From a virus: a stretch of DNA of 36,965 nucleotides. Of this stretch, positions 1-36,965 are shown one piece after another (the first letter of the stretch is position 1; the number at the start of each line of letters is the position of its first letter). Position numbers and translations under genes: made by a program. The stretch covers positions 1 to 36,965 of the IMG/VR virus record IMGVR_UViG_3300012936_000057; one strand, 5' to 3'. The notes beneath the pieces are model-generated. The model had not been told where the DNA came from, made no database searches, and saw nothing but the letters and a program-made list of their open reading frames with translations.

Positions 1-2
1 CA

Positions 3-722
3 ATAATTAGTACACAAAATACTGCATTTATTGACTCAATTAGCACTGCAAGAGGTGCATCTTTTAAAGAAGCAAACTTAAATATAGATTCTTCGTACGT
101 TGTAGACTTTTATGGCTACTGTGTAGGATTGTACGGTGATGAGAATGAGTCAATTATTTTATCTCCTACATCAATAGCAGCAAATAGCTTATCAAAAACT
201 GATTTAAGTAAAAGTCCTGCTTTAAGTGTGGCATTAGAAGCAGATGAAATTATAAGTTTTAATAAACTAATTGATAGGAAATTTTTAACTCCAGATGAAA
301 ATTATTTAAATAACAAAGAGTTATTTCAAAATAAAAAAATTAATGTATTTAAAGTAGAAAATACAGGTGGGACTGCTGAGTTTAGTCTTGCTGATGGGAA
401 AACTAATTTTGATTTATCAGACTCAAACTTAAAGTCTGTAGGATTTAGAAGAACTTTATTGAGACTAAGAAAAAATATAAAAAATGCTGTTTTAAGAGAA
501 GTTTTATTTGAATCAAATGATTCTAATAGAATAACAGCTAGAAAATATCAGCTATTTTCTGATAATGAAGTAAACAAGTTTTTAAATGCAGGTTATATAT
601 CTAGTGGTAAGGTTGAAATACCACAAGAAATTAGTCAAGAAGACTTAGAAAATTATGTATTAAGAGCAAAAACTACAGTAAGTTTTAATTCTTTAATAAC
701 AAATAGTACTTCAGAAGAATAA
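3..722 (+). CDS. Partial phage structural protein, possibly tail sheath C-terminal part
   Basis: The reading frame is open from base 3, so this gene starts outside the window and only its last 239 residues are seen. The TTG near 129 is therefore not the true start. The C-terminal third has a basic segment (FRRTLLRLRKNIKNAV), then VLREVLFESNDSNRITAR and a further helix ending NKFLNAGYISSGKVEIP. Spacing and flavour recall the end of contractile tail sheath proteins, where an RR-L---I-- helix precedes a 'W-VFEPND' segment and a 'FL--L---GAL-G' segment. The match is by eye and incomplete: the Trp is missing and the upstream half is not recognisable. The position next to baseplate genes fits a tail protein. 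It could equally be a baseplate or other virion protein. The gene is followed by a 67-base gap with a weak promoter-like sequence. Confidence 0.45.
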   Translation: MISTQNTAFIDSISTARGASFKEANLNIDSSYVVDFYGYCVGLYGDENESIILSPTSIAANSLSKTDLSKSPALSVALEADEIISFNKLIDRKFLTPDENYLNNKELFQNKKINVFKVENTGGTAEFSLADGKTNFDLSDSNLKSVGFRRTLLRLRKNIKNAVLREVLFESNDSNRITARKYQLFSDNEVNKFLNAGYISSGKVEIPQEISQEDLENYVLRAKTTVSFNSLITNSTSEE

Positions 723-733
723 TAAATTAGATA

Positions 734-761
734 TTTACTAAGACTAGAATACTAATATACT
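734..761 (+). promoter_or_regulatory. Weak promoter-like sequence before the baseplate/tape-measure operon
   Basis: TTTACT (734-739), 16 bases, then TATACT (756-761) lie in the only appreciable gap of the early tail module. A good Shine-Dalgarno, AGGAG at 773-777, follows 12 bases before the ATG at 790. The -35 match is poor and differs from the TTGTAA/TTATAA boxes seen later in the window, so this may be chance in AT-rich DNA or a different promoter class. Confidence 0.25.
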
Positions 762-789
762 AAAATAGCATTAGGAGCAGTTTAATAGT

Positions 790-1659
790 ATGAGCATAAA
801 ATTAAGTAAGCAGATGTCAGACTCAGATGTAGAAGATATTAAAGCAGCAAATGTTAAGAATGTTGGACCTATTCAGGTATCTAATGTTGCAAAAGATGAG
901 TTTGGTTTAGATATTCCTACAGAGCTAGTTCCTCTTCCTTCAAAAGGAAGAATCTACCCTTCAGATAGTCCTCTTTACGGTCAAGAAGCTTTAGAAATTA
1001 GACCTATGACTGCTAGAGAAGAAGATATTTTAACTTCTAGAGCTTATATTAAAAAAGGCAATGTTATTTCAAAGTTAATTGAATCTTGCTTAGTTGATAA
1101 AAGTATTAATCCAGATGAATTAATTAGTGGTGACAGAAATGCTCTAATGGTTGCACTTAGAATTACAGGATACGGAGCAGAATATAAAGCTGAAATTGAT
1201 TGTCCTGCGTGTGGTGCAAAGTCTGAACAAAGCTTTAATCTATCAGAGCTAAAAATTAAAAGACTTGCTGTTGACCCAGTCGCAGAAGGTAGTAACTTAT
1301 TTGAGTTAGAACTACCTATTAGTAAAAAGTCTGTTAGAGTTAAATTTCTAACAGGCGAAGATGAGCAAGAAATGATGACAATTGCTGATCGCAAAAAGAA
1401 AAGCGGAATTGTTTCTTCTTCAGCGGTTACTGATCGTTTAAGTCGTTCAATCGTTTCAGTTGCAGGAATAACTGATAAGACAAAAATTGGAATGTTTGTT
1501 AGAAATATGCCTGCTAGAGACTCTTTGGCATTGAGAAAGTTTCTTGATAATCAAGAGCCTGGAATTGATATGAGTGTTTATATGTCGTGCCCTAGTTGTA
1601 ATGAAGAAAGTGAGGTGACCATGCCACTTGGTGCTTCATTTTTTTGGCCTGACTCCTGA
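790..1659 (+). CDS. Baseplate hub/assembly protein of the T4_baseplate (gp26-like) family
   Basis: This 289-aa protein resembles the family that includes T4 gp26, which acts in assembly of the baseplate hub. The recognisable core starts at about residue 47 (LVPLPSKGRIYP), a hallmark opening, followed by ALEIRPMTAREEDIL near residues 67-81. Two CxxC pairs, C138/C141 (CPACG) and C267/C270 (CPSCN), would form a four-Cys zinc site between the two halves. The protein ends in FFWPDS, as many relatives do. The ATG is preceded by AGGAG. Its 3' end overlaps the next ORF by 32 bases in the +1 frame, across a run of seven T (1639-1645), which raises the possibility of recoding. It lies three genes upstream of the tape measure gene, as hub and chaperone genes do in T4. 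The family call is firm; the exact role is by analogy. Confidence 0.75.
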   Translation: MSIKLSKQMSDSDVEDIKAANVKNVGPIQVSNVAKDEFGLDIPTELVPLPSKGRIYPSDSPLYGQEALEIRPMTAREEDILTSRAYIKKGNVISKLIESCLVDKSINPDELISGDRNALMVALRITGYGAEYKAEIDCPACGAKSEQSFNLSELKIKRLAVDPVAEGSNLFELELPISKKSVRVKFLTGEDEQEMMTIADRKKKSGIVSSSAVTDRLSRSIVSVAGITDKTKIGMFVRNMPARDSLALRKFLDNQEPGIDMSVYMSCPSCNEESEVTMPLGASFFWPDS

Positions 1660-1912
1660 GTATAAAGAGGTTTATTTAGAATATATTTTTATTCTAATGT
1701 ATCATTTAGGATTTACTTATAGAGATGCTTATAATACGCCTGTTGGAATAAGGAAATGGTTTATTGATAGATTAGCAAAAGAATTTAAAAAAGCTAATGA
1801 ACAAAAAGCACCTCCACATTCTAAAGCATCTCATATGAACACACCAGATATGAGACTTTTTAAAGGCAAAAATAGATTAAACTCTCCTTCTCGTCTTAAC
1901 AGAGCAACATAA
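1628..1912 (+). CDS. Small gp51-like / tail assembly chaperone candidate overlapping the gp26-like gene
   Basis: The frame opens just after a stop at 1616-1618. Two readings are possible. In the first it starts independently at TTG 1628 or GTG 1631, using the GAGGTGA at 1613-1618 as Shine-Dalgarno, giving up to 94 aa. In the second it is the C-terminal extension of the gp26-like protein after a +1 (or -2) shift on the T7 run, giving about 373 aa in all. The recognisable part is EYKEVYLEYIFILMYHLGF, then TYRDAYNTPVGIRKWFIDRL. A Y--E-IF-LMYH--F followed by PV-xR-WF pattern is familiar from short hub-assembly/tail-chaperone proteins of T4-like phages. The tail (residues 55-94) is basic and probably disordered. 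It sits two genes before the tape measure protein, the usual place for tape-measure chaperones. The function is inferred from position and this pattern. Confidence 0.6.
   Translation: MVLHFFGLTPEYKEVYLEYIFILMYHLGFTYRDAYNTPVGIRKWFIDRLAKEFKKANEQKAPPHSKASHMNTPDMRLFKGKNRLNSPSRLNRAT
1636..1659 (+). promoter_or_regulatory. Candidate ribosomal frameshift site (T7 run) at ORF overlap
   Basis: Frame 0 reads TCA TTT TTT TGG CCT GAC TCC TGA. Moving one base forward after the second TTT gives TTT GGC CTG ACT and enters the downstream ORF directly at its conserved start (GLTPEYKEVY). Both frames read Phe-Phe across the run, so the Phe tRNA can re-pair fully. A tail-gene pair upstream of a tape measure gene is the classic setting for programmed frameshifting in other phages. 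No stimulatory structure was demonstrated, and independent initiation at TTG 1628 is also plausible. Confidence 0.35.
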
Positions 1913-1949
1913 TTAAATAGATAGTTATATTCGTTGAAAGAGTTTAATC

Positions 1950-2210
1950 ATGTTAAATAACAAAGAAAAAGATAATTTTATTCATCATATAACAAGCAAG
2001 TTTATAATTGGTGAAAACTTAAGCTATAAGATTAAAGGCTCAAAAGAGCAATTATCAGTCTTGAAAGAAATGATGGATATTTCCAAAGAGCTCTATCAGA
2101 AAATTCATGATGATAACTCTAATTTAAATGAAATCGTCTATCTAGCTGAAGTTAAGTCTGACAAAGCAAAAAGATTTAAAAAAGAATTCGGATTTGACTG
2201 GAGGCTCTAA
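1950..2210 (+). CDS. Small conserved-position protein just before the tape measure gene
   Basis: This is an 86-aa, charged, mostly helical protein with no family I recognise. The visible features are a short N-terminal stretch (NNKEKDNFIHHITSKFI), a central KEQLSVLKEMMDISKELYQK helix and a C-terminal KAKRFKKEFGFDWRL. It starts at ATG 1950 after a weak Shine-Dalgarno (GAAAGAG). Its stop shares one base with the tape measure start (TAATG), which implies translational coupling. In T4-like phages small hub genes such as 28 lie here, and in other phages tape-measure chaperones do. Either role is possible, and nothing in the sequence decides between them. Real coding is supported by the tight packing and by the Shine-Dalgarno for the next gene (GGAGG at 2200-2204) lying inside its end. 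Confidence 0.6.
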   Translation: MLNNKEKDNFIHHITSKFIIGENLSYKIKGSKEQLSVLKEMMDISKELYQKIHDDNSNLNEIVYLAEVKSDKAKRFKKEFGFDWRL

Positions 2211-5200
2211 TGTCTAACGGAACAGGCTCAGATACTTCGGCTCAACAGCAATTGCAAGCTAGCATGCTTAGTGCATTAAGAGATATTGCTGATAGTAATG
2301 AAAACGTCCTACAAGAAAATAGAATTACTAGCGAGGCAATAAGAGACTTAGCTGAGGAAGCTGCAGATAGAAGTCGACAAAGAAGAAACAATAGATCATC
2401 TTCAGCTAACGACTCTAAAGAAAGCAAAAGTAGGCAATCTGATTTTTCTAAAAACTTATCAAAGTCTATTTTAAGATATAATAAAGCTGCACAAAGTGGT
2501 CAAAAATTTCAAGAAATTCTCTATGAAAAAAAGATGAAAACAACTTTTGCGCTATTTTCAGGTACTGCAAAAGCTGCTCAAAATGTAACTTCAAGTCTTT
2601 TAAATTCTCTTGGTGGCGTTGGAAAAATTGCGTTAGGTTTGCTTCAAGCTTCTGTCGGCGTATTGTATGATGCTGTTGCAGGTGTTGCAGGTTCAATAGC
2701 TTCACTTTTTATAGGACCAGGTGGATGGTTTGCAGGAATTCTAAGAGGACTTGGTGGCATAGTACAAACAGCTTTTACAATGGCAGGAACAATATTAAAA
2801 AGCATAGGAAATATTGCAAAAGGTATATTTGACATTATATCTGAAGTTGGCAAGCTTTTTGTTAATATGATTTCATCTGTCAAAGATGCTTTTGTTGCTG
2901 TTATAGATGTTACAATACAGCTAGCTAAAACATCAGTAAATGTAATAAAAGGCATTTTATCTGCGCCTTATTCAATGATAGAAGCTGCATTAAAGCTTGG
3001 TAATGAGATAAGACGCGAAATAAAAGAAAGCATTATTCAAAGCCTACAAGATGTAAAAGAAAGTTTTGACTTAGATAGTGTAATAGGACAATCTTTTGTA
3101 AAGTTAAATAGAACTTTAGCATCAGCTCGAGGAGCGTTTCAATCAGAGTCGTCAGAATATGTTAAACTATTTGGTTTTGGAATTCAAGGTTTAGTTGCAG
3201 CTTCAAAAGAAGCAACTGAAAATATTATGGCATTAGGGCCTTATGCTGAGTATTTTACTGGTGTAATGAATAAAAATCTACTCTTTTTTACAAAGATTAA
3301 AAGAGCACTAAATTTAACATCTGAAGACATGCGTTTCTTGGCACATGATTCTTTTGTCACCGGGAAAGCCATTACTGCAACTTATAGTGACTTAAGTCAA
3401 ACGTTAGATGATGTTGCTAAAAATCATCAAATAGACTTAAAAAGACTATCAGGTAGCTTTTTTGAGTTAAGAAAAGATATACAAAACTTTGGTCATTTAA
3501 CTAATCAAGACTTGGCACAAGTTACTGCAAGAATGAGACAAATGGGTCTAGAAGCTAAAAGTGCTTCAGACTTATTTAATAAGTTTACAACATTTGAAGA
3601 AGCAGCAAATTCTGCTGCACTTCTTTCTCAAGTATTTGGTATGAACGTTGATGCTCTTAGACTTATACAGGCAGAAGGGCCTGATGAAATTGCTCAAATG
3701 TTTAGAGAGTCAATGCTTGCAACAGGTAGAACATATCAAGACTTAAATCGTCATGAAAAAGCTCTTATGTCACAATATACAGGTCTCGGCGATGAAGCTC
3801 TTCGTAACTTAATGTCATACCAGACAATGGGTATGTCTGTTGCTGAAATTAGAAAGCAACAAGAAGAACAAGACCCAACCCAAAGAATGATAAGAGCAAC
3901 AAGAGAATTAACTTCTGCTGTAAGAGAGCTTCAAAAAGCAATGACATTTGATTCGCCTATACAAGCTTTCTTTTCTGGTCTAAAAGATTCTGTAACTTTA
4001 GGTGGTCCTTTAAGAGGCGTTTTAAGTGCGTTATCAGGAGAAATGGTTGGCATTAGAGATGCAGGTGTTAGACTTGGCAGAAGTCCCGGATTTGTTAGAT
4101 TCTTAAAAAGCGTTGAAAAAATCTTAACTAGAGTTATGAATATATTTACAGGACCAAGTTTTACTACTACTTTAGAAACTTTTGCAGAAGGACTTGCACA
4201 AATATTTGAACTTATTGTAAATCCTGAACTTGATAGTCAGGCAGTTGAGAGAAATATAAAAGATGTATTTGAACGGGTCTTTGAAAATAGTAGTTTTATA
4301 AACGAAATGTTAAAATTTGGAGGCAATTTAGTTGGTTATATTATTAAAGGAATTGCCGCAGCAATACCTGCTGCAATAGATGGCTTAACAAGTATATTTA
4401 CAGCAATATTTGGTGGTCAGACAGACGAAATTACAGGAACATTTACTTCACCATTTTTAGAAGGTCTTCGCGGAGCATTTGGCGCAGAAAATAATCAACA
4501 ACTATCTAGTGAGTTTGGCGCCATGTTTAATAGAATTAAAGAAAGCTTTGTAGGATTTGCTAATGTATTTAAAAATAAATTTTCTGAAATGTTAGGACTT
4601 GAAGATAATAACAGAACATGGATTAATATTGGAATAGCAATTGCAAACAATATCTTATCTGGTTTAACAAGTGCGTTATCAGGTAATAATGATAATGTCA
4701 ACAAAGTCTTTCGAACAATGGGTCAAATAATTCAATCTGCGTTTAACTCATTTATTAACTCAAGTTTTTATACTGAATTTGTTGTACCACAATTTGCAAA
4801 ATTAAGTCAATTTTTAGGAAAACTAATTGCTGACGCTTTTAAACATTTTTGGGAAATAATTGGTAGCCCAACAAGTTTATTAGAATTAGTTAATAAAATG
4901 TCTAATTTTGTAACAGGCTCATCAGAAGAGTCTACTGTATCTGGTTTTCCGGAGCGCCGCGGCCCACAGGATGATCCTAGATTTTTTCTTAATATGGCTG
5001 CTGATGGTCTGGCAGCTGGACTACTTGATGGTATGACAACTAGTTATGATGAACAAAGAAGTTTAGCAAGAGAACTTAGTACACAATTACAAAGAAGAGA
5101 TATTTCCTCAAGCGCCGGAAATGATTTACAAAATTTTCTTAGAGCTGCTTCTATAGATGTAAGAAACAATAGAGGCAGAGATGATTTACAAAATATGTTT

Positions 5201-5815
5201 GGCGACGATCCAGAACAATTAGCTAGATTTTCTCGATATGCAACCAAATCAATGATTTCACAGTTTGGTTTTGGAGGAGACTTTGAAGAATTCTTGGAAG
5301 GTGTAAAAGAATTACAAGGCAGACGTATAGACTTAATAGAAGAAATAAGTCAAAGAAACTTAGAAGGAAACACTCCTGTTGCAAGAATTCAAAGTTTTAT
5401 CGATCAACTTAGCAGACAAAATTCAGAAGAAAATCAATTAAGAATAAGTGCTTTGCAAGAATTAAAAGAAGCATATGAATATGCTTACGGTCAAGTTGAA
5501 CTTAATACATTAACATCAACTACTCAAGACCAAGGACCTCAGATAGATGAAGTTATTAGTCAAAGGATTAGAGACGATCAAAATCGCGAGAGAGAGCGCC
5601 TTGAAACTATTGATTTAATTAAGCAGCAAAACGAAATTTTTGCTCAATTTTTAAGTAAAGAAACAACTGTGCCTTTAATTCTTAATTCTACTAAAGTAGG
5701 TGAAGCTTTAATACCATCAATGCTATCAGGTCCCACACCTTTATTACAAACATCAGAAGGACAACTTTCAGTTTCTACCAGTCAGCCAGTTTCTCCAGGG
5801 ACTCCTTCTCGCTAA
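2210..5815 (+). CDS. Tape measure protein
   Basis: At 1201 aa this protein has the make-up of a phage tape measure protein, which sets tail length and is ejected with the DNA. Residues 1-90 are polar with Ser/Arg-rich linkers. Residues about 110-260 form a long run of Gly/Ala/Ile/Val/Phe-rich hydrophobic helices (for example KIALGLLQASVGVLYDAVAG). A long helical central part follows, with another hydrophobic patch near residues 700-730 (GYIIKGIAAAIPAAIDGLTS). The C-terminal about 350 residues are polar and rich in Gln, Glu and Arg. The start is well defined: GGAGG at 2200-2204 lies 5 bases before the ATG, and the gene overlaps the preceding stop by one base. It is flanked by small proteins upstream and by baseplate proteins downstream, as gene 29 is in T4. 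No peptidase or lysozyme motif was seen in it. Confidence 0.85.
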   Translation: MSNGTGSDTSAQQQLQASMLSALRDIADSNENVLQENRITSEAIRDLAEEAADRSRQRRNNRSSSANDSKESKSRQSDFSKNLSKSILRYNKAAQSGQKFQEILYEKKMKTTFALFSGTAKAAQNVTSSLLNSLGGVGKIALGLLQASVGVLYDAVAGVAGSIASLFIGPGGWFAGILRGLGGIVQTAFTMAGTILKSIGNIAKGIFDIISEVGKLFVNMISSVKDAFVAVIDVTIQLAKTSVNVIKGILSAPYSMIEAALKLGNEIRREIKESIIQSLQDVKESFDLDSVIGQSFVKLNRTLASARGAFQSESSEYVKLFGFGIQGLVAASKEATENIMALGPYAEYFTGVMNKNLLFFTKIKRALNLTSEDMRFLAHDSFVTGKAITATYSDLSQTLDDVAKNHQIDLKRLSGSFFELRKDIQNFGHLTNQDLAQVTARMRQMGLEAKSASDLFNKFTTFEEAANSAALLSQVFGMNVDALRLIQAEGPDEIAQMFRESMLATGRTYQDLNRHEKALMSQYTGLGDEALRNLMSYQTMGMSVAEIRKQQEEQDPTQRMIRATRELTSAVRELQKAMTFDSPIQAFFSGLKDSVTLGGPLRGVLSALSGEMVGIRDAGVRLGRSPGFVRFLKSVEKILTRVMNIFTGPSFTTTLETFAEGLAQIFELIVNPELDSQAVERNIKDVFERVFENSSFINEMLKFGGNLVGYIIKGIAAAIPAAIDGLTSIFTAIFGGQTDEITGTFTSPFLEGLRGAFGAENNQQLSSEFGAMFNRIKESFVGFANVFKNKFSEMLGLEDNNRTWINIGIAIANNILSGLTSALSGNNDNVNKVFRTMGQIIQSAFNSFINSSFYTEFVVPQFAKLSQFLGKLIADAFKHFWEIIGSPTSLLELVNKMSNFVTGSSEESTVSGFPERRGPQDDPRFFLNMAADGLAAGLLDGMTTSYDEQRSLARELSTQLQRRDISSSAGNDLQNFLRAASIDVRNNRGRDDLQNMFGDDPEQLARFSRYATKSMISQFGFGGDFEEFLEGVKELQGRRIDLIEEISQRNLEGNTPVARIQSFIDQLSRQNSEENQLRISALQELKEAYEYAYGQVELNTLTSTTQDQGPQIDEVISQRIRDDQNRERERLETIDLIKQQNEIFAQFLSKETTVPLILNSTKVGEALIPSMLSGPTPLLQTSEGQLSVSTSQPVSPGTPSR

Positions 5816-5824
5816 GAGGTTTTT

Positions 5825-6079
5825 ATGTTTATAAATGAAAATGAAGTTGATGAAAAGTTTAACAAATTGGGCTTAGAGAAGATTTTTGTTCGGATTCTTA
5901 GTGAAAGGTTTAACATTAATGAAGAAGCTGCTAGAAGACATTTTCGTAATATGTATGAACAAAAAAAAGCACTAATGATAAAGCCATTAAATGAAACGAT
6001 AAGTAAGCTTAATGAGATAGATAGAGAAGAGCCAGGTAAACTAGAAAAAATGCTGGCAGAGCAAAATGAAAAGAAGTAG
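5825..6079 (+). CDS. Small helical protein between tape measure and baseplate genes
   Basis: This is an 84-aa charged helical protein (FNKLGLEKIFVRILSERF, then NEEAARRHFRNMYEQKKALM) with no recognised family. ATG 5825 follows AAGAGG at 5815-5820, which overlaps the tape measure stop. The next gene starts two bases after its stop, so it is part of the same operon. The two amphipathic helices would suit an assembly chaperone or a small baseplate component. There is no signal peptide, membrane segment or metal motif. Confidence 0.6.
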   Translation: MFINENEVDEKFNKLGLEKIFVRILSERFNINEEAARRHFRNMYEQKKALMIKPLNETISKLNEIDREEPGKLEKMLAEQNEKK

Positions 6080-6081
6080 TT

Positions 6082-8751
6082 ATGCCAACAAAATATATCT
6101 TACAACCTAACGGAAAAGTTCTTAAAGTCGGTGAAAGTGAAACCTTGCCAGACACAGAACCTAAAGTTGTGTCAGAAGAACTTAATGCATCGGGAGAAAA
6201 TCTTGGTGTAAAGCTTAGAGACGATATAAATTTTTATTTTACACAAACTTCGTATCTTTTTGGCAGTTTGTCTAATGGTAGAGATGATGTTATTGCTGAA
6301 CAAGCTAATCTTTCACATACATTTGGAAATTTAATTGCTGATAATCAAAAGCCTAATCTTAAAACTCATAAATCATATAATTTTTTTACTGAAGCTGACG
6401 ACCAAAGACAGTTTGCCAATTCTTTTGAAGTTGATAGACTAGGTGTTGATTCAATAGTTACTGATGGTGCAACATCATTAGTTGATACTTTTGATAATTT
6501 TGCTTTATGGTTTGATTATCTTGTAGGCGCAGCAACGTATATTATTGCTAGAGATATTTTAAATTCTCTATCTACTTTAGTATTTACAGGAGGTGTAATA
6601 GCGCCTCAATCAGAAAACAACTACGCTAAAGGAAAATATGAGCAAGACTTTGACGAAGAAACAACTGGCGGCTTTTTAGTAAGTGAGTTTCTTCATCGTC
6701 TTACAGTAGAAAACTGGGATAAAATTACAGGTTTAAAACCTACACGATCCGGAAATAATTTACTTTCATTTGCTGTTGGCTTATTTCTTCATTTTATTCC
6801 AACAAAAATTGACATTGGTCCAGACTTTGGCCTTGAAGACTTTGTTGATGTCGTAGTTGATGCTTTTTTTACAGGCTCACAAGATAGACATCAAATTGAA
6901 TTTATTAAAAGAAAAATTATTCAGCAAGAAGTACATAGAGGTGAAAATAGAGGTGAAAACGGTTATTATAATATAGATGGTTTTCTTCCACTTAGAACGT
7001 TTAATTCTTTCTATTACAGATTTATTGCTGAAAGAATTGCTGTAGGTGACAAATACATTGCATATGGTATAACAGGTTTATCACCTTCAGGCAGGAAGTC
7101 TGACAAATCAACGGTACTAAGTCCTTTAACAAGACTTGGCAAAAGTAGGCTTGGTAACTTTAAAGATGCAATATTGCTAGAAAAAGTTAATTTAGAAGAT
7201 GGAACAGAAATAGCGCCAAGAAAAATAACGTCAACAGAATTTAGAGAAAATGTTCAAGCAACAAGTGTTAGACTTTTGCCACATACGCTTCTTTTACCTG
7301 ATACGTTTATTAAAGGTTTAATAACAGCAAATTCAAGCGAACAAGTTGAAATATCTTCAGCAAATAGTAGCTTTATAAAAACAAAAGTTAGAAGACTAAG
7401 CAAAGAGTTTGTTAAAGCTGTTGAAGATAGACTTGAAAACGAGTATATGCCTTTCTACGTTCACGACTTAAGAACAAATGAAATTATTGCTTTTCATGCT
7501 TTTATTGATTCTATAACAGACGCATTTAATCCTCAATACAATTCAGTTTCTGGTTACGGTAGAGTTGAAGATATAAAAACATACCAAAAAACAGATAGAA
7601 ATATAAACTTAACATTTACACTTGCTTCAACAAGCAAAGAAGACCATGACCTTATGTGGTTTATTATTAATAAACTTGTTGCAATGTGCTATCCACAATG
7701 GAGTGACCCAATTACACTTATGAGTGAAAATGGCGAAGCTCCTCAAATTGGCCAGCCTTTTACACAAATACCAACTGCTTCGCCTATGATAAGACTTAGA
7801 GTTGGTGATGTTCTTAAATCAAATTATTCTAAGTTAAATGCTGCAAGACTAATGGGTTTAGGAAAAGATTTTCCTAATGAATTAGATGACGCTTTGACAA
7901 TTTTATCTGACGATAGAAACTATGATAATTTTGTAAACAATGAATCAAGTATTGATATTGAAAGACCTCGTTTGCCTTCTTTGCCGGGCTTGGAAGACGA
8001 GCCAGATTTAACTGAACATGTAAGCGTTCAAGTAATGCCAGGAATCTATAGAGTGGCAACTAATTTTAAGGATTCATTTGATCTTGCATCAATTGCTGGT
8101 ATAAATACAAACGACTATTTTAATTTAAGTAAGTCTGCAAAAGGTTTTCTATTTATAAAAAGTGGAGAAATGAAAGAAAATGTTCATACGCCTGGGCTTA
8201 ATTTTAGCATAAATAATTTCTTTACAGTTGCTATAAAAAAATTTAACGATTCTGATGAGGAAATATCAGATATTACAAAATATTTAGTTGTTCCAAGAGA
8301 CAAACTAGTTATTTTAGAAACTAACAAAGATTTTGCAAGAAGAGATATTGATGTATTTAATCATGATACATTTAATGAAAAAGTTAATGCAGAAGTCTTG
8401 TCTGAAATAAACAATCCTGTTACAAAAGCATTTGAGTCATCTATGGGTCGTGGATTGGCTGGCTTTATAACACAATTAGACTTAGGTTATCAAGATTCTA
8501 CATGGGAAACATCAACAATTGGAGCAAAAGCACCTCAGTTTGTTAAGATAACAATGAACTTCTCACCGATTCACGATATACCGCTTGGTCTAGATGCAGA
8601 TGGTATGATTAGAGCACCTGCATACAACGTAGGTTCAATTAATAATCAGTTCTTTGGAGACCCACACGATAAAGAATTTGTTGGTGATGGTTTAAATAAT
8701 GCAAATAACTTAAATAATGGTTATATGAAAAAATTTAATGACGTGGAGTAA
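6082..8751 (+). CDS. Large baseplate/tail-tube-region structural protein
   Basis: This is an 889-aa virion protein. The N-terminal about 300 residues show no motif I know; they contain a hydrophobic patch (DYLVGAATYIIARDILNSLS) near residues 145-165. Residues about 455-540 hold a recognisable segment: FYVHDLRTNEIIAFHAFIDS, then SVSGYGRVEDIKTYQKTDRN and SKEDHDLMWFIINKLVAM with YPQW. This 'F-a-i-siSd-f-p-Y---s--GR-edi-tY--t-R-i---f-l' layout is shared by tube-associated and LysM-type baseplate proteins of many contractile phages. In T4 the equivalent place is held by the tube-initiation proteins gp48/gp54, but I cannot say it is either. The C-terminus (GYQDSTWETS, then INNQFFGDPHDKEF) looks like the gp54-type end. 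It is tightly packed with its neighbours, and the Shine-Dalgarno is weak (AAGAAG). Confidence 0.6.
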   Translation: MPTKYILQPNGKVLKVGESETLPDTEPKVVSEELNASGENLGVKLRDDINFYFTQTSYLFGSLSNGRDDVIAEQANLSHTFGNLIADNQKPNLKTHKSYNFFTEADDQRQFANSFEVDRLGVDSIVTDGATSLVDTFDNFALWFDYLVGAATYIIARDILNSLSTLVFTGGVIAPQSENNYAKGKYEQDFDEETTGGFLVSEFLHRLTVENWDKITGLKPTRSGNNLLSFAVGLFLHFIPTKIDIGPDFGLEDFVDVVVDAFFTGSQDRHQIEFIKRKIIQQEVHRGENRGENGYYNIDGFLPLRTFNSFYYRFIAERIAVGDKYIAYGITGLSPSGRKSDKSTVLSPLTRLGKSRLGNFKDAILLEKVNLEDGTEIAPRKITSTEFRENVQATSVRLLPHTLLLPDTFIKGLITANSSEQVEISSANSSFIKTKVRRLSKEFVKAVEDRLENEYMPFYVHDLRTNEIIAFHAFIDSITDAFNPQYNSVSGYGRVEDIKTYQKTDRNINLTFTLASTSKEDHDLMWFIINKLVAMCYPQWSDPITLMSENGEAPQIGQPFTQIPTASPMIRLRVGDVLKSNYSKLNAARLMGLGKDFPNELDDALTILSDDRNYDNFVNNESSIDIERPRLPSLPGLEDEPDLTEHVSVQVMPGIYRVATNFKDSFDLASIAGINTNDYFNLSKSAKGFLFIKSGEMKENVHTPGLNFSINNFFTVAIKKFNDSDEEISDITKYLVVPRDKLVILETNKDFARRDIDVFNHDTFNEKVNAEVLSEINNPVTKAFESSMGRGLAGFITQLDLGYQDSTWETSTIGAKAPQFVKITMNFSPIHDIPLGLDADGMIRAPAYNVGSINNQFFGDPHDKEFVGDGLNNANNLNNGYMKKFNDVE

Positions 8752-8758
8752 GTAGAAA

Positions 8759-9055
8759 ATGACTAATAGATACGCAAATATAAGCATAATTGGTAAAAGA
8801 TTTTCTACAAGAAATAATAATCAGTTAATATATAAAGCCTCAAAGAGTGGACAACTTTCTGTTAGAAGGCATATTTTAAAACAAGGTGAACGATTAGACC
8901 ACATTGCATTTAACGAATACGGAAACGGAAATGATTGGTGGGTAATTGCTGCTGCTAGTGGAATTGGATGGTGGTTGCAATTACCTCCAGGCACTGTTTT
9001 AACAATACCTACAAATTTAAGTCAAATTAGAGATTTGCTTGGGATTGTCGCATGA
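8759..9055 (+). CDS. LysM-like baseplate wedge protein (gp53 / tail protein X type)
   Basis: This 98-aa protein carries one LysM-like fold: RRHILKQGERLDHIAFNEYG, then NDWWVIAAASGIGWWLQLPPG and TVLTIPTNLSQI. The 'V--GDrLd-IA---YG----WW-Ia-aN-i--P--L-PG--L-IP' pattern is that of small LysM baseplate proteins such as T4 gp53 and P2 tail protein X, which link wedge or hub parts rather than act as enzymes. ATG 8759 follows GGAG within the previous gene's last codons. Its stop overlaps the start of the hub gene (ATGA), so the two are probably translationally coupled. The fold call is firm; which T4 protein it replaces is inference. Confidence 0.75.
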   Translation: MTNRYANISIIGKRFSTRNNNQLIYKASKSGQLSVRRHILKQGERLDHIAFNEYGNGNDWWVIAAASGIGWWLQLPPGTVLTIPTNLSQIRDLLGIVA

Positions 9056-12000
9056 GTGAAATTGATAACAGACTGCTTTATCAAATTTTCAAAGAAGGAA
9101 ATTATGATAAACTATACAATATAACAACATATGACAAGCTTTTAAGAATGACCTTAAAAGACCCAGAAACACGCGAGCCTTTAGATAATGAAGTTAGTGT
9201 AGATAATCTTGCACAAATAGCTGAAGTTATTCAGACTTGTACGAGACATGCAGAATTTACACATGATATATTAAGAAAATATGGTCATATTGAAGGTTTA
9301 GGAAAATACATTAGAGTAATACATGCAGGAAAAACTGAAATAGACAGTGATCGTACAATTAAATATCAGACTTCAACATTTCCTGAAAGATATACAAGAG
9401 AGCCTTCTGACGAAGATGCTGAAATTAATATCTCTAGTGTTGACCAAATAAAGTTAAATGCTCCTGCTCTTAAGTTAAATTCATTTCAAAAATTTTTAAA
9501 AAACGACTCTAACTCAACAGGAAGAATAGGTTACGCAATTAGTAGAGATGATGTTCTTGCTAGCAGAGGAAGCTTTTTAATAAGAAATAAGTTTAGTGAA
9601 AACTATAACATTGCGTGGTTAATAAATGATAACTTGCCTGAGTTGTTAGGAGTTAATGAAGAATCAAATAACGATGCAAGAGAAAGAATTCCTGGTGACA
9701 GTAGCATTTTAACTAACGTTTTTAATTGTAACAAAACATATTCAGGAAAAACTATAACAGACTCAAATACGCTGCAAGATTTAAACGCAGCAAATACGTT
9801 ACCAAACAAAGATAATACAAGTTTATCAACAATACAGGTAATGACACCAGGTATAAGGCTGGCTAATAGACAGACTGCTGAACTTAGTACATTTATGAGC
9901 CTTGTAAATAGTACAGAAATGTCTAAATGCATGCCATATCTTTCAGCCGAGTTTGTTTTACCTAGACAGTTTGAGCAAAGCGGAAGAAAATTTAGAACTG
10001 CAACAATGACTAATTTTCTTTTTGACAGCTTTGAACAGCCCACTGATGAAAGTATTTTAAGAAATTTTCATTCATTTGAAAGAAATGATGTTGTAACAAC
10101 AACTTATAGAGGCAATAAATTACTTGGGACGCGTTCACCTATGGCTCCTTTTTTAATGCCTCAAACTTTGGTAAATGCAGATGAAAAAATAATTGGTCAT
10201 CCTTCAAATAGAAGCGGAAGATCTTTGGCAGCTAACAGTAGACTTACTCCTGTCCAAGATCCTTTTAAGCCTTTTATGACAATTGACTCTTTGACTATTG
10301 AAGTTGTTCCACAAAGAGAATTAATGAGCTTTAAAACAGCTAAAATGTCAATTACACTTCATGATAAGTCCCGAATGGGTGACATTGCACCTTTTATTAA
10401 GCCTGATCTTTTTGGTGTTTTTGGTGGAGAAATAGCAATTGAATATGGTTGGTCTCATCCTGATACTGAAGTGTATTTGCCTGGTGAAAGTCCAATTCAA
10501 AGTAAATTATATAACCCGGTTGGTAAGTTTTTAAATGCTTTTCGTAATAAAGAAAAATATGCAATTATTAATTCGACTTTTAACATACAAGAAAACGGGC
10601 AAGTTAAAATAGAACTTTCACTTGCAATGAAAGGTGCAATTGAGATTAGAGGTAAGAAACTATTTTTCTCAAAAACACTTGAAGGTCTACAAAGAGAATT
10701 AGAATCTTTGAGACAAAGATTTTTTAGTATTAATACAAATATTGTAGTAGAAGAAATTAATGCAAATAATTTGCCACAACTAAGCGAAGTATCAAGGCCG
10801 ATAAATAGAATAGCTGAAACAGCTTCAAATTTAACTTCGTTTATAAACGGAATAATAATAAATAGTCAAAACATATCCTCTGATCAAATAAGAACTATTA
10901 GAGCTTTAACAAATCCAAGACTTAAACAAAAAATACGACAACGAATTAATTCTGATAATCTTTCAGCTCATGCAGTTCAAGCATTTTCATCTGAACTAGA
11001 ACTTGCGCAAGCTGTACAATTACAAAGAAATTTACTAGACTTAATAGCCATTCTAGGAAGAGTTTTAGCTATAACAGGTAATACTGATGCAATAAGAAGA
11101 CAAAAAGAAAAAGGTATAATGTCTTATTGCAGAAACTGGTTTGACCCTTATTTAGATACAGACTATTTAAAAAGCTTAACATATTTTGAAAATCATTATG
11201 AAATAAAAAGAGGCGTTGAAAGTAGTATAACAGGGCGCCGAATTAGACCACCTACAAGAACAAGAGGTAGTCAAAATCATCAAAGAAAAACTTATAGTGT
11301 TAATGGAAAGTCAATTTTTAATCCTAGAGAACTTTCTGCACCAAATTATTCTTCTTTTGGCGCTTTCTTAGTATCTTTTATTGGTTCACCATTATTGTAT
11401 AGCAAAAGATTTGATGAAATTCAATTTATTTTTTATAACTTAAATTCACACGCTTCAGAGTCACATGATAGAAATATAGCATCATTACCTATTGATAACA
11501 ACAAGATGCGAGAATTTGTTAAAGGATTTTTAGAAAAAGTTTCTCAAATATCACTTGAAGGATTTTTGCAGCAAGTTATAAAAAAGTTTATTGAAGGAAA
11601 AGCATCACCTTTATATGGAATGCATAATATATTTGAATCAGCATCAGATGCTGCAGGTGATCGTCCTAAAAGAGCTTATAGAAAACAAAACGATAGAAAC
11701 GCTGCCATAGATGTTATATTAAGACAAGCTTATGGAATGACTGGAGATTCGACGGGCATCGTTGAATTTAGACCACCAAAAATAGGTCTTTCATTTGATA
11801 CTTTAATGCCTAGAAGCAACAGAGGTGGTATTGACAAAACAATTCTAAAAATTTCAATTTATGATAAAAACGATCATCCTTTTGGGACAATGTTTGAGCA
11901 TTTCGATCAAGAAGTTGGTGGACAAATAATAAGGCTTTCTAGAAGATATTCAGATGCTAGATATAGAAGAAATGCTAATACATTAACGGGTGATCAATTT

Positions 12001-13434
12001 ATAACTTTAACAAATGAGATTGCACAAGAAGCTGAACAATATTTTACGTTGCGAGATGATGATACTTTAGAATTTAATGGCATCAACGGTTCAGCAATTA
12101 AAGAGTTTTATCAAAAGTTTATGCCAACAGCACACTTTGGAACACAAAATACAGCTTTACTAAAAGCAACAGCAAGTACAGTCAATGATGCAAGAATAAA
12201 CACGGCGTTTATGACTCAGGCTGACAGGAATGTTGATGTAAAGTCAAATGTTGCTGTTGATGTTCCTTTAAATATATTACCTAATCATGTCGACTTGGAA
12301 ATGATTGGATGTCCTATAATTGATTTTGGTCAGATGATGTTTCTAGATTTTATAACAGGAACATCTGTTGATAACATTTACAATGTCACAGGTATCACAC
12401 ATACCATATCACAAGGTCAGTTTACAACTCGTGTTAAGGTAACATATGGTGATATATATGGAAAATATGTTGCTGCAGCAGGTAATTTAAGTAAGCTTAT
12501 TAATAATACAAGCACTAGCCCAAGAGAAAGTACTTCAGAAGTTAGAAGAAATATATCATCTATAAAAAGCATGTTTTCTTTAAGAGGTACTTTAGCAAGA
12601 CTTGCATTAGAAAATACAAATCTAGACTATACATCATCAGACTATTCTGAAGGTAGAATAATGTTAAATTATAATAGTCTAGAAAGAAATCCTCCAGATG
12701 GAATTTTGCAACTTGATTTAATAGCAGATAACGGGTTTTATACAACTTATTCTCTTAGAGATAGAACAACAGCTAGAGGCGAAACTGTAAGGACGTTTGG
12801 GCCAGAGGTGAATAATACTGAAGACTTATTTAAGATAAAGCCTGGTCAAGACATTCCTTTTGATAGTTTAGAAAGTTTTATTAACATTGAATATATAGTT
12901 TTCTATCATGATGTTAAGGTTTACAGGATTATTTTAAACTTATCACCTGAAAATTTTGTTTTTAAAAAATTAAATAGAGGCTCGAGAACAAGATTTAAAT
13001 TTAACTTAAAAAAATCAATTGAGTTTAAAATAGAGCTAATGGATGAAAGCTTAAGAAATCAAAATTCAGCTATGATTGAAGATATTATAAATAATAATAG
13101 AAATATTACTGTTTATAAAAGAGTTATTTCTTTAGATGAAATAGAGAGAATTGATGATGATTTACCTATAACAGAAGAACTAAGGCCAGTTTATGTTTAT
13201 AGGGAGGAAGGCATTATAAATAAAATTAATTTTAACCTTGAAGAAATGGAGAGGTTGGTTAATTCTAGACCTGATGATGATAAATTTTTAAATTATCCTT
13301 CCTGGCAAGTAATTCTATTAGACGCATCTTTTGAATTTAGAGAAAACAAATTTATAGATCAGTTATTATCAAATCAGTCACGCTTTTTGGACTCTTTAGT
13401 TAGAACTCAGTATACAAATACTAGAGATAACTAA
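9052..13434 (+). CDS. Very large baseplate hub protein with a late-control-D/gp27-like domain
   Basis: At 1460 aa this is the largest gene in the window. Residues about 395-560 (SLTIEVVPQRELMSFKTAKM, later EIAIEYGWSHPDTEVYLPG) look like the first hub barrel. Residues about 1069-1140 (LEMIGCPIIDFGQMMFLDF, then DNIYNVTGITHTISQGQFTT) match the 'G-p-l--GQ-i-vdfgtgT--DniY-vtgvtHsi--G-f-T' signature of gpD/gp27-type hub domains that crown the tail tube. The last about 300 residues form an additional, unrecognised domain. T4 gp27 is under 400 aa, so this is a much enlarged hub that may also carry cell-contact or needle functions. I see no lysozyme or peptidase motif. The ATG overlaps the preceding stop by four bases. 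Confidence 0.7.
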   Translation: MSEIDNRLLYQIFKEGNYDKLYNITTYDKLLRMTLKDPETREPLDNEVSVDNLAQIAEVIQTCTRHAEFTHDILRKYGHIEGLGKYIRVIHAGKTEIDSDRTIKYQTSTFPERYTREPSDEDAEINISSVDQIKLNAPALKLNSFQKFLKNDSNSTGRIGYAISRDDVLASRGSFLIRNKFSENYNIAWLINDNLPELLGVNEESNNDARERIPGDSSILTNVFNCNKTYSGKTITDSNTLQDLNAANTLPNKDNTSLSTIQVMTPGIRLANRQTAELSTFMSLVNSTEMSKCMPYLSAEFVLPRQFEQSGRKFRTATMTNFLFDSFEQPTDESILRNFHSFERNDVVTTTYRGNKLLGTRSPMAPFLMPQTLVNADEKIIGHPSNRSGRSLAANSRLTPVQDPFKPFMTIDSLTIEVVPQRELMSFKTAKMSITLHDKSRMGDIAPFIKPDLFGVFGGEIAIEYGWSHPDTEVYLPGESPIQSKLYNPVGKFLNAFRNKEKYAIINSTFNIQENGQVKIELSLAMKGAIEIRGKKLFFSKTLEGLQRELESLRQRFFSINTNIVVEEINANNLPQLSEVSRPINRIAETASNLTSFINGIIINSQNISSDQIRTIRALTNPRLKQKIRQRINSDNLSAHAVQAFSSELELAQAVQLQRNLLDLIAILGRVLAITGNTDAIRRQKEKGIMSYCRNWFDPYLDTDYLKSLTYFENHYEIKRGVESSITGRRIRPPTRTRGSQNHQRKTYSVNGKSIFNPRELSAPNYSSFGAFLVSFIGSPLLYSKRFDEIQFIFYNLNSHASESHDRNIASLPIDNNKMREFVKGFLEKVSQISLEGFLQQVIKKFIEGKASPLYGMHNIFESASDAAGDRPKRAYRKQNDRNAAIDVILRQAYGMTGDSTGIVEFRPPKIGLSFDTLMPRSNRGGIDKTILKISIYDKNDHPFGTMFEHFDQEVGGQIIRLSRRYSDARYRRNANTLTGDQFITLTNEIAQEAEQYFTLRDDDTLEFNGINGSAIKEFYQKFMPTAHFGTQNTALLKATASTVNDARINTAFMTQADRNVDVKSNVAVDVPLNILPNHVDLEMIGCPIIDFGQMMFLDFITGTSVDNIYNVTGITHTISQGQFTTRVKVTYGDIYGKYVAAAGNLSKLINNTSTSPRESTSEVRRNISSIKSMFSLRGTLARLALENTNLDYTSSDYSEGRIMLNYNSLERNPPDGILQLDLIADNGFYTTYSLRDRTTARGETVRTFGPEVNNTEDLFKIKPGQDIPFDSLESFINIEYIVFYHDVKVYRIILNLSPENFVFKKLNRGSRTRFKFNLKKSIEFKIELMDESLRNQNSAMIEDIINNNRNITVYKRVISLDEIERIDDDLPITEELRPVYVYREEGIINKINFNLEEMERLVNSRPDDDKFLNYPSWQVILLDASFEFRENKFIDQLLSNQSRFLDSLVRTQYTNTRDN

Positions 13435-13436
13435 TT

Positions 13437-13465
13437 TTGTAAAATAGAAAATCAATGCATAATAT
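13437..13465 (+). promoter_or_regulatory. Promoter of the family A polymerase gene
   Basis: TTGTAA (13437-13442), 17 bases, TAATAT (13460-13465). This is the same box and spacing as before thyX2. An alternative -10, CATAAT at 13458, would give a 15-base spacer. The predicted start site falls at about 13472, on or beside the A of the polymerase ATG. Confidence 0.5.
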
Positions 13466-13471
13466 AAAAAT

Positions 13472-14503
13472 ATGTTTGATATACCATATGATATTAGTTT
13501 AAATGAGTGGACAAAATATACTAGCTTTCTATCAGACTTTACAAATGACTTTAGACTATTAAAAGAAACAATTCCTGATTATAAACAACAAGAATTTCAA
13601 GCTTTTTTAAAAGAACAAAAAGTCATTATAGAAGAAAAAGATAAGGACTGGAATTATAATGCTTTATTTAAAAAATATATTATTCTATTAGATAACTTAG
13701 AAAGAACAAGTATTGATGGCCTTGCTTTAAAAACATTCCAAAATATTGAAAAAAACGAAACAATTTTATCAAACCTAAAAACTTTTGAACCTAAAGGTGG
13801 TAAAGCAAACAAAGTTGTCTATAATTTAAAAGGCACATCAACAGGTCGTTTAACAGTCAAAGAAGGCCCAAGTATTTTAACACTGCCAAGAAGATATAGG
13901 TCTATTATTAAATCTAGACACCAAGGCGGTAAAATTATTAATGTTGACTTTGTATCTCTTGAACCAAGATTTGCAAGAGCGATTACAAACAATAACGTAG
14001 AAAAAGATGTGTACAATGAAATATCTAGTTTAACTGATATTGTTGTTGACCGGTCAGTTATAAAGCAAGCAGTTCTTTCATCATTATATGGTTCTACAAA
14101 AGACAAACGACTTGATAAACTGTCTCTTGAAAGGTCAAAACAAATAATGGAAGTGGTTTGGAATTATTTTGACTTAGAAAACACAAGGTCAAAGTTTTCT
14201 ACAAAAGATAAATGGGGATATACACGAAATTATTTTGGTAGACCTTTAACAATTAATTCTGATAAAGAAAATATTATATACAACAATTATATTCAAAGTT
14301 CTTGTGTAGATATATCTTTGCAATATTTTTATCAGTTTGTAAATGATTTAAAATCAGACTTAATTTCTCCGCTTTTTATTCTTCATGATGCACTTATTTT
14401 GGATGTAAGCAGCTGCCAGCTAGGCAAGGTAAAAAGTTATATCGATAAACCATACGAAATTGCAAATCTTGGACATTTCTATTTGGATATGAGTATTTTA
14501 TAA
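13472..14503 (+). CDS. Minimal family A DNA polymerase (polymerase core only)
   Basis: This 343-aa protein holds the palm-fingers-palm core of family A (Pol I/T7-type) polymerases and little else. In order: TGRLT near residue 124 (the 'TGRLSS' loop), motif A NVDFVSLEPRFARA with D159, motif B R194-xxx-K198 and Y206-G207 (the O helix), GYTRNYFGRPL near 249 (as in 'GYVETLFGRRR'), NNYIQSSCVDI near 271 (as in 'NTPIQGTAADL') and motif C LHDALILD with D306. Both catalytic Asp residues are kept. Position 202 is Leu where Pol I has Phe762 and T7 has Tyr526. The Glu after the motif C Asp is Ala. There is no 3'-5' exonuclease domain; only about 120 residues precede the core. There is no Shine-Dalgarno before the ATG, and the promoter is placed for a leaderless mRNA. 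It may serve repair or gap filling beside the DnaE polymerase encoded at the window end. Confidence 0.85.
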   Translation: MFDIPYDISLNEWTKYTSFLSDFTNDFRLLKETIPDYKQQEFQAFLKEQKVIIEEKDKDWNYNALFKKYIILLDNLERTSIDGLALKTFQNIEKNETILSNLKTFEPKGGKANKVVYNLKGTSTGRLTVKEGPSILTLPRRYRSIIKSRHQGGKIINVDFVSLEPRFARAITNNNVEKDVYNEISSLTDIVVDRSVIKQAVLSSLYGSTKDKRLDKLSLERSKQIMEVVWNYFDLENTRSKFSTKDKWGYTRNYFGRPLTINSDKENIIYNNYIQSSCVDISLQYFYQFVNDLKSDLISPLFILHDALILDVSSCQLGKVKSYIDKPYEIANLGHFYLDMSIL

Positions 14504-14504
14504 G

Positions 14505-14523
14505 ACAGACATCGAATGTCTGT
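14505..14523 (+). repeat. Perfect hairpin after the polymerase gene
   Basis: ACAGACAT (14505-14512), loop CGA, ATGTCTGT (14516-14523): an 8-bp perfect stem with a three-base loop, starting two bases after the polymerase stop. No T run follows on either strand, so it is not a standard intrinsic terminator. It could protect an mRNA 3' end, be a processing site, or be a protein-binding dyad. Confidence 0.5.
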
Positions 14524-14547
14524 TAAAAGTTAAATTTGTGAGGTAAA

Positions 14548-15111
14548 ATGGAAAGAAACATTGAAGAGCTTTGGGAAAAGTATAGTTCACTTTTAGGAAG
14601 AATATCAGACCATAACATTAATACAATGTTAAATGAGCAACAGCAAAGAATTGTAGAATGCACATTTCATACAAAGAAAGGCGACAAATATGTTGGCCCC
14701 GGTGGTTTTATTGAGTATTCCTTAGACTTGGCAAGAACTGTCAGAGAGCTAAATGCAACGTTAAACCTAAACTGTTCAGCAAAAAGCATATTTTTAACTT
14801 CACTACTTTGTGATATTGGTGTTGTTGGAGACTTAAATAACGATACATATAAACTTCAAGAATCAGACTGGCATAGAGAAAAGCTTGGTCAACTTTATGT
14901 CTGGAATGAAGACTGCCCTAAAATGACAATTCCTCATAAAACATTATATCTGCTTCAGCACTATAGAGTCTTTCTAGAGAGAGACGAGTGGCTATCAATT
15001 TTACTTTCAAACTCAAAAAATGTAGAAGAAAATAACTTTTATAGCAGCGAGAAAAAAGGCTTAGTTTATTTAATTAAAGTAGCTAAGGAGCATATTTTAA
15101 ATAATAATTAA
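14548..15111 (+). CDS. HD-domain-like protein with metal ligands lost
   Basis: This 187-aa protein follows the plan of HD hydrolases. GGFIEYSLDLARTVREL (residues 52-68) aligns with the usual 'GGL-eHsl-v----'. LLCDIGVVGDL (86-96) aligns with 'LLHDiGKiGd'. WHREKLGQLYVWNEDCPKMT and IPHKTLYLLQHY (128-139) correspond to the region before the final 'a-i--HdG'. The expected His residues are replaced: Y57 for His and C88-D89 for His-Asp, and the last His-Asp is absent (SILLSN). Family members hydrolyse nucleotides or cyclic nucleotides with one or two metals, and this copy probably cannot. It may bind a nucleotide or act as an inhibitor or scaffold. ATG 14548 has a good Shine-Dalgarno (GAGG). It lies between the polymerase and the ligase-like gene. 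Confidence 0.5.
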   Translation: MERNIEELWEKYSSLLGRISDHNINTMLNEQQQRIVECTFHTKKGDKYVGPGGFIEYSLDLARTVRELNATLNLNCSAKSIFLTSLLCDIGVVGDLNNDTYKLQESDWHREKLGQLYVWNEDCPKMTIPHKTLYLLQHYRVFLERDEWLSILLSNSKNVEENNFYSSEKKGLVYLIKVAKEHILNNN

Positions 15112-15125
15112 CATAGAGGTTAATT

Positions 15126-16649
15126 ATGTCGTTATATCAAAGATTATTAAATAAAATCCATGAAGAAATAAGCAAAGATGAATGTGGCACTTACGAAGCT
15201 GAAGACAAAGAGTCAAGTGAAGAGTCAAGCGAATCTTTTGAAGAAGCCTCTGTAGCTGGTTCTATTGCAACTTCAGCTTTGCCTTTAGGTGCTAGAGCAG
15301 AATATCCTCCAGAAGGAAGAACAACTAGAAAAATTAAATACAAGAATGCAAATAGCAAACCTAAAAAAATGAGCAGCTTATCTAAAAAAGCTCTTAGTAA
15401 TAGCAATTATCCAGTTCCAAAAAAGAAAAGTCTAATTGAAGCTTTAAGTTTTTTATTTGAAGCAAAAACTCCTAGAATGGAAGACTTAAAAAAAGAGCAT
15501 ATAGTTTCTCTACTAAAACATATGTTAAGAGATACAACTGAAGGCTATGGATTTGATATAACAGAAAAAATAAGTGGTCAAGCAATTCATGTAGGTATAA
15601 AAGGAACTTCAAAAGGTAACGAAGTCTATACTGCAACAAAAGAAGGTTATGACGCAGCAGGACAAAATATATTTAGAAGAAGATTTTATCATTCATCTGG
15701 CTCTTCTAGACATGTTAAAAGAGCTTTTATGAAATATTCTAAACTTGCTCCTGACGAGAAAAAAGAATTTGCAATGGAAGTCATTAAACCTGACCATAAA
15801 AAGCCTGATTATATAGCTTATAAGGTTCCACGTGGAACAATAATGGTTGCAGTATTTAAAGGAGACTTCTCGCAACAAGATGCAAGTAATTTATCAGGCC
15901 CTGTTGGTGGAGGCATAAGACTAAAATTCTTTACTTCAGAAGATATTAAAAAGTCACCTTTAGATAATATGTCACAAGAAGTTTCTGACAAAGTTAGAAG
16001 TTTAATTACGAAAGTTGAAGAAGCTCCTGATAAAGGATTTAAATCTTTTGTTAAAAGAGAAGTTTCTTCTGAATTAATGAGTCTTGTTAAAGAGATATAT
16101 GGTGGTTCAATATTAAATAGCGAAAGTCCAATAGAAGGTGTTGCAATTAACATAACAACACCTGATGGCGAAACTATTTTTATGAAACTTCCATTTCAAG
16201 ACTACAATGAATTACAAGCAATTCAATCATCAATTTACGCTGAATTTAAATTAAAGCCTAACTCTTATGAAGGTGAATACGCCATATCTAGCGCATATGC
16301 ATCTTCTTATAGTGGAAGAGCTAAATTATTACATGATTATGTTAAAAACCCAGTAGGCAAAGTTAGCTTTGGTTATAAAGTATTAAAATACGTCATGTTC
16401 TTAAATGAAAAAGATGTATTACATAAAAACTTAAGAACATTTATGTCGCCTAGAGACTTTAAAAAGTTCTGTATTATCTTATTGCAGGCAATTGAAGAAG
16501 ACGATACAAAAAAATATGGCGAAGCAATGACGTATATTAGTAAAAGTGCTAGTAATAGTAGACACTTATATACTGTAAAAGAAGATGATAGCTTTGCAAC
16601 ACCACAATCACAAACATTATCAGATAAAATTCAACAAATATTACCTTAA
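15126..16649 (+). CDS. Putative nucleotidyltransferase/RNA ligase-like protein with a disordered N-terminus
   Basis: This is a 507-aa protein. Residues 1-105 are acidic, then basic, Ser-rich and likely disordered. From about residue 118 (MEDLKKEHIVSLLKHML) it resembles phage proteins with a ligase-type nucleotidyltransferase fold. ITEKISGQAIHVGI (residues 145-158) sits where these have 'vTEK-DG-ni', motif I. SPIEGVAINI (334-343) sits where they have 'spIEGivf', motif IV. In motif I the usual K-x-D-G is K148-I-S150-G151, so the Asp is lost, although the nucleophilic Lys and the motif IV Glu337 remain. The protein may still form a lysyl-AMP or may only bind nucleotide or RNA. ATG 15126 follows AGAGGT. 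It ends just before the ssb promoter. The assignment is by eye and uncertain; a structural protein is possible. Confidence 0.4.
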   Translation: MSLYQRLLNKIHEEISKDECGTYEAEDKESSEESSESFEEASVAGSIATSALPLGARAEYPPEGRTTRKIKYKNANSKPKKMSSLSKKALSNSNYPVPKKKSLIEALSFLFEAKTPRMEDLKKEHIVSLLKHMLRDTTEGYGFDITEKISGQAIHVGIKGTSKGNEVYTATKEGYDAAGQNIFRRRFYHSSGSSRHVKRAFMKYSKLAPDEKKEFAMEVIKPDHKKPDYIAYKVPRGTIMVAVFKGDFSQQDASNLSGPVGGGIRLKFFTSEDIKKSPLDNMSQEVSDKVRSLITKVEEAPDKGFKSFVKREVSSELMSLVKEIYGGSILNSESPIEGVAINITTPDGETIFMKLPFQDYNELQAIQSSIYAEFKLKPNSYEGEYAISSAYASSYSGRAKLLHDYVKNPVGKVSFGYKVLKYVMFLNEKDVLHKNLRTFMSPRDFKKFCIILLQAIEEDDTKKYGEAMTYISKSASNSRHLYTVKEDDSFATPQSQTLSDKIQQILP

Positions 16650-16668
16650 AACAAAAATTAAACTTTGA

Positions 16669-16697
16669 TTGTAAAATAGATAAAATAAATATATTAT
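16669..16697 (+). promoter_or_regulatory. Promoter of the ssb gene
   Basis: TTGTAA (16669-16674), 17 bases, TATTAT (16692-16697). Predicted transcription start is about 16704, which leaves a leader of about 80 bases, several times longer than those of the other promoters of this family in the window. Confidence 0.6.
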
Positions 16698-16783
16698 ATG
16701 GTCGCCATTAGGTGACTGGATAAAAAATTAATAAATTAAACAGTTACTAAATAAAACATTTAAACATTTAAAAGGAGAAAAAT
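16698..16783 (+). promoter_or_regulatory. Long AU-rich leader of ssb with a 5' hairpin
   Basis: GTCGCC (16701-16706) and GGTGAC (16711-16716) can pair around an ATTA loop, with one G-U pair. After it come about 65 bases with almost no G or C and no evident structure, including a repeated ACATTTAA (near 16758-16773), up to the AAAGGAG Shine-Dalgarno. This resembles the T4 gene 32 leader, where a 5' pseudoknot plus an unstructured stretch lets gp32 coat and silence its own message. If transcription starts at 16704, part of the left arm is missing and the hairpin forms only in read-through RNA. The start site therefore has to be mapped. Confidence 0.4.
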
Positions 16784-17632
16784 ATGGCAATCGATATGGA
16801 CGCTATTCGACGTAAACTTGGTCAGCTCAGTGGTGCAAATAGCAAACGTAATATTCTTTGGCGCCCTGAAGAAGGTGAAGAGACAACCATTCGACTTATC
16901 GCTTATCCAGACAATGACGGTCAACCATTTAAAGAGCTAATGTTCTACTACAACATCGGCAACAATCCAGGCCTATTGGCACCTTACCAGTTTGGAAAAG
17001 CAGACCCTATCCAAGAGCTTATTAATAAGCTTCGTGAGGATGGTAGCAAAGAAAGTTATGAGCTAGCTAAAAAGCTTTATCCAAAGATGCGTTGTTTTGC
17101 ACCAGTTGTTGTTCGTGGCGAAGAAGATAAAGGCGTTCGTCTGTGGGCATTTGGTAAACAAATCTACCAGTCACTTCTAAACTATATGCTTGACGAAGAT
17201 TATGGTGATATTACTGACCCAGGTGATGGCAACGATATTCGTGTTAACTGCTTTAAAGCACCAGGTAAAATGTGGGCAACAACTGAAGTTCGTCCTCGCC
17301 CAAAGTCAACACCGCTATCTGAGTCAGGTGACCAGACAAATAAATGGTTAAGTAACGTACCAAATGTTGATGATCTTTATGATCTTAAGTCTTATGAAGA
17401 GTTAGAGCGAATTGTAAATGCATGGCTTAATGGTGATGATGAAAGCGAAGGTACTACACGAGGTGGTAGTAGCAGTAGCAGCAGTAGCAATAGTAGCAGC
17501 TCTTCTTCTTCTTCACAAGGTCAAAGTGACTCATCTAGTCAAGGCTTCTCTGACGACAGTTCTGTTTCATCAAAATATTCTTCACTTGATGATGCTTTTG
17601 CTGACCTCGAAGATAGTTCATCACCTTTCTAA
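16784..17632 (+). CDS. gp32-like single-stranded DNA-binding protein
   Basis: This 282-aa protein has the layout of T4-type gp32: a short basic N-terminus (MDAIRRKLGQLS), needed in that family for cooperativity; an OB-fold core from about residue 20 (KRNILWRPEEGEETTIRLIA) to 185; a linker; and an acidic tip (SLDDAFADLEDSSSPF) that would recruit partner proteins. Ala-Pro-Tyr and aromatic-rich stretches (FYYNIGNNPGLLAPYQFG) match those seen in gp32 homologues of marine T4-like phages. The zinc-binding His/Cys set of T4 gp32 is absent; only two isolated Cys are present. The linker (residues 229-243) is 7 Ser, Asn, 8 Ser. The codon choice here is less AT-biased than in neighbouring genes, as expected for a highly expressed protein. 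It has its own promoter and long leader, and recA follows directly. Confidence 0.85.
   Translation: MAIDMDAIRRKLGQLSGANSKRNILWRPEEGEETTIRLIAYPDNDGQPFKELMFYYNIGNNPGLLAPYQFGKADPIQELINKLREDGSKESYELAKKLYPKMRCFAPVVVRGEEDKGVRLWAFGKQIYQSLLNYMLDEDYGDITDPGDGNDIRVNCFKAPGKMWATTEVRPRPKSTPLSESGDQTNKWLSNVPNVDDLYDLKSYEELERIVNAWLNGDDESEGTTRGGSSSSSSSNSSSSSSSSQGQSDSSSQGFSDDSSVSSKYSSLDDAFADLEDSSSPF
17468..17515 (+). repeat. Trinucleotide repeat encoding a poly-Ser linker in ssb
   Basis: AGT/AGC codons run in near-tandem from 17468 to 17500, broken once by AAT, and are followed by TCT repeats to 17515. The tract encodes 15 Ser out of 16 residues. The near-identical triplets make length change by slippage likely. 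The reading frame shifted by one stays open across the same stretch, which explains a spurious overlapping ORF. Confidence 0.8.
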
Positions 17633-17638
17633 TTAATT

Positions 17639-17667
17639 TTGTAAATTAGGTTCTTCGTTGATAAAAT
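17639..17667 (+). promoter_or_regulatory. Promoter of the recA gene
   Basis: TTGTAA (17639-17644), 17 bases, TAAAAT (17662-17667). Predicted start is about 17674, giving a 19-base leader that still contains the Shine-Dalgarno AGAGG (17679-17683). The -10 box overlaps the left arm of the hairpin described in the next entry. Confidence 0.55.
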
Positions 17668-17689
17668 ACCTCTATAAAAGAGGTATTTT
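17663..17689 (+). promoter_or_regulatory. Hairpin sequestering the recA ribosome-binding site; possible terminator
   Basis: ATACCTCT (17666-17673), loop ATAAA, AGAGGTAT (17679-17686): an 8-bp perfect stem extendable by about three A-T pairs. The right arm contains the recA Shine-Dalgarno, AGAGG, 10 bases before the ATG at 17693, and is followed by a T run. In RNA coming from ssb the site would be buried and transcription might stop. RNA started at about 17674 lacks the left arm, so the site is free. T4 uses the same trick for gene e. Confidence 0.55.
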
Positions 17690-17692
17690 TAT

Positions 17693-18895
17693 ATGGCAAG
17701 AAAAAAGAAATCAGAAGCAGAAGTTAAGACAAATTTTGAAGCTGAAGACTTTACGTCTGACCTTATTAAGGCACTCAACAAAGAAAGAGGAAATCGTGTA
17801 GCATATAATCTTAGTACAGACGAATCACCTACACATGTCAACAGATGGATTAGCACAGGCTCACAACTATTAGACTATATTGTTTCTAATAGAAAAAACG
17901 GTGGCCTTCCAGAAGGTCGTATTGTTGAAATCTTTGGTCCTCCATCTATTGGTAAGTCACATATTGCAACACAAATTGCTAGGTCAACCCAACATATGGG
18001 TGGTATCGTTGTTTATATTGACACTGAAAATGCAACAAGTATTGAAAATCTTAATGCACTTGGTGTAGATATAAATAAGAGATTTGTTTATGTAGATACA
18101 CATTGTACTGAAGAAGTTCTTTCTATTGCTGAAAGTACTATACTTAAAGCAAAAGCGATGCAAAAAGATGTTCCTGTTACTATTATTTGGGACTCTGTTG
18201 CAGCTTCTTCGCCTCGGGCAGAGCTTGTTGGTGATTATGATAAAGAAAGTATTGGTCTTCAAGCACGTGCTATTTCAAAAGGTATGAGAAAGATTACAGG
18301 CGTTATTGCTAACGAAAATGTTCTTATGGTTTGTTTAAATCAAATTAGAACAAAAGTAGGTGTAATGTATGGTGACCCGACAACTACACCTGGTGGAATG
18401 GCAATTCCCTTCCATTCTTCAGTTCGTATAAAGTTAGGTGCAGGCTCTGCAATTCTTAATAAAGATAAAGAACCAATTGGTATAAACGTTTCAGCAAAAA
18501 CAATTAAAAACAAAGTAACAGCACCTTTTAGAACAACTAATTTTCAGATTCATTTTGGTATTGGTATTAAAGAGCACGAAGAAGTATTTGATATTCTAAG
18601 AAAACATGGTGCAGAAACAATTGATGAACATGTTGTAGAAGTCTCAGGAAATGGTGCATGGAAACATTTATCTGTAGCGACTCTTGATGGTGAGATTGTT
18701 TTTGAAAAGAAATTTTATAAAGCAGAGTTTGATAAGATTATGAAGGGTGTAGAGACAAAGCCTTATATTGACGCACTCCTAGAAAAAGTAATGGTTAAAT
18801 CAAGAGTAACTGAAGAAGATATTAGTATTGATGCAGAGTCATATGAAGAAGTATCAGCAATTGCTGAACACATTGATGTGAGTGGTTTGGAGTAA
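17693..18895 (+). CDS. recA: RecA-type recombinase
   Basis: This 400-aa RecA/UvsX-family ATPase forms filaments on single-stranded DNA and exchanges strands in recombination-dependent replication and repair. Residues 82-89 (GPPSIGKS) are the Walker A motif. VTIIWDSVAA is Walker B. VCLNQIRTKVGVMYGDPTTT followed by PGG is the L2-flanking region and is closer to bacterial RecA ('[20 protein letters not shown]') than to T4 UvsX. The N-terminal 20 residues are charged (MARKKKSEAE). It starts at ATG 17693 after the Shine-Dalgarno AGAGG, which is inside a hairpin. It lies between ssb and the flap nuclease, a natural recombination set. The length exceeds E. coli RecA (about 350 aa), mainly because of a C-terminal extension (residues about 340-400) rich in Glu. 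Confidence 0.9.
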   Translation: MARKKKSEAEVKTNFEAEDFTSDLIKALNKERGNRVAYNLSTDESPTHVNRWISTGSQLLDYIVSNRKNGGLPEGRIVEIFGPPSIGKSHIATQIARSTQHMGGIVVYIDTENATSIENLNALGVDINKRFVYVDTHCTEEVLSIAESTILKAKAMQKDVPVTIIWDSVAASSPRAELVGDYDKESIGLQARAISKGMRKITGVIANENVLMVCLNQIRTKVGVMYGDPTTTPGGMAIPFHSSVRIKLGAGSAILNKDKEPIGINVSAKTIKNKVTAPFRTTNFQIHFGIGIKEHEEVFDILRKHGAETIDEHVVEVSGNGAWKHLSVATLDGEIVFEKKFYKAEFDKIMKGVETKPYIDALLEKVMVKSRVTEEDISIDAESYEEVSAIAEHIDVSGLE

Positions 18896-18896
18896 A

Positions 18897-19847
18897 ATGA
18901 AACCAGAAATATACATTGATGGCCTCAATGTATTTATGAGACATTATTGTGCAAACCCCACAGTTTCTCTTAATAACACGCAGTGCGGAGGAATTGTGGG
19001 GTTTTTGTATAACATTAGAACTTTAGCAGACAAATTTAGACCAAGCAAAATTATAATTGTCTGGGAAGGAGGAGGCTCATCAAGAAGAAGGTCAATTGAG
19101 CCTAACTACAAACTAGGAAAAAGACCTGTAAAGCTAAATCGTGGAGGAGGCTATTATTCAGATAGATACGATACAAAAGACAACAGAGATAATCAGCTTA
19201 AAATATTAATTGAAATTTTACGATATGTTCCAGTTACACAGATATATGTAAATGATTGTGAAGCCGATGACATAATTGGTTATATTTGCAAGAATGAAAA
19301 TGCTGGTCAGCGTAAAATTTTGGTTACTTCTGATAAAGATTATTACCAGCTTATAGATGAAAATATTGTTATATGGTCACCTAATCAAAAAAAGATAATT
19401 GACAAAGATGAAGTATTGTCTAGATGGGGAGTATCAGCATCAAATTTTTGTACACTTAGGTGCTTTTCAGGCGATCAAAGTGATGGTATTAAAGGTGTCA
19501 AAGGTGCTGGTTTTAAAACAATGACAAAATATTTTCCTGAATTAAAAAAAGATGAATTCATTTCAGTTACTGAAGTAATTAAGAAAGCAAGTGCCATTGA
19601 TAAAAAACTAAAGCTTTTAACCGAAATAAAGCAGAATGAAAATAGAATTGAAAAAAACTGGAAACTAATGTATTTGGACGCAGGATGTTTATCTTGGTCA
19701 CAAATAAATTCTATAAAACAGCAATATAATCAAAGTCAAAAAAAGGAAAATAAATTAGATTTAATGCGTATTATGATACGTGAAGGATTAAATCAATTCG
19801 ATGTTAATGGATTCTTATTTTCAATTAAGTCTACTCTAAATTATTAG
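18897..19847 (+). CDS. 5'-3' exonuclease / flap endonuclease (T4 RNase H-like)
   Basis: This is a 316-aa FEN-family nuclease that should remove RNA primers and 5' flaps on the lagging strand. The acidic metal-site motifs appear in order: YIDGLNVFMR near residue 5, NDCEADDIIGYI near 123, VTSDKDYYQL near 144 and FSGDQSDGIKGVKGAGFKTM near 192, the last being the helix-hairpin-helix with its two Asp. An RRRS---NYK--R segment (near residues 65-75) matches the arch region. I choose ATG 18897 (MKPEIYIDG), one base after the recA stop, with GGAG inside the recA end as Shine-Dalgarno, over a GTG at 18882. The C-terminal 90 residues are Lys-rich. It is part of the ssb-recA-nuclease-helicase operon. Confidence 0.85.
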   Translation: MKPEIYIDGLNVFMRHYCANPTVSLNNTQCGGIVGFLYNIRTLADKFRPSKIIIVWEGGGSSRRRSIEPNYKLGKRPVKLNRGGGYYSDRYDTKDNRDNQLKILIEILRYVPVTQIYVNDCEADDIIGYICKNENAGQRKILVTSDKDYYQLIDENIVIWSPNQKKIIDKDEVLSRWGVSASNFCTLRCFSGDQSDGIKGVKGAGFKTMTKYFPELKKDEFISVTEVIKKASAIDKKLKLLTEIKQNENRIEKNWKLMYLDAGCLSWSQINSIKQQYNQSQKKENKLDLMRIMIREGLNQFDVNGFLFSIKSTLNY

Positions 19848-19855
19848 GAAAACGA

Positions 19856-21226
19856 ATGACAACAAAAACGTTCTCTAAGTACGGTAAAGTATTTCAAGAA
19901 AAAGTATTTCAAAGCATGCTCTCTGATAAGGACTGGGCAGCACAAATGGTTGAAGTTATGACACCAGAATACTTTGACATTAAGTACCTTCAGTTCTTAT
20001 GTCAAAAGTACTTCATGTATTTTAGTAAATACAAGTCTTTTCCAACTCTTTCACTGCTTGTAACAATTATTAAAGACGAGCTTATTAATAGCAAAGAAGT
20101 TGCACTTCGCGATCAAATTATTGAATATCTACACAGGATGAAAACAAATCCTGACATGTGTGATATTGAATATGTTAAAGAAAAGTCTTTAGAATTTTGT
20201 AAAAGACAAGCATTTAAAGAAGCACTAGAGCAAGCGGTAGAGCTAATTCAGACTGATAAATATGAGCACGTTGTTGATATTATGAAAAATGCTGTATCAG
20301 TTGGACTTCCAAATAGCAATGGACATGACTTCTTTGAAGACCTTGAAGCAAGATTTGTAGCAATTAATCGACAAGTGTGCCCAACAGGTCTGTCAAGATT
20401 AGATGCTCAAGATATTCTTCGAGGAGGCCTTGGTAGAGGTGAGTTGGGTGTTATTGCAGCAAATACAGGTGTCGGTAAATCTCACTTCTTGGTAGAAATG
20501 GGTTGTTCAGCAATGCGAGTTGGTAAAAACGTTGTGCATTATACCTTTGAGCTTTCTGAACATGAAACAGGCAAACGATACGATTCAAATCTTTGTAATA
20601 TACCCAGCAACGAAGTAATTGAAAGAAAAGATGAAGTTATTGCTAAATACAAGGATATGGACTTAGGGCGTCTTGTTATTAAAGAATATCCTACAGGGGG
20701 TGCATCTGTAATAACAATTAGAAGTCATATTGAAAAGCTAATGTTAAAAGGTTTTATACCTTCAGTTATTGTTGTAGACTATGCTGATGTTATGAAATCA
20801 ACAAGAGCTTATGACTCACTTCGACATGAACTAAAGCTTATTTATACAGAACTTCGTAACCTTGCATCTGACCTTAACGTTCCTATTTGGACAGCATCAC
20901 AGGCAAATAAAGATTCTGCTAAATCTGATATTGTTGGCCTAGAAAATATGTCTGAAGCATATGGCAAAGCACAGGTTGCTGATATTGTACTTTCTATTAG
21001 TCGTAAACCTACAGAAAAAGCTGATGGTAGTGGAAGAATCTTTGTTGCTAAGAATCGTGCTGGACGTGATGGTCTTTTGTTTCCTTTAAGTATTGATACA
21101 GCTCGTTCTAAATTTAAAATTTTAGATGATACTGAACTTACATTAAATGAAGCTGTTGCACAAGATAATAATGATATGAAAAATGCTCTAAAAACAAAAT
21201 GGAAAGAAATTAACGGAGGAAGATAA
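19856..21226 (+). CDS. Replicative DNA helicase, DnaB/gp41-like
   Basis: This is a 456-aa hexameric helicase of the DnaB/T4 gp41 family. Residues 1-150 form a helical N-terminal domain. The RecA-like motor starts at about residue 175 (PTGLSRLDAQDILRGGLGRG). Walker A is ANTGVGKS (202-209). SVIVVDYADVM is Walker B. PIWTASQANKDSA is the motif 3 'sensor' segment, and the downstream AKNRAGRDGLLFPLS contains the Arg finger and DnaB-type 'K-R-G--G' motif. It should unwind the fork 5' to 3' on the lagging strand. No separate primase or helicase loader is seen in the window. ATG 19856 lies eight bases after the nuclease stop with a weak GGAAAA site. Its stop overlaps the dUTPase start by one base. Confidence 0.85.
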   Translation: MTTKTFSKYGKVFQEKVFQSMLSDKDWAAQMVEVMTPEYFDIKYLQFLCQKYFMYFSKYKSFPTLSLLVTIIKDELINSKEVALRDQIIEYLHRMKTNPDMCDIEYVKEKSLEFCKRQAFKEALEQAVELIQTDKYEHVVDIMKNAVSVGLPNSNGHDFFEDLEARFVAINRQVCPTGLSRLDAQDILRGGLGRGELGVIAANTGVGKSHFLVEMGCSAMRVGKNVVHYTFELSEHETGKRYDSNLCNIPSNEVIERKDEVIAKYKDMDLGRLVIKEYPTGGASVITIRSHIEKLMLKGFIPSVIVVDYADVMKSTRAYDSLRHELKLIYTELRNLASDLNVPIWTASQANKDSAKSDIVGLENMSEAYGKAQVADIVLSISRKPTEKADGSGRIFVAKNRAGRDGLLFPLSIDTARSKFKILDDTELTLNEAVAQDNNDMKNALKTKWKEINGGR

Positions 21227-21726
21227 TGGTTAGCATTTGTTTAAGTCAAGATTTAATTAAAATTCTAGAAAGTAAGGATATTAATCCTCTGTCTGACTAT
21301 ATTCCTGCGTATGGAGGTGAAAGTGCAGGATTAGACTTATTTAATTGCGGACCAACAATTCACATTAGACCTTCAAATTATAAGTCAGAAGCTGATAAAA
21401 TCTTACAAAAAGTTTTAATTCCGACAGGAATAAGAATCAATGTCCCAAGAGGTTACGTAGCTTTAGTGCAAGAAAGAGGGTCTGTATCAAAAACTCCTCT
21501 TAAAGTTCGTGCTGGTGTTATTGATAGCGGTTATACAGGAGAAATTTTTGTAAATTGTATAAATACGGGAAGTGACGTCTATACTATTTATGAAAAAAAT
21601 AAATTGCCATTTCAGATCGTAGTAGTCAAATGTGACAATGACTTTAAGGTCGTATCTGAAGAAGAATATGTAGAACTAACAACTTCCGCACAACGTCAAG
21701 ATGGCCAAGTTGGAAGTTCAGACTAA
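21226..21726 (+). CDS. dut: dUTPase (trimeric type)
   Basis: This is a 166-aa deoxyuridine triphosphatase that converts dUTP to dUMP, protecting phage DNA from uracil and feeding thymidylate synthesis. Motifs are in order: AGLDLFN (motif 1), QERGSVSK (motif 2), GVIDSGYTGEIFV (motif 3, with the catalytic Asp), NKLPFQIVVVKC (motif 4) and a C-terminal RQDGQVGSSD standing for the Gly-rich motif 5 'R-G-GFGSTG', less conserved than usual. The length is a little above the common 140-150 aa because of a short insert (RPSNYKSEADKILQ) after strand 2. The Shine-Dalgarno GGAGG lies inside the helicase end and the genes overlap by one base. Confidence 0.9.
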   Translation: MVSICLSQDLIKILESKDINPLSDYIPAYGGESAGLDLFNCGPTIHIRPSNYKSEADKILQKVLIPTGIRINVPRGYVALVQERGSVSKTPLKVRAGVIDSGYTGEIFVNCINTGSDVYTIYEKNKLPFQIVVVKCDNDFKVVSEEEYVELTTSAQRQDGQVGSSD

Positions 21727-21735
21727 GGGGACAAT

Positions 21736-23517
21736 GTGGAAAATTATCATACTATTACTATCGATAAAGAAAGAGATAAAAACTTAAATAAGTTTTCAAT
21801 TGACTTGCTCAAAAATTATTATATGCAAGAAGGAGAAGAGTCGCCGCAAGAAGCTTTTGCGAGAGCAGCACTAGCATTTTGTGGAGATGACAATGAGTTA
21901 GCTCAAAGAATATATGACTATGCTTCACAGCAGTGGTTTATGTTTTCTTCACCTATTTTATCAAATGCGCCTAGTATGAATTCTACTTCTAGAGGTCTTC
22001 CTATCTCTTGTTTTCTAACATACGTAGACGACAGTCTTGAAGGACTAATGGAGCATAGTGAAGAACTCAGGTGGATGAGTGTTAAAGGTGGAGGGGTTGG
22101 CGGACATTGGTCAAGTATTAGAAGCAATAGCGAAATATCTCCTGGACCAGTGCCTTTTCTAAAGACAGTTGATGCAGATATGACAGCATATCGTCAAGGT
22201 AAAACAAGAAAAGGTAGTTATGCAGCATATATGGATGTTTCTCATCCTGATATTATTGAGTTTTTAAATATTAGACTACCTACAGGTGGTGACGTAAATA
22301 GAAAGTGTTTTAATCTTCATAATGCTGTAAACATTTCAGATGACTTTATGGACGCAGTTATTAAAAACAAAGACTGGAATTTGCTTGATCCAAATGATGG
22401 CACAGTTCGAGACACAGTTAAAGCTAGAGACTTATGGCAAAGAATTCTTATAACTAGATTTAGAACAGGCGAACCTTACCTTAATTTTATCGACGAAGCA
22501 AATAGACAACTACCAGACTATCAAAAAGATTTAGGTCTTAAAATTCATGGTAGCAATCTATGTAATGAAATTCATCTTCCTACTGGGAAAGATAGAAGTG
22601 CAGTTTGTTGCTTAAGCTCGTTAAACTTAGAAAAGTATGAAGAGTGGAAAGATACAACTATTGTAGAAGACTTAATAACTTTTCTTGACAATGTATTGCA
22701 ATACTTTATTGATAAAACTCAAAACATGAATGGTTTAATGAAGGCAGGATATTCTGCATTTAGAGAAAGAAGTCTAGGTCTGGGTGCCATGGGTTTTCAT
22801 TCTTTGCTACAAAGTAAAAATATTCCGTGGGAGTCTGTAGCAGCAAAAGGTTTAAATGTTCAAATCTTTACTCAAATTAAGGAAAGAGCACATGAGCAAA
22901 CGAAAAAGCTCTCGCAAGAAAGAGGTGACTGCCCTGATGCTGAAGGTTATGGAGTTCGTAATTCTCACTTACTTGCTATTGCTCCTAATGCTAATTCTTC
23001 TATTATTGCTGTAACATCGCCTTCTATTGAGCCTTGGAAGAGTAATGCTTTTACTCATAGAACAAGAGTTGGAAGTTATCTTGTAAAAAATCCTTATATT
23101 GATAAAATACTTTTAAATCTTTTAGATGAAGAAAAAATTACTTTAAAAACTTATAATGATACATGGCAAAGTATTATCTTACATGAAGGTAGTATTCAAC
23201 ACTTAGATGTTTTTAATGCTTGGCAAAAGAAAGTATTTAAGACTGCATTTGAACTTGACCAAAGATGGGTTGTAGACCATGCAGCTGATAGACAAGAATT
23301 TATTTGTCAAGGGCAAAGTGTTAATTTGTTCTTTCCTGCAGGAACTGATAAGTTTTTTGTTAATAGCGTTCATTTAAGAGCTTGGAAAAAGAAATTAAAA
23401 GGTTTGTATTACCTACGTACAAATACAGGGGCAAGTGCAGAAAAAGTTAGTGAAAAAATTAAGCAAAATAAGCTTCAAGACTTTCAAGATGATGAATGTT
23501 TGAGCTGTGAAGGATAA
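21736..23517 (+). CDS. nrdA: Ribonucleotide reductase, class I, large (catalytic) subunit
   Basis: This 593-aa class I alpha subunit makes deoxyribonucleotides from NDPs. Active-site residues are present: C92 (ISCFL), the N274/C276/E278 set (NLCNEIH), C291/C292 (CCLSSLNL) and a C-terminal redox pair CLSC four residues from the end. The YY pair (GLYYLRT) serves radical transfer. E. coli NrdA has about 760 aa. Here the protein enters the helical N-terminal part of the barrel directly, so the ATP-cone domain that mediates dATP feedback inhibition is missing. The start is GTG 21736 behind AAGGGG; an ATG at 21734 is in another frame. It is followed by nrdB and a thioredoxin, an intact RNR operon. 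Confidence 0.93.
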   Translation: MENYHTITIDKERDKNLNKFSIDLLKNYYMQEGEESPQEAFARAALAFCGDDNELAQRIYDYASQQWFMFSSPILSNAPSMNSTSRGLPISCFLTYVDDSLEGLMEHSEELRWMSVKGGGVGGHWSSIRSNSEISPGPVPFLKTVDADMTAYRQGKTRKGSYAAYMDVSHPDIIEFLNIRLPTGGDVNRKCFNLHNAVNISDDFMDAVIKNKDWNLLDPNDGTVRDTVKARDLWQRILITRFRTGEPYLNFIDEANRQLPDYQKDLGLKIHGSNLCNEIHLPTGKDRSAVCCLSSLNLEKYEEWKDTTIVEDLITFLDNVLQYFIDKTQNMNGLMKAGYSAFRERSLGLGAMGFHSLLQSKNIPWESVAAKGLNVQIFTQIKERAHEQTKKLSQERGDCPDAEGYGVRNSHLLAIAPNANSSIIAVTSPSIEPWKSNAFTHRTRVGSYLVKNPYIDKILLNLLDEEKITLKTYNDTWQSIILHEGSIQHLDVFNAWQKKVFKTAFELDQRWVVDHAADRQEFICQGQSVNLFFPAGTDKFFVNSVHLRAWKKKLKGLYYLRTNTGASAEKVSEKIKQNKLQDFQDDECLSCEG

Positions 23518-23526
23518 GAAAGAAAA

Positions 23527-24507
23527 ATGTCATTACTAAAGTACAATGAAACATATAAGCCGTTTAAATATCCTTGGGCAATGGAAGTTGCAGAGTCTCA
23601 TGAAAAGATTCACTGGGGTTCGTGGGAAGCAAAGCTACAAGAAGATGTAAATCAATGGAAAGGAGGCAAAATATCAGAAATAGAAAAAAGTCATATTACA
23701 CAGATTTTACGACTTTTCACGCAAAGTGATGTTCAAGTAGGTGGTAATTATTGTGATTTATTTATTCCTAAATTTAAAAACAATGAAATTAGGAGTATGC
23801 TATTAAGCTTTGCAAACCGTGAAGGCACACATCAACGTAGTTATGCTCTTCTTAACGATACGTTAGGTCTTCCTGAAGAAGAGTACAGTGCTTTTCTTGA
23901 ATATGAGCAGTTAAGAGATAAAATTGAATTTATGCAAGATAACGATGTATCTACTCTTAAAGGTTTAGCAAAAGCTTTGGCGCAGTCTGCTTGTAATGAA
24001 GGCATGTCACTCTTTTCAGCATTTGTTATGCTTTTAAATTATCAGCGATTTGGTAAGATGAAAGGTATGTGTGAAATTGTTGAATGGTCAATTAGAGATG
24101 AAACAATGCATGTTCAAGGCATGACTCAGCTTTTTAGAGAGTTTTTAAAAGAACACCCTAGAGTAGTTAATAATAAATTTAAGTCTGAAGTTTATCAGAT
24201 GTATAGAGATGCTGTAGACTTAGAAGATAAAGTTATTGATTTAGCTTATGATATGGGCACTGTTGAAGGTTTAAAAGCGCAAGAAGTTAAAAATTATATT
24301 AGATACCTTGCTGATAGAAGGCTTATCCAGTTAGGACTTAAGCCTAACTTTGGAATTAAAGAAAATCCTCTCACGTGGTTAGACTGGGTATTAAATGGTG
24401 ATAGCTTTAAAAACTTCTTTGAAGGAACTGTAACAGATTATTCAGCAATGGGAATGAGTGGAGATAATTGGGGTTGGGACACAATTGAAAGTAGTGAGGT
24501 AGTTTAA
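23527..24507 (+). CDS. nrdB: Ribonucleotide reductase, class I, small (radical) subunit
   Basis: This 326-aa R2 protein generates and houses the radical used by NrdA. The dimetal ligands can be read in order: D68 (FTQSDVQVG), E99 and H102 (REGTHQRSY), E158 (CNEGMSLF), and E192 and H195 (DETMH). Y106, four residues after H102, occupies the position of the radical Tyr122 of E. coli R2, so this is a Tyr-radical (Ia/Ib-type) protein, not a Tyr-less class Ic protein. The C-terminal tail (NWGWDTIESSEVV) should bind NrdA. ATG 23527 follows GAAAGAAAA, a modest Shine-Dalgarno. The stop overlaps the thioredoxin ATG (TAATG). Confidence 0.93.
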   Translation: MSLLKYNETYKPFKYPWAMEVAESHEKIHWGSWEAKLQEDVNQWKGGKISEIEKSHITQILRLFTQSDVQVGGNYCDLFIPKFKNNEIRSMLLSFANREGTHQRSYALLNDTLGLPEEEYSAFLEYEQLRDKIEFMQDNDVSTLKGLAKALAQSACNEGMSLFSAFVMLLNYQRFGKMKGMCEIVEWSIRDETMHVQGMTQLFREFLKEHPRVVNNKFKSEVYQMYRDAVDLEDKVIDLAYDMGTVEGLKAQEVKNYIRYLADRRLIQLGLKPNFGIKENPLTWLDWVLNGDSFKNFFEGTVTDYSAMGMSGDNWGWDTIESSEVV

Positions 24508-24758
24508 TGAATAATATTGAAAGTGGCATCTTATTTTTTAATTCACCTTGGTGTGCACCTTGCAAAAAAGTAAAAGAAGCCTTGACAGAAGAACTTTCAA
24601 AAGAGCTTAATATTTTTTTATTTGACGCAGTAAAAGATGTAAATGTATTTGGTCATTATCAAGTAGCTTCTGTTCCAACATTTATTAAATTAGATAGTGG
24701 AAATGAAACAAAACGTCATGTTGGTGGAATGACTATTGATGAACTAAAAAAGTTTTAA
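24507..24758 (+). CDS. Thioredoxin-like protein
   Basis: This is an 83-aa mini-thioredoxin with FFNSPWCAPCKKVKEAL (CAPC redox centre, residues 16-19), a VASVPTFIKL segment with the cis-Pro, and a C-terminal GGMTIDELKKF helix. It is shorter than bacterial thioredoxin (about 105 aa) and lacks the first strand and helix. It is coupled to nrdB by a one-base overlap, so it most likely reduces the CLSC pair of the phage NrdA. A glutaredoxin-like role is an alternative, but the W-C-A-P-C motif favours thioredoxin. Confidence 0.85.
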   Translation: MNNIESGILFFNSPWCAPCKKVKEALTEELSKELNIFLFDAVKDVNVFGHYQVASVPTFIKLDSGNETKRHVGGMTIDELKKF

Positions 24759-24763
24759 TAAAA

Positions 24764-24792
24764 GTATAAAAAGACCTCTTTCATCTTATAAT
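24764..24792 (+). promoter_or_regulatory. Promoter of the clpP-like gene
   Basis: GTATAA (24764-24769), 17 bases, TATAAT (24787-24792). The -10 is perfect; the -35 is a weaker version of the TTATAA box. Predicted start is about 24799, 17 bases before the ATG. Confidence 0.5.
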
Positions 24793-24815
24793 ATGCTTAC
24801 AAAAGGCAGGTATAT

Positions 24816-25418
24816 ATGAGATGTTTGCATGATATTGATAAAAACATTAAAGAAATTGAACTTAGAAAAGACCCGATTATTATTCAAGTTAATGACTTTA
24901 ACGAAGCAGCAGCGCTAAACTTTAGAAGTAGTATGTCAATAGCACATAATACTGGGCAAAAAGTTGTTCCAATTATTATTGATTCTTATGGCGGGCAAGT
25001 ATATTCTCTTATGTCAATGATTTCTGCAATTAAAGATGCAACTCTACCAGTTGCAACTATTGTAACGGGTAAAGCAATGTCTTGTGGCGCCATTCTTGCA
25101 TCTTTTGGTGCTGATGGTCATAGATATATGGACCCGGATGCAACAATTATGATACATGATGTGTCATCAGCATCATTTGGTAAAGTTGAAGAACTAAAAG
25201 CAGATGCTGCAGAATCAGATCGACTTAATAAAAAAGTTTTTACTATGATGGCAAGAAACTGTGGTAAGCACGATACTTATTTTTTGGAAAAAATTCATGA
25301 AAAAGGTCACGTTGATTGGTATTTAGAACCAGACGAAGCTGTCAAATGTAATCTTATCAATCATAAAAAATTGCCAACAATGAACATTAAAATAATATTA
25401 GATATTGATTTAGTATAA
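24816..25418 (+). CDS. ClpP-like serine protease
   Basis: This 200-aa protein has the ClpP/crotonase fold and a complete catalytic triad: S89 in GKAMSCGAILAS, H114 in TIMIHDVS and D167 in GHVDWYLEPDEAV, each in the ClpP context. IIIDSYGGQVYSLMSM is the 'nSpGG' oxyanion strand. ClpP needs a partner unfoldase such as ClpX or ClpA; none is seen here, so it may pair with host ClpX/ClpA or act on small peptides. Phage ClpP-like proteins also serve as prohead proteases, but this gene lies among metabolic genes under its own promoter, not in a head module. ATG 24816 follows AGGCAGG. The last 18 residues (KLPTMNIKIILDIDLV) are an extra tail. Confidence 0.8.
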   Translation: MRCLHDIDKNIKEIELRKDPIIIQVNDFNEAAALNFRSSMSIAHNTGQKVVPIIIDSYGGQVYSLMSMISAIKDATLPVATIVTGKAMSCGAILASFGADGHRYMDPDATIMIHDVSSASFGKVEELKADAAESDRLNKKVFTMMARNCGKHDTYFLEKIHEKGHVDWYLEPDEAVKCNLINHKKLPTMNIKIILDIDLV

Positions 25419-25429
25419 AAGGATAAACA

Positions 25430-26206
25430 ATGGAACAATTTGAACATTTAAATAAAGACAAAGACTATGTTAAAACTCTTCAAGAAGAAGTTGGTGCAAC
25501 ACCTGACGGTGTATATGGTCCTGCAACACATCAAAAAGTATTAGATTACTATGAGTCGCCAGTTATTTTTCATATGGGAAAAGTAGTACCGTTATCAGGT
25601 GCAACTTATAAGATCAATCATGATCTTTCACTATATGAACTAGCTGATGGTACACAAAACTGGTCTTCAAGACGTATGACACCTAAAACTATTTGTGTTC
25701 ATTGGGGCGGTCTTAATGCTAGACATTGTTATAGAGTTTTTAATAATGCAACAGGAAGACATGTTTCGTCTCATTTCCTTGTAGGGACAAACCCGAAGAC
25801 AGAAGAGTTTGAAATTCTACAATGTTTAGATACAGGTCTATCAGCATATCACGCAGGTAAGTTTAATCAATATTCAATTGGCATTGATATTTGTATGCAT
25901 CCACATCCAAAATATCAAAGCAAAACACAAAAGTTTTATCCTAGTTCATATATGGTAGATAATAACCATGACAGAGTGCCTGTCAAAGAATACATGATGA
26001 TTAGTGATAAGTTTACTAAGTTTTGTAGAGAATTTCTTGCTGATCTTCGATATGCAGTAGAGTTAGATGATAAGCCTGTTTGTGAGACTTTTGATGTAAT
26101 GTCAGTATCAGACGCAGCTAAATATAGCATTGTAGGGCATCATAATATTTCAGCAAAAAAATGGGATGTTATTCCTTGGGCTGAAAAGTTATATTACGGC
26201 TTATAA
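25430..26206 (+). CDS. Endolysin: peptidoglycan-binding domain plus zinc amidase
   Basis: This is a 258-aa N-acetylmuramoyl-L-alanine amidase (Amidase_2/PGRP fold) that should release progeny by cutting peptidoglycan. Residues about 8-42 (YVKTLQEEVGATPDGVYGPA) are a short peptidoglycan-binding domain with the 'G---DG-yGp-T' signature. The amidase starts near residue 87: ICVHWGG (H91, zinc), SSHFLVG, LSAYHAG, IGIDICMHP, then VGHHNISAKKWDVIPW with a zinc His (H237 or H238) and D246 in the place of the third ligand. There is no signal peptide or membrane segment, so a separate holin is expected; none is evident in this window. ATG 25430 has a weak AAAGGA site. Confidence 0.88.
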   Translation: MEQFEHLNKDKDYVKTLQEEVGATPDGVYGPATHQKVLDYYESPVIFHMGKVVPLSGATYKINHDLSLYELADGTQNWSSRRMTPKTICVHWGGLNARHCYRVFNNATGRHVSSHFLVGTNPKTEEFEILQCLDTGLSAYHAGKFNQYSIGIDICMHPHPKYQSKTQKFYPSSYMVDNNHDRVPVKEYMMISDKFTKFCREFLADLRYAVELDDKPVCETFDVMSVSDAAKYSIVGHHNISAKKWDVIPWAEKLYYGL

Positions 26207-26229
26207 AATATAAAAAAATATTATATAAT
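26201..26229 (+). promoter_or_regulatory. Promoter of the thyX operon
   Basis: TTATAA (26201-26206, which includes the amidase stop codon), 17 bases, TATAAT (26224-26229). Predicted start is about 26236, 19 bases before the thyX ATG, with the Shine-Dalgarno CGAGGA between. Confidence 0.6.
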
Positions 26230-26254
26230 AAAGACGTAAATAAACGAGGAATTA

Positions 26255-26953
26255 ATGATAAAAGAAAAACTATATCTTTATGATGATAATATTGGTCATA
26301 TTAGCTTAGTTCAATGTATGGGTGACGAGCTAACAATTGTAAATGCTGCTAGAGTATCTTTTGGCGTTGAAAAATCATCTTTAGATGATAGAGATAAAAA
26401 GCTAATTAAGTATCTTATTAAGCATAAGCATACATCTACTCTAGAACATAATTTTGCAACATTTATTATTGAAGTTCCTTTGTTTATTCGTTCACAGCAT
26501 CATCGTCATCGAACGTGGAGTTATAATGAAATTAGTAGAAGATATACTGACTATGACATGAAGTTTTACTATCCAAGTTCTTTTAGAATGCAATCAAAGT
26601 CAAATCGACAAGCTTCTACAGATGATTTAGTAAATCCTAATATTTTAGCAGGTTTTGGTGGTGAAGGTAAAGCGTCTGATATTATTCATGAACATTGCGA
26701 GGATTCACTAGAATTATATAATCAACTAGTTAAAAAAGGTGTTTCTAGAGAACAAGCACGAATGATTCTTCCACAAAACCTTTACACAAAATATTACGCA
26801 ACAGCAAACTTAAATAATATACTAAAGTTTATTGACTTAAGAATACATGAAGGGGCACAATGGGAGATTCAACAATTAGCAAAAAGCATGCTAGAAATTA
26901 TAGTAAATATTTGGCCTTACGCAACTAACGTGTATAGAGATTTAAGAGTTTAA
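26255..26953 (+). CDS. thyX: Flavin-dependent thymidylate synthase
   Basis: This 232-aa ThyX makes dTMP from dUMP using methylene-tetrahydrofolate and FAD/NADPH. The defining motif RHRTWSYNEISRRY (residues 84-97) fits RHRxxSxNExSxR exactly. KHTSTLEHNFATF upstream and GVSREQARMILPQNLYTKYY downstream match the family, and LRIHEGAQWEIQQLA is the usual 'R---AQ-EI---A' end. It is a canonical copy, in contrast to the altered paralogue at 30148. It lies in an operon of small unknown genes and a MazG-like gene, and works with the dUTPase at 21226, which supplies dUMP. Confidence 0.93.
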   Translation: MIKEKLYLYDDNIGHISLVQCMGDELTIVNAARVSFGVEKSSLDDRDKKLIKYLIKHKHTSTLEHNFATFIIEVPLFIRSQHHRHRTWSYNEISRRYTDYDMKFYYPSSFRMQSKSNRQASTDDLVNPNILAGFGGEGKASDIIHEHCEDSLELYNQLVKKGVSREQARMILPQNLYTKYYATANLNNILKFIDLRIHEGAQWEIQQLAKSMLEIIVNIWPYATNVYRDLRV

Positions 26954-26988
26954 ATAAAATATATATGTTATATAGAAAGGTTTAAATA

Positions 26989-27351
26989 ATGACAAATTTA
27001 TTAAAAGAAGGTCACAAAGACTTGACCTATATAACAGTAAGATGTAGAGTTAAAATTGAAGAAGTAGAAGACCCTACTATTTTAGATATTACGACAGACA
27101 TGAGAGCTTTGCCAGGAATTGTAACTGTAAGGCAAACTGACAAAGTATCAGATATTATTTCGCCGGATGGTAAAAGAGCAGTTCAATTAGAAGTTTCTTA
27201 TATACCAAAGCACGTTGACAAAAGTGCCTCTTCTTCAGAAGTTATGATGAAAGTATTAAAGTCATTTAAAACTGTTGATGGTGTTGATATGGTAAAAATA
27301 GTAGAACATAGCGATAATCAGATTAATAGAAGACTACCAATTATAGTATAA
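26989..27351 (+). CDS. Small protein with predicted ferredoxin-like (beta-alpha-beta) layout, unknown role
   Basis: This is a 120-aa protein. ITVRCRVKIE (strand), DITTDMRALPGIVTVRQTD (helix then strand), AVQLEVSYIPK (strand), EVMMKVLKSFKTVDGVDMVK (helix then strand) suggests a beta-alpha-beta-beta-alpha-beta ferredoxin-like fold, seen in ACT-type and EF1B-type domains. I do not recognise a specific family or catalytic residue. ATG 26989 follows GAAAGG. It sits directly after thyX and before two short genes in the same direction, so a regulatory or accessory role in nucleotide metabolism is conceivable but unsupported. Confidence 0.65.
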   Translation: MTNLLKEGHKDLTYITVRCRVKIEEVEDPTILDITTDMRALPGIVTVRQTDKVSDIISPDGKRAVQLEVSYIPKHVDKSASSSEVMMKVLKSFKTVDGVDMVKIVEHSDNQINRRLPIIV

Positions 27352-27360
27352 GGAGAAAAT

Positions 27361-27600
27361 ATGTCTCATAGATTAGATGATAATACAATTGCGCACTTTG
27401 TGAAATTAATTCAAATGGCAATACTTTCAGGAACTGACATTACAGATAACTTTAGACTAGTAGAACTTATTATCAAGGATAACAAAGTTTGTATTGATGA
27501 AAATTATTTATTACAATTTAATGAGAATATTGATAAATTAGTTGCACAAATAGAGCAAGAAGACGTGTCTAATCAAGAAAAAGGGGTTTTTGATGGCTGA
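27361..27600 (+). CDS. Small hypothetical protein
   Basis: This is a 79-aa acidic, helical protein (HFVKLIQMAILSGTDITDNF, then IDENYLLQFNENIDKLVAQI) with no recognised family, signal or membrane segment. The start is firm: AAGGAG at 27351-27356 precedes ATG 27361. It overlaps the MazG-like gene by eight bases, and its last codons carry that gene's AAAAGGGG site, so the two are co-translated. It may be a partner of the MazG-like enzyme. Confidence 0.6.
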   Translation: MSHRLDDNTIAHFVKLIQMAILSGTDITDNFRLVELIIKDNKVCIDENYLLQFNENIDKLVAQIEQEDVSNQEKGVFDG

Positions 27601-27970
27601 CAGGCTAAAAGAAATATTTAAATCTAGAGAAAGCTTTATGAATCTCATTAGAAAACATCACGATGAAGTTTATAAAGAATCATGGCCACTAGATATTTCT
27701 AAAAAGTCTTCTCAAAAAGTCTTGCGAGAAACAGCACTTAAAGGTGTTGAAGAAATGTTTGAGGCTTTAGGTCATTTAAAAAATTGGAAATCACATAGAG
27801 TACATGAAATTCCTGAAGTTGATAAGGAAGAGTTTTTAGAAGAAATAATCGATGCTTTTAACTACTTTTATTCACTAATGATTCTCTCAGGATTTAATGA
27901 AGACGACTTCTATAAAGCTTTTGTTAAAAAAGACAAGATAATTAGAGATAGACTAAGTAATAAGTACTAA
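27593..27970 (+). CDS. MazG-like / all-alpha dUTPase-family nucleotide pyrophosphohydrolase
   Basis: This is a 125-aa helical enzyme of the MazG/dimeric dUTPase superfamily, which turns (d)NTPs into (d)NMPs. ALKGVEEMFEALGHLKNWKS gives the E-E---E first metal helix and the 'K-WK' loop. EEFLEEIIDAFNYFYSLMIL gives the second E-E--D helix. NEDDFYKAFVKKDKIIRDRL is the typical C-terminal helix with K---N-R-R. The length fits the dUTPase_2 type rather than two-domain bacterial MazG. The natural start is ATG 27593 (MADRLKEIF) behind AAAAGGGG. Substrate is inferred; with a trimeric dUTPase also present, dUTP or a host alarmone-related nucleotide are both possible. Confidence 0.75.
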   Translation: MADRLKEIFKSRESFMNLIRKHHDEVYKESWPLDISKKSSQKVLRETALKGVEEMFEALGHLKNWKSHRVHEIPEVDKEEFLEEIIDAFNYFYSLMILSGFNEDDFYKAFVKKDKIIRDRLSNKY

Positions 27971-28665
27971 TGAATATAATCAGTGAAAAAAGCTTACAAA
28001 AATTTATGTTTACAGATGATAGCTTTTCACTGCTTGCCATAGACTTATTTGATAAACTTACACCTATGTTTTTAAATAATATAGGTCTTTTTGAAAAATG
28101 TTCTATTAGTTTTAATATTGATAATGACTGTTCACATATTTTAGTTGAAAATAGCTTTTTTCAAAAAGAATTTGAAGAAAAATTTAAGTTCAATAGCTAT
28201 AATATAATGTTAAATACACTTTTATCTTTTGAAGGAAACTTTGTATTTAATATTACGGATTCAAAAAATAAATTTGTTTTTATTGAAAGTTTTTATTGTT
28301 TTTTTAGTGATAAGAAAAATGATGATGATGATATTGATGATGGTATTATCCTCATAAGAGGAAACTACAAAGGTAACTTAGACGATTTTTATCATTTCAA
28401 AAGAGAGTTTTGTGTTAACGTTGCTCCTGAATTAATAAAAGCATATTATAGAATTTTTCATTATGACGAAAAAATAAAAAATAATAAAGACTTTATTACA
28501 CGTCTTTATTTTGAAAAAATTAATACTTTATATCATTTAAAATATTCAAAAGAAGATATAGAAAATTATTACTTAAAGTATTTAGAAAATGATAATTATA
28601 ACAAAGATATTGTTTTTGAAAAATTAAATTACGCGTATAAAAGGTTTTATAATGAAAGCGAATAA
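27970..28665 (+). CDS. Hypothetical protein
   Basis: This is a 231-aa protein, very rich in Phe, Asn, Asp and Lys, with no family I recognise. There is an acidic low-complexity stretch (DKKNDDDDIDDG, near residues 115-126) encoded by repeated GAT triplets. The C-terminal 80 residues are Tyr/Lys-rich helices. There is no signal peptide or membrane span. The start overlaps the MazG-like stop by one base (TAATG) without a clear Shine-Dalgarno, so it depends on coupling. Its extreme AT-rich codon use is similar to its downstream neighbour. Confidence 0.6.
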   Translation: MNIISEKSLQKFMFTDDSFSLLAIDLFDKLTPMFLNNIGLFEKCSISFNIDNDCSHILVENSFFQKEFEEKFKFNSYNIMLNTLLSFEGNFVFNITDSKNKFVFIESFYCFFSDKKNDDDDIDDGIILIRGNYKGNLDDFYHFKREFCVNVAPELIKAYYRIFHYDEKIKNNKDFITRLYFEKINTLYHLKYSKEDIENYYLKYLENDNYNKDIVFEKLNYAYKRFYNESE

Positions 28666-29083
28666 AAAATTACTTGAAGTATTTTTAAAAGAAGAATTAA
28701 AAAGTATATTACAAGACGAACTAGAAAGTTCTGAATATAATGAAACAGAGTTAGACCTTGACAATGAAAGTAAGTCTGAAGTTGACTCTGAATTAACTAG
28801 TTTAATTAATAATATAGCAACACATAAAAATCCATCTTCAATTAACTTGTTTTTAAAAGGTGTTGCTAATAATATAACAGGACAAGACTCTTTAGATGAT
28901 TCTGCAACAAGTATTCAGATAAAAATGGCGAGTATACTTGTTTGTTACTATTTTCTTGTAATATCTACAGACTATAAAATTACAATTTCAGAATTTAATA
29001 GAATTAAAAATATTATGCTTGAACAATTAGAACACAGTCAAGTTCAAGATTTAAAAGTTCTTTTTGACGAAATAGACGACTAA
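28652..29083 (+). CDS. Hypothetical acidic protein
   Basis: This is a 143-aa protein. Residues 1-50 form a charged helix and an acidic linker (LEVFLKEELKSILQDELESS, then ETELDLDNESKSEVDSEL). Residues 55-143 are helical with a hydrophobic segment (IKMASILVCYYFLVIS) that is probably a buried helix, not a membrane span. No family is recognised. It overlaps the preceding gene by 14 bases (ATG 28652). It ends just before the promoter and hairpin of the MazG-HAD gene, and so closes this transcription unit. Confidence 0.55.
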   Translation: MKANKKLLEVFLKEELKSILQDELESSEYNETELDLDNESKSEVDSELTSLINNIATHKNPSSINLFLKGVANNITGQDSLDDSATSIQIKMASILVCYYFLVISTDYKITISEFNRIKNIMLEQLEHSQVQDLKVLFDEIDD

Positions 29084-29085
29084 GT

Positions 29086-29114
29086 TTATAAAATTATAAT
29101 TTGGCCTCTATAAT
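29086..29114 (+). promoter_or_regulatory. Promoter of the MazG-HAD fusion gene
   Basis: TTATAA (29086-29091), 17 bases, TATAAT (29109-29114). Predicted start is about 29121, just after the left arm of the hairpin and 10 bases before the ATG, so the transcript starts at the Shine-Dalgarno itself. Confidence 0.55.
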
Positions 29115-29126
29115 TTAATTAGAGGT
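29104..29126 (+). promoter_or_regulatory. Hairpin sequestering the ribosome-binding site of the MazG-HAD gene
   Basis: CCTCTA (29105-29110), a nine-base AT loop, TAGAGG (29120-29125), with a G-U pair outside. The right arm is the Shine-Dalgarno. The left arm and loop carry the -10 box, so local transcripts lack the left arm while read-through transcripts from the upstream genes would fold it. The architecture matches that at recA, including the CCTCT/AGAGG core. Confidence 0.5.
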
Positions 29127-29130
29127 GAAA

Positions 29131-30078
29131 ATGGATTTAAAAAATTACCTAGAATTACAAGAAAAGTTTTCTAAATATTTCTATGACAAAGACAACATGT
29201 CTTTAAAAGAAAAAGAAGAAATGATAAAAACTCTTTCATTGTCTTTACATAATGAAGTGTCACAAGTAGTTTCTTCAACTAATTATAAATTTTATGATAA
29301 AAAAGAATATAATATTGATAAAGGTAAAATTTTATATAAGTCTGTAGACACATTTAGATATTTATTAGCTTTATTGAATTTATGTGACATTAATGAAAAT
29401 ACTTTTTTAAATGCTTTTAATCATAGAGATAATTACTTGCATAAAAAAGTTAAATATAAAAGTTCAAATAAACCTGTTGTTGTAATTGATATTGATGATG
29501 TTCTGCTTAGCTTTAGATTTACATTCAACGAATGGATTAGAAATAATTATAACGTTTATATTGATGACAATTCTGACCAATATTACTCTTCTATTGCAGT
29601 TAAAGAAATAGGGCTAAGTCCTGAAACAGTTTTTGAAGACTTTATAAAAGAAGATGGTTTACTATCTATTCCTGCGCTTAAAAACGCTTCAGAAATGACT
29701 CGTATGCTTAGTGACTTAGGATATGAAATACAATTACTTACAAGTAGACCAGAGAAAAATTTAAGATGTAAATATCAAACTCTTCAGAGTCTTCTTAACA
29801 GTAGCATTACATTTGATAAACTAAACTTTTCTTTTGAAAAATATATTTGGCTAGCAAAACAAAAATTCTATCTAGACGGAAGATTTAAATTTGCTATTGA
29901 TGATTCACCAAAACATACAAGTGAATATGCAAATCATGATGTGCCTGTAGTAATGCCAATTTATGAATATAATAAGTCTATTTTAGAACATCCGAAAAGA
30001 AAAGATTATATTATTGATACTTCTTTAGAAAATATGCACTCTAGAGTTTTAGAAATAGCTAATAGTTTTCTACATTAA
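29131..30078 (+). CDS. Fusion of a MazG/dUTPase_2-like domain with an HAD-family 5'-nucleotidase
   Basis: This is a 315-aa protein. Residues 25-105 look like a MazG/dUTPase_2 domain (LHNEVSQVVSSTNYKFYD, then KSVDTFRYLLALLNLCDINE), although the second E---D motif keeps only the Asp (D73). Residues 115-300 are an HAD phosphatase of the 5'(3')-deoxyribonucleotidase type: motif I VVIDIDDVLLSF (D120, D122), motif II LLTSRP (T204/S205) and motif IV FAIDDSPKH (D257/D258). A complete enzyme would take dNTP to dNMP and then to the nucleoside; loss of the Glu suggests the first domain may only bind. I choose ATG 29131, which fits the Shine-Dalgarno AGAGG, over GTG 29125, which lies inside it. Confidence 0.7.
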   Translation: MDLKNYLELQEKFSKYFYDKDNMSLKEKEEMIKTLSLSLHNEVSQVVSSTNYKFYDKKEYNIDKGKILYKSVDTFRYLLALLNLCDINENTFLNAFNHRDNYLHKKVKYKSSNKPVVVIDIDDVLLSFRFTFNEWIRNNYNVYIDDNSDQYYSSIAVKEIGLSPETVFEDFIKEDGLLSIPALKNASEMTRMLSDLGYEIQLLTSRPEKNLRCKYQTLQSLLNSSITFDKLNFSFEKYIWLAKQKFYLDGRFKFAIDDSPKHTSEYANHDVPVVMPIYEYNKSILEHPKRKDYIIDTSLENMHSRVLEIANSFLH

Positions 30079-30090
30079 ATATAAAATATT

Positions 30091-30119
30091 TTGTAAATTT
30101 GATTTTTTTTTATTAATAT
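30091..30119 (+). promoter_or_regulatory. Promoter of the thyX2 operon
   Basis: TTGTAA (30091-30096), 17 bases, TAATAT (30114-30119), the same form as at the polymerase gene. A run of nine T lies in the spacer. Predicted start is about 30126, 22 bases before the ATG. Confidence 0.5.
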
Positions 30120-30135
30120 ATTGATGTAATCAATA
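30119..30135 (+). repeat. Inverted repeat at the thyX2 transcription start
   Basis: TATTGAT (30119-30125), GTA, ATCAATA (30129-30135): a perfect 7-bp dyad centred on the expected +1. It could be an operator for a phage or host repressor, or chance in AT-rich DNA. The Shine-Dalgarno AAAAGGA follows directly, its first bases sharing the right arm. Confidence 0.4.
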
Positions 30136-30147
30136 AAAGGAAATTTT

Positions 30148-31125
30148 ATGCCGTTAAATAATAATATTAACCCAATTACTCTTCCAATGGACCTTAAGTT
30201 TGGACAGTCTTGCAATACAGCATTTCAAAACAATTTGGATGCACTTAAGGTAGAGTTAATTGATGCACCTACAAGAGAACAAGCTCATGATGTTGCATGG
30301 TGTTATACAAAAGCAACTTGGGCTGATGACCCTTGGCAGTCTTCTCCTGACAATGTTTCTGTACGTGATAAGTCACTTAATCTTATTGATGTACTTAACT
30401 TTAGAGCTCTTCCTACCCCTATGGAATGTCTTGGTTTTACGTTTAGAATTAGTGGTATTTCCTTACAGACTGTAACACACCTTATTCGCCATCGTGCAGG
30501 TTCATTTGCAGCACAATGCACAGGTGATCGCGATCTTCGTGATGATCCAGCAGTTGTTCCAGAGTCAATTGAAAACTCTCCAGAATTTTACGAAAGATAT
30601 CGAAATCTTGTTTTTGAAACAAAGCAGCTTTACGCTGATATGGTTGATTCAAAAGTTGTATCAATGATGGATGCTCGTGTCATTCTTCCTAAATGTCTTA
30701 CATCTTTTTATTACGCAAGATTTAATATTAAGGATTTAATTGGTCTAGTTCGACAACGTCAAGATGTACAAATTCAGCCTGAAGTTGATAATATTCTTGC
30801 AACTCAAATGGCGCGTCTTATTTGTGAGCGTATTCCAGAGTTTTCAACTGTCCTTGACTTTGATCGTCCTGATGTGCATTATATTAAGACTTTTCGTGTA
30901 AAGGAAGGAGATGTTTGGACAAGCAAAGGAACAAACCTTTATCAGCCTGAGCCAAAAAATGACTCGTTTGATTATCACGAGCAAGATACAATTTATCCTT
31001 GTCGTCGTGAAGCTCTTAACGGAACAGATGGCCAACCTTTTCAAAAGTCTTTTACACGCCTATGGGATGCTGATGTTACAGCAATTAATGATATTCGTAC
31101 AACACTAAATGAGGAGAATGCTTAA
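30148..31125 (+). CDS. Divergent ThyX paralogue with altered active-site motif
   Basis: This 325-aa protein clearly has the ThyX fold but not its full signature. TVTHLIRHRAGSF (residues 108-120) matches 'q-lRHRtgSf', keeping R114-H115-R116 and S119. The next part, AAQCTGDRDLRD (121-132), replaces the usual NE-SGR: Asn and Glu are Ala, a Cys (C124) appears and two residues are inserted. DARVILPKCLTSFYYARFN and IGLVRQRQDVQIQPEVDNI match the ThyX C-terminal half. The protein is about 100 residues longer than the canonical ThyX at 26255, with a C-terminal extension from about 240 containing two further conserved-looking blocks. It may methylate or hydroxymethylate a pyrimidine other than dUMP. 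It is first in an operon with a deoxyribosyltransferase-like gene and a glycosylase gene. Codon use is less AT-biased than in the ORFs before it. Confidence 0.7.
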   Translation: MPLNNNINPITLPMDLKFGQSCNTAFQNNLDALKVELIDAPTREQAHDVAWCYTKATWADDPWQSSPDNVSVRDKSLNLIDVLNFRALPTPMECLGFTFRISGISLQTVTHLIRHRAGSFAAQCTGDRDLRDDPAVVPESIENSPEFYERYRNLVFETKQLYADMVDSKVVSMMDARVILPKCLTSFYYARFNIKDLIGLVRQRQDVQIQPEVDNILATQMARLICERIPEFSTVLDFDRPDVHYIKTFRVKEGDVWTSKGTNLYQPEPKNDSFDYHEQDTIYPCRREALNGTDGQPFQKSFTRLWDADVTAINDIRTTLNEENA

Positions 31126-31126
31126 T

Positions 31127-31606
31127 ATGTCTAATATTATTTCTTTACCTGGAGATCGTCAATGGAAAATTTATCTTGCGAGCGGATGGTTTTCACCAGA
31201 AGCTTCAAAAGAGTTAGATGAACTTGAAGAGTACTTTGGTAACTTAGCACAAATTGACTTGGCGGCTCCAAGACAAATATTTGTTTGTCCTCCAAATGCT
31301 CCGCAACATGTTCAAGAGCAAACATTTCAAGGAAATCTAGAACATATTAAGACAGCAGACTTTGTTTTTGTAAATACACGTGATAAAGATATTGGAACTA
31401 TTTGGGAAGCTGGATATGCATATGCACATGGTAAACCTATTGTATATTATTGTGCAGGTCTTCCTCCTAGCGCTAAATTTAATCTAATGCTAGCAAAAAG
31501 TGGAATTAAAGTTTGTACAAGTATGGACCAACTAACTGATTATATGGATAGATGTTTTGCAGGAAAAAGCCTTCTTGTTGAGCCTTACAGCTTGGCAATC
31601 GAGTAA
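31127..31606 (+). CDS. Nucleoside 2-deoxyribosyltransferase-like protein
   Basis: This is a 159-aa protein of the nucleoside 2-deoxyribosyltransferase/DUF4406-type fold. WKIYLASGWFSPEA is the first strand and substrate loop. FQGNLEHIKTADFVFVNTRD is the 'd---i--aD-vvan-d' segment. DIGTIWEAGYAYAHGKPIVY carries 'GT-wEiGyA-a-gkPv', with the Glu expected to be the nucleophile. Such enzymes swap or hydrolyse bases on deoxyribosides or deoxyribonucleotides. The start is ATG 31127, two bases after the thyX2 stop, with GAGGAG (31111-31116) as Shine-Dalgarno; an upstream ATG at 31118 is less well placed. Whether it acts on nucleosides or nucleotides cannot be told. Confidence 0.75.
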   Translation: MSNIISLPGDRQWKIYLASGWFSPEASKELDELEEYFGNLAQIDLAAPRQIFVCPPNAPQHVQEQTFQGNLEHIKTADFVFVNTRDKDIGTIWEAGYAYAHGKPIVYYCAGLPPSAKFNLMLAKSGIKVCTSMDQLTDYMDRCFAGKSLLVEPYSLAIE

Positions 31607-31608
31607 AA

Positions 31609-32409
31609 ATGCCTGAAGGACCTGAAGTTAAGTTATATGTTGATAAGCTAAATCAGCAATATGCAAATAAAACTATTAAGGAAGTTAATGTAATTAGTGG
31701 AAGGTATCTTAAAAAACCTATTCAAAACTTAAATGTTTTAAGTGGACAAAAACTTCTTTCAGTTAATTGCAAGGGTAAATTTATTTGGTTCGAGCTCCAG
31801 CAAAATATTATATTTAGTACCTTAGGTATGACAGGTAGCTGGTCAAGAGTAAGTAAAACTCATTCTAGGATTAAAATAACTTTTAGTGACGATGACTATG
31901 TTTACTTTAATGATATAAGAAACTTTGGAACTTTTCATATAAAGGAAAGAGAAGACTTAATAAAAAAAATTAAGACAATCGGCCCAGACATGTTAAATAA
32001 TCCGCCTCATAATTTTGTTGAAATTATGAGAAAGAGAGACAATAAAAACATATGTGAAGTTTTAATGAAGCAAAATATTATAAGTGGTGTAGGGAATTAT
32101 ATTAAAGCTGAAAGTTTATGGCTGGCAAAAATTAATCCGCATTCAAAAATTAAAAACCTTTCAGATAAAGACTTAATGAGACTAGAGTTAGCTATACTAC
32201 AAGTGATAAGAGAATCTTATAAAAGTCAAGGTGCATCACTTAAAACTTATACAAATTTCGATAATGAAGAAGGCGAAGCAACAGACTTTTTTAATGTTTA
32301 TAGTAAAAAAATTGATACGCTAGGTAATCAAGTAGTCAAAGAAGAGACTCCAGATAAAAGAACTACACATTGGTCTCCTGTTAGACAAGTATGTGGTGTT
32401 GTAAATTAG
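31609..32409 (+). CDS. Fpg/Nei-family DNA glycosylase with a zincless finger
   Basis: This is a 266-aa base-excision glycosylase/AP lyase. The N-terminus MPEGPEV supplies the catalytic Pro (P2) and Glu (E3) after Met removal. K57 (CKGKFIW) fits the conserved DNA-contacting Lys. FSTLGMTGSW and YVYFNDIRNFGTF are family signatures. SGVGNYIKAESLW with N163 is the helix-two-turn-helix. The finger reads FFNVYSKKIDTLGNQV to RTTHWSPVRQ: R251 is at the place of the key finger Arg, but all four zinc Cys are gone (Ser and Arg in the last pair). Zincless fingers occur in NEIL1 and mimivirus Nei. It should remove oxidised pyrimidines or purines; with thyX2 beside it, a modified-base substrate is possible. 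It starts two bases after the previous stop. Confidence 0.88.
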   Translation: MPEGPEVKLYVDKLNQQYANKTIKEVNVISGRYLKKPIQNLNVLSGQKLLSVNCKGKFIWFELQQNIIFSTLGMTGSWSRVSKTHSRIKITFSDDDYVYFNDIRNFGTFHIKEREDLIKKIKTIGPDMLNNPPHNFVEIMRKRDNKNICEVLMKQNIISGVGNYIKAESLWLAKINPHSKIKNLSDKDLMRLELAILQVIRESYKSQGASLKTYTNFDNEEGEATDFFNVYSKKIDTLGNQVVKEETPDKRTTHWSPVRQVCGVVN

Positions 32410-32427
32410 TCTTTTATATTGTATAAT
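32399..32427 (+). promoter_or_regulatory. Promoter of the epimerase gene
   Basis: TTGTAA (32399-32404, inside the last codons of the glycosylase gene), 17 bases, TATAAT (32422-32427). Predicted start is about 32434, 13 bases before the ATG, with AAAAGGA between. Confidence 0.6.
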
Positions 32428-32446
32428 AACTAAAAAAGGATATTAA

Positions 32447-33433
32447 ATGAAGATTGCTGTTACAGGTGAAACCGGTTTTATTGGAAGAAATTTGCCTAAG
32501 TCAATTGAAAAATTTGGTCATGAATTTGTTTCTTTAAATGATTACAAAAATTTCGATAGTAGAAGACCAAAAACTGGCGAGCCTTGCGTTTATAGTAATA
32601 GCGAAAAAACTTGGATTAAAGCTTTTTACGACTTAGATATTGACGTTGTTATTCATAACGCAGCTGTTGTAGGAACTGATGTTGTTGCACTAAACTCTTC
32701 TGATTCAACATTAAGTAATGTTGCAGGAACACATAATATTGTTCGTGCAGCAAATGCTTGTGACGTAGCAGTTTGTTATACAGGAACAACAGTTATTTAT
32801 GATACAGCTAGGTATCAAACAAATAAAATTGTTGAAAACTCTGCTAGAAAGCCAACAACACTTTATGGCTGTCAAAAGGTTGCTGCTGAAGATATTATTC
32901 GTGGTATGTGTGAAAAGTGGAATATTGTTAGACCACTGTTTGCATTTGGTGGAATTGGTGACATGAACTCTCTTATTGCAAAAGGTCTATATTCAGCACT
33001 TAATGGTAGACTTAATATTAAAATGTTTCTCGATCCAATGAAAGTTAAAGATTATCTTTATGTTGAAGATTTTTGTGATGGTGTAATGTCTGTTATTTCA
33101 CATGACCTTTGGCAAGATGACTTTAATGTTGCAGCAGAAACGCCTTGTGTAACTCGTGACATTGTCAATATTATGCAAGAAATTAGTGGCTTAGACATGC
33201 AGGAGGTTTTCTCCTGGCAACCTCAAACTGATTATCTTGGTAACCATAGGCTTTCATCAAACAAGATTCGTAAACAGACAAATTGGCAGCCTCAATATAG
33301 CCTTCGGAGTGGTATTCAAGAAGTTTGGGACAGTTTTAATCTAGATAAAACAGATGACTATAATCCTTTATTACATCTAGATAAAGCTGAAGTTTCACAA
33401 TTTGATTTAGAAAGTCATTTTCCTAAAGTTTAA
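32447..33433 (+). CDS. NAD-dependent sugar epimerase/dehydratase (extended SDR)
   Basis: This is a 328-aa extended short-chain dehydrogenase. The N-terminal Rossmann motif is VTGETGFIGRN (G-x-x-G-x-x-G). VVIHNAAVVG is the 'D-ViH-Aa' segment. LYGCQKVAAEDI gives the catalytic Y-x-x-x-K. KVKDYLYVEDFCDGV is the 'R-f-yV-D-a' block, and the C-terminal IRKQTNWQPQYSLRSGIQEV is typical of the GDP-fucose synthase/UDP-glucose-4-epimerase group. It should act on a nucleotide-sugar, for host surface change, virion glycosylation or a sugar used to decorate DNA. No glycosyltransferase is seen in the window. It has its own promoter and ends 16 bases before a two-codon mini-ORF. Confidence 0.82.
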   Translation: MKIAVTGETGFIGRNLPKSIEKFGHEFVSLNDYKNFDSRRPKTGEPCVYSNSEKTWIKAFYDLDIDVVIHNAAVVGTDVVALNSSDSTLSNVAGTHNIVRAANACDVAVCYTGTTVIYDTARYQTNKIVENSARKPTTLYGCQKVAAEDIIRGMCEKWNIVRPLFAFGGIGDMNSLIAKGLYSALNGRLNIKMFLDPMKVKDYLYVEDFCDGVMSVISHDLWQDDFNVAAETPCVTRDIVNIMQEISGLDMQEVFSWQPQTDYLGNHRLSSNKIRKQTNWQPQYSLRSGIQEVWDSFNLDKTDDYNPLLHLDKAEVSQFDLESHFPKV

Positions 33434-33448
33434 AATAGGGAGAAAGAT

Positions 33449-33457
33449 ATGGCTTGA
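33449..33457 (+). other. Two-codon mini-ORF (Met-Ala-stop) with a Shine-Dalgarno
   Basis: GGGAGAAAG at 33438-33446 precedes ATG GCT TGA at 33449-33457, which stops at once. The endonuclease gene starts 30 bases on with its own AAAGGAGG. This may be a remnant of a lost gene, a start/stop regulatory element or chance. Confidence 0.3.
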
Positions 33458-33486
33458 ATCCCCTAATTACAATAAAAGGAGGATTT

Positions 33487-34287
33487 ATGCCTGTATTGAA
33501 AAATTGTCAGTCTTGTGGAAAAGAATATAAAGTTGCTGCTTCTAGGGCAGAGAAAAGCAAATATTGTAGCATTAAATGTCGTAATAGAGGAATAAACGAA
33601 AGTAAAAAAATTCCTTTGACAAAGAGAAATTGCAAACAGTGTAATACAATATTCTTTGCCAAAGAAAATGATGATAAAATGTTTTGCTCTAAAGAATGTT
33701 ACGTAGAAAATGTTAAAATTGATAGAGTAACAAAGAACTGTCCTGTTTGCAAAAAAGATTTTGAAAGACCTGTTGGTAAAGAAACAAAACATTGTTCAAC
33801 AACATGTAGAAACTATGCACAGTCTTCAGGTCAAATATCAATGCCTAGGACAACAAGAGCAGGCTATAGAAGAGACTTGCCTGATAATTTCTTTTTTAAA
33901 AGCGCTTTAGAGGCAGACTTTGCAAGATATTGCAATTGGACAAATAAAAAGTGGACCTATGAGTACAAAACATTTCAGTTTGAAATGAATGGTTATACTA
34001 GAGCTTATACGCCAGATTTTTATTTGCCTGATGAAGACAAATACATTGAAACAAAAGCCAAGAGAAGAGACTCTAAGTATGATGCAAACTTGGCTGCAGC
34101 TGCTATCTTAAAAAGAGACCACGGTGTAAATATTGAAGTTGTTTTTATGCGTCCTTTCTATAAAGACTTAAAAGAAAGGCAGCTTTTTTATGTTATACCT
34201 CACTTAGAATTTAGAGACTACGCAGGAACAAAGTGGTTGTCATATCAAGAACCTCATGAAAGAGATGACCACAGATACGTAATTTAA
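33487..34287 (+). CDS. Putative PD-(D/E)XK endonuclease with three N-terminal zinc knuckles
   Basis: This is a 266-aa protein. Three repeats of C-x2-C-x14-17-C-x3-C (C7/10/27/31, C49/52/67/71, C85/88/103/107) form zinc-binding knuckles, likely for DNA recognition. After a linker (residues 110-130), the C-terminal part shows a PD-(D/E)XK nuclease core: E142 in SALEADFARY, P176-D177 in YTPDFYLP and E188-T-K190 in YIETKA. The layout resembles free-standing phage endonucleases and some homing enzymes with zinc-finger DNA binding. It could degrade host DNA, act in recombination or be a selfish gene. The correct start is ATG 33487 behind AAAGGAGG (33476-33483), not the TTG at 33454. It meets the only minus-strand gene tail to tail, one base apart. 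Confidence 0.65.
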   Translation: MPVLKNCQSCGKEYKVAASRAEKSKYCSIKCRNRGINESKKIPLTKRNCKQCNTIFFAKENDDKMFCSKECYVENVKIDRVTKNCPVCKKDFERPVGKETKHCSTTCRNYAQSSGQISMPRTTRAGYRRDLPDNFFFKSALEADFARYCNWTNKKWTYEYKTFQFEMNGYTRAYTPDFYLPDEDKYIETKAKRRDSKYDANLAAAAILKRDHGVNIEVVFMRPFYKDLKERQLFYVIPHLEFRDYAGTKWLSYQEPHERDDHRYVI

Positions 34288-34288
34288 A

Positions 34289-35491
34289 TTATTCTAAGCA
34301 AATTGCTATAATAAATTTAATAAACTCGTTAGTTTTAAAGTCACTTGAATCATCAATTTCTTTATTGTCAACTTTACTTTGCAGTTCGTCAGCAATCTTG
34401 CCTAAGACTTCATCTTTTGTAAATGACTTTGCAAATAATTTTATAAAAGCGATAGGCCCGCTAACAACCGATGCGCCTACAACATTTTTAGCAAATACTA
34501 AAATTTTCTTTAATGTTTTAAGCTTTTGAGAAAATGAAATTGATTTATCTCTTCTATCGTAAAACTCGTCCCTAATATCTTCGTCAACACGTATTGAAAC
34601 TTTAATTTGATCTGTTGAGTAAAAGTCTCGGTCTTTCATAAAGAAATTTGCACTTGCATCAGCCAAAGTTAAAACGCACTCAATGTCTGCATTCTCGTCA
34701 GCAGTAATAGTTACTTCTCCAGAATCTGCAGTTTCAACTGAAATTTGATTTCCAAACTCTTTCTGCAATTTTTTAATACCTTTTGCTGTATTTTTTGCAA
34801 GTTTTGAATGATACATTTTAAAATAATGGAGCATTGCTTCAAAAGCAGCATCAAGTACAAATTGTTCTTCATCCATATATTCACTATTGTTTCCATACTC
34901 ACTCTCATACATTTCATATATGTTTACAACAATAGTAAAAATTTTCTTAAATTCTTGCTTGTCATTATTTTGAATGATATCATCAAAAGCTTTAATTGCA
35001 ACTTTAGGATTCCAGTATGACATTAAAGCTTTTATGTTTTGTGCATACAAATTAAGCCTTCTTGCATTTTCTTTCTTTCTATATTTTTCCATTTTCCAAG
35101 GATAAGGATCTTTGAAAGCGTTTGCAATAGTTTCTTGACCAGAACTAAGCCAGTTTTCAATATCATGATCATAAATTTCTTCAAGTTTTTCCCATACATA
35201 GCCGTCATCTCTATCTCTATCAAAAACAATATTTAATAAATCAATAAATTTTAAAAATGCTTCTTTATTTTGACCACGTGTTATAAATTTATGAACAAAC
35301 TTTTTAAATATTTGTCTTATTAATAAACTACCAACACCCATAGCAGCACCAACAGCGATACTAGCTGTTGTAACTTGAGGTATATACTCTTTTATTGAAG
35401 CTAGATCAATTTCGTTGATTTGCTTATTTTTATCTTCATCTAAATAGTTTCTCCAGTTTTCAACAATTAATTTTGTTTCATTCCTGTTCAT
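34289..35491 (-). CDS. Hypothetical protein, sole minus-strand gene; N-terminus resembles a capsid-targeting peptide
   Basis: This is a 400-aa protein with no recognised enzyme motif. The N-terminus, NETKLIVENWRNYLDED, is a short amphipathic helix ending in acidic residues, like the leader peptides that send T4 internal proteins into the prohead and are cut off by the prohead protease. Next comes a hydrophobic segment (VTTASIAVGAAMGVGSLLI, residues about 39-57), possibly a membrane span, and charged helices. Near the C-terminus there is another hydrophobic segment (VVGASVVSGPIAFIKLFA). The rest is Lys/Asp/Glu-rich. Internal virion or ejected protein, or a membrane-active late protein, are the likely options. 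It starts at ATG 35491 with AAAGGA six bases before, and its promoter overlaps that of dnaE. It converges with the endonuclease gene with no room for a separate terminator. Confidence 0.6.
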   Translation of the reverse strand: MNRNETKLIVENWRNYLDEDKNKQINEIDLASIKEYIPQVTTASIAVGAAMGVGSLLIRQIFKKFVHKFITRGQNKEAFLKFIDLLNIVFDRDRDDGYVWEKLEEIYDHDIENWLSSGQETIANAFKDPYPWKMEKYRKKENARRLNLYAQNIKALMSYWNPKVAIKAFDDIIQNNDKQEFKKIFTIVVNIYEMYESEYGNNSEYMDEEQFVLDAAFEAMLHYFKMYHSKLAKNTAKGIKKLQKEFGNQISVETADSGEVTITADENADIECVLTLADASANFFMKDRDFYSTDQIKVSIRVDEDIRDEFYDRRDKSISFSQKLKTLKKILVFAKNVVGASVVSGPIAFIKLFAKSFTKDEVLGKIADELQSKVDNKEIDDSSDFKTNEFIKFIIAICLE

Positions 35492-35515
35492 GTTTTTTCC
35501 TTTATAATTCTCTAT

Positions 35516-35544
35516 ATTGTAAATATGAAATAATTTGCATATAA
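35516..35544 (-). promoter_or_regulatory. Minus-strand promoter overlapping the dnaE promoter
   Basis: Read on the minus strand: TTATAT (35544-35539), 17 bases, TACAAT (35521-35516). Predicted start is about 35509, an 18-base leader to the ATG at 35491, matching other leaders in this phage. Its -10 lies on the -35 of dnaE and the reverse. Confidence 0.4.
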
Positions 35545-35545
35545 T
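35517..35545 (+). promoter_or_regulatory. Promoter of the dnaE gene
   Basis: TTGTAA (35517-35522), 17 bases, TATAAT (35540-35545), one of the best matches in the window. Predicted start is about 35552; the Shine-Dalgarno GAAAGGTGA (35558-35566) and the TTG start at 35571 follow. Confidence 0.65.
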
Positions 35546-35570
35546 ATAAAAAATATAGAAAGGTGATAAA

Positions 35571-36965
35571 TTGTCAATTGATTTAATTAAGCCTCCAACA
35601 AGATTCGTTGGCCTTCATGCACACTCACACTTTTCAACCTTTGATGGCCTAGGTTATCCTGCCGATCATATTGACTTCATTACTTCTGAGTCACAAGGCA
35701 TGGATGCGTGGGCACTTACTGACCATGGAAATGGCAACGGTCTTGCTCATGCTCATTCACATGCTGTTAAACTTCAAAAACAAGGCAGAAATTATCGCCA
35801 GCTCTATGGAGTTGAGTTTTATTTTGTTCCTTCACTTAAGCAATGGTCAGAAGAATATGCGGCACATCGTCAAGCTATTAAAGACGCTAAAACATCAGCT
35901 GCCGCTGAAAAGAAAGCAAAAGAAAAGACTGATATTAGTGCTGATGACGAGGCCGGAGGCCACGTTGTAGAGGATGAGGATGAAACCAAAAGCATTGATA
36001 TTCTAAAAGACGAGTGGAAAAGACGATATCATCTTGTCGGTATTGCAAAAAATGCTAAAGGTTTAGCTAATCTTTTTACGCTTGTAAAAAAATCATATAA
36101 ATATGGATTTTATCGTTATCCTCGTATTGACTTTGAAATGTTAAAAGAGCATGGCGAAGGTCTTCATATTTCGACAGCATGTCTTGGAGGCATCTACTCA
36201 AATCGTATTCTCCGAGGTGTAGCACATGGTCAATCTCGTGAAAAGATTCAACATGAACTAACGTATCTTTCTGATCGTTTTCTTGATTGTGTAGGTGACA
36301 ACTTTCATCTAGAATTACAGTTTAATAAGATTGATAAACAACATGTAGTTAATGACTATCTTATTGAGCATCATAAGCTAACAGGTATTCCGCTTATTGC
36401 AACAGCTGATTCTCATTATCCTACACAAGATAAGTGGCAAGCTCGTGAGCTATATAAAAAGCTTGGATGGCTTGGCAAACGTGATGGTATGGTTCTTCCT
36501 CAATATGAAGAATTGCAATGCGAGTTATTTCCTAAAAATGCAACCCAAATGTGGGACGAATTTAAGGCCGGTTACAGTAACCACGATTTCTATAAAGGCA
36601 ATGAAGAGCTGGTTAAAAGTTCTATTGAAAAAACACATGATATTGTTTGGAATGAGTGTGAAGATACATGGGTAGACGGTGAAGCTAAACTTCCAAAAAT
36701 TAGCGTACCAGGTAAAACACCATTTAGGCATCTAGCAGATCTAGTTAAAGAAGCACTTATTCGTGAAGACTTAGCAGACAACAAAGAATACGTTGATCGT
36801 GCCAAAGAAGAATTGTCTGATATCAAGTATCTCGGCCATGAGTCATACTTTATTACAATGTATGAAATCTTTAAGAAAGCTGAAACAAAAACATTATTTG
36901 GTCCGGCTCGTGGTAGCGGTGGTGGTTCTCTTGTAAATTATCTACTTGGCATTACACAGCTTGAC
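35571..36965 (+). CDS. dnaE: DNA polymerase III alpha subunit (DnaE-type), partial
   Basis: 465 codons are seen and the gene continues past the window. It starts at TTG 35571 behind GAAAGGTGA; the whole frame is open and no ATG is better placed. The N-terminus is a PHP domain: GLHAHSHFSTFDG (H16, H18, D25), LTDHGN (D51, H52), GVEFYF (E82), YHLVGIAKN (H154), STACLGG (C204) and ATADSHY (D280, H282). All nine usual metal ligands appear present, unlike in E. coli DnaE, so a proofreading PHP is likely. An acidic/Lys-rich insert (about residues 105-145) interrupts the domain. The segment GPARGSGGGSLVNYLLGIT at the window edge is the start of the family C catalytic core ('GPGRGSAAGSLVAYLLGIT'); the catalytic Asp residues lie beyond. 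It should be the main replicase, and it coexists with the family A core at 13472. Confidence 0.92.
   Translation, partial: MSIDLIKPPTRFVGLHAHSHFSTFDGLGYPADHIDFITSESQGMDAWALTDHGNGNGLAHAHSHAVKLQKQGRNYRQLYGVEFYFVPSLKQWSEEYAAHRQAIKDAKTSAAAEKKAKEKTDISADDEAGGHVVEDEDETKSIDILKDEWKRRYHLVGIAKNAKGLANLFTLVKKSYKYGFYRYPRIDFEMLKEHGEGLHISTACLGGIYSNRILRGVAHGQSREKIQHELTYLSDRFLDCVGDNFHLELQFNKIDKQHVVNDYLIEHHKLTGIPLIATADSHYPTQDKWQARELYKKLGWLGKRDGMVLPQYEELQCELFPKNATQMWDEFKAGYSNHDFYKGNEELVKSSIEKTHDIVWNECEDTWVDGEAKLPKISVPGKTPFRHLADLVKEALIREDLADNKEYVDRAKEELSDIKYLGHESYFITMYEIFKKAETKTLFGPARGSGGGSLVNYLLGITQLD

Follow-up and report, generated by a model that had tools for sequence, protein, structure and literature searches.

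A clade-type promoter across the 5' half of a predicted translation-blocking hairpin at the MazG-HAD gene of an uncultured tailed phage

In bacteriophage T4, long early transcripts of e, soc, 49 and I-TevI have their Shine-Dalgarno sequences and/or start codons sequestered, and at e and I-TevI a promoter located in the hairpin's 5' strand gives rise to short, translatable transcripts that lack this strand (PMC3014915). The genes soc, 49, segB and Aeh1 mobE have been named in reviews as being similar to e and I-TevI (PMC3014915, PMC2988022). For the homing-endonuclease genes segB and Aeh1 mobE, a ribosome-binding-site hairpin is formed on the polycistronic read-through RNA, while the transcripts from the promoter miss its 5' arm (PMC2988022).

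The locus described here belongs to an uncultured tailed phage, and the window that was analysed is the whole virus record of 36,965 bases. Its T4-like parts include a baseplate protein, a gp32-type ssb, RecA, an exonuclease, a DnaB-like helicase and a ribonucleotide reductase. Searches of isolated phages, either by DNA or with the MazG-HAD protein, returned no relative of the MazG-HAD region or of its protein. Two separate genes of the Thy1 family (ThyX-type thymidylate synthase) are present on this one phage fragment, at 26255-26953 and 30148-31125. The features around the MazG-HAD gene are as follows.

28652 to 29083, forward strand: open reading frame upstream of the MazG-HAD gene and co-directional with it, ending 47 nt before the ATG
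29086 to 29091, forward strand: -35 hexamer TTATAA of the clade promoter, whose consensus is TTGTAAAATAG
29092 to 29108, forward strand: promoter spacer of 17 nt
29105 to 29110, forward strand: left hairpin arm CCTCTA, upstream of the predicted +1, its last two bases being the first two of the -10 hexamer
29109 to 29114, forward strand: -10 hexamer TATAAT, its first base 22 nt from the ATG
29120 to 29125, forward strand: right hairpin arm TAGAGG, containing the Shine-Dalgarno sequence, with the predicted +1 inside it at 29121
29131 to 30078, forward strand: MazG-HAD gene, encoding a 315-aa protein of nucleotide-metabolism type

The likeness to e and I-TevI consists in a promoter within the 5' half of the hairpin and in a start region that is predicted to be masked in read-through RNA. 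With segB and Aeh1 mobE the locus shares a predicted ribosome-binding-site hairpin in read-through RNA and a promoter transcript predicted to lack the 5' arm, but the MazG-HAD gene encodes no homing endonuclease and the stems vary among its orthologs. We regard it as marginally probable that the MazG-HAD gene is translated, in the T4 style, only from its own promoter, which would overlap the 5' half of a hairpin that blocks translation, and that it is masked in read-through RNA. If this is true, a translational timing device of T4 late genes would also operate in a distant and uncultured phage lineage, at its replication and nucleotide genes, where it would be driven by a different promoter class. 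The switch would then be conserved by its geometry while its sequence changes, and would be missed by sequence-based searches.

The gene starts with the ATG at 29131. A GTG in frame with it at 29125 is an unlikely start, since the relatives carry GTA (L261, L262) or GTT (L264, L266) at that position. The domain scores of the product are weak and tentatively indicate a MazG/dUTPase-like N-terminus and a HAD-type phosphatase C-terminus; its AlphaFold model (mean pLDDT of 57.5) was too poor for use. No terminator-like site was called between the upstream open reading frame and the MazG-HAD gene, and read-through is therefore plausible.

The promoter belongs to a type that recurs in the clade. A two-block model was iterated over 151 gene starts from the window and its relatives, and it yielded the consensus TTGTAAAATAG-N12-TATAAT with a spacer of mostly 17 nt, present at 32 of the 151 starts versus about 1 expected, an enrichment that is somewhat inflated as the model was trained on the same 32 sites. 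All 32 sites pass a threshold of 12; among shuffled upstream regions 0.8% reach it, and among coding windows 0.1%. This promoter is not of the TTGACA type. At the MazG-HAD gene it has been kept in five lineages, namely the window, L261, L262, L264 and L266 (protein identities to the window of 82%, 77%, 65% and 66%, respectively), with ATGTAA or TTGTAA at the -35 position of the orthologs and a distance of 22-23 nt from the -10 to the ATG in every case; it was not found at this gene in the more distant L267-L270. As judged by motif and conservation, the promoter at the MazG-HAD gene appears solid. Its predicted +1 is A29121, seven bases after the -10, which would leave a leader of 10 nt, AGAGGUGAAA. 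At 13437-13472 the clade promoter (TTGTAA-N17-TAATAT) is located only 12 nt from an ATG, as it also is in A1 (the L262 phage) at 28616 and in G004 at 8861; the predicted +1 at 13437-13472 falls on the start codon, and a leaderless mRNA is therefore predicted.

The T4 late promoter (TATAAATA, gp55) has no -35 element. In contrast, the MazG-HAD promoter TTATAA-N17-TATAAT has a -35-like element, which is a conserved block, as well as a TATAAT box, and does not conform to the T4 late type. Because the promoter type differs, we do not file the MazG-HAD case as a T4 late-gene switch. The clade promoter looks early or middle rather than late, since it combines a -35-like TTGTAA with a TATAAT box and stands ahead of recA and genes of nucleotide-metabolism type.

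The earlier note had placed TTATAA-N17-TATAAT over a CCTCTA/TAGAGG hairpin with its right arm on the Shine-Dalgarno sequence, and every one of these elements was found at its position. Including a flanking G.U pair, the hairpin has a predicted folding energy of -8.8 kcal/mol. The read-through RNA (60 nt) folds better than 200 of 200 shuffled sequences (z of -3.5), whereas the RNA from the own promoter has only a fold of -4.7 kcal/mol, which is not better than that of shuffled sequences; in this fold the Shine-Dalgarno sequence is predicted to pair weakly with codons further downstream. A helix over the Shine-Dalgarno sequence and/or AUG is thus predicted for the read-through RNA, and the promoter motif is placed such that the own transcript would be without the 5' arm. 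Beyond the motif, its conservation and the geometry, we infer a start site at the MazG-HAD gene, transcripts that read through into it, repression of its translation and whatever timing results. Transcripts reading through from the upstream operon would contain both arms, so that the Shine-Dalgarno sequence would be paired and the protein poorly made. Transcripts from the own promoter, starting at about 29121, would miss the left arm and would be translated. The output of the MazG-HAD gene would in this way be tied to the period in which its own promoter, the clade-type promoter spanning the 5' half of the hairpin, is active.

The CCTCTA left arm is absent at the MazG-HAD gene in all orthologs, including all four other promoter-bearing lineages. 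These four have hairpins of the same geometry with other stems: TAAGTCCA/TGGACTTA in L261 and L262 (AAGTCCA/TGGACTT; TAAGTCC/GGACTTA), AATACTTTTT/AAAAAGTATT in L264, where part of the Shine-Dalgarno sequence is paired inside, and TAATTCCA/TGGAATTA in L266 (AATTCCA/TGGAATT), with predicted energies of -5.6 to -10.1 kcal/mol. Their left arms lie on the promoter side of the +1, which is crossed by about one base in L261/L262 and L264, and what the arm covers is chiefly the start codon and the earliest codons rather than the Shine-Dalgarno sequence. The geometry proposed earlier, with a predicted start at about 29121, a 10-base leader devoid of the left arm and the right arm on the Shine-Dalgarno sequence, holds in the window and recurs as a design in orthologs with different stems. 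The -10, GAGG and ATGGA are nearly constant among the orthologs (GAGG is invariant across the five lineages), and the interval between the -10 and the Shine-Dalgarno sequence reads TTAATT in the window and AAGTCC, ACTTTTT or TCCACA in the orthologs. Between L262 (AAGTCC/GGACTT) and L266 (AATTCC/GGAATT) there is a G-C to T-A difference, but the left arm is offset by 3 nt with respect to the -10, and we therefore did not score this difference as covariation.

The best-surviving alternative is that, beside a real promoter and a real Shine-Dalgarno sequence, the short hairpin has arisen by chance in an AT-rich region of 40 bases, the gene being merely promoter-led. We consider this quite possible. 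It is favoured by the lack of the left arm in orthologs, by the many genes examined and by shuffle p-values of 0.06 and 0.14 for the window under two metrics. Moreover, about 0.4 such stems are expected among the window genes. The perfect stems of at least 6 bp on the Shine-Dalgarno sequence that were observed number 2 in 32 window genes versus 0.37 expected (p of about 0.05); in the clade there are 5 in 141 genes versus 1.0 expected. However, a hairpin of this geometry, of one kind or another, is present in each of the four orthologous lineages, and the window segment ranked first of 30 when promoter segments were swapped among natural ones.

All p-values for the hairpins are neither independent nor corrected, as the lineages share ancestry and the metrics were tried in succession; with this reading, shuffling of the promoter segment gave p-values for the opening energy of the initiation region of 0.04 in the window, 0.04 in L261, 0.018 in L262, 0.03 in L264 and 0.54 in L266. 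For the best stem across the +1, they were 0.06 in the window, 0.02 in G005 (the L261 record), 0.04 in A1, 0.02 in L266 and 0.65 in L264, the stem of which extends beyond the region examined in this test. In the natural swaps the window, G005, A1 and L266 each ranked first of 30 for this stem. Under a stricter criterion the window was still first of 30 with a shuffle p-value of 0.14, and L261, L262 and L264 dropped out. For the window hairpin alone, p ranged from 0.03 to 0.14 by metric. When 34 promoter-led genes were ranked by the strength of their promoter-to-leader stems, the top seven were all recA (3 of 3) or the MazG-HAD gene (4 of 5). A hairpin rule for all promoters of the clade was rejected, most of the 32-34 promoter-led genes being without effect. 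Altogether, these comparisons lend moderate support to the promoter/hairpin design, and weak to modest support to the MazG-HAD stem of the window taken by itself.

The features at recA are the following.

17639 to 17667, forward strand: recA promoter TTGTAA-N17-TAAAAT, with the clade promoter motif
17663 to 17689, forward strand: recA hairpin AAAATACCTCT/AGAGGTATTTT of 11 bp, with the Shine-Dalgarno sequence in the right arm

The left arm of this hairpin begins inside the -10 and extends as far as the predicted +1. In relatives it has 13 bp with a G.U pair, and in L006-L010 the arms are conserved and the loop is changed. The opening-energy p-value was 0.005 in all three records, two of which are identical in sequence there, leaving two independent cases. 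On this evidence recA appears to be a stronger case of a promoter-embedded hairpin than the MazG-HAD gene. A DNA-pattern scan with the recA arms returned mostly unrelated phages among the matches listed. In L083, L084 and L085 the best recA segment spans only about query residues 1-235 to 1-247, possibly owing to an insertion or frame change.

The earlier note took the switch before recA to be repeated at the MazG-HAD gene, and saw in this a reused regulatory cassette. The CCTCT/AGAGG core does match exactly, but only the Shine-Dalgarno sequence and its complement are common to both sites. The core recurs because the right arm is a Shine-Dalgarno sequence in either case, and it is bound to be common to any pair of hairpins that mask an AGAGG Shine-Dalgarno sequence. 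A scan of the window for CCTCT-N3-20-AGAGG gave two sites, this one and one before recA at 17669, versus 0.17 expected; at least two were obtained in 3 of 100 shuffles. The exact motif is absent from 5 of 6 relative records, and the one match is an unassigned near-palindrome in G003. Since no further homology was found between the two sites or in the relatives, the idea of a cassette was abandoned.

That the MazG-HAD hairpin is a transcription terminator or attenuator of the upstream operon is very improbable. The recA hairpin has a T-run, and most of the distant relatives (L012-L085) have at their ssb-recA junction a hairpin resembling a terminator, with the Shine-Dalgarno sequence outside and arms differing by lineage; however, the hairpin at 29105-29125 is followed by TGAAAATGG and not by a T-run, as an intrinsic terminator would be after its GC stem, and it was not called terminator-like. 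Because of the junction hairpin of the distant relatives, the recA hairpin may be an ssb terminator fused with the recA start, which would terminate ssb transcription too. We regard as possible, though less likely than not, the combined proposal that a rule of left arm in promoter and right arm on start is selected while the stem letters turn over freely, leaving the orthologs with the switch but with unrelated hairpins, and that the recA hairpin also terminates the ssb transcript. A DNA operator, in which the inverted repeat at the -10 serves as a protein-binding site and the folding of the RNA has no role, is very improbable: the repeat overlaps the -10 and its core recurs at recA, but its letters vary among orthologs while its placement relative to the +1 is constant, which fits base pairing better, and the relative records mostly lack the exact motif.

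Lastly, a Clp-protease-like gene (24816) has a promoter and a long hairpin over its start, at 24764-24830. This hairpin (-12.8 kcal/mol) ranked first of 32 in swaps with a shuffle p-value of 0.02, and those of the orthologs are weaker; the gene may represent a third promoter-embedded hairpin.

Follow-up and report, generated by a model that had tools for sequence, protein, structure and literature searches.

A divergent ThyX-fold protein of viruses with a rebuilt active-site loop, encoded beside a nucleoside deoxyribosyltransferase gene

We describe a second Thy1/ThyX-fold protein, here called ThyX2, encoded downstream of a canonical ThyX in the window, that is, the whole 36,965-nucleotide stretch of DNA that was analysed (positions 1 to 36,965 of the IMG/VR virus record IMGVR_UViG_3300012936_000057). 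ThyX2 belongs to a clade that is present in more than 170 viral contigs, in Geobacillus phage GR1 and in the Bacillus subtilis plasmid pBS32. We give about an even chance to the reading that ThyX2 is a flavin-dependent enzyme which modifies C5 of a uracil deoxynucleotide to something other than ordinary dTMP, as part of a nucleotide-remodelling pathway of the phage. Phage "thymidylate synthases" get annotated by fold alone, and here is a clade common in ocean virus contigs that has kept the substrate-side arginines, has exchanged conserved catalytic positions and has a nucleoside 2-deoxyribosyltransferase-family (NDT) gene alongside. If a modified pyrimidine is made, the ThyA-type hydroxymethylases already known would be joined by a flavin-based route, and a DNA modification that has gone unnoticed, or an attack on the nucleotide pool, would be widespread. 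Because pBS32 carries a copy, the question can be tested in B. subtilis now. The features of the window are listed in Table 1.

Table 1. Features of the window around ThyX2 (positions are those of the window)
Feature	Position	Strand	Evidence and remarks
Canonical ThyX	26255..26953	+	Pfam Thy1 177.9 bits; TIGR02170 180.9 bits vs cut-off 87.9; RHRTWSYNEISRRY intact
MazG-like NTP pyrophosphohydrolase, start probably ATG 27593	27590..27970	+	phrog_12184, E 2.8e-16; ExxE..ExxD motif
Two-domain protein: MazG/dUTPase_2-like N-terminus, HAD 5'-nucleotidase-like C-terminus	29125..30078	+	Weak Pfam matches
ThyX2, divergent Thy1/ThyX-fold protein, 325 aa	30148..31125	+	Open frame, Pfam Thy1, AlphaFold and Foldseek, dN/dS
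Rebuilt active-site loop of ThyX2, R114 to R128	30487..30531	+	Kept with minor variation in 72/72 distinct homologues
Cys124 codon, at the position of T. maritima ThyX Ser88	30517..30519	+	HMMER alignments to PDB chain 3g4c; invariant column
C-terminal extension past the Thy1 domain, residues 236-325	30853..31122	+	Conservation, pLDDT
NDT-family protein, likely start ATG 31127	31109..31606	+	Pfam PF05014, 55.2 bits vs 28.8
Fpg/Nei-family DNA glycosylase	31609..32409	+	Pfam Fapy_DNA_glyco and H2TH over cut-off; pathway role putative
NAD-dependent sugar epimerase/dehydratase (extended SDR)	32447..33433	+	Pfam Epimerase, 98.6 bits; pathway role putative

The reading frame of ThyX2 is real, and its position, translation and length are as the first-pass annotation had them. 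ThyX2 matched Pfam Thy1 (PF02511) with 72.4 bits against a cut-off of 24.8, but reached 45.6 bits where the NCBI equivalog model TIGR02170 demands 87.9. An AlphaFold model of the protein (pLDDT 91.8, pTM 0.88) returned 154 PDB matches in Foldseek at E <= 0.001, with a best E of 4.9e-10 and TM-scores by target of 0.63-0.81; the matches listed were ThyX-family structures, which places ThyX2 in the fold of the solved ThyX proteins, and the best among them included PolB and atypical ThyX proteins. Among close copies dN/dS was about 0.04-0.08, a sign of strong purifying selection, and this value, together with the occurrence of ThyX2 in more than 170 contigs, ruled out a sequencing or frame artefact as well as a decaying gene. 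An extra C-terminal stretch of 80 residues had been noted before; the extension is present, but it is about 90 residues long, and it is ordered (pLDDT about 89-98). Residues 236-300 are conserved like the core (0.71 vs 0.72-0.73) and, judged by this conservation, belong to the enzyme.

The active-site loop, R114-H-R116-AGSFAAQ-C124-TGD-R128, was already described correctly (as AAQCTGDR) in the first-pass annotation, and the translation agrees. The canonical RHR-X7-S has become RHR-X7-C in ThyX2, a spacing that sets C124 exactly on Ser88 of Thermotoga maritima ThyX. The HMMER alignment also pairs C124 with the motif serine, and the best PDB match by sequence, chain 3g4c, itself has a cysteine at this position. 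MAFFT gapped the loop against canonical ThyX, and for this reason the placement relies on the HMMER alignments and on the exact RHR-X7 spacing. When the proteins were inspected for the full ThyX motif, in which Asn/Gln-Glu precedes the Ser of RHRX7S and Arg-Tyr follows it, the canonical copies carried it and ThyX2 did not. The loop is kept in all 72 distinct proteins of the ThyX2 family, and the C124 column is invariant in the family alignment. Part of this set was gathered with a pattern derived from the loop, and the search that yielded 173 matches used that pattern, so the invariance of the cysteine rests on the other searches: relatives obtained with patterns outside the loop, or by tblastn (GR1, pBS32), also keep the loop, and the most divergent member (L145), which reads RYR..S..ADCSGDK, still has the cysteine. 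C124 may act as a nucleophile that adds to pyrimidine C6, as in ThyA-type enzymes, or it may equally be a simple replacement of Ser88 near the flavin, since R174, which activates uracil in ThyX without a nucleophile, is invariant in ThyX2.

In order to compare the active sites, 66 ThyX2 and 51 canonical ThyX sequences were aligned and read in T. maritima numbering. Four positions switch from one invariant residue to another, namely S30 to T, H53 to L, Q75 to H and E144 to M. The dUMP residues R147 and R174 are unchanged, their equivalents R177 and R204 of ThyX2 being invariant in 66/66. On the folate side, His53 is Leu in all 66 proteins, and no Tyr equivalent to Tyr91 stands at the candidate positions D127 or D/W/F129 in the ThyX2 sequences read, where the alignment after C124 is uncertain. 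The flavin-contact position N169 is G in ThyX2, and flavin-contact positions also vary in canonical proteins. In ThyX, R174 assists deprotonation of uracil N3, methylene transfer is helped by Ser88 and Tyr91, and His53 makes a stacking contact with folate or flavin (PMC8316439; PMC11940539); mutation of Tyr91 in the T. maritima enzyme slows flavin oxidation about 1000-fold (PMC11940539). With R147 and R174 unchanged, His53 lost and no Tyr91 placeable, these published roles suggest that the pyrimidine side of ThyX2 is retained and its one-carbon side changed. The R174 equivalent would be the sole pointer in the sequence on whether dUMP or dCMP is the substrate. Thus, ThyX2 shares with canonical ThyX/FDTS (PF02511, TIGR02170; T. 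maritima TM0449) the fold, RHR, the two arginines and E58, and it differs from it in RHRX7C, in the change of N85-E86 to AA, in TGDR after the Cys, in the switched H53, Q75 and E144 and the missing Tyr91, in about 90 additional C-terminal residues, and in falling below the TIGR02170 cut-off.

Viral contigs were searched with patterns, which gave 21 ThyX2 loci (20 full-length members) and then 173 confirmed matches, the best 80 of which were kept, with smaller sets added for the branches of GR1 and L020. By tblastn, ThyX2 was found at about 45% identity in GR1 as well as in 36 Bacillus plasmids, among them pBS32 of B. subtilis NCIB 3610. In the tree, ThyX2 forms one clade with support of 100/100, and about 5.3 changes per site lie along the stem that separates it from canonical ThyX, which rules out a recent duplication of the neighbouring ThyX. 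Hence the earlier suggestion of a second copy free to take another job stands in one half: a functionally separate ThyX relative agrees with the canonical ThyX kept alongside and with the switched invariant residues, whereas the duplication does not agree with an old separate clade, and across so long a stem the word "paralogue" is correct only loosely. Two pattern scans of genome contigs found no cellular ThyX2; such scans miss relatives, since tblastn did find the pBS32-type plasmids. The Thy1 proteins of Pseudomonas PB1-type and Xanthomonas Carpasina-type phages were considered as close relatives and rejected, as they share 25-27% identity only and have another motif (RTRTGAYQQETSRA). In these odd Thy1 proteins (L055:6019-8560, L056:5854-6771) RTR replaces RHR, and in XcP1 a FabG-like SDR gene lies two genes past the odd Thy1.

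The claim of a canonical ThyX 3.2 kb upstream of ThyX2 was borne out by both models (Table 1). A canonical ThyX also occurs in 12 of the 13 ThyX2 contigs over 100 kb, so that dTMP supply is covered there, and ThyA was absent from the 22 ThyX2-bearing records searched. In the complete GR1 genome ThyX2 is the only Thy1 gene, and there is no ThyA.

The NDT gene lies directly after ThyX2, or within about 1.6 kb of it, in nearly all of 90 loci. NDT was found in 29 of 30 ThyX2-bearing records vs 1 of 25 IMG/VR contigs that have canonical ThyX alone (nominal Fisher 2e-13, which is no true probability because the records are related); most contigs in these counts are fragments, and the search covered named gene families. 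The single ThyX2 record without NDT is a 24-kb fragment. The link holds across different gene orders, with NDT adjacent downstream, about 5-6 kb off (GR1, L147), or upstream as a kinase-NDT fusion (L145). This ThyX2-NDT gene link is new here; we found no account of a ThyX-NDT pair in phages in the open-access literature, outside which most subscription papers lie. In the fusion, a TMP-kinase-like domain and NDT form one protein, encoded two genes upstream of ThyX2 (L145:6551-7501).

The best PDB match of the NDT neighbour is N-deoxyribosyltransferase, and DxGxxxE, with the catalytic Glu, and the FNLM-type motif were present in 72/72 sequences checked, which assigns it to the family. We take these two motifs to mean activity at the nucleoside level. 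DmtZ, DNPH1/Rcl and MilB are members of the same NDT family; unlike the monophosphate hydrolases, the ThyX2-linked NDT keeps both motifs and has its best matches among nucleoside-level transferases.

Phosphohydrolase and kinase genes are often found near ThyX2, the MazG-like and MazG-HAD/NT5C-like genes on its upstream side. The two-domain product of the window matches dUTPase_2 (residues 2-112) and a HAD family weakly in Pfam, and has a DIDDV motif; its homologues match NT5C just below cut-off, and its homology cluster occurs in 84/90 loci. A homologue of the MazG-like protein exceeds the dUTPase_2 cut-off. The epimerase/dehydratase is a conserved neighbour in 68/90 loci. DNA glycosylases also recur beside the module, the Fpg/Nei type in 45/90 loci and an HhH-GPD type (L127:4978-5442) in 13/90. 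Two large ThyX2 contigs contain a gene of the IMP dehydrogenase/GMP reductase family, one by Pfam (L154:9912-10955) and one by similarity (L163:16375-17436), and an ORF on a phage contig (L147:2734-3750) resembles glutamine synthetase by eye only.

In GR1 and its relatives the cluster contains NDT, a YfbR-like nucleotidase and a TMP-kinase-like gene, with a nitroreductase in some. In GR1 and four relatives this cluster also includes an alpha-glucosyltransferase-family gene. This family is absent from the marine ThyX2 contigs, and it is absent from L144, whose ThyX2 equals that of pBS32; a general link between ThyX2 and DNA alpha-glucosyltransferase was dropped, as only GR1 and these four relatives have the gene. 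No known hypermodification gene other than the GR1-group glucosyltransferase was found, the marine contigs being searched for that family, and the GR1 paper contains no restriction data for the phage.

The near-constant company of nucleotide-recycling genes suggests that the product of ThyX2 is other than ordinary thymine. We infer that ThyX2 uses flavin, that its substrate is a uracil nucleotide and its product not thymine, and that its use of folate is lost or changed, and we likewise infer every step of the following pathway. MazG-like and nucleotidase enzymes would strip a canonical deoxynucleotide, NDT would swap or remove bases at the deoxynucleoside level, and the TMP-kinase-like enzyme found in relatives would rephosphorylate; ThyX2 would attach a carbon group to a uracil deoxynucleotide at C5 and so give a modified pyrimidine precursor. 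We favour this C5-modifying reading because of the canonical ThyX alongside, the switched invariant residues, the NDT link and the GR1-group glucosyltransferase, and because there are precedents, namely phage SP-15, PolB and DmtZ, with MilB also to be listed. The non-thymine product implied by the first-pass annotation accordingly gains from the neighbourhood (NDT, MazG, 5'-nucleotidase and kinase, and in GR1 the alpha-glucosyltransferase), while modification of the virion DNA itself is hypothetical. Against the C5-modifying reading, plain salvage would also account for nucleotidases, MazG and NDT, the marine contigs and L144 lack the glucosyltransferase, the SP-15 protein gp130 lacks the motif, and N169 has drifted.

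These precedents resemble ThyX2 and its loci to different degrees. PolB is a ThyX paralogue that acts on UMP and dUMP in polyoxin biosynthesis (PMC5954106). It is related to ThyX but has taken on another role, as we propose for ThyX2, and it is the top Foldseek match (PDB 4p5a/4p5b), but it serves a bacterial antibiotic pathway and shows 18% identity in the Foldseek alignment. The DNA of Bacillus phage SP-15 contains dihydroxypentyluracil, a C5-alkylated uracil, and the phage has two Thy1 genes, the role of gp130 being a hypothesis of the authors only (PMC5977210). In SP-15 (L169:28730-31911) we observed the NDT gp127, the FabG-like SDR gp129 and the very divergent Thy1 gp130 together, so that, as in the ThyX2 loci, a second phage Thy1 lies near NDT and SDR genes. 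In contrast to ThyX2, gp130 has 413 residues and no RHR..AQCTGDR motif; it was rejected as a homologue with the ThyX2 loop, and its Thy1 domain may be rearranged. Among NDT-family enzymes, DmtZ produces a modified dNMP in Z-DNA phages (PMC12884076), and MilB acts on hydroxymethyl-CMP (PMC4081090).

A bolder form of the chemistry, to which we give a slim chance, is that ThyX2 would be a new flavin-dependent C5-alkylase that uses an aldehyde other than CH2THF, with help from C124, to make a base not yet described. Reduced FAD would then take up the aldehyde, possibly a sugar freed by the linked NDT, and pass it to a uracil deoxynucleotide. There are chemical precedents for this: T. maritima ThyX accepts free formaldehyde (PMC8316439), and a paper cited in PMC5977210 reports, by its title, a ribose label in the dihydroxypentyl chain of SP-15 uracil.

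The main rival to the C5-modifying reading, possible though clearly less probable than it, is that ThyX2 is a divergent ordinary thymidylate synthase converting dUMP to dTMP, with the cysteine and loop as another solution to the same reaction. Database records do annotate ThyX2 as FAD-dependent thymidylate synthase, the fold is the same, the equivalents of R147 and R174 are invariant, and in GR1, with ThyX2 as its only Thy1 and no ThyA, ThyX2 is possibly the sole thymidylate synthase of the phage. But a canonical ThyX is retained alongside in 12/13 large contigs, and ThyX2 falls short of TIGR02170 (45.6 vs 87.9 bits), has His53 replaced and offers no placeable Tyr91.

We consider it unlikely that ThyX2 is a flavin enzyme of salvage or clearance which transfers no carbon, such as a reductase or oxidase, in a module that does no more than recycle host deoxynucleotides for replication of the phage. 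The mostly catabolic neighbours (MazG, 5'-nucleotidase, NDT) and the changed folate-side residues agree with such a role, yet ordinary salvage would work without another protein of ThyX fold whose new loop is invariant, and the GR1-group clusters have a glucosyltransferase. Least probable, to the point of being improbable, is a non-enzymatic regulator or inhibitor of host or phage ThyX, acting for example via mixed tetramers: ThyX functions as a homotetramer in which the subunits share active sites (PMC8316439), and ThyX2 has altered residues near the site, but its loop and active-site arginines are strongly constrained, unlike in most pseudoenzymes, and GR1 has no other Thy1 gene.

The pBS32 copy of ThyX2 is EJJ34_RS22530 (L266:13962-14936; B. 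subtilis NCIB 3610 plasmid, NZ_CP034485). Genes for RNase H and for a DNA polymerase III-type (PHP domain) protein flank it, each beyond a single small gene, and the NDT, thioredoxin and YfbR-like genes of the plasmid are found about 3-5 kb upstream. Two SigN-dependent operons of pBS32, zpdBCDEF (176-fold) and zpcXYZ (309-fold), have both been labelled nucleotide synthesis, and the plasmid hyperreplication and cell death driven by SigN are unexplained, with depletion of something essential suspected (PMC6751061). The gene order, counted back from the polymerase gene (zpdG), and the operon size fit a location of the ThyX2, NDT and nucleotidase genes within zpdBCDEF/zpcXYZ, and ThyX2 is probably in the operon induced 176-fold by SigN. 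A dUTPase is also carried by pBS32.
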